Shown here: positions 1-64,000 of the stretch, piece after piece
Numbering within the stretch: position 1 is the first letter of the stretch
Layout: each line of letters opens with the position of its first letter
Source of the DNA: Neoarius graeffei
Taxonomy: Eukaryota > Chordata > Actinopteri > Siluriformes > Ariidae
NCBI RefSeq assembly: GCF_027579695.1
Contig: NC_083571.1
Location: forward strand, 72,549,279-72,613,278
DNA length: 64,000 nucleotides
Direction: 5' to 3'
Notes under the pieces: model-generated
Databases searched by the model: none
The model's input: the letters and a program-made list of their open reading frames with translations, nothing else
Told to the model about the DNA's origin: nothing
Translations under genes and position numbers: made by a program

Positions 1-31
1 AGTATCATAATACATATTATAATGGATGTAA

Positions 32-165
32 GACAGCCCTGCGATGACCTGGCGACTTGTCCAGGGTGTACCCTGCCTCTTGCCCATAGTCAGTTGGGAT
101 AGGCTCCAGCTTGCCTGCGACCCTGTAGAACAGGATAAGCGGCTACAGATAATGGATGGATAGAT
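32..165 (+). mobile_element. 3' fragment of tRNA-headed fish SINE
   Basis: This matches the 3' half of the fuller SINE copies at 1078-1440 and 1603-1974: the 'gacctggcgacttgtcc' block, the 'gggataggctccagcttg' block and a terminal run of 'atggatgg' repeats. The tRNA-like head is absent, so it is a 5'-truncated copy. Confidence 0.85.
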
Positions 166-309
166 GGATGTAAGACATTTACATGAGTTAACACATGAAG
201 AACAGGTTGACCTATTCAGACTACAATGAAGAATATGATTTGATGACTTTTTATATAAGTGTTAAAGATTTATAAGATGGCAGTATTAATCATGGGCATT
301 ACTTTTCAG

Positions 310-500
310 AAGCAGTCAAATTGGCCTTCCCAATGGAGAGGGCCGATTTAAATAAAGTCATTCACACGGCCATCGTGGACACACTACGTTCAGCTGGGGC
401 AAAAGTGAAGAGGCTCAAGACGGTGGTTCCTCAGAACACAACTGCAAAGGCTGATGGCCACATAGAGACAATAAATGATGATGATGATCAGGGACACTGA
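310..500 (+). CDS. Terminal coding exon of an unidentified host gene (partial)
   Basis: A pyrimidine-rich acceptor (ttacttttcag) ends at 309. From 312 a frame stays open for 62 codons to a TGA at 498-500, beginning AVKLAFPMERADLNK and ending in an acidic run DDDDQGH. The first two bases (310-311) complete a codon split by the intron, so the exon enters in phase 1. Codon use and the splice site look like a real exon rather than transposon debris. The internal peptide includes KVKRLKTVVPQNTTAKADG. I do not recognise the family. Upstream exons would lie outside the window to the left. It runs opposite to the mucin-like gene at 2214-5063 and converges with it, tail to tail. Confidence 0.55.
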
Positions 501-740
501 AGTTTCCTTTTCAGCCGTACCGCTCAGCCTTTGGAGGATACCTGCAAACTTGATATTTATTCTGGAAATTGATGTGTTTATCCCAAGATATTCAGTGTAA
601 ACCCCAAAAACTGATGATGCTGTTTTATGAATGGAATGAAAATTTGGTATGTTTTCTGTTATTTTGTTTATAAATGTTTTATTTCTTAACTTATTCCATG
701 CCTTTGAGTTCTATTTCATTAAAAGCAGATGTAATGACGT
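501..740 (+). other. Probable 3' UTR with polyadenylation signal
   Basis: AT-rich non-coding sequence follows the stop codon of the exon at 310-500. An ATTAAA variant polyadenylation signal lies at 718-723. The transcript end is inferred. Confidence 0.4.
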
Positions 741-754
741 ATAAATACCATATA

Positions 755-985
755 TAATAGTATATAAGCGCTACATAAGTGAGATATAAGAGCTATACAA
801 GTGCTATAAAATAGCTACTTAAGCACAATAGAAACATTATAGAAGTGCTATATTTACTGTGATGAAAGCGCTATATCTGACTGCTACACAAGTGCAATGT
901 TTGAGTGCTGAAAGTGGTTACAACTGTAGCTATTCTATAGCACTATAAAAGCGCTCATGAAAAGTGCTTTTATCTTGAGTTGTAA
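755..985 (+). repeat. Degenerate tandem repeat based on 'agtgctata' / 'agcgctata'
   Basis: Words such as agcgctacat, agtgctataa, agcgctatat and agtgctttta recur roughly every 10-25 bp. It is an old, imperfect minisatellite with no coding potential. Confidence 0.55.
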
Positions 986-1077
986 GTGCTGTTGTGCACA
1001 AGGTCATAGGTCAACATACGTTTGGCCAAATAGTGTTCGTTAGATTATTAAATTATATGCATAAACTGCAAAATTAG

Positions 1078-1440
1078 GAGGCACGGTGGTGTGGTGGTTA
1101 GCACTGTTACCTCACAGCAAGAAGGTTCTGGGTTCGAGCCCAGTGGTCGACGAGGGCCATTCTGTGTGGAGTTTGCATATCCTCCCCGTGCCTGTGTGGG
1201 TTTTCTCCGAGTGCTCCAGTTTCCCCCACAGCCCAAAGACATGCAGGTTAGGCTAATTGGTGGCTCTAAATTGACCATAGGTGTGGATGCGAATGGTTGT
1301 TTGTCTCTATGTGTCAACCCTGCCATGATCTAGCAACTTGTCCAGGGTGCACCCTGCCCTCTTGCTCATAGTCAGCTGGGATAGGCTCCAGCTTGCCCGC
1401 GACCGTGCACAGGATAAGCAGTTATGGATAATGGATGGAT
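1078..1440 (+). mobile_element. tRNA-headed SINE, near full length
   Basis: The head carries RNA polymerase III promoter-like boxes: an A-box-like tggttagcactg near 1097 and a B-box ggttcgagccc near 1131. A conserved body follows (tttctccgagtgctcc, gacatgcaggttagg) and a tail of 'atggatgg' repeats. It is more diverged than the copy at 1603-1974. Reading frames on both strands are incidental. Confidence 0.88.
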
Positions 1441-1602
1441 GTAATTGCAAAATGAATTGTGCAAAGCTTTATTTCATACAATGTTTATAATCTTGTACAC
1501 TGATATAACTGAGTTATATGTAGGTTTTCATATACGGTACAGGTCAGTGTTTATAATTTATACTGAAGTGAACAAAAAATTATACTATTAATGATACAAT
1601 GG

Positions 1603-1974
1603 GGGCGGCACGGTGGTGTAGTGGTTAGCGCTGTCGCCTCACAGCAAGAAGGTCCTGGGTTCGAGCCCCGTGGCCGGCGAGTGCCTTTCTGTGCGGAGTT
1701 TGCATGTTCTCCCCGTGTCCGCGTGGGTTTCCTCCGGGTGCTCCGGTTTCCCCCACAGTCCAAAGACATGCAGGTTAGGTTAACTGGTGACTCTAAATTG
1801 ACCGTAGGTGTGAATGTGAGTGTGAATGGTTGTCTGTGTCTATGTGTCAGCCCTGTGATGACCTGGCGACTTGTCCAGGGTGTACCCCGCCTTTCGCCCA
1901 TAGTCAGCTGGGATAGGCTCCAGCTTGCCTGCGACCCTGTAGAAGGATAAAGCGGCTAGAGATAATGAGATGAG
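1603..1974 (+). mobile_element. tRNA-headed SINE, full length with target-site duplication
   Basis: The body resembles the copy at 1078-1440 but is better preserved, with A-box tggttagcgctg and B-box ggttcgagccc. It is flanked by a perfect 12-bp direct repeat ATGATACAATGG at 1591-1602 and 1975-1986, the signature of a LINE-driven insertion. The tail is a short (gataatga/gatga) repeat. Confidence 0.93.
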
Positions 1975-2213
1975 ATGATACAATGGTTTAAAATTTATTT
2001 TCAATGGATTGAAGTAGAAGTGAAGGAAATCCTTGTAGGACTGTTAGAATGTTGAAAAATTTTCAGGCAAACCAGAAACCTCATTAAGTCTCCAACTTCA
2101 ACAATTCAACATAGTATTTGTTATATGAATTTTATGTATAAGAATGAAACAATTTGTCCATATTTCCTTTATCAATAGATAGATAGATGTTACCGTGTGT
2201 TTTCTGATCAGGC

Positions 2214-5063
2214 TTAGAGCCAGCAGTGCAATGCCACTGAAAGCAGAAGTGATAGAAGAGACATCCATGTCATGGAAAGTGAGCTGGCAATCACTGGTGG
2301 CATGGAATTACCTGCAAAATATAAACATATACATGAAAGTAAATGTACAAAAATACATATTTAAACCTAAAAATAAACAAGAAATTTGAGTTTGGATTAC
2401 TTACTAAGCACTAATTAATATATAACACAATAATATCTTCGCAAGTTGATACTGACCAAGAGTCTGGCTGACACTGATGGAGATTAGATCAATAGTGAAG
2501 TTCAAGCTGGCAAGCCCTTTGACAAGAGTGTCTTTCACTTGGGTCTCAGTGACACTGCCACCAGGACCGAAAGACAGAGTGCTATTTGTCAAAATAGAAC
2601 CATTTCCTGAAATTACACAAAGAGATGCAGGTGAAAATTCAACCATAAATCAACAAAGAAAAACATTGAGTCATCTCCTCCTTCTTACTTGAAATTTAGG
2701 ATTTGCATGAGGAGGAAGTTTTGAAAGGCTTTCTTGTACAATGGTTCAACCTAAAAGAAATTAGAAAAAGATTAAGTGAGTTAACAAAAGTGTCAAATAC
2801 ATTGATGAACAGGTCTATCACATTTAGTTCTAAATGTAGTTAAAGGTAATAAATAATGAAGTAATTGAAACATTTAAGAAATGTTCAAATTCATATATAA
2901 TTGGCATGCCCATTGAATTGGACGTCATAATGTTCAGAAATTAGAGAAAATGAACTGACATATTGAGTGACTTCAAAAATTAGACATGTTTTGATTTACT
3001 TCTTGACAGAAAGATGACATTTGAACTATGATGAATTCTTCGAGTTGTCTGATATGGCAGCAGAATTGCATCTTGTTTAAAAGAATCAGATAAATTGTAA
3101 ATGGAAGCATTATCAATAATACATACCCCATTACGGATTTGTTTAGACTTTGTTGCAAACTGTGGAGAGCTTTTATTGGCCAGGGCTGCATCAAAGGTTT
3201 CGTTAATGCTGAAGAACAAGTTGAAAATTGCAGTTACGATTGGAGGCGAAGTGGTGGTTGCTGAAGTGGTACTTGGAGCTGTACTCAGGGTTCAAGTGGT
3301 GGTTGCTGAAGTGGTGCTTGAAGTTGTACTCGGGGATGAAGTGGTGGTTCCTGAAGTGGTGCTTGGAGTTGTATTTGGTGTTAGAATGTCGCTTGGAGTT
3401 GTACTTGGGGTTGAAGTGGTGGTTGCGGAAGTGGTGCTTGGAGTTGTACTCGGAGTTGGAGTGGTGGTTCCTGAAGTGGTGCTTGGAGTTGTACTTGGGG
3501 TTGGAGTGGTGGTTCCTGAAATGGCGCTTGGAGTTGTACTCGGGGTTGGAGTGGTGGTTGCTGAAGTGGTGCTTGAAGTTGTACTCGGGGCTGAAGTGGT
3601 GGTTTCTGAAGTGGTGCTTGGAGTTGTATTTGGTGTTACAATGGTGCTTGGAGTTGTACTTGGGGTTGAAGTGGTGCTTGGAGTTGTGGTTCCTGAAGTG
3701 GTGCTTGGAGTTGTACTTGGGGTTGAAGTGGTGGTTGCGGAAGTGGTGCTTGGAGTTGTGGTTCCTGAAGTGGTGCTTGGAGTTGTACTTGGGGTTGAAG
3801 TGGTGGTTGCTGAAGTGGTGCTTGGAGTTGTACTCGGGGTTGGAGTGGTGGTTGCGGAAGTGGTGCTTGGAGTTGTACTCGGAGTTGGAGTGGTGTTTCC
3901 TGAAGTGGTGCTTGGAGTTGTACTTGGGGTTGGAGTGGTGGTTCCTGAAATGGCGCTTGGAGTTGTACTCGGGGTTGGAGTGGTGGTTCCTGAAATGGCG
4001 CTTGGAGTTGTACTCGGGGTTGGAGTGGTAGTTGCTGAAGTGGTGCTTGAAGTTGTACTCGGGGCTGAAGTGGTGGTTTCTGAAGTGGTGCTTGGAGTTG
4101 TATTTGGTGTTACAATGGTGCTTGGAGTTGTACTTGGGGTTGAAGTGGTGGTTGCGGAAGTGGTGCTTGGAGTTGTGGTTCCTGAAGTGGTGCTTGGAGT
4201 TGTACTTGGGGTTGAAGTGGTGGTTGCTGAAGTGGTGCTTGGAGTTGTACTCGGGGTTGGAGTGGTGGTTCCTGAAGTGGTGCTTGGAGTTGTACTTGGG
4301 GTTGAAGTGGTGGTTGCTGAAGTGGTGCTTGGAGTTGTACTCGGGGTTGGAGTGGTGGTTCCTGAAGTGGTGCTTGGAGTTGTACTTGGGGTTGAAGTGG
4401 TGGTTGCTGAAGTGGTGCTTGGAGTTGTGGTTCCTGAAGTGGTGCTTGGAGTTGTACTTGGGGTTGAAATGGTGGTTGCTGAAATGGTGCTTGGAGTTGT
4501 ACTCAGGATTGTCATCTGTGCTGATGCATCTGTGGCTGTCAGACAGGAAAGACAAAGTTTGATTGCCTATATCCAGCAAACAAGAAAATGTACCAGCCAC
4601 AAAGTGGTGTTCACTTTAAAATCCGGCTGTAACATGAGAGTTCTCCATGAACAAAAACACAATTGGAAGCTCATTCATACTCTTACAAAGTATGGAAATG
4701 AAATCTGGATCACGCCTGCCAAAAACCTTTTTTCTCACTCTCATATCGTGTTTGCTATGCAGTGTGTAATATTAAAATTGTATAATATATTAAAATAAAG
4801 GGTACAAATCCAATTTCTGTGTAGATTCAATATAATACATTTCCAGAGGTCTGTATGTTGCATGACTGCAATTCACACATTGTCTTGCTAAATAATACAG
4901 CTTCTTGAGAGAGAGGACAGCATATTTATTGCCTCTGTGCATTATATTTGAGCAGGATTATGTAAGGACGACAAAAACTGAGATAGAATTTGGATCCTCA
5001 GGGATAACATAGGAAACACTTACCAATCAGACACAAAATGGCCACTATAAGCCTCCAGTCCAT
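2214..5063 (-). CDS. Mucin-like SEA-domain membrane protein, five exons, probably disrupted
   Basis: Exons read by splice signals are: 5063-5024 (MDWRLIVAILCLI, signal peptide, donor ggtaag); 4535-3127 (acceptor ctgacag; about 28 Ser/Thr/Pro repeats, then the start of a SEA domain with SINETFDAALANKSS; donor gtatgt); 2750-2689 (VEPLYKKAFQNFLLMQILNF, core SEA helix; donor gtaag); 2606-2457 (NGSILTNSTLSFGPG, SEA strand region with a G|S autocleavage-like site; N-glycosylation motifs); 2311-2214 (hydrophobic MTWMSLLSLLLSVAL then stop, like a GPI-anchor signal or short membrane segment). Family knowledge: this layout is that of cell-surface mucins whose SEA domain self-cleaves. Odd points: an in-frame TGA at 3294-3292 where sister repeats have TCA, and exon 3 ends with two spare bases while exon 4 needs one, a one-base frame error just before the cleavage site. 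It may be a pseudogene, a null allele or contain sequencing errors. Confidence 0.8.
3246..4512 (-). repeat. 45-bp tandem repeat encoding the mucin PTS domain
   Basis: About 28 units of 45 bp, each coding on the minus strand for a 15-residue variant of TTPTPSTTPSTTSG. Subtypes differ by single codons (S/P, G/A, V) and occur in blocks that repeat, for example around 3560-3680 and 4030-4150, showing unequal exchange. Because 45 is divisible by 3 and the unit has few stops, several frames on both strands stay open for hundreds of codons; only the Thr/Ser/Pro frame joins the exon-1 signal peptide and the SEA domain. Confidence 0.9.
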
Positions 5064-5246
5064 TGTGTTTATAACCTAAAAATAAATTTGCACAAATTTT
5101 ATTTAAAAAAATAGATGTAGTAAAAGTTATGCAAAGTAAACAAAGTTTCCAGAAAAGTCTTTCATCAGCTGTGTAAGAAAAGTGCGTCTGTGGGTGTAGG
5201 AGGTGAAATCAACATTCCAGTTATCCAGATATTCTAGTTTGTCTAT

Positions 5247-5288
5247 GATAGATAGATAGAGAGATAGAGAGATAGATAGATAGATAGA
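5247..5288 (+). repeat. (GATA)n microsatellite
   Basis: Imperfect gata/gaga tetranucleotide run. Confidence 0.9.
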
Positions 5289-6506
5289 GCAATATAAAAA
5301 AGTTAAAATGTAAAACAGAAAAAGTAATAAAACAAACTTTTTAGAAAAGTTGTCAGTTACCAGTTTATAAAATACCCATGCCACTTCAGAGGAAAGGATA
5401 AAGATTGTTTTGAATATGTTATCTATTTATTTTTATTATATGATTATATTTAAATTACAATTATCCTGCTTTAGCCATTGCACATCTAGCTTTAACATGT
5501 GCTTGAGGTCTGTAGGGATCATGCGCCATCTTGTGTCTAAAAACTACAACTCCCAGCCATCTTCCACGTTGACCTACGTCACGCCTGGGTGGATCACTTA
5601 CATCACATCTTCCATCATACCATAAGATACTTGGAAGACTCCATTTCACTCATCTCTGGTGCCTGAACTCAGCGAGGAACAGACCATAAAGAGACGCTCG
5701 CCATATCGGACCGTCCAAAACCATGCTTCAGCACGTTTTCCCCTCATTGTCTACCCTTGATCACGGTAGACTCCGGAAACACACGATCTTCAACTCAAGC
5801 GAGTTATAAACCGGTTTTCAATTATTCTTTTAAGACGTACACAACTGCGAGAAAAAGGCAGTTTTATTTGTGCTTAGTCAGCGGCTGGACCCCTTTCTAA
5901 GCCCGTGCACGGTGCTGAACAGAGCTCTCCTTCTCACAAGCTACGAAGCCTCTTCAAAGAACCTCCTCTCCTTCCTACAGAAGTTTTCTTTAAGCTCCAG
6001 GAAGACTCTGCTTTCTTCAAAAGACGAGACTTTTGAAGTAAGACTGGCATTGGGCGATAAGACTAGTTTTAGAAATTAGTTATTTACTTAGTGTGAAGTT
6101 ATATGCAGGAAATGAAGTGTGCACACTGGTTTTAATTTTCTATCATTTCTTATTGTTGATTTAAATTGGTTAATCAATAAGTTTTTGCATGTTCTCTCTC
6201 TCCTTTCTAACATTTTAATTTCATTACTCACACATATCTTGACCTCATTAAGATTTCAGTAAATTGAATAATACTATAGAGCGAGGGGGTGAGCGGTCTG
6301 GAAAGCCTTTGTCTCCATACCAGGCCTTTTGCATGCTTAGCTAGCAAGCTAGAGCTAATTTTCTTTGTCTACAAAGGAAACACGTGGCGACCCCTCCTTC
6401 TCTCTTTTGTCTCCATACCAAGCCTGTATCTCAGCTTTGGATAATATCCTAAGTCCTGATTCAATTCAAACTTTATAGCAAATTCTCCTGTGCCTACATT
6501 TAAAGC

Positions 6507-6509
<3 letters not shown>

Positions 6510-6556
<47 letters not shown>
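6510..6556 (+). repeat. (TA)n microsatellite
   Basis: Pure TA dinucleotide run. Confidence 0.95.
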
Positions 6557-6560
<4 letters not shown>

Positions 6561-6604
6561 CATACCACGGATGACCGTTTGAATGTATTTTAATTGTTAA
6601 CTTT

Positions 6605-6840
6605 TAGCTTTTAACACACGTGGCATACTAGGCCTGAAAAGCACATGGTAGCTAGCTTTTCTTTGTCTAGTTAGCCTACAAAGCTAATCTTTTGCTTACA
6701 CATCCACTAGGCCTGGAAAGCACATGGTAGCTAGCATTCCTTTGTCTAGTTAGCCTACAAAGCTAATCACTTGGCTACACACATGGTAGTTAGCATTCCT
6801 TTGTCTAGTTAGCCTACAAACCTAATCCTTTGCTTACACA
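6605..6840 (+). repeat. Three tandem copies of an ~80-bp unit
   Basis: Each unit contains 'aagcacatggtagctagc' or a variant followed by 'ctttgtctagttagcctac'. Copy two is closest to consensus and copy three is shortened. Confidence 0.75.
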
Positions 6841-7591
6841 CACACTGTTTATAGAAGATTTCATTCTGCTGATGTTCAATTTTCTCTTTTTATTCCTTCC
6901 ATCTTTGTTATAATAAACTCCATTATTATTGAAATTGTGTTGTTTGTCTGCTGTTCTGATAGTTTTGAAGTCGCCCACATCGCAAAAGAACTATTAAGGT
7001 GTATATGAATATTGGCTGCAGCTTGGTAAGTGATCAAAATTCTGAGTTATATCAAATACTGGTATGATTCACTGAATCACTGAATGATTCATTTGAATGA
7101 TTCACTTCAAACGATTCAATGAGACTGATTCCATGGTATGATTCAATTCAGATGAGTAAAATTAAACGATTCAATGGGATTGAATCAATTTAATTATTAA
7201 AGATTGATCACTTAACACCAATCTACATACACATAAGCATAATTACACCTACAGGTCATTGTCCTGTTGTAACACCCAATTGCGTCCAAGTTTGCTGAAG
7301 AATTCTGAGGTAGTCCTCCTCCATTATTCCATCCACTTTGTGCAATGCATTTCATGACTTCAAGAATCATTTCATGACTTTGAAGAATCTAAAATCTGAA
7401 ATATTTGGGGTTTTTTTTAAACACTTTTGTTTACTACATAATTCCATATATGTTCCAGATGTTACTTCATAGTTTTGATGTCTTCAGAATTGTTCTATAA
7501 TGTACAGAATAATCACAATACAGAAAAACCTGGGGAAAAGTAGATTGGGGTGTACAAATGTTTGACTGGTAGTGTATAATGTTTTTAAAGG

Positions 7592-8090
7592 AACAGTCCA
7601 CCGTACTTCCATAATGAAATATGCTCTTATCTGAATTGAGACGAGCTGCTCCGTACCTCTCTGAGCTTTGCGCGACCTCCCAGTCAGTCAGACGCAGTCA
7701 GATGCGCTGTCACTCCTGTTAGCAATGTAGCTAGGCTCAGTATGGCCAATGGCATTTTTGGGGGCTGTAGATAGATGCGACCAAACTCTTCCGCGTTTTT
7801 CCTGTTTACATGACCAGTGATATGAAACAAGTTCAGTTACACAAATTGAAACGTAGCGATTTTCTATGCTATGGAAAGTCCGCACTATAATGACAGGCGT
7901 ACTAATACCTTCTGCGTGCAATGCGCTGCCGAAGCACGCAGAAGGTGTTAGTACGCCTGTCATTATAGTGCGGACTTTCCATAGCATAGAAAATCGCTAC
8001 GTTTCAATTTGTGTAACTGAACTTGTTTCATATCACTGGTCATATAAACCTATGTAAACAGGAAAAACGCGGAAGAGTTTGGTCGCATGA
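7592..8090 (+). mobile_element. Foldback/MITE-like element with ~145-bp inverted arms
   Basis: The left arm 7775-7919 and right arm about 7934-8088 are nearly perfect reverse complements around a 14-bp loop; the right arm has a 10-bp insertion near 8044. The preceding 180 bp (from 'ggaacagtccaccgtac') look like one end of a dispersed DNA transposon. Mirror-image reading frames on both strands come from this palindrome and are not genes. Confidence 0.7.
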
Positions 8091-8675
8091 AGCAGGGAAA
8101 TGGAATATTTAAGCAGAGGGTGTAACAAGGCATTTACTGTCATGATGCTAAACCCATGATGTCAAAAGGGCCTGGGAGCTAATCACAGACTGGTTAACAA
8201 CCTGAAAAACAACATTACTGCAACTTTTCAGATACGCAAGGTAGGTGGATGTAAGTGCAGAATTAATCAGTTTAATAATAACAGTGAAATATATACAGTG
8301 GTGCTTGAAAGTTTGTGAACCCTTTACAATTTTCTATATTTCTGCATATTTATGACCTAAAACATCATCAGATTTTCACACAAGTCCTAAAAGTAGATAA
8401 AGAGAACCAAGTTAAACAAATGAGACAAAAATATTTTACTTGGTCATTTATTTATTGAGGAAAGTTATCCAATATTACATATCTGTGAGTGGCAAAAGTA
8501 TGTGAAGCTTTAAAGATTAGCAGTTAATTTGAAGGTGAAAATTAGAGTCAGGTGTTTTCAATCAATGGGATGACAATCAGGTGAGTGGGCACCCTGCTTT
8601 ATTTAAAGAACAGGGATCTATCAAAGTCTGATCTTCACAACACATGTTTGTGGAAGTGTATCATGGCATGAACAA

Positions 8676-10281
8676 ATGAGATTTCTGAGGACCTCAGAAA
8701 AAGCATTGTTGAAGCTCATCAGGCTGGAAAAGGTTACAAAACCATCTCTAAAGAGTTTGGACTCCACCAATCCACAGTCAGGCAGATTGTGTACAAATGG
8801 AGGAAATTCAAGACCATTGTTACCCTCCCCAGGAGTGGTCGACCAACAAAGATCACTCCAAGAACAAGGCGCATAATAGTCGGTGAGGTCACAAAAGACC
8901 CCAGGGTAACTTCTAAGCAACTGAAGACCTCTCTCACATTGGCTAATGTTCATGAGTCCACCATCAGGAGAACACTGAACAACAATAGTGTGCATGGCAG
9001 GGTTGCAAGGAGAAAGCCACTGCTCTCCAAAAAGAACATTGCTGCTTGTCTGCAGTTTGCTAAAGATCACGTGGACAAGTCATAAGGGTATTGGAAAAAT
9101 GTTTTTTGGATGGATGAGACCAAAATATAACTTTTTGGTTTAAATGAGAAGCATTATGTTTGGAGAAAGGAAAACACTGCATTCCAGCATAAGAACCTTA
9201 TCCCATCTGTGAAACATGGTGGTGGTAGTATCATGGTATGAGCCTGTTTTGCTGCATCTGGGACAGAACAGCTTGCCATCACGCAGTACGTTTACATGCA
9301 CATCCAAATCGAGCTGCTGTCGGTAATCGAGCAAAGGGTCCCAGCAGGGGTGCCAGAGAAATCCAATCCTACATGCACACAAGGAAATCGAGCTATTGTG
9401 TGAGGTACATTGTGCACCCGAGCCACAGGTGGCGCTATACGCCCCATCGTGTTGGTACACTTCCGGTTGTCGTCATGAAGAAGAGCTATTCAAGAGTATA
9501 AACAAAGTTATCAGTTCCGTGTTCACAAGAAGAGTGTTTGTAGTTTGTATGTACGAACAGAAGTGTTCCTAATAAAGTGGGCGGCTAAGGTGAAGTGTCA
9601 TGCCGACCGAGGCTGTTGTGTTTCCCGCTTGTGGTCTCGTCACTCGTCACTTCCGGAAGGGGCAGTGCTGAAGTAAGTAGCTGGACTATGTAGCTCGATA
9701 GGGTTTACATGCACTAAGTAGCTCGGCAAAAATCTCATAATCTAGGTCGTGCAGCTCGATTACGAGAAATCAAGTTCGGTTCAATTTCAGCCTAGCTAAG
9801 GTGTTTCCATGCCATTTAGAACTTCGATTTCAGTCGAGCAACGGCAGAAATTCGATTTTCTCTATGTGCATGTAAACACACTGACTGATGGAACAATGAA
9901 TTCTGAATTATACCAGTGAATTCTAAAGGAAAAATGTCAGGGCATCTGTCCATGAACTGAATCTCAAGAGAAGCTGGGTCATGCCGCAAGACAATGACTA
10001 AGCACACAAGTCGTTCTACCAAAGAATGGTTAAAGAAGAATAAAGTTAATGTTTTGGAATGGCCAAGTCAAAGTCCTGACCTTAATCCAATGGAAATGTT
10101 GTGGAAGGACCTGAAGCGAGCAGTTCATGTGAGGAAACCCACCAACATCGCAGACTTGAAGCTTTTCTGTACGGAGGAATGGGCTAAAATTCCTCCAAGC
10201 TGGTGTGCAGGACTGATCAACAGTTACCGGAAATGTTTAGTTGCAGTTATTGCTGCACATGGGGGTCAAAACAGATACTGA
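8676..10281 (+). pseudogene. Tc1 transposase, broken in several places
   Basis: An N-terminal piece (about 8700-9085) shows the paired-like helix-turn-helix region with GRPTKITPRTRR, then SKQLKTSLTLANVHESTIRR, ending in a stop after FAKDHVDKS. The middle around 9090-9240 is readable only with stops (a DETK-like region after 'ggatggatgagacc'). The C-terminal piece at 9994-10281 carries WPSQSPDLNPMEMLWKDLKR, the region of the last catalytic acidic residue, although here the usual DLNPIE reads DLNPME. A 600-bp MITE separates the pieces. It is non-functional. Confidence 0.88.
9284..9883 (+). mobile_element. MITE nested in the Tc1 element
   Basis: The ends are inverted: CAGTACGTTTACATGCAC at 9284 and the complement gtgcatgtaaacacactg ending at 9883. 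Removing it rejoins the transposon text 'gccatcac' + 'tgatggaac'. A 3-bp target duplication (ACG/ACT, one mismatch) is possible. It has no transposase; 'tcgag' words recur inside. The superfamily is uncertain. Confidence 0.75.
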
Positions 10282-10503
10282 AAGCAAAGGTTCACATACT
10301 TTTGCCACTCACAGATATGTAATATTGGACCATTTTCCTCAATAAATAAATGACCATGTATCAGATTTTTGTCTCATTTGTTTAACTGGGTTCTCTTTAT
10401 CTACTTTTATGACTTGTACGAAAATCTGATGATATTTTAGGTCATATTTATGCAGAAATATAGAAAATTCTAAAGGGTTCACAAACTTTCAAGCCCCACT
10501 GTG

Positions 10504-10504
<1 letters not shown>

Positions 10505-10550
<46 letters not shown>
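10505..10550 (+). repeat. (TA)n microsatellite
   Basis: A pure TA run directly abutting the end of the Tc1 element. Confidence 0.95.
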
Positions 10551-10552
<2 letters not shown>

Positions 10553-10555
10553 ACC

Positions 10556-11423
10556 GACAGGCGTCCCGGAGTTGTTGACCGAACGCGAACAGCCGGCCGA
10601 CCTCCTCCAAGCGCAGCAAGTGGAACCGCTGATGCTGTTGCTCCATGGAGCGGCTGACATGCTGGCTTTCTTGAGGTCCACGTGTACGAGCCGGCTGTCG
10701 GCGGGGAGCTGCAGCGTGGCGAACTGTGCCTCGCTGGTCAGCAGGGGAAGGAGGCGTGCTGTGTGCTGCTTGACTGGCCAACCTCATGCCTCCGCTGCTT
10801 GCTCAAAGAGTGCAAGGAAGGGTTCTGGATCGCCGTGCAGACCCATCTTTGTTAGGGTGAGGTGGTGAGGGTCCGCTACAATGGCAGTCGTGGACCCCGC
10901 CGACATGAGTAGGTGCCGGAATGCCTGGCAGTCTTCTTGTTGGGCCAGCATCAAGGCTTCGAACCATTGTTCCTGCTCCTTTCAGAAGGCGATCAGCACT
11001 TGATGCTGGTTCTGCTGTGCTGTGGCAAGGGCATGGATGAGGTCTTTAAAGGGCGAGGACTCCATGGCAGGGTTCCCTTCTGTATTCCTGGGTTTCTGCA
11101 CCACTGTGGAAGCTGTCCGGATGTGGGTGGAGCACAGAAGTACGGCAGGCTGTTGTTAACGTTTAGATTATGTTTATTTTGGCTTTTCAGCCCAATACTT
11201 TCTTTCATTTGGGACAGACACTCAGACACACATGCACGCGCACACACACCGTCGTGCTCTAGTCCCAATCTCTCGTCCTCTGCTCTCTTACTCCTTTTAT
11301 GGAGCGCTGTCACTGCAAGACACACAAACACACATTAATTGACAACAGCGATTTGGCCACTCACCTTCCCTGACTCCGCCCTCCATTCACAAACTGACGC
11401 TCAGCCACACCGCCACTGCCACA
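10556..11423 (-). mobile_element. Gmr1-like Ty3/Gypsy fragment: LTR, primer site, 5' gag
   Basis: On the minus strand the LTR runs from 11423 (TGTGGCAG...) to 11105 (...CCACA), about 319 bp. One base further is a primer-binding site at 11103-11086 (TGGTGCAGAAACCCAGGA, two changes from a tRNA-Phe complement). A decayed gag follows to about 10556, where the element stops beside a TA repeat. The gag resembles the copies at 43.7-46.6 and 63.5-63.9 kb. Confidence 0.8.
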
Positions 11424-11442
11424 ATTTTATTTATTTATTTAT

Positions 11443-11817
11443 GGGTGGTGTAAGTGGTTAGCAAGGTCGCCTCACAGCAAGACGGTTCTGGGTTCGAACC
11501 CAGCGGCCAGCAAGGGCCTTTCTGTGTGGAGTTTGCATGTTCTCCCCGTGTCTGTGTGGGTTTCCTCCAGGTGCTCCGGTTTCCCCCACAGTCCAAAGAC
11601 ATGCAGTTAGGTTAACGTGGGGCGGCCTTGGACTGAAGTGCCCTTGAGCAAGGTACTTAAACCCTGACTGCTCCCCGGGCACTCTAGTGTAGCTGCCCAC
11701 TGCTCTGGGTGTGTGTGCACACGTGTGTTCGCTGCTTCAGATGGGTTAAATGCAGAGGATGAATTTCACTGTGCTTGAAGTGTGCATGTGACAAATAAAG
11801 GTTTCTTTCTTTCTTTA
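11443..11817 (+). mobile_element. SINE with the same tRNA head but an alternative 3' tail
   Basis: Head and body match the other SINEs to about 11612, then switch at 'acgtggggcggccttgg' to an unrelated 3' region ending 'gtgacaaataaaggtttc' and a TTTC repeat. The B-box is ggttcgaaccc. The tail swap implies mobilisation by a different LINE partner. Confidence 0.85.
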
Positions 11818-12948
11818 TTGAAGGGATATTGGCAAATTCCCTTAACAGAGCATGCATGTGAGGTCTCTGCCTTTATTATGCTGAGTGGCCTGTATTCTTA
11901 TAAAGTTATGCCTTTTGGGTTAGGGAACGCACCAGCTGTTTTTCAAAGATTGATGAATCAAATAATTGCGCATCTTGAGGGGTGTGCCATCTATTTAGAT
12001 GATGTCATTCTTTATAGTGACACTTGGAGTTCCCACCTCGACCGTCTCCGTCAGCTGTTCACCCGCCTCCTTCAAGCAAACCTCGCCGTCAACCTGGTGA
12101 AGTATGAATTCGCCAGGGCGACAGTGATCTACTTAGGTAAAGTTGTGGGCCAGGGCTTTGTGCGCCCTGTTCGTGCAAAAGTTATGGCAATTGATAATTT
12201 TCCACTGCCTACCAATAAAAAACGAACTGATGAGATTTCTGGGAATTATTGGGTATTATAGGAATTTTTGTCAGAATTTCTCTTTGGTTGTAGTGCCACT
12301 TGCTCAAGCAGAGCAAGCCCTTTGATCGGATGCCGGCTTGCCAAAGGGCATTTGAGCAAGCCAAAAATCTCCTGACGTCTGCCCCTCCCCTTGCTGTTCC
12401 GTGAATGATGAACCCGTTTAACTTACAAGTTGACAGAGGTGGAAAAACTGGATTGACAGAGTAAAAGTCCTGCTTAGGTTTTCCTTCTGCCTGTGCTCTC
12501 AACACAGGTGATTTCACCAATTAGCTCATCAACCTGGCTTAGGGGATGTGGTAATTAGGATCAGCTGTTTCATTGAATTGGCTGGAGCAAAAACGTGGCA
12601 GGGTTTTTACTTTCTGCACCCGGGTTTTTCCACCTCTGCAAGTTGATGCCACCAAGTTGGGGGCAGGAGCTATTTTGTTCCAAGATGATGATGAGGGAAA
12701 TGAGCAATCAGTGTGCTATTTTTCACAAAAATTCAACTCTTATCAGTTGAACTATTCAACTATAGAAAAAGAAGCACTCGTGTTGATTTGGACTTAACAG
12801 ACTTTTGAAGTCTATGTTGGTGGTCATCTAACCCCAATTGTTGTATATTGCGACCATAATCCATTAACTTCTTTCATTCTCTCCAAAATCCTAAGCAAAG
12901 ATTAATGCGCTGGTGTATTTTTCTCCAGCCATATAATCTTAACATCAA
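11818..12948 (+). pseudogene. Ty3/Gypsy reverse transcriptase-RNase H fragment
   Basis: It starts mid-RT with GYWQIPL and VMPFGLGNAPAVFQRLM, has the catalytic YLDD box (AIYLDDVILYSD) and the thumb region YLGKVVGQGFVRPV. It frameshifts near 12220 into FLGIIGYYRNF, and after the nested MITE continues as RNase H (LQVDATKLGAGAILF, SYQLNYSTIEKEALVLIW), with a stop in place of the next Ala/Thr. It ends at 12948, where a minus-strand gypsy LTR begins. No gag, protease or integrase remains. The family looks Gmr1-like. Confidence 0.9.
12434..12638 (+). mobile_element. Tol2-like hAT MITE (205 bp)
   Basis: Inverted termini CAGAGGTGGAAAAA and ttttttccacctctg-type complement. A perfect 8-bp target duplication CAAGTTGA lies at 12426-12433 and 12639-12646. 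The CAGAGGTG start is that of the fish Tol2 group of hAT elements. It interrupts the RNase H frame of the gypsy fragment. Confidence 0.88.
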
Positions 12949-13013
12949 GTGTTACGGGTACCGGCGGGTACCACATATACAGCTTATGCTCTCATGACTG
13001 GAAGAGTACATAC

Positions 13014-13358
13014 TTACCTGACATTCCGATAAGGCCTTACAGGAATGTCAGGCAAGTACGTACTCTTCCAGTCTCTGTCAATCATGCTTACTTGAGTTTC
13101 AGTGTCTAACAGAGCACTGACTGCTAAGCCATTTAGGTTACAATGGGTGAGAGCTCTCCCTCCAATTAATTTGGCTAGGTGTTCCCTTTTGCTGTGAGGT
13201 AAGTCATGAGTGAATTGAGTGAATGTCTTGTTCGGTTGTTTATGTCTCTTTTCCATTATTTTGTCCTTTGTTGAATCGTTTTGCTTGGTCAATCTTTCAT
13301 TTTCAGGCTGATCAGTATGACAAGTGTCAAGTTGGGACGATTGCTGAGACCCGGTCAC
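13014..13358 (-). pseudogene. Gypsy protease start, active-site triad altered
   Basis: It continues just downstream of the gag and is retropepsin-like: GLAVSALLDTETQVSMIDRDW. The catalytic triad DTG/DSG reads DTE, so activity is unlikely. The frame runs into an inverted duplication and ends. Confidence 0.75.
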
Positions 13359-14889
13359 TGTTTGTCCCTCGACAGGGACCGGCTCCAGTTTCCCTGACCG
13401 GTTGGCCTCTTTAGACAGCCGACCGCCCAGTGACCTTCACCACAGTGGAAGCAATGAGGACAGTCAGGACGATTTTGCTCCACACACTTGTCACAGCCAT
13501 ATGGTTTCTCTCTCCTGCGGTCTCCTCTGCCTTTCCCATTGTGGCTTAACTGTCCGGCAGCCTGTGTTTGCATTGACTGTCTCATGAGCTCAACCACGCC
13601 TGTAAGCTGTTCAAGTTTTTTTGTTAACTGCTGGATCACATCTGTTTTTGGCTTTTTCTCCTCCTTTACACTGGGAGACTGTACCGCTCTGACTTCAGAC
13701 TGAGCACTGTGAACATTTGTGAGTCTTTGGCAAGTGGCAAGACCTAGCCTTCGCTGCCTTTCACTTTCATCGCACATGCTTCTCTTCATCTGTTTCAGAA
13801 TAACCTCATCTGACACTCTGGTGTCCACGAGCAATGGCTTTAGCTCTCTGCGGACATCTTCATGCTTGTGACCTAAGCCCTGGTACACTGTGTGGAGAAA
13901 CACATCCTGCACTGTGCTTGCACTATACTTGACATCTGTGTCAGCATGTTTGGAGGCCAGCATGATCTTCTGTTTGAGTCCTATGACTCTGTACAGGAAC
14001 TGTTGGGGTGTCTCATTGTCTTTTTGTTTGGTGCACATGAGCTCCTGGAACAGCTCGGTGTTACTCTGCTCACCCAGGTGGGAATGGAGGAAGGCTTTTA
14101 ATTCCTCTACTGTCAGATCATCTTTATTCATTAACATGTCTTTAAACGTTCCAGGTTTGATGACTCGTAGGACAGCTCTTACCACCTCTGCATCACTGAA
14201 CTGCTCCTTTAAGCCCTCTTCCATCTGCCGACAGACACTGTTGTAGCTGAGGTCCGACCCTTGGTCCCCTATCTGACCCCCCTGAATCTTCAGTTCCCTG
14301 CGGTGAAGGTAGGACAAGTCTCTTAAGGAGAACAACTTGTCATGTGTGGGTGGTGCAGCGTTTTCAATTCTGGTGCCTGCTACATTGCTGCTCTGTGAGG
14401 TGAGTTCTGTTTTTTTGGATGACTGTGGTGCAGATTGTGGACTGGGTGTGCCTCTGTATTACATAATTTTCTTGCTCAGCTCCTCATAACTACTAAGTAT
14501 TTTCTGTAGCTCGATGTCATGTGTGTCATCAGCTGTTGTGAGTGTCGTGTGGGTTGCACTAGCAGTCCCAACATCGGTAGAAGTGCTATCATTACTTGGG
14601 TTAGTGTCATGTGTGTCAGTTGTTACAAGTACTTGTGGATTACGACCCCGAATGACTGTGTCGATTACCTCCCTCAAAGCTAACAAATGTGCCATCCCAG
14701 TATCCTCCAATCCAAAAAAAAAAAAAAAAAAAACTCACTGGACATGAAGCGACACATGTACTCAAAACACCCCTCCTCATCTGCTGACTTGATGCGAGAC
14801 TGGTCCATTCCTGGCACTGGATCCGTGGACTTCGCAATCTGAAATAGTTCATCTGCAGAGAGAGTGAGCAGGGTTTTTTGATGGACCAC
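13355..14889 (-). pseudogene. Gypsy gag with CCHC zinc knuckle, interrupted
   Basis: The N-terminal part begins at 14889 (VHQKTLLTLSADELFQIA). A 19-base homopolymer at 14716-14734 breaks the frame and a TAA stops the middle part at 14459. From 14335 a 326-codon open frame covers the capsid-like core (LMNKDDLTVEELKAFLHSHL, QELMCTKQKDNETPQQFLYR), a coiled-coil-like stretch (QLTKKLEQLTGVVELMRQ) and a nucleocapsid CCHC knuckle CFHCGEGHWAVGC near residue 300. Role: packaging protein of the retrotransposon. Decayed. Confidence 0.87.
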
Positions 14890-15158
14890 ACCAACCTTTG
14901 CCTCTCACCATCCGCCATAACTGCTTCCCTATTCCTCACACTTGGTCACAGGGTCCAGGATCACAATTCACACTCTATTCTCGATGAGTGTTGTTTTTGG
15001 CACAGTTATTGTTCTCTGTTCATTATGAGTGAGACAGTTAACCTCTTTATCAGTAAACAGGAACCTGACACTGGCTGCAGCTCGGTGGTTGTATCAGGTC
15101 GCTTGTGGTCCAAGGTTGCAGTATCACTGGATCAGCTTCCGGCCACCAGGTGGGAGCG

Positions 15159-15176
15159 ATCCCAGACAAGCCCCCA
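15159..15176 (-). promoter_or_regulatory. Retrotransposon primer-binding site, tRNA-Pro type
   Basis: The minus strand reads TGGGGGCTTGTCTGGGAT, a complement of the tRNA-Pro 3' end with two C-to-T changes, six bases inside the LTR end. The same primer is used by several vertebrate retroelements. Confidence 0.75.
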
Positions 15177-15513
15177 ATAAACTGTCACGGGTACCGGCGG
15201 GTACCACATATACAGCTTATGCTCTCTCTGGAAACAGGAGAAATGAATGAAACAAAGAAACTCCACGTCCGTTCTGTCTTCTTGCTCAGCAGAAAGAGAG
15301 AGGAGGATTTATTAAAACATTCACAATTTAAATCCTCCACTGTTATACTGTCAATACATATACACCCAATGTTCTCTATGTAAAGAGACACAACTTCAAA
15401 ATAAAATACCATTTATCTTTGTCATCATTCAGCCAGTACTGAGTTATAGGTTTTGTTTGATTACTAAATCAAAATTGACAATAACCAATGTTACATATAA
15501 ATATAGCTTAGAC

Positions 15514-16181
15514 TGTCATGGTCCTACCTGTGGGCTTCTCTCTTCAGTCCTCCCAAGCTTCTGAGTCAGATCGTCTGCAACTCTCAGCGTGATAACCTGC
15601 TGTGTGTTCCTTCTACTCTGACTCCTGAAGATATTCTGTTCCGTCTGACTCTGTCTGCTCTCCAGCCCCGGTAACCTGATCTGCCTTCTGTCCTGTCGAC
15701 TCTGCCTCTTGCCTGCCTCTCCTGTACCTTCGCCTGATCTCCAGCTCGCCCAGCCCTGCTGCTCGCCTGCCTCTCCATCTGCCTGGTGTGAGCAGCCCTG
15801 CCTGGAGCCCTACTCATCTGCCCTGGTAACCTGACCCTGCATTTCTGTCCTATCTTGCTACCTGATTTGTGACTCTGTGTTCCAGCCTGCTCTCTATCTC
15901 CTGCCTGCTGAGGGACTGCTTGCTGGGAGACTGCCTGAAACCCAAGAGCTGTCAGCCTACAGCCACACCTCTCTGACTATGCCTGATCCGGTCTGATCTC
16001 AGAAGTTAAGCAGGGTCAGGCCTGGTCAGTATTTAGATGGGAGACCTCAGACGCTCCCACCAGCCTCTCAGTCCTCCTGCCACTGAACTTCACACACACA
16101 CACATTCTCCCAACTCCCTTTTCCCCTGTTATTATTAAACTGTGGTTCGAGTGCATTTGATCTCCTGTCTGGTCCTTGACA
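15514..16181 (+). mobile_element. Ty3/Gypsy 5' LTR (668 bp)
   Basis: Begins TGTCATGG and ends CTTGACA, with a late 'attattaaactgtgg' polyadenylation-like segment. The first ATG of the downstream gag lies 19 bp after the end. Very C/T-rich (ctgcctctc words). It contains a 5S rRNA-like block. Only one LTR remains because the element is 3'-truncated, so the boundaries are inferred from the terminal TG/CA. Confidence 0.7.
15981..16046 (+). ncRNA. 5S rRNA-derived segment inside the gypsy LTR
   Basis: The 66 bp align without gaps to the middle of vertebrate 5S rRNA (about nt 27-92). The segment includes the whole internal control region: an A-box-like gttaagcagggtcagg, the intermediate element and a C-box-like gtatttagatgggagacc. 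It has roughly nine substitutions. The outer ends of 5S rRNA are missing, so it is not a rRNA gene. It could be a fixed part of the LTR or a separate 5S-derived insertion. Confidence 0.85.
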
Positions 16182-16199
16182 GAACGATCTGACCACGAC

Positions 16200-17231
16200 A
16201 TGGAGTCAGCGCCCGAACCCTCTGCCCTAGACCGGCTGCAGCACACCGAAGGAGATGTCAGTCGGATGTCTGCCGACATTGCAGCCCTGATCCAGCTTGG
16301 TCATCATCAGCAGCAGCAGCTCCAGCAACAACGACTGGACCAAGCACTCCAGCTGCTCACTGCCCTAGCACCCCCTGCTCCTCCGAGTCAACCACCACTG
16401 CCCCTCGTTGTATCAGCCCCTGTCATACCCGCCACTGACGTGCCAGCTCCGGGAGGTGCTCCTGCTGCACTCGATGCCCCAGAACCCAAGGTCGGCAGTC
16501 TGGAGCATTTTGACGGTGACCCCTCCCAAGTTCGTGCTTTCCTGACCAGCTGCCGGTTGCTGTTTGACCTGCAGCCCAGAACCTTCGCGTTGGAGGTGGC
16601 GAAGGTGGCCTTCGTCATCACTCGTCTGACTGGCCGTGCCCGCCTGTGGGGGACTGCTGAGTATGAATGCCGGACACCGGCGTGTGCCTCCTTCTCCCTG
16701 TTTGCAGCGGAGATAACTAAGGTCTTCGACCTGGGCTCATCATCAGTAGAGGCATCCGGAGGACTGAGGAGTATTCGCCAAGGCAGACGAACAGTGGCTG
16801 ACTACTCGATCGATTTCCGGACCTTGGCCCAGCACAGCAAGTGGAACATGCAGGCGCTGGTGGACGCCTTTCTGCACAGCCTGGCCGACTACATGAAGGA
16901 CAAACTGGTCTTGTACGAACAACCATCGACACTCTATGAGGCCATTGCCCTGGCCGTCTGCATTGACCACCGGGCCCAGACCCGCCGACGAGAGAGGGCC
17001 CGCCAGACCCAGTCAGTCACCAGCGCATGGAGTAACCCAGCCCCTTCCACATCTCCTGCTGCTTCTCCGCCGAGCCTTCTGGACCAGTCAGAGCTCATGG
17101 AGATCGGCCGTGCTTCCCTCAGCCCAGCAGAGCGCCAGCGTCGGATCACCTCTAATCTGTGCCTGTACTGTGGGGGTGACGGTCACTGTGCTGCCTCTTG
17201 CCCAGTAAAAGCCCGAGCTCACCGGACATAG
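16200..17231 (+). CDS. Gypsy gag, full length and open
   Basis: The first ATG at 16200 follows the LTR directly. About 343 codons: a Gln-rich coiled-coil-like segment (HHQQQQLQQQRLDQALQLL), a Pro-rich linker, a retrotransposon gag core (VGSLEHFDGDPSQVRAFLTSC, VAFVITRLTGRARLWG, LYEQPSTLYEAIALAVCID) and a C-terminal zinc knuckle CLYCGGDGHCAASC. It has the length and order of a Ty3/Gypsy gag that binds element RNA. It is the least damaged gag here, but its pol is truncated, so the element cannot move by itself. Confidence 0.9.
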   Translation: MESAPEPSALDRLQHTEGDVSRMSADIAALIQLGHHQQQQLQQQRLDQALQLLTALAPPAPPSQPPLPLVVSAPVIPATDVPAPGGAPAALDAPEPKVGSLEHFDGDPSQVRAFLTSCRLLFDLQPRTFALEVAKVAFVITRLTGRARLWGTAEYECRTPACASFSLFAAEITKVFDLGSSSVEASGGLRSIRQGRRTVADYSIDFRTLAQHSKWNMQALVDAFLHSLADYMKDKLVLYEQPSTLYEAIALAVCIDHRAQTRRRERARQTQSVTSAWSNPAPSTSPAASPPSLLDQSELMEIGRASLSPAERQRRITSNLCLYCGGDGHCAASCPVKARAHRT

Positions 17232-18176
17232 GAGGGGCCCGGCTGAGCTCAATGACCATCCATTCCTCCACCAGCCAGAAACCGATGCTCCAAGTTTGTC
17301 TTCGTCTGTTGGATTCCACCCACACTCTGGCCGCCCTGGTTGACTCTGGTGCCGAGGCTAACATCATGGACACCGAGCTTGCGCGCCAGTTGGGTCTGCA
17401 AAGCCATCACTTATCCTCTCCTGTTCCAGCCAGGGCGCTGGATGGCCATCTCCTTGGCACCGTCACCCGCCTCACTGCCCGTTCCGATGACTCTGTCAGG
17501 CAACCACCACGAAACCATCCAGTTTCACCTGCTCCATTCCCCCGGCCAACCTCTTATCCTGGGCTATCCATGGCTCTGCCAGCACAGTCCTCACCTCGAC
17601 TGGGCCACTGGAGCGATAAGAGAATGGGGCAAGGACTGCCACCGGACCTGCTTATGAGCCGCCACTCTAAACCCCCGTACTCCACCTGCCAGCTCTGCCC
17701 CCGACCTCACTAATGTCCCAGTGTGTTATCACAGCCTTCGGGAGGTATTCAGCAAAGCCAAGGCCACTTCCTTGCCTCCTCACCGGCCCTACGACTGCGC
17801 CATTGATCTCCTCCCAGGCACTGCACCACCCAAGGGCTGTCTCTACTCTCTGTCCGCCCCGGAAAGGAAGGCGATGGAGGACTACATCAGTGACTCTCTG
17901 GCTGCCGGCCTCATCCGTCCATCCTCCTCTTCCGCTGGCGCTGGGTTCTTCTTCGTGGGAAAGAAGGATGGATCCCTGCGCCCCTGTATCGATTACAAGG
18001 GTCTCAACGACATCACCATCAAGAACCGATACCCTCTCCCACTGCTCACCCCCGCCTTCGAGCTGCTCCAGGGAGCCACGGTCTTCACCAAACTCGATCT
18101 CCGGAATGCCTACCACCTGGTTCGGATAAGGGAGGGAGACGAGTGGAAGACCGCGTTCAACACCCCCACCGGTCAT
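17198..18176 (+). pseudogene. Gypsy protease and 5' reverse transcriptase, truncated
   Basis: Pol overlaps the gag end. The protease has an intact ALVDSGAEANIMDTELARQL motif. Near 17500 the frame shifts (the true continuation HETIQFHLLHSPGQPLILGYPW lies in another frame). RT then resumes near 17721: [67 protein letters not shown]. It breaks off at 18176 after FNTPTGHY, before the YxDD box, joining unrelated AT-rich sequence. Confidence 0.9.
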
Positions 18177-18179
18177 TAT

Positions 18180-18570
18180 GATATATACTTTTCTCAGTAC
18201 ACTAGGCCACTTGAGCTCAACACACAGAAACACAGAGAACAGGAATGTTCATTCACTAAATTTCCCTCACAGAAACAAATAAAAATTCTCTGATCTTCAT
18301 TCTGTCATCATTATCACTGTTTAACTTTTTAATTTTAAACTAATTGTTACATTTAATTCATTGCTTAGCCTACTTTCGAAGTTTTAATGTAATAAAAACA
18401 ATCCAAGTACAGTGAATTCACATTGTTTTTTGAGCTGTTGAATCGCAACAGACATAAATATCAACATACATTCTTAAAATCCTTAAACAGAAAGTGAAAA
18501 CAAAGATGATTTGGTATAATCATGGTGGTTTCCAGCAAGTGCATTTCCTCTGTCTGTGTTCCTGATGGCA
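18180..18570. other. AT-rich sequence with nothing recognised
   Basis: No coding frame, repeat family or RNA gene stands out between the broken gypsy RT and the SINE fragment at 18577. Confidence 0.5.
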
Positions 18571-18576
18571 CGATAT

Positions 18577-18657
18577 CATCTCATCTCATCATGTCTAGCT
18601 GCTTTATCCTGTTCTACAGGGTCGCAGGCAAGCTGGAGCCTATCCCAGCTGACTGAT
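18577..18657 (-). mobile_element. 3' SINE fragment, reversed
   Basis: Reverse complement of the SINE 3' end: 'tcatctcatc' tail, then 'agctgctttatcctg' and 'aagctggagcctatccc'. Confidence 0.88.
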
Positions 18658-18716
18658 AGAGAAGTTAAAAATACATTTCCTTGAAATGCTCCATATCAAT
18701 AATAAGTGCTAGATAA

Positions 18717-18751
<35 letters not shown>
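18717..18751 (+). repeat. (TCTA)n microsatellite
   Basis: Pure tetranucleotide run next to a short palindrome at 18757-18802. Confidence 0.95.
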
Positions 18752-18989
18752 GCTCACTTGGTGAATTCACAAGACTTGGTGAAGTCTTGTGAATTCACCA
18801 AGATGGCAGCTCAGGTGTTTTAGCGTTGTCTCTGTCTCTATGTTTGTGTTGTCAACGAGTTTGTTGGTCTTTGTGATGACCCACTTTTAGCATGCAACCA
18901 GTGCAAATATTTTATTTTATCTGACTGCTTGCTAACAATAGTGTAAACAATTGTACACTGTGGACTGTCGGGTTGCTCGACCTGTTGAG

Positions 18990-19260
18990 TGTCTGTGAAG
19001 ATTCTCAGTTATCCAGGTCATAGTAAACTGTGGGTGGTAAAAGAGAGCAACTGGACTTGCTTGAAGATTCTTGAAGACATTTCACCTCTCATCTGAAAGG
19101 CTTCTTCAGTTCTGTCTGACTAATAGGGAGTATCAGGTATTTATCCTCTCATGGATGAAAAGCAATCCTAAGCTATCGTTAAATCATCCTGTTGGTGTGG
19201 GTCACTGGGGGCTGGGTGTGAACAGCCTGGAGAGTCGTTGGGGTGATCAATAGATCGTTG
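18990..19260 (+). mobile_element. Dispersed-repeat fragment, unclassified
   Basis: Contains 'gaagacatttcacctctc' and 'ggcttcttcagttctgtc', words I associate with a common dispersed repeat of fish genomes. No coding frame is left. The class is uncertain, possibly Penelope- or LINE-like. Confidence 0.35.
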
Positions 19261-19479
19261 GTTCTCTCTATCCTCCTGTGAGTCACTGAAAGACTTTGGC
19301 CCTGTCCACACGGCAACGGATTCAGGTGACTCCGATACAATTGCTTATCGTTTAGGCCTGGCGTCCACACGGCACCGGCGTTTTGGGTGCCCAAAACGCA
19401 ATCTTTTTGAGAACGGGTTCCGGAGTGGAAAGATCTGGCAACGTTGCCGTTGTGAAGTCGTCTGGATGAGTAAATTGCA

Positions 19480-20180
19480 CATACATATATTCTCACTCTC
19501 ACATGCATACATTCTCACCCTCACATACATACAATCTCCTCTCACATACATACATTCTCCTCTCACATACATACATTCTCACTCTCACATACGTACATTC
19601 TCCTCTCATATACATATATTCTCACTCTCACATACGTACATTCTCCTCTCATATACATATATTCTCCTCTCACATACGTATATTCTCCTCTCACATACGT
19701 ACATTGTCCTCTCACATGCGTACATTGTCCTCTCACATGCATACATTCTCCTCTCACATGCATACATTCTCCTCCCACATACACACATTCTCCTCTCACA
19801 TGCATATATTCTCCTCTTACATATGTATATTCTCCTCTCACCGACATCTATTGTCCTCTACGTAGCATGCATACATTCTCCTCTCACATGCATATATTCT
19901 CACTCTCACATACGTATATTCTCCTCTCACATACATATATTCTCACTCTCACATGCATAAATTGTCCTCTCACATACATATATTCTCCTCTCACATACAT
20001 ATATTCTCACTCTCACATGCATAAATTGTCTTCTCACATATGTATATTCTCCTCTCACATGCGTACATTCTCCTCCCACATGCGTACATTCTCCTCCCAC
20101 ATGCGTACATTCTCCTCCCACATGCGTACATTCTCCTCTCACATACATATATTCTCCTCTCACATACATATATTCTCACT
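19480..20180 (+). repeat. ~19-bp minisatellite, about 36 copies
   Basis: The unit is close to 'ttctcctctcacatacata', with length variants of 18-20 bp (cactctcac / cctctcac) and groups of identical variants (four 'cccacatgcgtacattct' in a row near 20070-20140). The reading frames through it on both strands are repeat artefacts. Confidence 0.93.
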
Positions 20181-20185
20181 CTCGC

Positions 20186-20395
20186 ATTCCGGCTTGCTCC
20201 CCCTCAAATTAAGCCCTGTACAGGTAAATAGCTGCCGGAGCCAACGTCCGAGGTTCTGGAGCGCGCTCCGGCTTGCTCCGGCTTCCCACAGGGCTTAATT
20301 TGAGGGGGAGCAAGCCGGAGCGCACTCCAGAACCTCGGACGTTGGCTCCAGCAGCTATTTACACTGGATCCGGTGTAAATAGCTGCCGGATCATA
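20186..20395 (+). repeat. Hairpin-forming inverted repeat
   Basis: 'ccggcttgctccccctcaaa' near 20188 recurs inverted near 20307, and 'gccggagccaacgtccgagg' near 20233 recurs inverted near 20345. The arms are about 90 bp. It resembles a MITE foldback, with no protein. Confidence 0.7.
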
Positions 20396-20579
20396 ATTAC
20401 AGTAAACTAGTAAATACAGTAAAGGAAAAACTTGAGACTGAAAGGTTTTAACAGTCATCCAAATGACTGAACGTAAACATTGCTACATACTAACAGCTAC
20501 ATGCTAACATACTAGCTACTATGTTGTTAACATTAGCTAGTCAACAATAGCTACTACAGAAGAATAAAGAGGTTACAAT

Positions 20580-20961
20580 GGGTTATTTTAACCTATTTGG
20601 TTACACACTCGCCGCCACAGAATGTTAACAGCAATGTAATGCCTTTTCTGGCTAATTTTATTCGTCTTACTTCCAACAAAGTGGTCACTCCACACGCGTT
20701 GGTATGCCGAGGGCTGCCAATCTTTCCTGTTAATGGCTGCTATCCATCTTCTCTGTCGGGATCCGATAAAATGATAAACCTTGCCTTGTTTGTTGATGAT
20801 TACTACATCCAGGTGCACAACAATATAGTGGCATGATGGAAATCTTGCTGAAAGTAAAAACTTTCTTTGCTGCCGTTCCTCAAGGTTGGCTGTGGTAAAC
20901 TACTGGTAGTACATGTCCAAAATGGTGGCCGTGTTTGTTGTGACATCACGTGAAAAGGGTC
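20580..20961 (-). mobile_element. Terminal fragment of a THAP-bearing DNA transposon
   Basis: The end 'tcacgtgaaaagggtc' at 20961 and the adjoining 'gtccaaaatggtggccg' match the right end of the element at 53812-57551. The other end is not found; the fragment probably lost it to rearrangement next to the hairpin and minisatellite. Confidence 0.7.
20640..20834 (-). pseudogene. THAP zinc-finger exon, frameshifted
   Basis: From ATG 20834: MPLYCCAPGCSNHQQTRQG, the C-x4-C half of a THAP C2CH finger. Compared with 57394 a short deletion shifts the frame before RRWIAAINRKDWQPSAYQ, and the second half ends VWSDHFVG, where the usual CSDHF cysteine is W-S. THAP domains bind DNA in P-element-like and other transposases. 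It is non-functional. Confidence 0.75.
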
Positions 20962-20969
20962 TATACCTA

Positions 20970-21354
20970 GGCTGGCAATTATCTGAGAGACTGCTGCTGG
21001 ACTAAGTGTCATGGGGTCTAACATTGATTTCAGCTCATGGTGTAGGTTAGAATGTTGTCCTGCATGGGTCCTCTTACAGAGAACAGTGGTAGGCACTGGT
21101 CTTATCTCTGAACTAGGTTCCAATTCCACTTCGATTTCAGCTTCTGCTTTCCAAGGTTCTGTTTCCAGTTCTGGCTCAGGGCTGTTCTCACCAACGGAGG
21201 GCATCAATTCCACCGTAGCATCTGGGAGGGCAGCCTGCAGGTCTTCATTCTGACTTGGGTTCTGGGTAGGGACCAACACCTCTTCCATAACCACACCATC
21301 ATCCAAAGCTTCATTTGAGTCTGCATTAGTCTCTTTCTCCACTGTTGTGGACAT
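20970..21354 (-). pseudogene. Gypsy polyprotein C-terminal tail
   Basis: Acidic, low-complexity peptide (ELMPSVGENSPEPELETEPW) downstream of the integrase. Position and composition fit the tail of the same polyprotein; the function is unknown. Confidence 0.45.
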
Positions 21355-21441
21355 ATTCTTGGGTCTGCTGTCCTTCTGTGGAGAGACAGGATTATACTCA
21401 CAGGGTCTGATGTCAGCTCTGTTGACTCTCTTGATAGGTCA

Positions 21442-22653
21442 TCATTCTACAGGTTCTACTGTGTACATGGTCTCTTGTATTTCCACCGCACGATGAGGAA
21501 TGGGTTTCCATGCATCTTGGATCTTGTTTCGGCCTGGAGGCCTGTTCCTCGGATACACAGTCTGGCCAACATCAATGGGCGGACAGTATACTTTATTACT
21601 GAGTAGAGAAATGCATTCAGCGGCCTTTTGCTCACTATAGTCTTTAGCTCTGGCGTGAGCATCCCTCAGCCGTCTCTGATGTATTGCAAGCCAATCATGA
21701 TTGGTTTCAACTGTTGACTCCTGTCCTAAAAGAGCATCAACTGGGAGATGAGGTCTCCGTTTTTTCTCAGGAGGGAGAGTCCGCAACAGTTCATGAAGTG
21801 TCCTGAAGTGCTCACACTGAGCATTTCCATTGGGGTGATAAGGAGTCGTACAGCTCTTCTTCACCCCATACAATTTACAGAGTTCCGGAATCGCCTCACT
21901 CTCAAAATTTCTCCCTTGGTCTGAATGCAGCCTCTCAGGCACTCCATATTTCACAAACCACTCCCTCAACAAAACTTTGAACATTGTGTCTGCTTTTTGG
22001 TCATGTGTGGGAAAAGCTTGTGTGAACTTAGTAAACACATCTGTGATCACTAAAACATTTTCCCTTCCATCTGAGGGCCGTTCCAATAATGTAAAATCAA
22101 CAGTAACTACTTCTAGAGGTCTGCTAGCAAGGAATGATTTCATTGGCGGATGGATCCTGGGATGAGGCATTTTGGTCAATACACAGCACTCGCATTTCGT
22201 AATCCACTGTTTGATATCCTCATGGATTCCAACCCAGAAGCACCTTTGCTTTAGAAGCTCTAGAGTACATTCACTACCTTGGTGGCCCATGGAATCATGC
22301 ACACTTTCCAACACTTGGGTCTTTAGACAGGTAGGCACCAGGAGTTGAAAGCACTCTCCATATCTCACATCATCTACCACCCGATAAAGGAGTCCATTTC
22401 TCTCCCTAATGTGTGACCAATGTTTCAGCAATGATGAGAGAGGTTTTGCTAGATTCTTTCTTTCCCTATAATCTGGTTTCCACTTTTCCCCAAAAAAAAC
22501 TCCGGAAAACACCCAGCACAGGGTTTTGATACTGGAATGCATGCAAATCTTTAGTATAGCCAGGTAAGGTAGGGGTATTACCCTGAGACATAGGATGGGA
22601 AAGAGGAACACCATTTTCCAAAGCCCTGACCTGCCTGACCTTATAGCTTTCAA
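21442..22653 (-). pseudogene. Gypsy integrase
   Basis: The open frame includes the HHCC zinc domain (HDSMGHQGSECTLELLK, CECCVLTK) and the DDE core: first Asp in VVTVDFTLLERPSDG, second in RLHSDQGRNFESE, and the Glu region PYHPNGNAQCEHF. Most gypsy elements have ERFNRTL here; CEHFRTLHELLRTL and the following LPPEKKRRPH suggest a short deletion. The C-terminal part is PPIDVGQTVYPRNRPPG. Integrates element DNA; probably inactive. Confidence 0.88.
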
Positions 22654-23410
22654 GTCCCGCTGTTGCCAGTTCTGTCCCCAGAGGAGTCCCCTTCATTACA
22701 TTACAGAAAGCCACACAGTCATCATATTCTGCATCCTCATTGACCTGTTCATGCTCCCCTGCTAAAGGGTGCCTAGATAGAGCATCAGGAGCCTTGTTGG
22801 ATCTGCCTGGTCTATACTGGACTTCAAACTCAAATGCTGCTAACTGTGCCATCCACCGCTGCTCTATTGCTCCTAATCTGGTGGTACTGAGATGACACAG
22901 TGGATTGTTGTCTGTTAAAACAGTAAATTTGGAACCCAGCAGGTAACCCCTAAATTTTTCAGATATCACCCATTTCAGTGCAAGGAGTTCTAACTTCATA
23001 CTACTATCATTTTTGTCGTTCTCCTCCGCATTTCTGAGCCTGCGACTTGCATATGTCATCACTCTCCTTTTCCCCTCTTGTTGCTGATGTAGTATAGCTC
23101 CTAATCCCTGATTGCTGCCATCAGTCTCAACAATGAAAGGATGAGTGAAATCAGCAAATCCCAATACTGGTGCACTAGTAAGTCTTTCCTTTAGAACATC
23201 AAAAGTATTCTGACATTCTGGAGTCCACAAACTACACATCATCTGGTTGACTTTTGATGGGGGTCCAGAATTTAAACAACGGTTTACTAAGTCATGAAGA
23301 GGACCTGCTATCTGGGGAAAAATGTTCCACAAATTGTCTATAGTAACTGCAAAAACCTAAAAAAGATCTTAATTCTTTCAGTGTGGTTGGTATGGGCCAT
23401 TGCTTCACAG
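22466..23410 (-). pseudogene. Gypsy RT thumb and RNase H
   Basis: From 23410: [20 protein letters not shown] (RT thumb), then after a stop [15 protein letters not shown], then RNase H: FIVETDGSNQGLGAIL (first Asp), LELLALKWVISEKF (Glu), TVLTDNNPLCHL (Asp), VQYRPGRSNKAPDALSR. It overlaps the integrase frame from 22653, indicating a frameshift between RNase H and integrase. Confidence 0.88.
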
Positions 23411-23413
23411 CTA

Positions 23414-25661
23414 CTAGAGACATTCAAGGGGGGCATAGTCATTTGGAGATAGAGCAAAATAAATTTGGGTATCATCTGCATAGCAGTGATACAAAATTGA
23501 ATTTTTATTGATAATTTGCCCAAGTGGGAGCATATAAAGGTTGAAAAGTAATGGTCCAAGAATCGACCCCTGGGGGACACCACAGGTCAAGGGCATTGAT
23601 GCTGAGGAACAATTTCCCAGGGTAACAAAGAAGCTTCTATCTTTTAAATATGATTTTAACCAATTGATAACTTTACCAGTCAACCCAACCCAGTGTTCAA
23701 GTCGATATAGCAGTATGTTGTGATCAACAGTATCAAAAGCTGCACTGAGGTCCAGTAATACCAGGACCGATGTTCTGCCTGCATCAGTATTAAGACGTAT
23801 GTCATTTATAACTTTAATCAGCGCTGTTTCAGTGCTATGATTAGCATGAAATCCTGACTGAAAATTATCAAAACGGCTGTTTGATATCAAGAAGGCAGTT
23901 AATTGATTGAAGACAATTTTTTCCAGGATTTTCCCGATGAATGGTAGATTTGATATTGGCCTGTAGTTATTTAACACTGAAGGATCCAGATTATTTTTTT
24001 AAGAAGGGGCTTTACAACAGCTTTTTTTAGGAACACAGGAACAACGCCAGTCTCCAAGGATGTATTTATAATTTGAAGCACATCTGTAATTATAAGATGA
24101 AGAACAGACTTAAAAAAGTTGGTGGGCAGAATGTCCAGTTCAGATGTTGAAGAACTGAGATTTTGTACAGTTTTTTCAAGAGTCTCATAGTCAATTAAAC
24201 AAAATTCTGACATTGTGTTAAAGTTATCTATCTGTGTCATTGGTGACTGCAGTTTTTCAATTTTTTGCAACTGAGATATATTATGAGAAATATTCTGCCT
24301 TATTTTATCAATTTTACCTTTGAAAAAAGATGCAAACTCATTGCATTTATTAACTGAGAGAAGTTCAGGTGCTAATTGTGGTGGGGGATTAGTTAGCTTC
24401 TCTACGGTTGAAAATAGCACACGGGCATTGTTCATATTCCTGCTGATGATGTTGGAGAAGAAAGACTGTCTTGCTTTACGAATTTCATAATTATAATTAC
24501 AAAGCATCTCTTTATGGATTTGATAATGGATGTGAAGTTTAGATTTGCGCCATTTTCTTTCAGTCTTTCTACATTCTCTCTTTAGCAGTTTAACAGCCGG
24601 GTACTGCTTCCATGGTGCTTTCTGCTTATCATTGACTCTTTTTATTTTGAATGGAGCAATATTATCCATAATTTGGGTCATATTTAAATTAAAAAATTCC
24701 AGTAAATCATCTACAGAGTCTGATATTTTGGTTGAGTTCTGTGAGAGAGCTTGCTCAAAAAGAACACGTGTTGTCGTTTATGACTCTCCTAGCTATAGTC
24801 GTTGAGCTATTCTGAATGTGAGGAGACATAGAAACTTCAAAGAAAACACAGAAATGATCAGATAATGCCAGGTCAACAACAGTATAAGAAACAGTAAGAC
24901 CCTTTGTGATGACGAGGTCAAGAGTATGACCACGAGAGTGGGTCGGCCCCTGTACATGTTGTACCAGGTTAAAGTTATCAATAATTGCAAGTAGTTCTTT
25001 GGCATAAATGTTATCAGTATTATCTACATGCAAGTTAAAATCCCCAGATATAATAAGACAATCAAACTCTAAGCAAATGACTGATAACAGTTCACCAAAC
25101 TCTTCAAGAAAGACTTTGGCTGAATGTCTCGGAGGCCTATAAATAGTTAATAATAATAATAATAATAATAATGTTAGGAGAGCATGTAACGAGTGCACAT
25201 AAGTGTTCAAAGGACATAAAATCACCAAGTGAGGATTGTTTACATTGAAAAGAGACTTTGAATATATTTGCAATCCCTCCACCTTTCCCTTGTCGGGCAA
25301 CATTCAAAAAATTAAAATTTGGGGGAGCTGCTTCGATAAGGGTGGTAGCACTATTTGCTTGATCCAGCCAGGTTTCAGTTAGAAGCAAAAAATCAAGATT
25401 GTGTTTACAAATAAGATCATTAATTAAAAATGACTTGTTTAAAAGTGATCTAATGTTCAGAAGTGCGAGCTTTACAAAAATTCTAGTTGGTTGTGCACTC
25501 TGATGCTGTTTTAAAACAGGAAGGAGATTAGATTGGTTCACCCCCAGGGTTAAATGTGCTCTATGTTTTCTGTTTCTTATCAACACAGGAATAGTGTCAA
25601 CATCGGGTCCCAGCTTTCTTTCAACATTACCATTTGCAGCGACCCAGACTACCTCAAACAA
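23414..25661 (-). pseudogene. L2 ORF2 endonuclease and RT, copy 1
   Basis: APE endonuclease: [67 protein letters not shown]. An (ATT)n expansion at 25148-25172 inserts a run of Ile residues and shifts the frame. [73 protein letters not shown] (catalytic YADD). It stops at 23414. Further frame breaks lie near 24760 and 23975. Confidence 0.9.
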
Positions 25662-26984
25662 GACTTTCTAAATGTTCCATTTGGTTTGAGGGTGAAAGGA
25701 CTGGAGATGACATGTATCTTTTGGATGGTGAAAAAGATTTGTAGCCAGCTGAAAGTCCTGGACGAACACAATTTTGATGTACTGGATACATTGCTCGTCC
25801 TGATAGATTTGGGCTGGAAAAGGAGAGTGTAGCCATCGGGAGGAGTTTTTTCATGCTATTTGGAAAATCCATCCTAGGTGAAGTGGAGTCGTCTGTCTTT
25901 GAATGTTGAGAGACCTGTAAGTCAGATGTGTGTGTGTCCTTGATGACGACTTGCAAAGATGATTGTTTAGGCTTTGTAACTATGTCAGTCTGCGACATCT
26001 TATCAACTGTTTTCCTCGGTGCTGGCTGAGAAAAGATTGCAAGTTTGTAGTGGTCTGCTAAGACTTTGGCTCCAATCCAGCTGAGTTCAGTGCTTTGTCT
26101 TGTAAAATTCTTTGCGGTTCCAAAAAAGATTAAAATTGTCTATGAAATTCATACCAAATGCAGAACAAGTTTTTCCAAGCCAGGTGTTAAGACTGAAGAG
26201 TCGAGAAAAAGCAAAACTTCCTCTCACTGGGAGTGGGCCACTGATAAAAGATTGAATTCCAGTCTTATAGAGCTCAGAAAAAAGTTTTCTGAAATCATCT
26301 TGGACAAACAGCTGTTCTCTGAAAACATCATTTGCGCCCACATGGACAACGATACGTTTAATAGTTTTATGCTCAGACATGAGTTTCAAAATGCTGTCTT
26401 TGGTGTCAGAGATGGATGCATTTGGAAGACAACAAATAATCATCCCATAACCTTTTAATTGTCTTACAGTGGAATCACCAAGAACAAGGGTTGTGGGATC
26501 AGGTGGTGTTGCGAGCTGCTTTTTGCCTCTTCTCACAGCTCTTCGATCTTGGTGTGATCTCTTTTTACTATGTCAAACTATGTCCGCTTGACAAATCCTC
26601 TTCCACATCTCTGAGGCATTCAAATTTGTTTTGAAGCCTTATGGGCTGTGGATTTTCCATAGGATTGTAGATCCTATTGTAATTTGTAGAACGAGCTGGT
26701 GTTGAAGTAATTACTCTCCTGTTTTTGTTTTTTGGCTTAGCACCCATCATTTGCCAGTTTTCAGTACTTACAGGTTGAGTTATGAATTCTTCTACTTGGT
26801 CTGCAATGTCTTCAGTCTGTCGGAGCGTAATCTCTGCATTCTCAGCCACTGTTTCAGTACTCCTTTCCTGAGATATCGCTTTTAATTCGTCCGTCTTTGG
26901 CAGAGCATTAATCTTTGATTCCAGAATAGAAATCCTCTGTTCTAATTCCATGCATTTTCTGCAGGATTTTTTGCTTCCTGGCAT
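25654..26984 (-). pseudogene. L2 ORF1 with SGNH esterase, copy 1
   Basis: ATG 26984 (MPGSKKSCRKCMELEQRISI, a Cys-containing coiled coil). Frame breaks near 26570 and again near 26080. Esterase motifs: LVLGDSTVRQLKG (block I) and VVHVGANDVFREQL (GxND block). It ends in PNQMEHLESLV near 25654. Compared with copy 2 it lacks about 24 codons near 26680. Family knowledge: CR1/L2 LINE ORF1 proteins often carry an esterase of this fold. Confidence 0.82.
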
Positions 26985-27170
26985 TTTAAAAAAGAAAAAA
27001 CAAAACAAAACAAAAAAAACTTATAAAAACTTATAAAACTTAAAGATAAAAAGTAAAAAAAATAAAAATAAAAAATAAAATAGTGGAAAGTCAATGAGAA
27101 AGTATAGAAATAAAGATTAAGAAAGCAGGAGCAAAGCAAAGAAGCGTCCTACTCGCTTGAGTAGGAGGAG

Positions 27171-27727
27171 GGAAAAGTGCTACCTCACCTTGATCTCCAC
27201 TGTTTCTGTTAACTTCCATTTCTTAATAACATTACAATCTGAGGAAACAGCTACTTGAAAACACTTTGTTACGTTCTTGTAGCCTTCTCCTGCTTTGTGA
27301 GCATCAATTATTTTATTATTCAGAATGCGAGGGAGTTGCTTAGAAGAGCCCATGGCTGTTGATTTTAGGGACAAGTTTGAGGAGTCAGAGAATTTATACA
27401 GCTTTGAAATCTGTATCATCTGACATTTCCTAACAAAGAATTTGAACAAGCCACAGCTCAGTGAGCCAATTAAGGTCTGGGACCTTGGTAAAAGTTACCT
27501 GAGAATTCAAAAGTTTGGGTACCCAAACTTTCACATGGTGTTCCTTTTTTTCACTCTCCAATTGTACAAAACAAAAATACACAAATCTTGCAGAAAACGC
27601 TGAAAAGAAATGTCATCTTTATCTTTATGCCTTTTGGTGATCAGTTCATCTTCTGCTCACTTAACTATTCACAGTAACAGACATTTTCAGTAAGGGTGCC
27701 CAAACTTTTGCATGCCACTGTATCAAG
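27171..27727 (-). mobile_element. Tc1-like element fragment, one end only
   Basis: The right end at 27727 reads inward on minus 'acagtggcatgcaaaagttt' and a related inverted copy 'aaaagtttgggtacccaaac' lies at 27508. It holds the first exon-like part of a Tc1 transposase. Its other half is missing on the far side of the L2 LINE. Confidence 0.7.
27180..27353 (-). pseudogene. Tc1 transposase N-terminus
   Basis: From ATG 27353: GSSKQLPRILNNKIIDAHKA then GEGYKNVTKCFQVAVS, the first helix-turn-helix of a Tc1-type transposase. It is cut after about 57 codons by the L2 insertion. Confidence 0.75.
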
Positions 27728-28649
27728 TCTCTCAAGATGTTCTGCAAATTTCTTAGAAAAAATCAGAATATCATCTAAGTACACAAGCATTATTTGAAAA
27801 GTCAAGTCATTCATAGTAGTTTGCATTAGTCTTTGGAATGTGGCTGGTCCATTGCAGACACCCATGGGCATGCACAAATACTCGTAAAGACCAAAAGGTG
27901 TTGTGAAAGCAGTCTTAGTCATGTTCTTCTGCCACCACCTGGTGATAGCCACTTGCTAGATCTATCATTGAGAAAAATACTGCACCTTGAAGAGCATCGA
28001 AGCTCTCATCAATTCGAAGCAATGGAAAAGCATCCCTTCTTGTCTTCTGATTTAATTTGTGATAATCAATACAAAGGCGTATAGTGCCATCAACTTTTCT
28101 TACAACCACCACTGGAGATGCATAAGAAATTGAGCTGTCTTGAATTACCCCTTTCTTTAATAACTTTGAGATGTTCTTTCACCTCACTGTACTGGTTAGG
28201 TGGAATATGATGATGAGGTAAATTCACTGGTACATCATCCACCAAGTTGATTTCATGCTTGACTGTCAGTGTAGCCTAGGTCCTCATCATCAACAGCAAA
28301 AACCTTTGTATATTTACTCAACAAGGCTTTTAACCTCGCTTCTTGCTCTGTAGTGCCTCCTAGATCTAAATTATCAAGTACAGTCTGCATACTGGTATGA
28401 GGAGAATTTGTTGGATCAACAGAGACTTGTTCAGTACCTACAGCGATACAGTGAAAATTCACTGACATGTGGCTCATCACTAAGACACTCAACTGGAGAT
28501 AAGATACCAAGATGAGTCCTAGGATGCAGCCACACATCTTCCTGCGAGAGATTCACAATTCGCACAGGCATTGTACTGCTACCAGAATCAACAAGTGTGG
28601 GAAGAACCACTAGACCTCCCCGTAAAGACAAGTTCATAGGCTCTGGCAT
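27725..28649 (-). pseudogene. Gypsy RT (N-terminal and catalytic part)
   Basis: From 28649 a linker (MPVRIVNLSQEDVWLHP), then RT: VVVRKVDGTIRLCIDYHKLN, SMIDLASGYHQVVAEEHD (catalytic Asp), frameshift near 27915, TAFTTPFGLYEYLCMPMGV, NGPATFQRLM, LVYLDDILIFSKKFAEH (catalytic YLDD). It stops at LERLD where the Tc1 end begins; about 45 residues before VAVKQWPIP are absent from the window. Confidence 0.9.
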
Positions 28650-28853
28650 CCCCCTTCCAACTTCTGTGAGAGTCCTCTAGCCATGACTAACCACTGAAGT
28701 TGACGGAATATTTACCTTGCCTCTACCAGCCAATCTTGCCATTGTTCGCCTCCTGACAGCACACTTCTGTACCCATTGAAAAGCACTTCTCCAATCTGAA
28801 TCTAATTTCCCTTCTAGACTAGTATCAAACTCCGCATGGACAAGCTGATAACA

Positions 28854-29385
28854 CTAACCAATGATATTCATGGCAATAATACCAGGTACTGACGTCTCAA
28901 CACATTGTGGGTCTCTAACAACCAAAAACCCACAGTCAGGGATTTTTAAGCCCATGGTTTCCACTTCTAACTCAAGATAGCCCAAATATGGAATCTCCAA
29001 TCCATTAGCAGCAGTCAGTTTTAGCCAACTGGAAGTAGATAGCATATCCTCCTCTTCACCACATAGATGCTGGAAAAAAAAAAACTGTTCTGTTATTGTG
29101 CTTACTTGACTGCCAGTGTCCAATAAACAATGGGCAGAGACACCACCAATCTTCATTTCCACAACAAGGCATGTTCCCACCACCCAAGCAAGTAACTGAT
29201 CATGGGAGAGGTTGGCTGGAGAGGAGTTGAACTTGTCCCCCCTAATCGCCAGACTTGCAGCAACCAGGCTTCCCTGATCACTGGTTGCGTGCTGGCCATG
29301 TACATTCCATTTCTTTGGGCAGTTCTTAGCTATGTGGCCCTCTCCTTGAAATTTCAAACAAGCAGGTTTGCCATCCTCAGGTGGG
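28854..29385 (-). pseudogene. Gypsy nucleocapsid knuckle and protease
   Basis: Begins with a CCHC-like knuckle remnant (C-LKFQGEGHIAKNCPKKW; the usual second Cys reads Phe), then a retropepsin motif AHCLLDTGSQVSTITEQF with intact DTG, and ELEVETMGLKIPDCGFLVV. The frame stops at 28854 after AMNIIG. Confidence 0.85.
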
Positions 29386-29386
29386 G

Positions 29387-30052
29387 TTTACATTAGACCA
29401 TATCAGCGGATCATCAGATTAACGTTTTTAAAACGATTAGCGTGCACACAGCAACGCCAATACACGGATACGCTCGGCTCCGCAGGCATCCTGCACTCCA
29501 AATCACTCCGCCCTGAACAGCGAGTGCCCTCTGGAGGGTGTGCACTCCGGCCCTGCGCAGCTCACAGAGCGTGTGAGTGAAGTGCACGAGCAGTGATTCG
29601 GAACTGAGCCGCTGTGTGTGTGATCCCAGTGCATATCACTTACCACTTGCAAGTGGAAGGATGGCAAGCCTAAAGACAATCATAACTACACAATGGGCAG
29701 TATTTGCATCAGTATTTGCAGTATTTTCATACTTTTATACTCTTTAATGAAAGGTGATACAAGGCAGAAGTCCGCGCCGTTTTTCAGCAGTCGCGTCACA
29801 TGACCAACGCCAGCGAATCAGGAAGGTGGAGGTCACAGTGACGTTGTCCAATGACGACGCCAGCTAGAGCTCAGCACAGCGTATCCGCATATTCTCAATG
29901 TTTACACAGCACTGGACCAGACACGATCTGGATTGAATACGTGGACCCTGGCGGATTCCCGTTTCCCAGCGTTTCCAGGCGTTTTAATGTAAACGGACAG
30001 TGCATCCGCGAAGAAAATGAGACAGATACGGTCTAATGTAAACTTGGCCTCA
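29387..30052 (+). mobile_element. MITE nested in the gypsy gag
   Basis: Inverted termini: 'ggtttacattagaccatatc' at the left and 'gatacggtctaatgtaaac' at the right. CCTCAG flanks both sides as a partial target duplication. No protein. Removing it rejoins gag to its zinc knuckle. Confidence 0.75.
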
Positions 30053-30560
30053 GTGAACTTCAACTGAGCCCTTGGTTTAGTGCTGGTTTGATTGCTAGCA
30101 CTCACTTTGAGTGGTAAGGGTCTTTACTGCAGCAGTTAACTCACTAATCGGTTTTCCTTGCTCTGCTACTACTTTGAGGAGATCCTCTAAAGACACTGAT
30201 TGCTGTTCAGTGGCTTGGACTACAGTACAACGAGCCTCTTTATCCCCACTTTCAGATCCATTACTTCTCTTAGCAATTTTTGAATGGCCTGTGACGACCT
30301 CTACTGACCACAGAGCTGCTTCTTCCTGTACCTCTATCATGGTGGAACCTGGCTTCTCTCTAGCAAACTTCCTTAGTTCTGTCTTAAGCACTGGATCCCG
30401 AAGCCCTTCAATAAACTGATCCCTAAGAACCTGCTGCTCATTATTATGGCAAGAGATGCCATTGCTTGCTGATGTTTCTTATTCAGTTCAGAAAGTTGTT
30501 TGAAAACATCAGTTTCACCAGATGCATTCTGTGCTAACTCTTCCTCTGAGTCCATTATAC
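30053..30560 (-). pseudogene. Gypsy gag, N-terminal part
   Basis: Starts near 30556 (MDSEEELAQNASGETDVFKQ). A frameshift near 30440 leads to LRDQFIEGLRDPVLKTELRK-type sequence and FAREKPGSTMIEVQEEAALW, a typical gag capsid C-terminal motif, then a coiled coil (SLEDLLKVVAEQGKPISELT). Interrupted by the MITE at 30052. Confidence 0.8.
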
Positions 30561-30981
30561 ACAGTCCATGCAATGTCCTTTAAAGGATAAAGATCTGGAG
30601 CAGTCCACAGTGATGAGCTGGCCTGATAAAATCCCCGGAGTTGCAGTACTGACACTGAAATCCCTCTCGGTCCGTCTGAAGTCCACGGCACTCCATTGGC
30701 ACTTCCTCTGCACCACTCCAGGATCGGTCCATCCAACCCGTCACTGCTGCTTTGAATCACCACTACCGTTTATTGCCACAAAACTCTACACTACTTTAGC
30801 CTCACTATCAGAATATTGAGGTATTTCACCTGACGTCACAGGGTCACGTGACGCCCCGGTGTCCGCCATTTTGAATGTCAAGCTACATACTAACGCTGCA
30901 GACAGAGAACCAGCTTGAAAAAAAACGTGTTACAGACACCTAGAATAGATTAATTTGTCAGTAAGCACTCTATAAATAACC

Positions 30982-31799
30982 ATGGTGTTTGCTTGTTGTG
31001 CTGTGGGCTGCCACAACAGACAGGGACAGTGTGCAGGACGCTCCTTTTACCGGTTTCTAGTGATGGGAATTTCGGCTCTTTCGGCTCCCAAACGGCTCCT
31101 GAGGTTTTATTTTTTATTTAATTGCTGCAATTAACTAGTTAATTAATTACATTATTATTTATGTTTTATCAATAGGATGTTTTCCATTTTATTTTTTAGT
31201 TTTTGTAGCCATTGTAAAGCTTTGTAAAATATAGCAGTGTAACAATGTTCTAGCTATAGAAATAAAACTTACCAATTAATAAATTATTTTCTCACAAACA
31301 ATGCAAAACTGTTATATTACCAATATAAAATACACAGCTGATTTTCCCCTCCTCAGGTGCCTCACAGACTCCTCTCCCCTGCGCTCCACAGCTTTAAGCA
31401 TTACACCAATTTTTGTATTTTTGCAGCTGTGAATGACATCAACCCCCCCCCCCAACCAAAAAAAGTAGATGTACACCATGCTACTTTTTTTCCTTTGAAT
31501 GGTAATAGACAACACAAAGACGCAATTGGACAGCAACTTTTTTGTGAAAGTCTCTCTCTCTCTGAGGCACCTAAGGACAAAAAACTAATTCGGCTCCCCA
31601 ACTCGGCTCCCACTGAAGAGCCGGCTCCCGTCGTTCACTTCAAAGAGCCAGCTCTTTGAACCGGATCGTTCGCGACCGACACATCACTACCGGTTTCCTA
31701 CTGACCCAGACAAGAGGGCCAAATGGATTGCAGCTGTGAAGAGACAGGATTGGGAGCCAACAGAGTACTCCAGACTTTGCAGTGATCATTTCGTTTCGG
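30982..31799 (+). pseudogene. THAP zinc-finger exon split by a MITE
   Basis: ATG 30982 gives MVFACCAVGCHNRQGQ (C-x4-C) and RSFYRF up to 31057; after the MITE the same frame resumes at 31698 with PTDPDKRAKWIAAVKRQDW and LCSDHFVSG (C-x2-H). A GT splice donor (gttagt) follows 31799. The two halves join in frame across the element, so only the MITE disrupts the domain. THAP domains are sequence-specific DNA-binding modules of transposases and derived host proteins. Confidence 0.85.
31058..31689 (+). mobile_element. hAT-type MITE inside the THAP exon
   Basis: Starts TAGTGATGGGAA and ends acacatcacta; perfect 8-bp target duplication CCGGTTTC at 31050-31057 and 31690-31697. It has inverted 'cggctctttcggctccc'-like words near both ends and a poly-C tract. 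Confidence 0.88.
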
Positions 31800-32189
31800 G
31801 TTAGTTTATCAGTTAACACAATTTTGATAAAATATATAGCAAAAAGTAAATGGGTCAGTGTTTGTTAACCCATCTGAGCAGTGAAACAAGGCAGTGTTAA
31901 TTTGTCTAGGGTTGCATGTAGCAGACATCAGACATAAAATGCAATAACAGAGGCTAGAAAGAAACAGGACACAGAAATAAATAAACAGGGCTCCATACCA
32001 AGGCTGGGTACAGTGTTTGTGATAAAAGACAGATCCGATTTAACACGAAATCACAGCTTACTTTCTTGTTAAAATGTGCAAAGGTCTCCACCATCTCATA
32101 CCGCCTTGCACTGAAGGACTTAAGCGTGCTGTCCAAAATGGCTGCATCACGTGACTTGGTCACGTGGGTGAAATACCTCAATACCCCTC

Positions 32190-33695
32190 TCCTTGGTACC
32201 AAGATTGTGGGCGGGGAATAAAACAAACCAACAAATAGAATTTTGGGTTTTTATCAGATTTTATACAAGGCTTTTTAGATTTATGATACAAAAATTAATG
32301 AACTGAAAAGATTATACAGTGGTGCTCTCTGCTTCTTAGAGTAGTCTTAGGACAAACTGAAAGTTTACCTCTATTCTTGTTCAATATGTAGTACCAAAAA
32401 CAAATCTCACCATATGTGTCTACTTTACCAATAACAATGCTAATACAAAATGAAAATCAGAGCACCATCCAAAACAAGTGCAGGAGGTTAACATCGAAAA
32501 GACAAAAAAAAAAAAAACACACACAATCTATACTGTCACAAGTTCCCTGCCAAGCAGCAGTTAAGAAAACAAAAAATACTGTGTGAGTTTAAAGTATACA
32601 TGCAAAATGGTAGTGGTGATTCTGAAATAGCAAACAAATCACAGAGACCATATTAATACACCACATACAATCCCACCTTTCCCTTGTCTATAGTTGTAAT
32701 CTCATGTTCACCACTGAGAGTGATACTTACTTCACATGCTATTGCACGGCATGCACGTTCTCTACACCTCAATACTATTGTCTAGAAAAAAAATAAAGAA
32801 ATGCTAGTACAATGACAAATACATGTCAAACAGAGTGTGGGTATGACAAGTTAATAGCCAGTATGCATATAAACAAAAACTACAAGTGAGCTTTACTCTG
32901 ACTGCATGCACACTCTGCTAGCTAGTTGATCACATGTTGGTAAATCATTTGCAATCCATACACATCCTTCTAAAGAAAATTCTGATTTATGCTTCTGTTA
33001 TCATGAAATACATAAAACACACTACTGCACTATTTCTTTAGGCAAATACGTAGACTTACAAGGAATATTAGATTAGAATCGCCCCCATTCCAACAGCAGT
33101 GTCTTGGTCGGGTTTTGCGGCTTCATTCGTCTCGGTCTGTTCCCATAACTCATCTCTACTTACTACAAAATTACGTCATATCTTGACCCGGTTATAATAA
33201 CTTTTACATAGATGTTAAACAGAAGTGGTTCCACGTCCAATCACTGCTGGCTCAGTAACACCATCTTTCAGCCTCACATGGCATGAGAATAAACCAAAAG
33301 AAAACAAAGGTCTTGAAGATTAGTAAGGGGCCTGATGAACAGTTTGAGATCCTTCTTGAGGGAAAGAAGTTAAAACAGGTGACACAGTTGGGAAAGAAGT
33401 TAAAACAGGTGATGCAGTTTAACTAACTCAGAAGCATTCTAATGCAAGATGGTTACTGTGAGAGAGAGATCAAAGAATGCCTTTTCTAAAAGAAAAGCAT
33501 TGATGTCTAAGATCTCCAGCCTTACTTTGAAGAAACGAATCGTCAAAACAGTGATATTGACATTGGAGTGGTTAATCATCCTTTCTTGTAGCTGAATAAC
33601 AAAGGGCACAGCTCAACATGGCCGAGTCGAAGGCATACAAGGGTGCCGCTGGCAGCCACCATACTGCTCATGTCTGACCACAGAACACATTACGC
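32190..33695. other. AT-rich stretch with no recognised gene
   Basis: About 1.5 kb without a convincing exon or complete repeat. An A-run lies near 32500, and 33060-33200 is somewhat less AT-rich. It may be intronic or an eroded transposon. Confidence 0.5.
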
Positions 33696-33699
33696 TTAT

Positions 33700-33862
33700 G
33701 GGTAACTTAGAGTAGCTAGTTAACCTAACTGCATGTCTTTGGACTGTGGGGGAAACCCACACAGACGCAGGGAGAATGTGCAAACTCCACACAGAATGGC
33801 TCTCATCAACCTCCTTGCTGTGAGGCACAAGCGCTAACCACTGCACCACCATACCACCCTAA
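33700..33862 (-). mobile_element. SINE head fragment, reversed
   Basis: Reverse complement of the SINE 5' half: 'aacctaactgcatgtctttg', 'ctgtgaggcacaagcgctaa', ending near 'gcaccaccataccaccc'. Confidence 0.85.
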
Positions 33863-33879
33863 TCTGTGATCTGGCACAC

Positions 33880-34220
33880 ACTACTGTACAGGGCAGAATC
33901 GGGGTCGATGTGCAAAAAGGATGTGCGTAGACTGGAGAGCTGTGAGATATGGCAAAGGAGACAAATGATGAACATCTGGACAGATAGAGGTGCTGCGGCA
34001 CATTGGGGAAGACCATTCGATTATAAGTGCCTTCAGTCGGAGAGAGAAAGCCTGGTTAGTTCACACATTACAGCACGGGGACTTGTTGGTCGAAGTGACC
34101 GAAGGTAGAATAGAGGGTAAGAGACCCCTCTGGGAGATGAAGTGTTGGCATGTTAGACAGAATAAATGATGGGCACTCTCATGTACAAGTTAAGAGGCAA
34201 GCCTTTGACAGAATATTATA
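33880..34220 (+). pseudogene. Decayed LINE RT C-terminus (tentative)
   Basis: Fragments in shifting frames: KDVRRLESCEIWQRRQ then WTDR, and VHTLQHGDLLVEVTEGRIEGKRP-like text near 34050-34110, which resemble the region after the RT domain in RTE-type LINEs. No catalytic motifs remain. Confidence 0.4.
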
Positions 34221-34248
34221 AGGGACTGGACTTGTCACTGGCAGAGCA

Positions 34249-34249
34249 T

Positions 34250-34276
<27 letters not shown>
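34249..34276 (+). repeat. (GA)n microsatellite
   Basis: Pure GA run. Confidence 0.9.
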
Positions 34277-34281
<5 letters not shown>

Positions 34282-34447
34282 GTTGCAGCACAAAATGATT
34301 CGGATATTTTCTTGGATAATGACATTGAAGAGATGAAAATTTTAATGAGGTCTGATAGATTGTATATTCAGAATGCTTGCACATCCAGTTGCGTGCAAAA
34401 TCTGTAATATACAAATAATCACAAAAGAGCACTATGAATCTTCCTGT

Positions 34448-34700
34448 GAGGTAGGAATACACCCTGGATGGGATGCCAGTTCATCGCAGGGCGCCAAGTG
34501 CACACACACACAGTACTTTCATGCCTAGGGTGCATTTCACCCAAGCCAGTCCACCTAGCAGAATCTTACTGGGAGGTGAGAGGAATCCAGAGAACCTGGA
34601 AGAAACTATCATAGAGAGTAACTGAAGCTCAGATTCAAACCAGGAACTCTGAAGCTGTGAGGTGGCAATACTACCCACTGTACCACTGAGCTGCAATTCT
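34448..34700 (-). mobile_element. Second tRNA-derived SINE family, diverged
   Basis: On minus it begins 'ttgcagctcagtggtaca' and carries a B-box-like ggtttgaatctg. Plus-strand landmarks are 'tcatcgcagggcgcc', 'agaacctggaagaaac' and 'gaagctgtgaggtgg'. It is distinct from the SINE at 1603. Confidence 0.65.
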
Positions 34701-34929
34701 CTGATAATCTGTATTATAACCATCCCATAATGTCCTATCCTGCAGGATCAGTTTGACAGTGTAGTTGTGGTGAAGATCACGCTAGGATTGAATGACTCTA
34801 AAACATCTAATAAAAGGCAGTAATGTACTTTCCCTACTGATGTTTTGAGAAGACTTTCCCCTCTTCACATTCTTGCATAACCTGTTTTCAGGTGTGGCTG
34901 CTGTGAAGCTCAAACTGAGATTGTGATCT

Positions 34930-35320
34930 TGGGATTGCAACACTATGTGCCGAGATATTCTGAAAAGGCACTGCTTTCTGAGTATCGCATTGCATAATCC
35001 ACTATGACTAACACAAAGTGATACCTGTGTGCAGATTGATCTAATGGCCTGACAAGATCCATGCTAATTCTTTTGAAGGGGATCTCAATTAATCGTAATG
35101 GGCGCAATGGCACTTTTGGTGTGGCTCCTGGGTTTACCAGCTGGCATTTGCAACAAGCTGCACACCACCTGCAGACATCGGTGCAAATCCCTGGCCAACA
35201 GAAACGAGCCATGAGACGATTTACTGTTTTGTCCTGACCCAAGTTCCCAACTGTAGGATTATAAGCTGCATGGAATAAAAGTTCCTTACAGCTCTTTGGG
35301 ACCAACAACTCTTTTTATTT
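34930..35320 (-). pseudogene. Gypsy integrase fragment
   Basis: From 35308: KELLFHAAYNPTVGNLGQDK, RFCWPGICTDVCRWCAACCK (C-x2-C half of the zinc domain), ISMDLVRPLDQ and FVLVIVDYAMRYSE (first catalytic Asp in MDLV). It is truncated before the second Asp. The family is of the gypsy type with short HHCC spacing. Confidence 0.82.
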
Positions 35321-35500
35321 TTTTTAGTCTGAGTGTCACTCGATATAGCCAATCCTTAATAATACAAAAATACAGAAAGGAAAGTGCAGCATTAGGCTGG
35401 ACGTTGTGACCATCAGTTACTTTCACTCAGTGGTGTAGTCTACTTTTTTGCAGTGGGTATACTCAGTGCTTGCCACCCCCCCCCCCCCAGGGAAAAACAT

Positions 35501-35501
35501 T

Positions 35502-35546
<45 letters not shown>
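35501..35546 (+). repeat. (AC)n microsatellite
   Basis: Pure AC run preceded by a 14-base poly-C. Confidence 0.95.
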
Positions 35547-35549
<3 letters not shown>

Positions 35550-36389
35550 TGTGTTGTGGCTATACTGTTATACTTGTACTCACCCATCTTGTAACTGTCC
35601 GATAACCTGAAAGCAACACCTCATGAGCACCATCACTGCCTAATGCATAGTAATATGCATCTTGAAACTGGTTTTGTGTACAGATCTACTGTATACAAAA
35701 CAAATGTGGTTTAAATGTACAAAATTTATAAAATTTTGATTCACCGTTCAACTTAAGATAAGTGGGCTTTTCCATCATTGTTTTTTTTTTATTTTTCATG
35801 TATCAAGAAAATCTGACATATTGACGTAAATTAAACACATATCACACAATAATATATTTTAACATATTAAATGCATTTCTTATTTCTCATCTATTCAGCA
35901 CATCAGCTTAAATGAACAAGAAAACATCCTAGATGTGCTAAAACAAATGTTTGCTTCAAAGAAGAAAAAATTAATTTAATTAACAAATACGCAATGTCCT
36001 TCAGTGTGTTAGTCCACAAGCCCTGCAAAAAAGGTCTACAGGACTTTCCAGGTGTTTTTATATTCTGGCATTTGAGGTCTGCATTGCCTCCTTGGTTGTG
36101 TTGCAGAGTGATGGCTGAGGACACTTCTGAAAACACTGAAATAGTGTCGTTTGTTTTCGTTTCATGATTTCGCAAACTTGATTGAATGCTAGATAATGCC
36201 GTGTGGTCTGTCATGACTGAATAAGCACTGTTGCTTAGCAACAAGTCAAAGGCAACAGGCATCAAACTACGTAGCTTTATACGACCTGTATGCTAGACCC
36301 CTTCGCATGTTTGTAAACAAACCGACCGTTGCTAGGATGCGCGCGCAGCCTGGACTCAGAAACAATGGTGCTGCCCATAGACCGGCATT

Positions 36390-36740
36390 ATGAGCTGTCA
36401 GATTAGGCAAAACAATTGTCGTTACAAGATCGAGAATGCTACATAAATAAGTTAACTCTAACAAGTGGACATCGCCTACCGGATCCACATTTAATTAAAA
36501 AGTGGATGGACGATGTTAGTAAGTTCCCTGGTATACAATGGCCAGATATATACTCGTACCTTATTGACCAAACTTCAGTGTACACCCACGAAAAACTTCG
36601 TGCCTACATCATCCAACATATCCACAATGATAGTGTAAAGAGTGCAGCTAAGAGAAATCAGAGCTGCGTAAAAAGCGAGAGGCAGAGAGCAGAAATGAAA
36701 CTGAACGGGGCAGGAGCTAGGTTAGAGCAGTCAACGTAAG
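36390..36740 (+). pseudogene. N-terminal exon of a YqaJ-type transposon ORF
   Basis: Reads SLQDRECYINKLTLTSGHRL, PDPHLIKKWMDDVSKFPGIQ, WPDIYSYLIDQTSVYTHEKL and AY, then diverges. I recognise this as the start of a fish repeat protein whose later part has a SWIM zinc finger and a YqaJ-like nuclease (partial copy at 39990-43530). A TAG interrupts just upstream at 36403. Confidence 0.6.
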
Positions 36741-37029
36741 TTGGCATTTAGAGTGAGGGCACACAATTTTACCTTTCCATCCCTGCTTTAAAATTGTGAT
36801 TTTCGGCATACACAAATAATGATGGCACAAAATCTGGACTGCTTGAGTCAAGCGAGAGCTCTCCTACAAACAAAATTGCATGCAAAGCTAAGTTAACATG
36901 CTAACAATATTCATTACATTGTGTAACTATGACCCAGCTAATCAGACAAATGTTACCAAAGTATTTTGCTACATCAATAAACGAAGACTAGAAAGAATAA
37001 AAAAGATTTAATAAATAGCCTGATCTTAC

Positions 37030-37217
37030 CTGTGATGAAGTGGGCGCTGCAAACCCGCGCATTTTTGATGGTGCTTTCATCCCAGTCTACACGTTTGATG
37101 GCTTGTAGCCATAGACGTCGGTGATTTTTTTGGAATGGGAGATCCTGCTGGAATTCTGAACATTTTAACCCTATCACTGCTACGATTCTGACACCCGAAA
37201 ACACAACAACTAGGCAT
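37030..37217 (-). pseudogene. THAP zinc-finger exon with one frameshift
   Basis: ATG 37217: MPSCCVFGCQNRSSDRVKMF (C-x4-C). An A-run near 37131 shifts the frame into FQKNHRRLWLQAIKRVDW and NARVCSAHFITG (C-x2-H). A GT donor (gtaaga) follows at 37029. Apart from the frameshift the finger residues are all present. Confidence 0.8.
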
Positions 37218-37285
37218 TTCTTCCAAATCTTTCTTCTCGTCTCTACCGTTGCGGAGTCTTTTTTGGGTCTTCTTCTTCTTCTTCG

Positions 37286-39340
37286 TTGTTTAATGGGCGG
37301 GTGGCGCACAACTTTTTAGGCGCATTTTCGCCCCCTACTGTCTACTGCTTCTGAGCCAGAGTTTCACTTTCCCCTTAATACTAATGAGTTACATGTGTGA
37401 TGTGTAGAGTGATGCTTATTCAGATTCTGTTCAATAATCCTGATTCTTTAAGAAAAATTAAAAGTGTTTTCTGTCTGATACCTGTGAGGATGTTCTTAAG
37501 ACTAAGTTCCTTTCGCTGAATCCTGAGTTCATGAATTATGTGTCTCCTTTGCAATGCATACCTGCTACAGTGAATTAAGACATGCTCAACTGACTCCTGC
37601 TCATTGCACTGCGCACAGAGGCCTGATGGGTGTTTTCCAATGAGATGGAGTGATTTATTTAACTGGGTGTGACCTATTCTAAGCCGGGTGATGATTCTCT
37701 CCTCCTTTGTGCCTCCCAACGCTACCCGTCCCCTTAATCCCACTGTTTCCTGCAAGGTAAACAAATGCCTCCCCTTAACTGCCCTTTCCCAGTATCCCTG
37801 CCACTCTTTAATGAAGTACTCTTTAATGATTGATTTACTTTCGGATCTACTTAAAGCTACATTCATTATAGGGCTGTCAGATACCACTGCCTGCTTAGCC
37901 AGCTGGTCAGCTTCTTTATTACCTCCTATACCCCTATGTGCTGGAACCCACATAAATGAGACCTTTGAGTTTCTTTTATGAAGCCTGTACAGGGTTTCAA
38001 AAATCTCAACTATTAAATCCTGTCTGCTAGTAGACCTGAAAGATTCAATTGCCTTCAGTGAGGAGCTTGAGTCAGAGCATATTATCACCTCCATCACTTG
38101 GACACTTTCCAGCCACTGGAGAGCTGCTAGAATTGCCAATAATTCCACTGTAAACACAGCCAAATTATTTGATGTCTTCTGTTGTACTGAGATATGCAGA
38201 GATGGGATAACAAATGCAAATCCTGTGCTACCCAACTTGGGATCTTTTGAACCATCGGTGTACACTGGTACACAAGAGCCATAAAATATTCTTATTCTTT
38301 CATCCACGACCTGCTTTACATCTGCAGGTGGCTTGCTTGACCTTACTTTATCTAGGATACTGAAGTCCACTGAAATCGTTGGAAACAGCCATGGAGGGGT
38401 AACAGATAATGCCACACTGGGGGAGAACTGCTTCTGGGTGAAGAGCATCGTTTCTGCTATGCTACCGCTTCTCCATGCAAAACACTCTTGCTTTGCCCTC
38501 TCACTCTCCCAACACGGCTGCAGGGTACCAACTGTGGGGTGGAGAGAAACTGAGTGCCCTCTGAGGTTCACCCAATAGTGCATCATCAGTTGCCTCCGCC
38601 GCAACTCTAGGGGCATTTCTCCCACTTCCACCTGAAGTGCTGCTACTGGGGACGTCCTAAACGCCCCACAGCACAGTCTCAGGGCTTGCGCCTGGATCAC
38701 ATCCAACTTCTTTAGGCTCGTTATTGCCGCTGAATCATACGCCACACATCCATAGTCCAGTACAGATCTAATTAGTACTATATAAATCTTTTTCAGGGCC
38801 GACCTGCTGGCTCCCCAGTCCACCCCCAATAGACACCTCATCACATTTAGGATTCCCTTACATTTTGTAACCACATGCAATATATGAGTGTTCCATGTTA
38901 ACCTAGAGTCCATCCACATACCTAAAAACTTAAACTCTTTAACTTGCTCTATTACTTGATCATACATTCTTAGTAGTATCTCAGTGTTCCTCTTCTTTGT
39001 GAAGAGCAAAACTTTAGTTTTTTCAATCGAGAACTTAAAGCCCCATGCGTATGACCACTTCTCCACTAAATGAATGGCCTCCTGCATTTTTGATACAATA
39101 TACTTGATATTCCGCCCCCGCTTCCATAGTGCCCCATCATCCGCAAATAGTGAGCGACCAATACCATCATCAACCTGTCTGAAAACTTCATTTATCATTA
39201 TAGAGAATAAAATTGGGCTAATCACACTCCCTTGGGGAGTCCCATTCTCCACTGGATATCGCCCTGACAAAGCTCCTCCTACTCTAACTTGGATAAACTT
39301 TTTTGGGTCCAGGCTGCGCGCGCAATTTCCTCTTCTGTAT
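37286..39340 (-). mobile_element. I/Nimb-clade LINE, 5'-truncated
   Basis: Contains RT from just before the NGTPQGS box, RNase H, and a 3' UTR ending in a (GAA)n-type tail (plus strand 'ttcttcttcttcttcg' at 37268-37285). RNase H downstream of RT places it in the I group of LINEs. Truncated 5' end with intact 3' end is the normal LINE pattern. Confidence 0.88.
37420..39340 (-). CDS. LINE reverse transcriptase-RNase H, long open frame
   Basis: Open for about 640 element-derived codons without a stop. RT: GRYPVENGTPQGSVISPILF, then RSLFADDGALWKRGRN (catalytic FADD), GFKFSIEKTKVLLFTKK, KEFKFLGMWMDSRLTWN. RNase H: CVPVYTDGSKDPKLGSTGFA (first Asp), NNLAVFTVELLAILAAL (Glu), VIICSDSSSSLKAIESF (Asp), MWVPAHRGIGGNKEADQLAK. 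A C-terminal C/H cluster CAQCNEQESVEHVLIHC follows. The frame continues 30 codons upstream of the truncation into flanking sequence, which is not part of the protein. Relatively recent insertion; cannot act without the missing ORF1/endonuclease. Confidence 0.9.
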
Positions 39341-40523
39341 GAATGACGTTTACTGAGAAGGGGTCTGACATAGCAACAGTTGCTATGGGGGGCGGAGCTC
39401 CCGGAAGGGTCAATTCTCTGCTCTTGGATCAACTCGCAACGCCTTGAGTGCTGAGTCGGGCTCTGTCAGCGTCTAATCAATGAAGCCCATAGGATTTGAA
39501 TTGAATAGGCGCTAAAGCGTGTTTGGTGGACACAGGCATCTAGGAATGGAACTGTGGAACATTCATCTGACAATGTTGACGTTGGTTTGGCCAGTTCAAA
39601 TAACGAATATATATTTTAGTAGGCGTATGCGCATACGCAAATCACTGAGCTCTTCAGTGAGTATACGGAAATCGCTGAGCTTTTCCAGTGGGCATACGGC
39701 ATATACCTGCGTATCACGTAGACTACACCACTGCTTTCACTTGGTCAAAAGCATGCCTCAGAGTCTCGTCCCACGCCCGCTCCAGCAGATTTCTCAGAGA
39801 GAGAGGAGAGGCCCTCCCCACTCTCCATGTCATGACGTGGATGGCCTTGGGACCGCCTCCCCAGCCAATGTTGCCACGGACTTGCTGGGTTTCAGTCACG
39901 TGACTTTTCTTAGTGGTTTTACCGGTGGTCAGCCAGACCAGAATGACTGCTGTGATGCAAACAACTAGCAATAACTTATCAGAGTATGCTTGTAATCTTT
40001 AAGCCACTGCTCGCTTTAGATATATTCAGAAGATTACTATGTGCAATGGAATAGACCCCTACAGTCTGGGAAAGAAGGATTTGTCACACGATATCGTTCA
40101 CTACCCTTCAGTCAAGTTCCCCAACATCTCCAACTACGGTATCTGGTGTTGCAGACATCCTTCTACACCGCAAAAAAAAAGTGGGGAAGAGTATGGAGGC
40201 TTACAACCTTTTTGTATGTGGCTGGGTAAAGGACCTTGGTATCAAGTCACTGCCGAATGAATCCTACATTGTTTTTGCCTGTGTAAGTCTTTTTTTTTTT
40301 TTTTAAGATTTTCATTTGCGTCTTTACAACTTCGTGCTGCAAGCTGAAGTGTAAACAAATAACAGTCCGCTTGATTCTCACTTGTGCTTGCTTTTATCTC
40401 TCAGATAAATCATTCACAAAGATAATCAGAAACCTCTTTAAAGACCTGGATCTTGAAAAATACAGAGAGTTTGGGGTAGTGTGTGAAGGGGTTGGAAAAG
40501 GCAGAGAGAGATTGGGCATAGTG

Positions 40524-41441
40524 CAGGGGCGTCACTAGACCCAAGACCATACTGGGGCACAAAAGGGGCACAGGAAATGTATGCGAGCGCGTGAGCTAAA
40601 AATTTTGCACTATATTTATATTTTTTATATAATATATATTACATTTTATGTAATATATATTATATTTTATGTAATATATATTTATATATTGATATTTATA
40701 TTTAGAAACGGCCTGCTTAAAACTAGTCACTAGAGCTGTAAAACTCAAAATGATTACGAGGACACTGAATCCAGGTCAATCATTTAATAACAGTATGAAT
40801 ATTTGCAACATTTGTGATAATAGCAATGTAATACTTATACTGTTGGTAATATTGTAAAAGAACATATTAACATACAATACCGCCGAGTTTTTAAACTCAA
40901 CCAAGAGTACTTAATGGCCAACAGTATTCACACTTGATACCTTTTAAATCACCAAACATATCTTTGTAAGCACACGCATTTTCAGCATTGAACATCTCTA
41001 AACACAATCCAAAAGCCTCTAAAAGCACCACTGTGTGTGTGTGTGTGTGTGTTACAAAAATGACAGTGGAATTACTGTCTACTAACCTGTAAACAGTTGA
41101 AAAACACGGAGAGATGGTTTCCCCTGCTCTGAATTTCATTGCATCTGAGGGCTGCTGGAGTCTGCGGTCCCCATAGCAACCAAGATGTTACTCATGTCAC
41201 GCGCACACTTTTTTCACATTGCTTAGTGTGCACGAGGCCAGCCAAAACTACCAATGTAAAAGCATTGTAGATGGTCTTCTTCGCGCATCGGTTAGCCTAC
41301 CCCACGTTATGAATTAATTAAATTGCAGCTATTCCCAAGTTTAAAATTCAGAGCGTTTCGTCACTGGATTTTTTTTACTGGGGCACTACAGATCTATACT
41401 GGGGCACGTGCCCCAGTAAAATACCCCTGGCGACGCCGATG
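40524..41441 (+). mobile_element. hAT-type element, 'caggggcgtcactag' family, copy 1
   Basis: Left end caggggcgtcactag, right end a degenerate complement ending ggcgacgccgatg; 8-bp target duplication GCATAGTG at 40516-40523 and 41442-41449. 'ctggggcac' words recur near both ends. No protein. Confidence 0.82.
41033..41052 (+). repeat. (GT)n microsatellite
   Basis: Short GT run inside the hAT element. Confidence 0.85.
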
Positions 41442-41449
41442 GCATAGTG

Positions 41450-42350
41450 TCTGTGGGGATTGAAAAAGACAGAGATGGTACATGTGTCTTCAGGAAAGAG
41501 AGAAACTATTTTGAATGTGTGTTTGTAGGATTGAGAAAGATACAGGAAATAAAAAGGAAAGACCACAAGAATGTACCCTTCCCTTTCCAGGTTACAAGAT
41601 ATCAGGAACAAGATATACATTTATACAACCAAAAGTACCTGGAAACTTGACCTTCACAGCCGTAGGCAGGTCTTCCTCTAACTTTTGCCAAAGAAGCGCA
41701 CAGTAGTTAATACCGTCGTTATTTGTTTGATGTGCAAGTAAGATTCCCCTTCACTGGAACTAAGAGCCCCAAACCTGTTCCAGCATTGCAGTGTCCTTGT
41801 GCACAAAGAGACCTCCATGAAGACATGCCCTGTGACTGAAATCATTCACTCGTTCACTACTCTCTACATAGGCAATTCTATATAGAGAACTATATAGTGA
41901 GCTCAGTGGTAAAATGAAAAAAACACTTTTGGACACTACTCCGCCGTGCCATTATTCACATCACTACTGTCACACAATTAAAATGTGCCAGATCAGTCGG
42001 CTGGTGGGTTTTAAAAATAATAAATACATGCATGTATTTTTATAATAAATACATATCTTACTGAGCGCATTTCCCACAATAATAAACACAAGGTGCTTTT
42101 TGTCTGCTGCATCTTTTAGTTCTTTTAAATCAAGGCATCTGTCAAATACCTGTAACGTACTGAACACCTTTGAGATGTATTAGAATGCTGACTGTGCACT
42201 GGTCCTCCTCGCCCAACCTGACTACTGCACTTGTGTCTGAATGTGCACAAATCCCCACAGCCACTCCCAAAAATCAAGTGGAAATCAAAAGGGATTTAAT
42301 TAAATTTTGATTGGCATGTCCAACAAACACACATGGGTATTCGGATTGGT
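41450..42350. other. Non-coding interval, mostly unrecognised
   Basis: No convincing exon. 40335-40470 and 42356-42490 are diverged copies of one another ('aaatcattcacaaaga' then 'tttaaagacctgg'), suggesting that the interval sits between two fragments of one repeat family. Confidence 0.45.
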
Positions 42351-44587
42351 TCGAGCTGAAGTTGAAGTGTAAACAAACAACAGTTCCCTTGGTTCTCACT
42401 TGTGTTTGCTCTTATCTCCCAGGTAAATCATTCACAAAGAGCATCAGAAACCCCTTTAAAGACCTGGCTCTTGGTAAAACAGGACGGAGAAGTGATCATG
42501 GCACATTGCAACTGCATGGCTGGGCAAGAATTTTGTCACAACCTTCATGCATATGGACTTTATTATTCATGGTTGTTTTGATCACATGCACTTGCTTTGG
42601 TGGCTGATGTGTTTTGTGTTCTTCTGCATCAGGTTGGCTGAATCCTGTTCACATGCCGGGGCTGTGTTGTACACCGTGGAAACTGGGGTTAGGATGTGAG
42701 AATCGGTTACCTGGACCATGGAGAAAAGTAAATGGTTGATGCCGTCTCATGTCGACGAAGTAAGCAGACAGTGTTCAATCATAGAGCTCTTGTTCTGTCA
42801 GTATATGACTAATTTCAGATATCAGCTAAAATTAATTACCACTAGCAATGGAGTATAATCTAAATGTTTACTTTCCTCAATTTTTTGTAGATACCAGTAG
42901 GACCTGTAGCAGAGATTGATTTCTAATCTGCCAGAGCCAAGAAGCAGAGGCTAGACAACGCCATCTCTGGATCAACACCTGTCACTAAAGTCACTCCAAA
43001 GACCACCATCCCACATGTTCTTCCTGGCACAGATACCTACAAGGAGTTCTTTGAAGCAATCAACAGGAACTGTCCCAGGAGTGTAGCACTGATAATGAAG
43101 GAGGACTACTACCACAGGTTTATTCCCAAGTCAGCCACTGCTGCTCTGTCAAAACCTGTGTTTGGGTTACGAACAAATACCACCTCAATCTACCACCCAA
43201 AGACCTCGAACAGCTGTGCCAAGACAATGTATTACCAGATCTGTCACTGGCTGACATCAGAGCAGTTGAGGGTGAAACAAGGAAACAGGCAGGCTTGAGA
43301 ATTTGGTTCAGACAGAGGATTGGTAGGATAACAGCTTCTAAGTTGAAGCAGGTCCTACACATGAATGCAGAAACACCAGCAAAGAGCTTAATCAAAGCAA
43401 TTTGTTATACGGAGTCTCGTCGATTCTCTACTGCAGCCACAAAGTGCAAGCCAAGATTGTTTTCTTGCCACAATACCCCATCCCCATGTAGCTCTGGTAG
43501 ACCACCAGCTAAGATTCTGAATAACTAATGAGGTGGATGTGACATCACATGATACCCAGCAATTCTCCTGTGACATGCTAATGCAGAACCCATCCACTAC
43601 TAATTGTGTGCTTCATGTTTTAAACCCCAGCCAATCCATCCCCCAGGACAAGTGGATGAGTGGGGTATGGGCTACCTGCTGTCTCCACACTGTTTTTCAC
43701 CCTGGAAATGAATAGAGATGGACATTAGCAGATATTTGTGGACATCCCTGTGTACATACACACACCTCACCTTCACCAATTGTGCATTTCCCAAAGCCCC
43801 ACATTGAATCAGGCTTTGATGCATGGAGGTCTGATTACAACCAGAATCTACCAAAGCCTGATGGGTACTCCCTTTAACACTCACAGACCCGGTACATTCC
43901 TGCTCGATCGAGGGAAGCCCACAGCGTGTCATGAATGCGAATCAGAATCCCTGCCCCTTTGCGGAAGTGCTGATTCCAGGAAATGCTAGCCTTCCTGCTG
44001 CACTGGCAGACCTGCCTGGATTTTCTCCTGATTTTGGCAGGCACGGACAGGTTCGCCTGTGGAGGGGGGTTAGCAGCAGCACAGACACGGAAGGAGAACG
44101 GGGTAAGGAGACATGAGGAGGGACACAAGTGCAGGTATCAGGGGAATTGGCCACTGTCTCTGTGGGGCTGGAGTAGGGGAGGGGCAAGGAGAGGGAGAGA
44201 GCGAGAGAGAGAGGAAGAGAAGCTGCAGGAGTGCCTGCTCCAGGAACTGCTGTCAGGTGGTCCTCTGCCAGCTGGACCACCTCCTCCAGTAACACAGAGT
44301 GGTGCCACTGGATCCACTTTGAGGTCTCACTCTGCAGTTGGGTGACGAACTGCTCCAGTGTCACATGATCAATGGTGTCCTCCACATTGCACTCGCCTGC
44401 CGGGAGCAACCGTCAGCACACGGAACTGCTGGCGATGTTCTACAGGGCAATGGCCAACCCGGTGCAGTATATCCTGCTTCAGGTCTGGGTACTCCAGCAT
44501 GCTGGTGGCTGGGAGCTGCCAAGCCATGAGCTGTGCTTCCCCTGACAGGAGTGGCAATAGGCGAACTGCCCACTGTGAGGTTGGGCA

Positions 44588-46023
44588 TAGGGCTGGGACA
44601 ATGTGTGTATATGGTCGACGTAATCAATTATATAAATTCGTCAACGTGAATAATTTGCATCGACACGTAATAGCACAAACATGGATCCGCCAGAACAACA
44701 CGCTGCAAAAAAAAAAGCCTGCATGTGGTCCTCTAAAGTATGGGAATTTTTCACTCGCGCCAACAATGTCGTACTCTGCAGACTCTGCAAAGTGCAGTTA
44801 GCGTACCACACTAGCACGATGGTGATGCACAAACACATGAAGAGGAAACACCCTGGGGCTGTGAGTCAGGACAGCAGCAAAACACTAAGTTCTGTTCACT
44901 TTTTTGTCCCTTTCCCATTCAAGCTTGTTGGATTGTCAACATGCGCAATGTGTTTCTAGTAGTAACGTTACACTAGTCAGATAATTATTTTGTTTTAAAT
45001 GTTTATTTTCGTCGCCTCACGTTAAAAGTAATTTCTGCACCACTACTAACTAATGTTAAAGTTAAGCGTCATCTAATGCTGTTAGGCATTCTTCCATTGT
45101 AATGCCTAACTGTCTCTTCGATACACACAAATTGATTGGAGACACAGCCTAAGGGAGAGAGAAAAGCAGACTGGGAGAAATACTGGGAGTATCTTACTTT
45201 GCACTAGTTTGATATGTGATGTTAACTGTAGCTCAAATTGCACTGTTTTTTACTGTAAGATGCACTTTCTCTATTTACTATAAGATTATATTTTTGTATT
45301 CCTCCTGAAAGTGACTTGAATTTTTCATTCATTTTGTTGTTGGATTCACCTATCTGGCTTCAGAGTACATTTGCCCTACTTCTAAATGTGTTTTACCTGA
45401 ACTGATTGAAAAAGCTCTTGCTTTTATTTTGGAAAGATTTTTGTTACTGTAAGATGAGGGGGAAAAAGAAGAGAGATGATGGGGTGAGAAAAAGGAGAGG
45501 GGGATAGAGATTTTGTGTATGGGCTTTGGTGTTAAAGTTGATTCAGATTCAATGCACTAGTTTACCTGTTACTGTTAAAAGATAATACGTTACTCTTTTT
45601 GCACTTGCTCTGTTTACTATATGATGGTTTTATTTTGTATTCCTCCTGAAAATGATTTGAATTTATTTATTTTTGAATTTTTATTTTGTTGTTGGATTGA
45701 TATCTGGCTTCAGCTTGTATTTGCACTACTACTACTACTGAATTTATTGTACTTGAATTAATTGAACAAGCTCTTGTTTGATTTTGGAGAGATTTTTATT
45801 TTCAGAAAAAATGCTCTGTAGTGCAATTCTTCTTTAAAAGATATTTTAATAAATATTGACGGTTCGATGTTTATTTTAGGTATGTTGTTTTATTCATCCA
45901 GTAATGGGAAAATAATCACTAATTAATATATTTAGATTAATAAAATTGTTAGATTTGTTGAATAATCAAAAAAAATAATCCCTAGATTAATCGTTTTAAA
46001 AATAATCGTTTGGGACAGCCCTA
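44588..46023 (+). mobile_element. hAT element with BED zinc-finger exon
   Basis: Termini tagggctgggacaat and the complement gggacagcccta; 8-bp target duplication GTTGGGCA at 44580-44587 and GTTGGCCA at 46024-46031 (one mismatch). Apart from the BED exon it is AT-rich with two long related segments near 45230-45440 and 45590-45800, an internal duplication. Confidence 0.87.
44681..44950 (+). pseudogene. BED-type zinc finger, first exon of a hAT transposase
   Basis: ATG 44681, MDPPEQHAAKKKACMWSSKV then WEFFTRANNVVLCRLCKVQL and MHKHMKRKHPG. The Trp/Phe pair and the C-x2-C...H-x4-H ligands of a BED finger are all present. No catalytic exon follows, so this is an internally deleted, non-autonomous element. 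Confidence 0.85.
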
Positions 46024-46213
46024 GTTGGCCACAAGCTCGCCTCTGTGACGTGCTCAAACTGCTTGAAAAGGCTTCTGGGTCGTCCTGCGGCCCCATCTTG
46101 ATCAGCTGAACAGGAACACTGGGCACAGACGCGACCATTGGAGTATCCACTGACTGGACCAAGCTCTGAACCACCTGTTGGTTCTTCACCTGGGCCTTGC
46201 ACAGGGCCTAGAA

Positions 46214-46443
46214 CAGGGGCGTCACTAGGCCTTTTTTTACCGGGGCACACGCCCCAGTAAAAATCAGCTGTGCCCCAGTAAGAAAATGTTGAGACTTTCG
46301 TAACAAACTAGTTTCTTTGGCAGATAATTTATCTACTGTAAGTTGTAGGACAGAGTGTGTTTCAAACTTCTATCACCTCTTCTTTGTGTGTGTGTCGGGG
46401 GGGGCAGTGCCCCAGTAAAGCTTAATTCCTAGTGACGCCCCTG
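46214..46443 (+). mobile_element. hAT MITE, 'caggggcgtcactag' family, copy 2
   Basis: 230 bp; ends CAGGGGCGTCACTAGG and cctagtgacgcccctg are perfect complements; perfect 8-bp target duplication GCCTAGAA at 46206-46213 and 46444-46451. Shares termini and 'gccccagtaaa' words with 40524-41441. Confidence 0.92.
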
Positions 46444-47170
46444 GCCTAGAAGCACTGTCCCTGCTCAATGGACAATGCAAGAAGCTCTTGGTGGTGGTGT
46501 TGGAGGTTGACGGTGAGTGTCTGGAGGAGCTCCCTGACTGGTTTGGACTCCATGACAGCATATGTTCCTCAATTCTTGGGTTTCAGCACCAGTGTAATAA
46601 TTCCTTGAGGTGGGACAACAAGGGACTGGGAACATGCACAACAATTCAAAGTGCAGTTTAATTTTAATGTTCACTTCTCAGTGACCAACACACATGTACA
46701 TGCACAAATTGCAGAACACAGCTCACTCTCATTAATGGTTGTCTGAAAGACCCATAGAGACACACATTAATAGATAGCCAGTAATTAGACACAGGTGTAC
46801 CTCATCACATGGTGCCTGCTGGTTCAACCTGACTCCTCACTGCCGGTGCTCAACCACACCCCCGCTGCCACAGTATTCAAATCCCTTCAGTTTTTGCATG
46901 GTGTTGTACTGTAGATTTAATTTGCATTATACTGACTTTTTGCCATTAATTTACACACAATAACCCATGACAAAGTAGAAAAAAAAATTGAAATGCTTGA
47001 AAATTTATTAAAATTCAAAAACTAAAATCTGTCATTTAGATAAATATTCAAACCTTTGGCTAAAGGCACTCCAAATTGAGCTCAGGTGCCTCCTATATGC
47101 TTTGATTACACTGAGATGCCTGGAAAGCTTGACTACAGTCTACCTGTGGTGAAAGGCACACAACTGTGTA

Positions 47171-48340
47171 CAATGCCGGGGTGGCCCTATATTTAGCCGG
47201 GACCATCCCCGGCCCAAACCATCAATGGTGGCCTGCTTGGAGCATGGGGAAAATAATTTTCACTAATTTTGGTCACTGATCTTATTCTTGCATTAATCAT
47301 CAATTCAACTGCACTCTGCATTTTCACATGGCAGCCCAGACGCCGACAGCATCGCAGCAGATTAAATAGGCACTACCAAATAAGGAAATTCTCCCCTCCC
47401 CTCTATTGCAGTTGGTTTGGTCCAAGACTCCGCCTCTGTATTGTGGGGAACTTAAACAACATTGGCGCGAAACAGCGCGCGTCAGTGATGGAGGGCAGAA
47501 AGAGGCCAGGTGGAACCGAAAGGGCAAAGCTTAAAAAAAGGAAGGAGGTGGCAGCAAAATGTGCCAAATTGACAGATATGTTCTCAAGACCAGCTGGTAG
47601 GTTACGAAAGATATGGAGTATGATAACCCTGTTTGTCGATTTTATCAGTCTATGCTAGGCCTATAATGTGTCGATAGTTTGCGATGTCAATTCAGCTTTT
47701 TGATGTCATGTGAAATCTCGCAATTTACACGGTATAGATGTGGTGTATGTCTTAATTCTAAGAAGAACCGGACATTGCTTTACATCCCAGTTATTAACAA
47801 TTTTAGATGAACAGGTCCCAAATGTGCTGTTGCGCGTTATTTCCTCATACAGCCCATTTCATCTCACTGTCACACCGTGCATTTCCACAGGCGTGCGCAC
47901 ATTGTGGTTATGAACACATAGGCCTAGAAGTCATATTTGATAAATAATTGTTAAATATATAACTTAGAAGAGGTGTATGCGTATGCCAATATTCTAAGCA
48001 GAATCGAACACTTGCTTTAGCCTACATTTCATTTAACCATTTTTGAGTTGCCTAATGCGCCCTCACGCTTTATCTGCCGGTTGCTGAGTACCCAGCATTG
48101 TTGATTTGCTATTATTTTCGAGGCACATGTGGCATGTAATGCACAAGCATTGGTTCAAATGCACGTGAGAACCTGTATTGTTGAAGTGAAGTTTACCTGA
48201 ATTTAAACCAAATAAAAAGCATTGTGAAAGAACAGTTATTTGTTTTCTTTTTTTAATGTACTCAAATTCCTCCTCCATTTCAAAGTGGCCTGAATGTGAC
48301 TTAAACTCCCAGACTGAAAACAGGGCCCACTCCGGCCCTG
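47171..48340 (+). mobile_element. hAT element with TTF-type first exon
   Basis: Imperfect inverted ends (CAATGCCGGGGTGGCCC / ggcccactccggccctg); perfect 8-bp target duplication ACTGTGTA at 47163-47170 and 48341-48348. Confidence 0.8.
47488..47640 (+). pseudogene. hAT transposase N-terminal peptide
   Basis: ATG 47488: MEGRKRPGGTERAKLKKRKE then CAKLTDMFSRPAG. This basic start is typical of hAT transposases with a TTF-type zinc finger and DUF4371-like core. The rest of the protein is absent; a splice donor (ggtagg) follows SRPA. Confidence 0.6.
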
Positions 48341-48459
48341 ACTGTGTATATAAGGTCCCACAATTCCGTGTGCATTTCAGACCAAAGCCCAAGTCCTAAA
48401 TTCTGAGGAATTCTCTATAGACCTCAAATTGTATGGGGCCATAGGTCTGGCCAAAGATC

Positions 48460-48476
48460 CCCCCCCCCCCCCCCCT
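48460..48476 (+). repeat. Poly-C/poly-T homopolymer tract
   Basis: About 17 C followed by 9 T. Confidence 0.9.
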
Positions 48477-48824
48477 TTTTTTTTAAAGCTTTGGATGTTC
48501 CCAAGGGCACAGTGGGCTTCATCACTATGAATTCACTGGTAATGAATCTCCAGGACTCGTCCTAGAACTGTCCTTCCAAACTCAGTAACATGGCTAGATG
48601 AGGCTTGGTCAAGAAGGTGACCAAGAACCCAAAGGCCACTGTAATTCAGCCACAGAAATCCTTAGCAGAAATAGGAGAAATTGCTTGAAATACAAGTATC
48701 TTAGATATACTCCAGCAATCAGGTGTTTATGTTAGACTGGCTAGACAGAAGACGCTAGAGTAAAAGGCATATTGCAGGCATTTTAAAAGGACTTTGAGAG
48801 CATGACCATCAAGCATGTGTGCTC

Positions 48825-48828
<4 letters not shown>

Positions 48829-48858
<30 letters not shown>
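48829..48858 (+). repeat. Poly-A tract (30 bp)
   Basis: Homopolymer followed by 'ccatgggcattaacatgg', the start of another dispersed repeat fragment that runs to about 48980. Confidence 0.85.
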
Positions 48859-48860
<2 letters not shown>

Positions 48861-49160
48861 ATGGGCATTAACATGGAGTTGGTCCCCTCCCTTTGCTATA
48901 ATAGTCTCCGCTCTTCTGTGAAGGTTCTTCACTAAAGTTTGGAGCAAGGCTTTGGGGATGTGTGTTCATTCGGCCATAAAGCCTCACTCACAACCTGCAG
49001 TGCATGCTGCTATGGGCAGTCCATGGTAAAAAATTTGGCAAAACTGTGCTTGAGACTTGCACGACACTTGCATGTGTTCAGCGCCGTAGAAGGTCGCAGA
49101 CTGCCCATGGAGACTTTTGGTCCTGCACATACAAATTCTACGGGTCTTGCGACAAATCAA

Positions 49161-51521
49161 GCGGGGGTAAGATGAGCCACTTTTTACATGTTTCATCATA
49201 ACTACATGTTAAAGCCATTTTTGCTTCCAGTCTACACACCATACCAAATTTCAAAGTGTACTGTTACTATCTGAGCAAAAAATAATTGATAAGCTCTTAT
49301 GGTTAGAGTGATATTACCTCTTTTAAATCAAATGTCAAGTGGCTCAACTTACCCCATGCACGGGGTAAGATGAGCCACTGTGTGGGGTAAATTGAGCCAA
49401 CACAAAACATGTTAGGTTAAAGTAAACAACTTTTATTAGAAATGCAATCAATGAATCAAGTCAAGTCAATCAAGTGGGGGATAGGGCCGTTGCATAGAGA
49501 AGGGGAGATGAAGAGAGGTGATAGAACGAGATGGGATAGGGAGGGATAGATAGAGGGATGGTTAGAGGGGGACAATTCCAGCGTTATGGACGTGACACTT
49601 GAACTCAAAATGGCAACAAATGACCCAGTGCATGTTTTATTGTCTCCCAGTATTTAAACAGGTGTTGCATATTTTAAGGCTGTACCATACTGGAGAAGTG
49701 ATAGAACAAGAACAATTCCCATAGTACATCTAGGGCATGCCAGAAAATGCCAATAAAAGATGCGTTATGGATGTGACAGAAAAAGTATCACTTTTCTTGG
49801 GTGACTGTACATTTTTATCAAACTCTGAAATCGTAAACCTAATGTCAAAATGGAGATATCCATTTGATAGAGGGGTCCAAGGTGAATATTAAAAAATCTT
49901 TGTTTAAAATATTTTGTATTTCATGCAGAGTTTCGGAAGGAAAAGTCAGCGTTATGGATGTGACGAAATTCCGTTATGGATGTGACACGTCTGAAATAGA
50001 CATGGCATATGTTTAGAAAATCAGCAATTTAACCACCATAACCCTTTGAAAAACTAAATATCAGCTAAAACTATCAAAGTTCTTAATATTTAGGATGGCT
50101 ATTGTTTTGCTGTTTTGTGGATTTTAGCATACATTTCTGTGGCTTGTGGCAATAATATAGAATTGTACATGATCAAAGTTGATTTTAGCTTGGGTTTTAC
50201 ATTATAAGAAAGACTGACTGACATTAGGTTGGTTACAAATTGGTTCAACTTATTCACATCTGTAAAATACAGGCCTAGGTGATATCTCTGGGAGTGGTTT
50301 TGATGTATTACATGTTGCTTTATTTTTGCATGGTGAGGTTGACATTTACATGGAATTGCCCTCAGGGAATGAGAGATGTACTATATTATAGAAATTACTA
50401 AAACAGTAGAGCAGTGCCAAAAAATCTTATTTCTTTCAGTAGGTTAAAACATTGCTAAAACATGCAGCAATCATTCCATCGATCATTCAATCATTTCATC
50501 ATTATTCAATGTTCCAAGCATTCAAATTGCAAGGGAACACCATTTGCCTCTCCCTCCGTGCTGTCCCCCCAACAGTAAAGGGGTTGGGCAATTTTTTCAC
50601 AACATCCTGTCTTGACAGGACAGCCTCATCTTTCTCTTTGAAGACAAAGGTTGGCTTTCTTGCAGAGCCATGGCATGACCGGATTCTTTTGAGAAATCTT
50701 GCCTCTATTTTGAAGACATCCAATTTGATTATCTGGCCAATGAAGAAATGCACTTTCACCAACTTGGTATAACCTGTCTCTACCTCTCCATTCTTTATCT
50801 TTTCAATGAACCTAGTCAGAGTCATCCTGTCCAAATGCATATCCCTCACCACAGCCCGAATAGGCCTGCCTTTCCTGATTTCCTCTGCGGCTCTCTCCAA
50901 AACTGCACAGGACTGTGTGGCCCTGTCTGTTTTTCTTTTGTATGAGTGTGGCATCATGCACACCTGTAATAACAGAGGGCATCATTTTATTAAAAACCTT
51001 TTAAACACATTTATATTAACATGTTATTTATTTGTCATCATATATGACCAGTAAATGTGAAAACTTAAGTGTCATCCATATTGGGTAAGCTCAGCCACCA
51101 ATGGGGCAAGTTGAGCCAGTGGCTCAACTTGCCCCACATCTAATGGCTCATCTTACCCCGTGGCCACCATTTTGTAGAAAAATGCTAAAGGGGGATTAGG
51201 CTAATCAAAATAATTTTTATTAGCATTCATATCATAGCTTAGAAAGCCACCAACTTAACCCTAATGTGTCTAAATATTATTCTACTTTTGTCTTCTCTAA
51301 ATCATCTTCACTGTGGACAAACATGGAATTGACTTAGAAAGCACAAAAACACATTTTTATAAATATCTCCCTCACCTAGTTTGACATGTGGTGCTCCTCT
51401 CCACAAGTATAAGTAAATGGTCCCACCCCCCTTTGAATGTGGTCACATGGTCACATTTGTTTACTGTTTCTTAGAAACAGGGGGTGGCTCAAATTACCCC
51501 CTGGCTCATCTTACCCCGCTC
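49161..51521 (+). mobile_element. DNA transposon with terminal and subterminal 16-bp word array (pogo-like)
   Basis: Ends are inverted copies of gcggggGTAAGATGAGCCA. Ten copies of a 16-bp word (consensus GGGGTAAGATGAGCCA) occur: forward at 49164, 49362, 49384, 51082, 51103; reverse at 49340, 51120, 51144, 51485, 51502. A second word GTTATGGATGTGACA occurs four times at 49583-49987. It carries an HTH_psq-type ORF on minus. The exact outer boundaries are uncertain. Confidence 0.7.
50502..50963 (-). CDS. HTH_psq (CENP-B/pogo-type) DNA-binding ORF, short
   Basis: About 150 codons. HSYKRKTDRATQSCAVLERA and AEEIRKGRPIRAVVRDMHLD then RMTLTRFIEKIKNGEVETGY form a Pipsqueak-like helix-turn-helix as found at the N-terminus of pogo/Tigger transposases. 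After this, VFKIEARFLKRIRSCHGSAR and FKEKDEAVLSRQ may be a frame-shifted remnant of later parts. No DDE catalytic triad is visible. It probably recognised the element's own ends. Fragment of a transposase, likely inactive. Confidence 0.7.
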   Translation of the reverse strand: MCMMPHSYKRKTDRATQSCAVLERAAEEIRKGRPIRAVVRDMHLDRMTLTRFIEKIKNGEVETGYTKLVKVHFFIGQIIKLDVFKIEARFLKRIRSCHGSARKPTFVFKEKDEAVLSRQDVVKKLPNPFTVGGTARRERQMVFPCNLNAWNIE

Positions 51522-51524
51522 TCC

Positions 51525-51978
51525 CCTACACTACGTATGCGACCCGTACTCCTTTTGTATGCCTGAACCAAGTCAGTAGCACGGATAGTAGGGGCTTTTT
51601 GCGATGATATTAAGACGCATGAGTGATGCACGGTCATTGTATGAGTGACATGCCTCAGAAGTACTACACAAAGTGTTCAACACTTGCTATTTGTGCGGCC
51701 TGCAAGACAGAATTACATCTCACTTTCTACCCCTATGTGTGGCATACACGCAGCGCACACGACCTGCACGTGACACGAGGGGCAAGACTCTGGGTATATA
51801 TATTGGGGGAGGAACCAAGGAACCGATCATGTAGCATGTAGCATTGTAGAAGGGAAGAAGACCACCTCATTTGCTGTTTGAGTATGTTAATTTACCATGC
51901 AAACTTCAAATAAAAAAACATGAGTATTAGGGAATAACATTTTATTACATTGTAAAAAAAAAAAAAAAAATCCCAACT
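51525..51978. other. Unrecognised interval
   Basis: Mixed composition with a 19-base A-run at 51953-51970. Some words near 51540-51575 (gcgacccgtactcc, tttgtatgcc) have inverted partial matches just left of the word-array transposon (49120-49150), possibly an outer, older element. Confidence 0.35.
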
Positions 51979-51990
51979 AAATAGCTCAAC

Positions 51991-52365
51991 CACCGTGCCG
52001 CCCAGTGGTTAGCGCTGTCGCCTCACAGCAAGAAGGTCCTGGGTTCGAGCCCCGGGGCCGGCGGGGGCCTTTCTGTGCGGAGTTTGCATGTTCTCCCCGT
52101 GTCCGTGTGGGTTTCCTCCGGGTGCTCCGGTTTCCCCCACAGTCCAAAGACATGCAGGTTAGGTTAACTGGTGACTCTAAATTGACCGTAGGTGTGAATG
52201 AGAGTGTGAATGGTTGTCTGTGTCTATGTGTCAGCCCTGTGATGACCTGGCGACTTGTCCAGGGTGTACCCCGCCTTTCGCCCGTAGTCAGCTGGGATAG
52301 GCTCCAGCTTGCCTGCGACCCTGTAGAAGGATAAAGCGGCTAGAGATAATGAGATAATGAGAATG
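51991..52365 (+). mobile_element. SINE with inverted 5' terminus
   Basis: Full body and tail like 1603-1974. In place of the normal start ggcggcacggtgg it begins with the reverse complement ccaccgtgccgcc, followed by normal cagtggttagcg. The perfect 12-bp target duplication AAATAGCTCAAC (51979-51990 and 52366-52377) encloses the inverted start, so the inversion arose during or after insertion but within the element. Confidence 0.9.
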
Positions 52366-52553
52366 AAATAGCTCAACAGTTTGGGCACTGAAACACACTG
52401 AGCTACTGTCCTGCTCCTGCTGAGTGGTGGGACGGGGTGTCGGAATGTCCTTGTTCTTATCACTGAGCATGGCACAATGGCCTGACAGCGATGATAGAAT
52501 TGCAATGTCCTCACTTCTGGGTGTCGTTAGCCAAAACATACATGAAAATCAGC

Positions 52554-52569
52554 ATATATATATATATAG
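52554..52569 (+). repeat. Short (TA)n run
   Basis: Eight or so TA units. Confidence 0.8.
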
Positions 52570-52629
52570 TAATTACATAAGCACATAGATACTGAAATGA
52601 ATGTTTAAAGCATGTGTATTTACCTGTGA

Positions 52630-52799
52630 AAATACCTCTGGCAGGGTGCTGTGGCTTCTGCCGGCTTGAAGGCATACTTCTCCCTGTCCGTGCAGGGCTC
52701 ACCAGTGCTGCTACCATCATCATCATCATCAAATTCTTCCTCCCCCACTGTTTCAGGCTGGGTTACTTCACCTCTTGCTCGCTTCATCTTGGGTCCCAT
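52630..52799 (-). CDS. Small unidentified reading frame with acidic N-terminus
   Basis: ATG at about 52799: MGPKMKRARGEVTQPETVGE then EEFDDDDDGSSTGEPCTDRE, followed by a GT donor-like site (ggtaaata) near 52622. It looks like the N-terminal exon of a LINE ORF1 or a DNA-binding protein, but no family is recognised. It could be chance. Confidence 0.3.
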
Positions 52800-52927
52800 T
52801 TTCTCAACTTTAAACTGAAAATTTTTAAATTTTTCCCACAAAATATCCAATGTTTTTCAGTCGAAAGACAGATACAGAATGCTGCAGGCACGCTGGTTTT
52901 GTACCCACTCCTGGCTTGCATCACACA

Positions 52928-53046
52928 CAAGTTTGTGAATGGAGGGCAGGGTCGAGGAAGGTAAGTGGCTAAGTCATTACACCTGGGGTCATTAATGTGT
53001 GTGGGTGTGTTTGTTTGTTTGTTTGTCACAGGGATTGAGCATAAAA
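52928..53046 (+). mobile_element. 5' half of a Gmr1-like gypsy LTR
   Basis: 'gtttgtgaatggagggc', 'ggaaggtaagtggc', 'cattaatgtgtgtg' and 'gcataaaagg' match, in order, the LTR of the copy at 11105-11423 (minus). The LTR continues at 63317-63487, on the other side of the L2 LINE. Confidence 0.8.
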
Positions 53047-53335
53047 GGCAAGGCAAGTTTATTTATATAGCACATTTCATACACAGTGGCAGTTCAATGT
53101 GCTTTACAGAAGTAAAAGCAAAACAGTAAGCAATAGAAAATAAAATTACATAAAATAAATAGGGAAGAAAAATAATAAGAATTAAACAATAGTAGAAATA
53201 AAATAATAAAATGAAGTAAAAGTTCAATTAAAAAAAAGCAGAATAAAATAGAATAAAAGTTAAGTAAAATTTAAAACATGCAGAGACTGTAAAAGTAAAG
53301 AGTTTAAAACATGTAGAGATGACAATATTAATAAT

Positions 53336-53811
53336 TTAGCAGAAAGCATCTGAAAACAGCTTGGTCTTTAACCTAGATTTGAAGCTGCCAACAGCAGGAG
53401 CATTTTTAATGTCCTCTGGCAGTTGGTTCCATAGCTGTACTGCATAGTAGCTAAAAGCTGCTTCACCACACTTTGTTTTAACAACAGGTTTTACCAGTAA
53501 ATTTTTCTGTTGCGATCTGGTAGATCTGATTGGGTTAGACCGCTGCAACATATCAGAGAGGTAATTGGGCCCTGTACCATTCAGAGATTTGTACACCAGC
53601 AGCAATGCTTTAAAGTCAATTTTGTAGCTTACTGGAAGCCAGTGAAGGGACCTTAGAATTGGAGTAATGTGCTCTGTTCTTTCTGTTCGTGTGACAACCC
53701 TAGCCGCTGCATTTTGAACCAGCTGAAGTTGTTTGATGGTCTTTTTTGGCAGGCCTGTGAAAAGGCCATTGCAGTAATCAACCCTACTAGAGATGAAGGC
53801 ATGTATAGACC
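53336..53811 (-). pseudogene. L2 ORF2 C-terminal segment, copy 2
   Basis: Reads FISSRVDYCNGLFTGLPKKT, IKQLQLVQNAAARVVTRTER then after a short out-of-frame part LLVYKSLNGTGPNYLSDMLQ and CGEAAFSYYAVQLWNQLPED to a stop at 53336 after FSDAFC. This is the standard C-terminus of L2/CR1 ORF2 proteins. Confidence 0.9.
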
Positions 53812-53885
53812 CTTTTCACTCACGTGACCTTTGTAAGCGCGACCGCGATTTTGGACATGAAGAAATAATGGTTTATGGCACAGAC

Positions 53886-56418
53886 GGGTGATTCTATAAT
53901 TTGGGGTACATTTCGCTGTAAGAAAAAAATAAAAAACACATTGTTTTTCAGTGAATCAACCAGTCTTACAAGTTAGCATAATCCTTCAGGGTAACATATT
54001 CAGTTGTTGCAAAGCTTAATCATTAACCATTTTTTCTATTTTTAATGAAATAAAATGTTTTTCCTTCTGAGCTTGTCAACTAAGTTACGGACAAACTGAT
54101 ATGATTTCAATCATTTGGCGGAATCTTACACTTAAAGTAAAATTAGATTTGAAGACATATTTAGTCTTTTCTGCCAGATATACAATATTTAAAAAAAAAA
54201 TTTATTCATTAAAATTTCCCCCAGTATGTAAGTAATTCAACTACAACTGTTATTAGGACCATGATTTTTTTCATTTACAAAAATGCCATACCAGTCATTT
54301 TCACAATTTAAAGAAAAGGCTGCCAAAGTTCACAACTGGTCACATCTATACCAATCATCAAGTTATGTTATAGACCTCATTTTCATTCTTTTAACTTGAC
54401 AAATGTAAGTGTAACTTAGTTGGCGATGGAGGTAATGCGGTTGACACAAGTAACTTAGTTGACAGGACACATTAAACAACCAGTACCATGTTATTTTAAG
54501 GTAGTATGAAATTTAATGAAAGATCATTTAAGTAAATTCATAGGCAAGGTGATGGATAAAACAGTGACAAGGAAATAAGCAACAGTAACCATGTAACTGT
54601 AACTCAGTTACAGTAAAATATCAGTAGTAATCATCAGTAGAAATCATTCATGTAGCCAAGCAGAATCAAAGGCAATAAAGTTGATTCACATACATATAAA
54701 AGCAGTGAGAGGGCAACAAATAACAATCGATGAACTGCCCTGCACTGTATTCAGTTAATACAGTAGAACAGAATTACATTGAAATATAATGAAATATAAC
54801 TGTAGTATATGAAACATTAAACTGATCGATACATTCCATATAAACCTCACTAGGACCTTTTACAAACCTGACCATATTTCTCTGTCAATTTCAACATGGC
54901 GTGAATTCACTGCCTTTGGAGGAGGAATCATTCTCAACACATCCTCAAACAGGTACCATAGCACATCCTCTCTGAGTGGCCAGAAGAAACGGTTTACTCC
55001 AATGTTACTCATGCACTTCACCTGTACATGGGTTTCCATGATATCCTGAATTATCCCAGGGTAAATGTCCCCTTCGTATCTTACAACACACCATTCTCCA
55101 ATTAGATCAGGACCCCAAGGAATTTCACATGCTGCTGCTTTGTGTGTTTGAGGGACTAATGTTGCTGTGCTCAACATCAAAGGCAAAGTCATGTGTGCCA
55201 TCACATCTGCATTCAAAACTTTGCCTAGTGGTACAAGGGCAACTGACATCCTGATACTGAAGTTTCATCTTTCTTTCCCTGCTTTCCTTCTGCGCCTTCC
55301 TCCAATAGGCCCTCTTGCTTCTCTTCTCTCTCTCACTCATCATTCCAACAGTTTTCACCTTTCTCTGTGCCCTTAGCCTGTGTCATGCCTGTCTTTGCTT
55401 CTCCAAGTATGCTGCCCTTCTTGCTGGATCAGCATCTCTTCGAGCCCTGTATTTGTGCTGTTTTTCAGCTGCTGACACCTATTTCAAATAGATTTTAAAA
55501 TACTAAATTAACTTGTATAGTGAAAAAGTAAGATGCACTCTATTAACTACAGTATTCATTGAGATAGGCAGACTGATAATGACAGTGATGTAGTGAAAAT
55601 TACTGATGTCAGAGAGCACTGGAGTTGCCTGTCAACTAAGTTACCCAGTCTGTGTAACTTAGTTGACAGGTAACTTAGTTGACAATTTCCATGTTTTGTC
55701 TCATAACTTCCTTAGCTAATGTAGCATTGCTAAGCACATGGCATTTTCTTAAAGAGGTTAACAGCTTTTTTAATCAGGTAAGTTAATTAAAATATTGAAA
55801 CATCAAAACCCATGATTATATGAGTAACTTAGTTGACGCTTAATTAATATACTCCCAGACCATATGTAATTTTAGATCAAATATTGAAGAAAATTAGAGG
55901 AGACTCACCATGATGCATTCAAAATGCCCGCCAGAGAGGAAGGCGTCACCACACAGGGCTGGTCACATGGTGTTGGAGCAAACCATTTTTGGGTTTCAGC
56001 GAGGGAGTCTTGTTAGTAACTTAGTTGACACAAATTTTGCGGACAGCGGTAAAATTAATATTTTAAGTATTAAGATGTTAAAATGTAATATGAAATTATT
56101 ATTTTCTCCTAGTACTTAACACCCTTAAGAACATTATAAAATAATATTATTGACTTTGATGTTTTTTAATGCTTTATTTTGAACACAAAATAGTGAAACA
56201 GGAAATCGGACATGGAAAAAATGAAAACTCTAAGAATATCATGATAGATTTTAATTACTAATAATCAAAAAATATGTTAAATGTTTTTATAGTTAAATTG
56301 CATGATGTGTATACATGCTTAAAATGTGAAATTCCAGAGGAAAAAAAGATTTTTAATAGTCAGTGACATCAGTAAACATCAGCGGACATGGAATGTACCC
56401 CAAATTATAGAATCGCCC
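53886..56418 (-). mobile_element. DNA transposon with 14-bp TAACTTAGTTGACA word array
   Basis: Inverted ends GGGTGATTCTATAATTTGGG at 53886 and its complement (one change) ending 56418; AGAC flanks both sides (4 bp). The word TAACTTAGTTGACA or a one-base variant occurs forward at 54412, 54451, 55655, 55671, 55825, 56017 and reverse at 54074, 55630. A decayed minus-strand ORF lies at 55490-54860. Confidence 0.82.
54860..55490 (-). pseudogene. Transposon ORF of the word-array element, frameshifted
   Basis: The N-terminal part (55480-55330) reads, across a stop, YRARRDADPARRAAYLEK and MSEREKRSKRAYWRKAQKES, a strongly basic helical region I recall from fish transposon-derived ORFs. A different frame then gives GPDLIGEWCVVRYEGDIYPG and VNRFFWPLREDVLWYLFEDV, ending at 54860 with EIDREIWSGL. 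The last part looks like a compact beta-rich C-terminal domain. A catalytic core between the two is missing or unrecognised. Superfamily not determined. Confidence 0.55.
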
Positions 56419-57289
56419 AGACCCTTTCGGTTCTCGCTCATCTAGCTGCTACAATGACTGCTTAGACTGCAACAATAATACCTAACACACATTTAAGTAT
56501 CCGTCGTAAAGACGTGAAACTCGTCGAGTGACGAGTGTGTTCATTGATAAGCTAACACAATCTAAAAGTAGACATACCATCACACTGCCCTGGCGCTGTG
56601 TACAGTTTACCTTCTATGGTTTGTGCACTCACTATTTGCCATTACTTTCTCCAACCCAGTGTTCGAACTATGCCGATATTTTCAGGGGGTCCCTTTTTTT
56701 CCCTTGGGGGGGGGGGTGCTTGCGCTGGTCTCAGAGCGCGGATCTCCAAACACATGAGAAGCCTCTCTTACGCACATATCACACGGACTCCACACCTCCA
56801 CACACGCATCGCGTCTGAAGTCATAACTCATCAGGGGAAATCGTGCCCGCATTGGCATGTTCAAAAAACAACCTCGCGACAACAGTGATACCACACGCAA
56901 GAAAAAAAAAACAGTCAGGCTACTCAACACATCTGATCCACAGCAGCACCAAAGCATCACTGGAAATCATGTCAACAACCAATCTTCCATTTCAACACGC
57001 GTCAACAAACAAATGGCACCACAAACATGAACGAATCGGTCAGGCTACCGATTCCAAACCCACAGCAGATGAATAATATCTTACCTTAAAGCAGAATCGA
57101 CCACAAAGGAAGTCTGTTGGCACACTTCCTTTCTACTAGTTTGTGTCCCCAACCTGGCAGCAGCAGTCGTTGTCATATTGGTTTATTTTATCTTTGATGT
57201 AAACACAACACTTCGGATATGCAAATACTTCCCGTTACACACGATTGCTATGTCAATAAACATCATTTTGCCAATATTTTAGAGACCAT

Positions 57290-57394
57290 CCATCTTCTCT
57301 GTCGGTCAGCATCTGTCGGGATCCGATAAAATGATAAATCTTGCCTTGTGTGTTGACGGTTACTACATCCAGGTGCACAACAATATAATGGCAT
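57290..57394 (-). pseudogene. THAP zinc-finger exon, N-terminal half
   Basis: ATG 57394: MPLYCCAPGCSNRQHTRQDL then SFYRIPTDADRQRRW. The first zinc ligand pair (C-x4-C) and the conserved Pro are intact; the second half (CSDHF) is missing after 57290. Its sister copy at 20834 keeps a broken second half. Confidence 0.82.
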
Positions 57395-57588
57395 GATGGA
57401 AGTCTTGCTGAAAGTAAAAATTTTCTTTGATAGCTATATTCCTTTCGATGCTTCGCTGTCGTTCCTCGTTGTTGGCTGTGGTAGACTACTGGTAGTACAT
57501 GTCCAAAATGGCGGCCGCGTTTGTCGTGACATCACGTGAAAAGGGTCCATAAGTTTTTCCAGATCATTTTTTGACATAAGTCCTCTTA

Positions 57589-58950
57589 TGGCCCTTTTCC
57601 ACTACCCTTTTTCAGCTCACTTCAGCTCGCTTCAGCTCACTTCAGCCCGACACGGCTCGCATTTCGACTACCAAAAACGAGCACGACTCAGCTCGTTTCA
57701 GCCCTGCTTAGCCCCTAAAACTCGCACCGTTTTGGAGTGGGGCTGAAGCGAGCCAAGCCGTGCCGAGTGAGGCTGGGGGCGTGAGCAGACACTCCCCTGT
57801 GCACTGATTGGTGAGGAGGAGTGTCCTCACATGCCCACACACGCCCTGCGAGCGCGCTGGGATCTGTAAACACCGCAAACCCGGAAGGAGAATAATTACG
57901 AATTACGAGAATTTCTGAAGCCTTATGCGCCTCGCCTCATCTATACGCTCTTGCCAGTATCTGTCCGCGTTGTCGGTGACAACAAGCCACAGCACCAAGA
58001 CCAGCCACACTAACGACTCCATGTCCTCCATGTTTACTGTTTACTATTCGGGTCGTGAGACTACCGCTTAAAAGCTCACTGATGTCACTGTTTGCGCTGC
58101 TTAACGACATCACCTGACGTCCACCCACTTTCGCTAACTCCACCCAATGTGTCCACCCACTTCCAGCCAGCATGGTTCAGCGCGGTTGTAGTCGAAATGC
58201 AACTCCAACAGCCCCGCTCAGCTCGACTCAGCACGGCACGGCTCAGCCCGACTCAGCCGCGTTTGTAGTGGAAAAGCGGCAATATGGCCCTTTTCCACTA
58301 CCCTTTTTCAGCTCACTTCAGCCCGACACGGCTCGCGTTTCGACTACCAAAAACCAGCACGACTCAGCTCGCTTCAGCCCTGCTTAGCCCCTAAAACTCG
58401 CACCGTTTTAGAGTGGGGCTGAAGCGAGCCAAAGCGAGCCGAGTGAGGTTGGGGGCGTGAGCAGACACTCCCCTGTGCACTGATTGGTGAGGAGGAGTGT
58501 CCTTACACGCCCACACACGCCCCGCGAGCGCGCTGGGATCTGTAAACACCGCAAACCCGGAAGAAGGAGAATTACGAGAATTTCTGAAGCCTTATGCGCC
58601 TCGCCTCATCTATACGCTCTTGCCAGTACCTGTTGGCGTTGTCGGTGACAACAAGCCACAGCACCAAGACCAGCAACACTAACGACTCCATGTCCTCCAT
58701 GTTTATTGTTTACTATTCGGGTCGTGAGACTACCGCTTAAAAGATCACTGATGTCACTGTTTGCGCTGCTTAACGACATCACCTGACGTCCACCCACTTT
58801 CACTAACTCCACCCAATGTGTCCACCCACTTCCAGCCAGCACGGTTCAGCGCGGTTGTAGTCGAAATGCAACTCCAACAGCCCCGCTCAGCTCGACTCAG
58901 CACAGCACGGCTCAGCCCGACTCAGCCGCGTTTGTAGTGGAAAAGCGGCA
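57589..58950 (+). mobile_element. Harbinger-like MITE, two head-to-tail copies
   Basis: Units 57589-58281 and 58285-58950 are nearly identical, each starting tggcccttttccactacc and ending gtagtggaaaagcggca. They are separated by ATA; the pair is flanked by TTA (57586-57588 and 58951-58953), the 3-bp target typical of PIF/Harbinger. Internal 'cagctcacttcagc' words repeat. A short reading frame near 58170-57937 is present in both copies but shows no domain. Confidence 0.85.
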
Positions 58951-59069
58951 TTAGTTTGGAAATGTTTTTTAGGTGATAAAATGCTGTTTTAGTGATTGCT
59001 TTCATGTGACTGTCAAAGTTTAGCTCGCTGTCAATGAAAACACCAAGATTTTTAACCATTTCTTTTGTT

Positions 59070-60602
59070 TTAATCCCCTTTGAGTCTTTCATCTTTTTTT
59101 CCAAATAGAATTACTTCTGTTTTATCTGTGTTCAGCTGAAGAAAATTTTGTGACATCCAGTTGTTGATTTGATCGATACACTGGTAGAGACATTCAAGGG
59201 GGGCATAATCATTAGGTGATAGAGCAAAATAAATTTGGGTGTCATCTGCATAGCAGTGATACAAAATTGAATTGTTCTTGATAATTTGCCCAAGTGGGAG
59301 CATATAAAGGTTGAATAGTAATGGTCCAAGAATCGACTCCTGGGGGACACCACAGGTCAAGGACATTGATGTTGAGGAACAATTTCCCATGGTAACAAAG
59401 AAGCTTCTATCTTTTAAGTATGATTTTAACCAATTGATAACTTTACCAGTCAACCCAACCCAGTGTTCAAGTCGATATAGCAGTATGTTGTGATCAACAG
59501 TATCAAAAGCTGCACTGAGGTCCAGTAATACCAGGACCGATGTTTTGCCTGCATCAGTATTAAGACGTATGTCATTTATAACTTTAATCAACGCTGTTTC
59601 AGTGCTATGATTGGCACGAAATCCTGACTGAAAGTTATCAAAACAGCTGTTTGATATCAAGAAGGCAGTTAATTGATTGAAGACAATTTTTTCAAGGATT
59701 TTCCCGATGAATGGTAGATTTGATATTGGCCTGTAGTTATTTAATACTGAAGCATCCAGATTATTCTTTTTAAGTAGGGGCTTTACAACGGCTTTTTTCA
59801 GGGACACAGGAACAATGCCAGTCTCTAGGGATGTATTTATGATTTGAAGCACATCTGTAATTATAAGATGAAGAACAGACTTAAAAAAGTTGGTGGGCAG
59901 AATGTCCAATTCAGATGTTGAGGAACTGAGATTTTGTACAGTTTTTTCAAGAATCTCATAATCAATTAAACAAAATTCTGACATTGTGTTGAAGTTATCT
60001 GTCTGTGTCACTGGTGATTGCAGTTTTTCAATTATTTGCAACTGAGATATATTATGAGCAATATTCTGCCATATTTTATCAATTTTACCTTTGAAGAAGG
60101 ATACAAACTCATTGCATTTATTAACTGAGAGAATTTCAGGTGCTAATTGTGGTGGGGGATTAGTTAGCTTCTCTACTGTTGAAAATAGCACACGGGCATT
60201 GTTCATATTCCTGTTGATGATGTTGGAGAAGAAAGACTGTCTTGCTTTACGAATTTCATAATTATATTTACAAAGCATCTCTTTATGGATTTGATAATGG
60301 ATTTGAAGTTTAGATTTGCACCATTTTCTTTCAGTCTTTCTACATTCTCTCTTTAGCAGTTTAACAGCTGGGTATTGCTTCCATGGTGCTTTCTGCTTAT
60401 TATTGACTCTTTTAATTTTGAATGGAGCAATATCATCCATAATTTGGGTCATATTTAAATTAAAAATTTCCAGTAAATCATCTACAGAGTCTGACATTTT
60501 GGTTGAGATCCGAGAGAGAGCTTGCTCAAAGAGAACACATGTGTTGTCATTTATGACTCTCCTACCCATAGTCGTTGAGCTGTTCTGAATGTGAGGAGAC
60601 AT
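59070..60602 (-). pseudogene. L2 ORF2 reverse transcriptase, copy 2
   Basis: A 510-codon open stretch. After the endonuclease end ([19 protein letters not shown]) comes a linker, then [59 protein letters not shown] (catalytic Asp), [20 protein letters not shown] (the usual PQGS reads PQES), [14 protein letters not shown] (YADD). A frameshift at about 59094 ends it; the true continuation [20 protein letters not shown] is in the next frame. Confidence 0.93.
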
Positions 60603-61428
60603 AGAAACATCAGAGAAAACACAAAAATGATCAGATAAGGCCAGGTCAACAACAGTAGTAGAAACAGTAAGACCCTTTGTGATGACGAGGTCAAGGGTAT
60701 GACCACGAGAGTGGGTCGGCCCCTGTACATGTTGTACTAGGTTGAAGTTGTCAATAAGTGCAAGTAGTTCTTTGGCATAAGTGTTTTTCAGGATTATCTA
60801 CATGCAAGTTAAAATCCCCAGATATAATAAGACAGTCAAACTCTAAGCAAATGACTGACAACAGTTCACCAAACTCTTCCAGAAAAACTTTGGCTGAATG
60901 TCTCGGAGGCCTGTAAATAGTTAATAATAATATGTTAGGAGAGCATGTAACAAGTGCACATAAGTGTTCAAAGGATGTAAAATCACCAAGTGAGGATTGT
61001 TTACATTGAAAAGAGACTTTGAATATATTTGCGATCCCTCCACCTTTCCCCTGTCGGGTAACATTCATAAAATTAAAATTTGGGGGAGTTGCTTCAATAA
61101 GGGTGGTAGCACTATTTGCTTGATCCAGCCAAGTTTCAGTTAGAAGCAAAAAATCAAGATTGTGTTTGCAGATAAGATCATTAATTAAAAATGACTTGTT
61201 TGAAAGTGATCTAACGTTCAGAAGAGCTAGCTTTATAGAAAGTCTAGAAGTAATATCCGCTTGGGCATTCTGATATTGTTTTGAAACAGGAAGGAGACTA
61301 GACTGGTTTACCCCCTGGGTTAAATATGCTCTATGTTTTCTATTTCTTATCAACACAGGAATAGAGAATGGCATAGGCATACTGGGTCCCAGCTTGTTTT
61401 CAAAACTACACCCAATGCAGGGACCCAC
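60603..61428 (-). pseudogene. L2 ORF2 endonuclease, copy 2
   Basis: APE-type endonuclease: LALLNVRSLSNKSFLIND (N site), FLLLTETWLDQANSATTL (E), [32 protein letters not shown] (D/N), [20 protein letters not shown] (SDH). A one-base shift near 60790 ([11 protein letters not shown] versus HVDNTDNIYAKE in copy 1) separates it from the RT frame. It nicks target DNA to start insertion in active LINEs. Confidence 0.9.
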
Positions 61429-61801
61429 AGCACATCATACAAGACTTTCTGTATGTTCCATTTGGTTTGACGGTGAAAGAATTGGAGATGTCATGTATCT
61501 TTTTAGATGTTGAAAAAGATTGGTAGCCAGCTGAAAGTCCTGGGCGAACACAGTTCAGTCTGTTGGTTAGTTTTTGATTAACTGGGTATACTGCTTGTCG
61601 CGACAGATTTGGGCTGGAAAAAGAGAGTGTAGCCATTGGCAGCAGTCTCTGCATACTATTAGGGAAATCCATGCAGGGGGGAGATGGAGATGGTACAATA
61701 AAATCAGAAGAGCGAGACTTTGGTGAGGTCTTTGTAAGTGTCTCCATGACTGTCTCTGTGGTGACTGTCTCCCTGATAGTCTCTGTGATACTTGCATGGG
61801 G

Positions 61802-63103
61802 TCAAGATGTGGATGATGCAGTCTTGACATGATTATCTTTAGTCAGGTCCTCAATCTGGATGGAATCGCATGATAAAATCGCATGCTCACATTCTCTGTG
61901 TGATTGTTGATGTCCTTGGCAGTCTGCCCCAGATGGTTCTTGGCTGTCTGCCCCAGATGGCTGTGTGTCCTTGGTGAAGACTTGCATAGATGATTGTTTT
62001 GGCTTTGCAGAGTTATTGTTGATATTAACTAGGTCAGTCTGCGACATCTTATCAACTGTTTTCCTCAATGTTGGCTGAGAGAAAATTGCAAGTCTATAAT
62101 GATCTGCTAAGACTTTGGTCCCCATCCACCTGAGTTCAGTGCTATTTGGCTTGAAGAATGCTCTGCGATTCCAGAAAAGGTTAAAATTGTCTATGAAGTT
62201 CATACCAGATGAAAAACAAGTTTTTCCAAGCCAGGTGTTAAGACTGAAGAGTTGAGTAAATGCAAAGCTTCCCCTTGCAGGGAGTGGGCCACTGATAAAA
62301 GATTGTATTCCAGTCTTATAGAGATCAGAAAAAAGTTTTCTGAAATCATCTTGGACAAACAGCTGTTCTCTGAAAACATCATTTGCTCCCACATGCACAA
62401 CAATACGTTTGATAGTTTTATGCTCGGACATGAGCTTCAAAATGCTGTCTTTGGTGTCAGAGATGGATGCATTTGGAAGGCAGCAAATAATCATCCCATG
62501 TCCTTTCAAATGTCTTACAGTGGAATCACCAAGAACAAGGGTTGTGGGATCAGGTGGTGTTACGAGCTGCTTTTTGCCTCTTCCCACAGCTCTTCGGTTG
62601 TGGTGCAATCTCTTTTTACGATGTGTTTGTCCACCTGAAAATTCTGCGTCCACATCCCTGAGGCATTCAAATTTGTTCTGAAGCCTTATGGGCTGTGGAT
62701 TTTCCATAGGATTGTAAATCCTATTGTAATTTGCAGACCTGGCTCTATTTCTAATAGCATGGCTGTGGAACATGGGTTGCATAGTATCAGAACGAGCTGG
62801 TGTTGAGGTAATTACTCTTCTGTTTTTATTTTTGGGCCTGCCACCCATCATGTGCCAGTTTTCTGTACTCACATTTTGCCCTGTTAGATCGATGAATTCA
62901 TCCACTTGATCTGCAATGCCATCGGCCTGTCGGGGTGCATTCTCTGCATTCTCAGCCACTGTTTCTGTGCTCCTTTCCTGAGATATCGCTCTTAATTCGT
63001 CCGTCTTTGGCAGAGCATCAATCTTTGATTCCAGGATAGAAATCCTCTGTTCTAGTTCTGTGCATTTTCTGCAGGATCTCCTGGATTTTTTGCCCCCTGG
63101 CAT
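61802..63103 (-). CDS. L2 ORF1 protein with SGNH esterase domain, copy 2, open
   Basis: 433 codons from ATG 63103. Residues 1-50: Cys-rich start CRKCTELEQRISILESKIDA with a coiled coil. Residues 60-180: linker with basic stretch. Residues 190-360: SGNH/GDSL-type esterase, with LVLGDSTVRHLKGHG (Ser block), NASISDTKDSI, VVHVGANDVFREQLFVQDDF (Gly-Asn block), FISGPLPARGSF and NTWLGKTCFSSGMNFIDNFN. A His-containing final block (VLADHYRLAIF) follows. Copy 1 continues in frame further toward ORF2, so this ORF may end early. Family knowledge: CR1/L2 ORF1s carry such esterases, of unclear role, and bind RNA. Confidence 0.9.
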   Translation of the reverse strand: MPGGKKSRRSCRKCTELEQRISILESKIDALPKTDELRAISQERSTETVAENAENAPRQADGIADQVDEFIDLTGQNVSTENWHMMGGRPKNKNRRVITSTPARSDTMQPMFHSHAIRNRARSANYNRIYNPMENPQPIRLQNKFECLRDVDAEFSGGQTHRKKRLHHNRRAVGRGKKQLVTPPDPTTLVLGDSTVRHLKGHGMIICCLPNASISDTKDSILKLMSEHKTIKRIVVHVGANDVFREQLFVQDDFRKLFSDLYKTGIQSFISGPLPARGSFAFTQLFSLNTWLGKTCFSSGMNFIDNFNLFWNRRAFFKPNSTELRWMGTKVLADHYRLAIFSQPTLRKTVDKMSQTDLVNINNNSAKPKQSSMQVFTKDTQPSGADSQEPSGADCQGHQQSHRECEHAILSCDSIQIEDLTKDNHVKTASSTS

Positions 63104-63316
63104 TTTGTTTTAAAAGCTAACTTATCATATAAAGATGAAAAATAAAATGAAAAAATAGTGGAAATCAAATTAAAATTAAATTAAAAGCTTATAAAAATGA
63201 AAAATAAAATGACAAAATAGTGGAAATTAAATGAGAAAGTAAAGTAAAATAAAGATCAAGCAGGAGCAAAGCAGGAGCAAAGCAAAGAAGCGTCCTACTC
63301 ACTTGAGTAGGAGGAG

Positions 63317-63487
63317 CAAAGAGAGGAGGAGGAGAGCAGAGAAGAGGAGCTCCCTGACCCCAACGCATGTGTATGACTGGATGAGTGAAGCTGAAAAGCC
63401 AAAATAAGGACAATAAAAAGTGTGTATGTGAACAGCAACTCTCGCCCGCCGTGCTTCTGTGCTCCACCCACATCAGGAACTGTTACA
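63317..63487 (+). mobile_element. 3' half of a Gmr1-like gypsy LTR
   Basis: Continues the LTR begun at 52928. Contains aataaa at 63409 and ends ...ggaactgttaca one base before the primer site. Confidence 0.8.
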
Positions 63488-63488
63488 G

Positions 63489-63506
63489 TGGTGCCGAAAC
63501 CCGGGA
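63489..63506 (+). promoter_or_regulatory. Primer-binding site, tRNA-Phe type
   Basis: TGGTGCCGAAACCCGGGA is an exact 18-base complement of the 3' end of a eukaryotic tRNA-Phe including CCA. The copies at 11103-11086 and 46591-46574 are diverged forms of the same site. Confidence 0.85.
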
Positions 63507-63527
63507 CGCACAGAAGGGAACCACCCC

Positions 63528-63952
63528 ATGGAGTCCCCATTCGAAGAGCTCATCCTTGCCCTCACTACCACCCAGCAGAACCAGCATCAAGCACTGATCA
63601 CCCTCCGAAAGGAACAAGAGTCTTCGAAACCTTGATGCTGGCCCAGCAGGAAGATCGCCAGGTGTTCCGGCATCTACTCGTGTCAGCAGGGGCGCTGACA
63701 ATCACTGCAGCTGGCACCCTCATGAAGATAGGCCCGCAGGGCAATCCAGAAGCGTTCATTTCCCTCTTCGAACAAGCAGCCAAGGCATGGGGGTGGCCGC
63801 TGGAGCAGCGCACGGTGCACCTCCTCCAGCTCCTGACTGGCGAAATGCAGCTCGCAGCGCAGCAGCTCCCTGCTGACAGCCGACTGGTGTATGCTGACCT
63901 GAAGAAAGCCATCCTGCAGTGGGTTGGCCACTCCCCAGAACAACATTACCAG
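63528..63952 (+). pseudogene. Gmr1-like gag, SCAN-related, frameshifted and truncated
   Basis: ATG 63528: MESPFEELILALTTTQQNQH, then a frame change near 63625 to LMLAQQEDRQVFRHLL, then GPQGNPEAFISLFEQAAKAW, PLEQRTVHLLQLLTGEMQLA, ADLKKAILQWVGHSPEQHYQ. The last part is the SCAN-related capsid region of Gmr1-like gypsy gag. A hAT-like terminus cuts it at 63953. Confidence 0.85.
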
Positions 63953-64000
63953 CAGTGGTGTAGTCTACGTGATATTCAGGTATACACCGTATGCCCACTG
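63953..64000 (+). mobile_element. Left end of a hAT-like element, cut by window end
   Basis: cagtggtgtagtctacgtga followed by 'gtatgcccactg' equals the reversed right end of the element at 35428-39733. It continues beyond the window. Confidence 0.82.

Follow-up and report, generated by a model that had tools for sequence, protein, structure and literature searches.

A family-specific word at kept spacing in related transposon families of one genome, probably docking sites for an element-encoded protein

Transposons with a repeated binding motif near their ends are already known. In CACTA (En/Spm) elements a subterminal motif that differs between families is bound by an element-encoded protein, TNPA, and one soybean element has four repeats on the left and 24 on the right, according to the available part of that report (PMC2613891). 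The available sections on the VANDAL transposons of Arabidopsis describe a short, mainly non-coding and family-specific motif that evolves synchronously with the VANC protein (PMC5735166, PMC10398659). Galileo, of the P-element superfamily, has further THAP sites 561-577 and 701-718 bp inside its ends, for which the accessible text proposes a complex synaptic structure (PMC3688188). In the hAT elements Hermes and Ac, an N-terminal domain is described in the excerpt at hand as binding several short repeats scattered over the ends (PMC10368747).

The element described here lies in a 64,000-nucleotide stretch of DNA, the whole of which we call the window. New, as far as the literature searched shows, is that about eight related families in one genome have a common plan of about nine sites with the word at those sites rewritten. 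As in CACTA elements, the motif is family-specific, occurs in both orientations and lies inside both ends, and a binder is predicted. However, CACTA elements end in CACTA and make a 3-bp duplication, whereas the ends here read GGG(C/T)GATTC with a 4-bp duplication, which places them outside that group; and against the 4 plus 24 repeats of the soybean element stand about nine sites in a layout common to the families. The likeness to VANDAL is a family-specific, non-coding motif that evolves in concert. VANC targets, in the available sections, form tandem arrays that are dynamic and share one orientation, but the sites here are dispersed, in both orientations and at kept spacing. A separate VANC-like gene was not seen in these elements, which have a short protein made of transposase parts (N+C, below). 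Galileo likewise has extra sites hundreds of base pairs inside its ends, but those lie within long inverted repeats and are bound by THAP domains, whereas the present sites lie outside the inverted repeats and the N-terminal regions gave no Pfam match above cut-off, to THAP or to any other domain, unlike P elements. The scatter of short repeats over the ends also recalls hAT elements, with an N-terminal binder here predicted; Hermes, in the excerpt at hand, has AAGT motifs near its tips, whereas the 15-bp words here lie about 190-790 bp inside, and no BED domain matched above cut-off in the proteins here, unlike hAT.

Literature searches returned nothing for the word GTAACTTAGTTGACA, and four short peptides taken from the loci matched a single unrelated paper. 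Among the papers listed for coevolution, subterminal repeats, VANC and Sola, none seems from its title and the start of its abstract to describe such a system, and the available parts of PMC5735166, PMC10398659, PMC2613891, PMC3688188, PMC10368747, PMC5753468 and PMC10294476 contain no shared layout with a family-changing word.

The whole element, for which no strand is assigned, is 2533 bp long (53886-56418). Its ends, GGGTGATTCTATAATTTGGGGTACATT at 53886-53912 (plus strand) and GGGCGATTCTATAATTTGGGGTACATT at 56392-56418 (minus strand), were identified from the sequence and by a genome search, and form inverted repeats of 27 bp that are 96% complementary. This bears out a preliminary description of the locus, which had noted clear inverted ends and AGAC flanks; the flanks were read from the sequence on both sides, at 53882-53885 and 56419-56422. 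Among eleven copies with both ends visible, the window's included, eight have identical 4-bp flanks. A 4-bp target site duplication is that of the Sola superfamily, and flanks of this length were also found at the C24, C13 and L168 elements. The target of piggyBac and Kolobok is TTAA, and both were rejected as candidates since the duplications are AGAC, TGTT, ATAA, TCAT, AGAA and others. Segments of the family's other copies are mostly 94-99% identical to the window copy, with one at 91% in L125. The window element belongs to a young DNA transposon family and is non-autonomous.

The preliminary description had reported a 14-bp word at eight positions in this element. All eight are real in a scan of the window, and the repeated unit is 15 bp long, with a leading G before the 14-mer in 8/8 sites. 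Six 14-mers are exact, at 54074 and 55630 on the minus strand and at 54451, 55655, 55671 and 56017 on the plus strand; those at 55825 (one mismatch, ..GACG) and 54412 (two, ..GGCG) are imperfect. As 15-bp units, D1 (GTAACTTAGTTGACA, 54074-54088, minus) starts at element base 189 and is followed on the plus strand by D2 (GTAACTTAGTTGGCG, 54411-54425, family consensus ..GACG), by a ninth, degenerate site D2b (GTAATGCGGTTGACA, 54432-54446; L141 also has a middle word of three) and by D3 (54450-54464). Across the coding region, U1 (55630-55644, minus) forms an inverted pair with U2 (55654-55668, plus), which agrees with the reverse/forward arrangement reported earlier at 55630-55684. U3 (55670-55684), U4 (..GACG, 55824-55838) and U5 (56016-56030) are all on the plus strand, 16 bp after U2, 154 bp after U3 and 192 bp after U4, respectively, with U5 402 bp from the right end. 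Allowing up to two mismatches over the 64 kb, the count is 8 against 0.81 expected, with all eight matches inside the element, and none of 100 shuffles reached 8 (maximum 4), which is the comparison that the preliminary description had called for. The whole genome (2.34 Gb) holds 123 occurrences of the 14-mer and 29 of the reversed string, and among the 100 places listed of the 123 most cluster as copies of the window element. Within the window element the words are confined to non-coding parts.

To look beyond the word itself, loci were chosen by protein similarity. Searches with a 206-aa frame of the window family and a 226-aa relative gave at least 166 and at least 164 matches, and 21 loci were taken by protein alone (L138, L139, L141-L155 and L168-L171); L136 and L137, not chosen by protein alone, were excluded. 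An array was taken to be three or more copies of one family-specific word in a common order; 17 of the 21 have one and two have it in part, L139 with three partly degenerate D words and L142 with two words in an incomplete locus sequence. These scans found no word array in L146 and L155. The 21 loci represent about ten families, eight of them with words. GTAAC-TTAGT-TGACA is the word of the window family and L147; GTAAC-ACAGT-TGACA that of L138, L144 and L145 (also L137); GTAAC-ACCAA-TGACA that of L148, L150 and L152-L154; GTAAC-ACCAG-TGACA that of L149, L151 and L169-L171; GTAAC-AGGAC-TGAGT that of L141 and L142; and GTAAC-AGGAC-TGACA that of L139. ATAAC-AGAGT-TGACA, rather degenerate in L143, is also found in L158, L160, L161 and L163 of a high-copy family. 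L168 has ACGACAGGGTGGACA, found de novo by repeated 8-mers rather than by the GTAAC pattern, and GTAAC-ATAGT-TGACA belongs to L132-L135 and L140, a group found through the word.

When one mismatch or none is allowed, GTAAC-N5-TGACA occurs at 91 sites in the 21 loci against 5.9 expected, with a maximum of 11 in 60 shuffles. At this stringency L139, L141, L142, L143, L146, L155 and L168 hold no more sites than shuffled sequence; the words of L139, L141, L142 and L143 were read at two or more mismatches and that of L168 by its own de novo word. Genome-wide the L168-family word is found 61 times against 8 for its reversed control, and many of its clusters coincide with L168-family protein matches. 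In one alignment (A1) the words are 81-92% identical to the window and the remainder 49-65%, a comparison that is partly biased, as L132-L135 and L140 came in through the word, L137 through word and protein, and only L138 through protein alone. A set of eight loci included L159, with one degenerate word, and L162, with none. Derivatives of the AGAGT family shorter than 1 kb (L160, L161) retain two or three U words but lack D words altogether, and therefore the D array may be dispensable for movement.

The sites of an element change together. In a comparison of six elements, identity over the five central bases is 0.89 within an element, compared with 0.32 between elements at the same site, a contrast reached in 0 of 5000 shuffles; the U4 of the C13 element entered this permutation test one base out of register. 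Words more than 1 kb apart on opposite strands have the same centre. The ten bases to the left of the word are 0.29 identical within an element and 0.27 when shuffled (100 of 5000 shuffles reach the observed value), a slight excess that arises in part because U2 and U3 adjoin, and the ten bases to the right are at 26% in both (1242 of 5000). Homogeneity is thus about at background at the word's edge, which argues against the spread of longer segments. The simplest cause of the concerted change would be selection on the word itself. With a shared plan and a rewritten word, the families amount to a natural experiment on how the specificity of a DNA-binding protein changes when many sites must follow.

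The sites also keep their distances. Six elements are complete from end to end (the window's, C24, C13, L168, L169 and L170), representing four families, with C13, L169 and L170 in one. D1 starts at base 189 or 190 from the left end in 6/6, and U3 and U5 are 346-350 bp apart, again in 6/6. In the four complete elements in which U4 was seen, U3-U4 measures 154, 154, 156 and 156 bp and U4-U5 192, 194, 194 and 191 bp. U5 is 400-417 bp from the right end in complete elements. Looser are D1-D2 (337-362), D2-D3 (19-40), U1-U2 (24-35) and U2-U3 (15-25). Outside this set, loci with the ACAGT word have a U3-U4 distance of 155 in four cases and a U4-U5 distance of 188-196, and U3-U5 is 357 in L141.

Spacer length is retained where spacer sequence is almost lost. 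Among the window, C24, C13 and L168 elements, the lengths of successive spacers are 158-159, 139-141, 176-179 and 356-373 bp, and their sequences align at 0.45-0.54 identity, with shuffled controls at 0.45-0.51. Only the pair C24 and C13 falls outside this range, with two segments at 0.60 and 0.61; for the U4-U5 spacer, identity is 0.04-0.08 higher than the shuffled mean in four of six pairs. To our knowledge, it is unusual for non-coding DNA to retain its length over 140-180 bp while its sequence is nearly free, and this would suggest nucleosomes or a rigid complex. The preliminary description had proposed asking if position is kept while spacers diverge. Between families this is what we find; within the window family, words and spacers behave alike.

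For that family, 37 genome matches to the inverted end with no or one mismatch were grouped into 21 loci, all read at least partly. The TTAGT word array is present, whole or in part, in 20 of the 21, the window included (only in part in L122 and L123), and the 21st, L158, has AGAGT words instead. The family exists as a 2.5-kb form with an open N+C frame, as a 1.7-kb form, and as copies with inserted retroelements. The 1.7-kb form, most copies of which have one deletion in common, has lost nearly all coding sequence and retained both word arrays. Drift was counted over 20 copies (L115-L131, L147, L156 and L157) together with the window. Departures from the consensus number 19 in 2423 word positions (0.78%) and 286 in 31836 positions of other non-coding DNA (0.90%), or 10 in 1721 and 181 in 22659 without CpG-type sites. 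The earlier suggestion that selection kept the words while the reading frame decayed therefore finds no support in this family, as words drift about as fast as spacers. Loss at the neutral rate had been named as evidence against functional sites, and drift is indeed about neutral, but this has little power against function because divergence from the consensus is below 1% in this family and drift in dead copies is unconstrained. Four loci (L117, L116, L135 and L171) hold inserted elements with long open frames that were classed by look as Ty3-type (1139 aa), LINE-type (1072 aa) and Tc1-type (361 and 358 aa).

The coding sequence of the window element is a decayed short gene on the minus strand (54863-55478) with one in-frame stop and a frameshift, in which a basic N-terminal region is fused to a C-terminal domain (N+C). 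The decay described earlier thus holds for the window copy, but not for all copies of the family; three copies, on C1, C13 and C17, have an open 206-aa frame without stops, with an intact version at G000:C1:128871027-128871641. A putative intron 1 on the minus strand (55479-55908), bounded by ATG-GTGAGT and AG-GTGTCAGCA and suggested by the sequence and the frame start at 55478, would hold U1-U4, and U5 is located upstream of it. In L141, an N-terminal exon is accompanied by a 679-aa frame with the motifs HVDFSENY, YSDGPCTQY and ASHGKGAPDG, which we take to be those of an RNase H-like transposase core. The short proteins consist of the basic N-terminal region and the C-terminal domain of this L141-type transposase, joined. 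The complete C24, C13, L168 and L169 elements (2.2-2.4 kb) encode only the N+C short protein and lack the catalytic core. The proteins of L141 and L142 gave neither a Pfam match nor a PDB relative above cut-off; weaker Pfam and solved-structure matches fell below cut-off and were judged chance. AlphaFold2 reached a pLDDT of only 37.8 for the C-terminal ORF, and a guessed fold for it was dropped. For the N+C short ORFs, dN/dS is 0.34-0.80 within families, which could reflect selection on the short protein or on the full transposase, and between families synonymous differences are near saturation.

Compact core-less N+C elements were seen at L148, L149, L151, L152, L153, L154, L168 and L169, with the window remnant (54863-55478) of the same kind. 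Their N+C junctions vary between families by eye, and in one family the indels between four copies preserve the frame; the protein search itself favours in-frame fusions. L170 (C8:57160300-57165500) and L171 (C12:44031800-44037000) are related to the L151 family and carry its word, L170 also its inverted ends; both have the core and C-terminal domain in broken frames. The N-terminal exon was not seen in these two loci, so that their coding content is the complement of that of the short elements. On contig C2 of G000, near-identical short-ORF elements form a local cluster at about 117.8-126.3 Mb with no fewer than nine members, of which eight are full length and one is partial.

Taken together, we consider that the array probably serves to dock a DNA-binding protein encoded by the element itself, likely in assembling the element's ends, and put the probability of this at roughly two in three. 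The preliminary description had likewise proposed sites for the element's own protein, and this proposal is well supported by the comparison with related families, which have a largely similar layout and have each changed their own word in concert. The arrays, their concerted change and the kept spacing over nearly free spacers are observed; which protein binds, and what binding does, we infer. The likeliest binder would be the basic N-terminal region common to the full transposase, as in L141, and the short N+C protein. Protein and word would co-evolve, with the half-sites GTAAC and TGA.. mostly kept and the 5-bp centre shifting across a family's sites together. With sites at nearly fixed, nucleosome-scale distances from both inverted ends and from each other, the most likely role would be in transposition, with a defined protein-DNA complex formed on both ends; the element's gene may also be regulated as a secondary effect, given U1-U4 in the putative intron and U5 upstream. 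An end-assembly role is favoured because the distance to the ends is kept, the sites lie on both sides of the gene, and they are retained in gene-poor copies.

Those same positions could instead reflect control of chromatin, with the element's protein binding its own non-coding DNA to counter host silencing or to direct its transcription, as VANC does, and the ends assembled by other contacts. The words of the window are found only in non-coding DNA, including the putative intron and the region upstream of it, and complete elements encode only N+C, and therefore a VANC-like regulatory or anti-silencing role is possible; VANC motifs, in the available sections, are likewise non-coding, dense, family-specific and synchronously evolving. 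However, VANC targets there expand and contract as tandem repeats, whereas several of the distances from the inverted ends vary here by no more than a few bases, as would be expected of geometry more than of dosage, and copies with almost no gene retain the array. We regard this alternative as unlikely, if the most serious of those weighed. If the element instead exploited a transcription factor of the host, conserved short sites close to a putative promoter and within an intron would also resemble one another in a single family, but coexisting families in one genome have different words at the same positions, which a single host factor does not easily explain, and the sites flank the gene on both sides at a kept distance from the ends; a host factor is thus very improbable. 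The near-neutral drift in the window family would fit words without function, ancestral duplicates kept alike by recent descent or gene conversion. Against this, homogeneity drops to about background at the word's edge, opposite-strand words more than 1 kb apart have the same centre, and the layout persists across families whose spacer similarity is mostly gone, so that we find it scarcely credible.

Returning to docking sites that assemble the ends, an extension of this reading, tentative and on balance doubtful, is that the array acts as a molecular ruler. It would be a chromatin-scale scaffold of nearly base-exact spacing (among complete elements, 189-190, 154-156, 191-194 and about 400 bp) in which the word may be rewritten provided that the protein and all its sites change jointly, and the core-less N+C proteins might be dedicated scaffold or anti-silencing factors, a counterpart of VANC in transposons unrelated to VANDAL.

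No relatives of the protein or the element were found in the viral contigs, phages and plasmids searched. The bare 15-mer matches 84 stretches of viral contigs, with one match each among the 80 listed, and these were rejected as relatives and judged chance. Beside the element, a minus-strand frame at window positions 53336-53605 is near-identical by eye to a LINE-like end in L139 (2981-2667); the element therefore adjoins a LINE remnant. The window also holds two long minisatellites, one at 3248-4428 with units of 45/135 bp and another at 19478-20187 with a unit of 21 bp.
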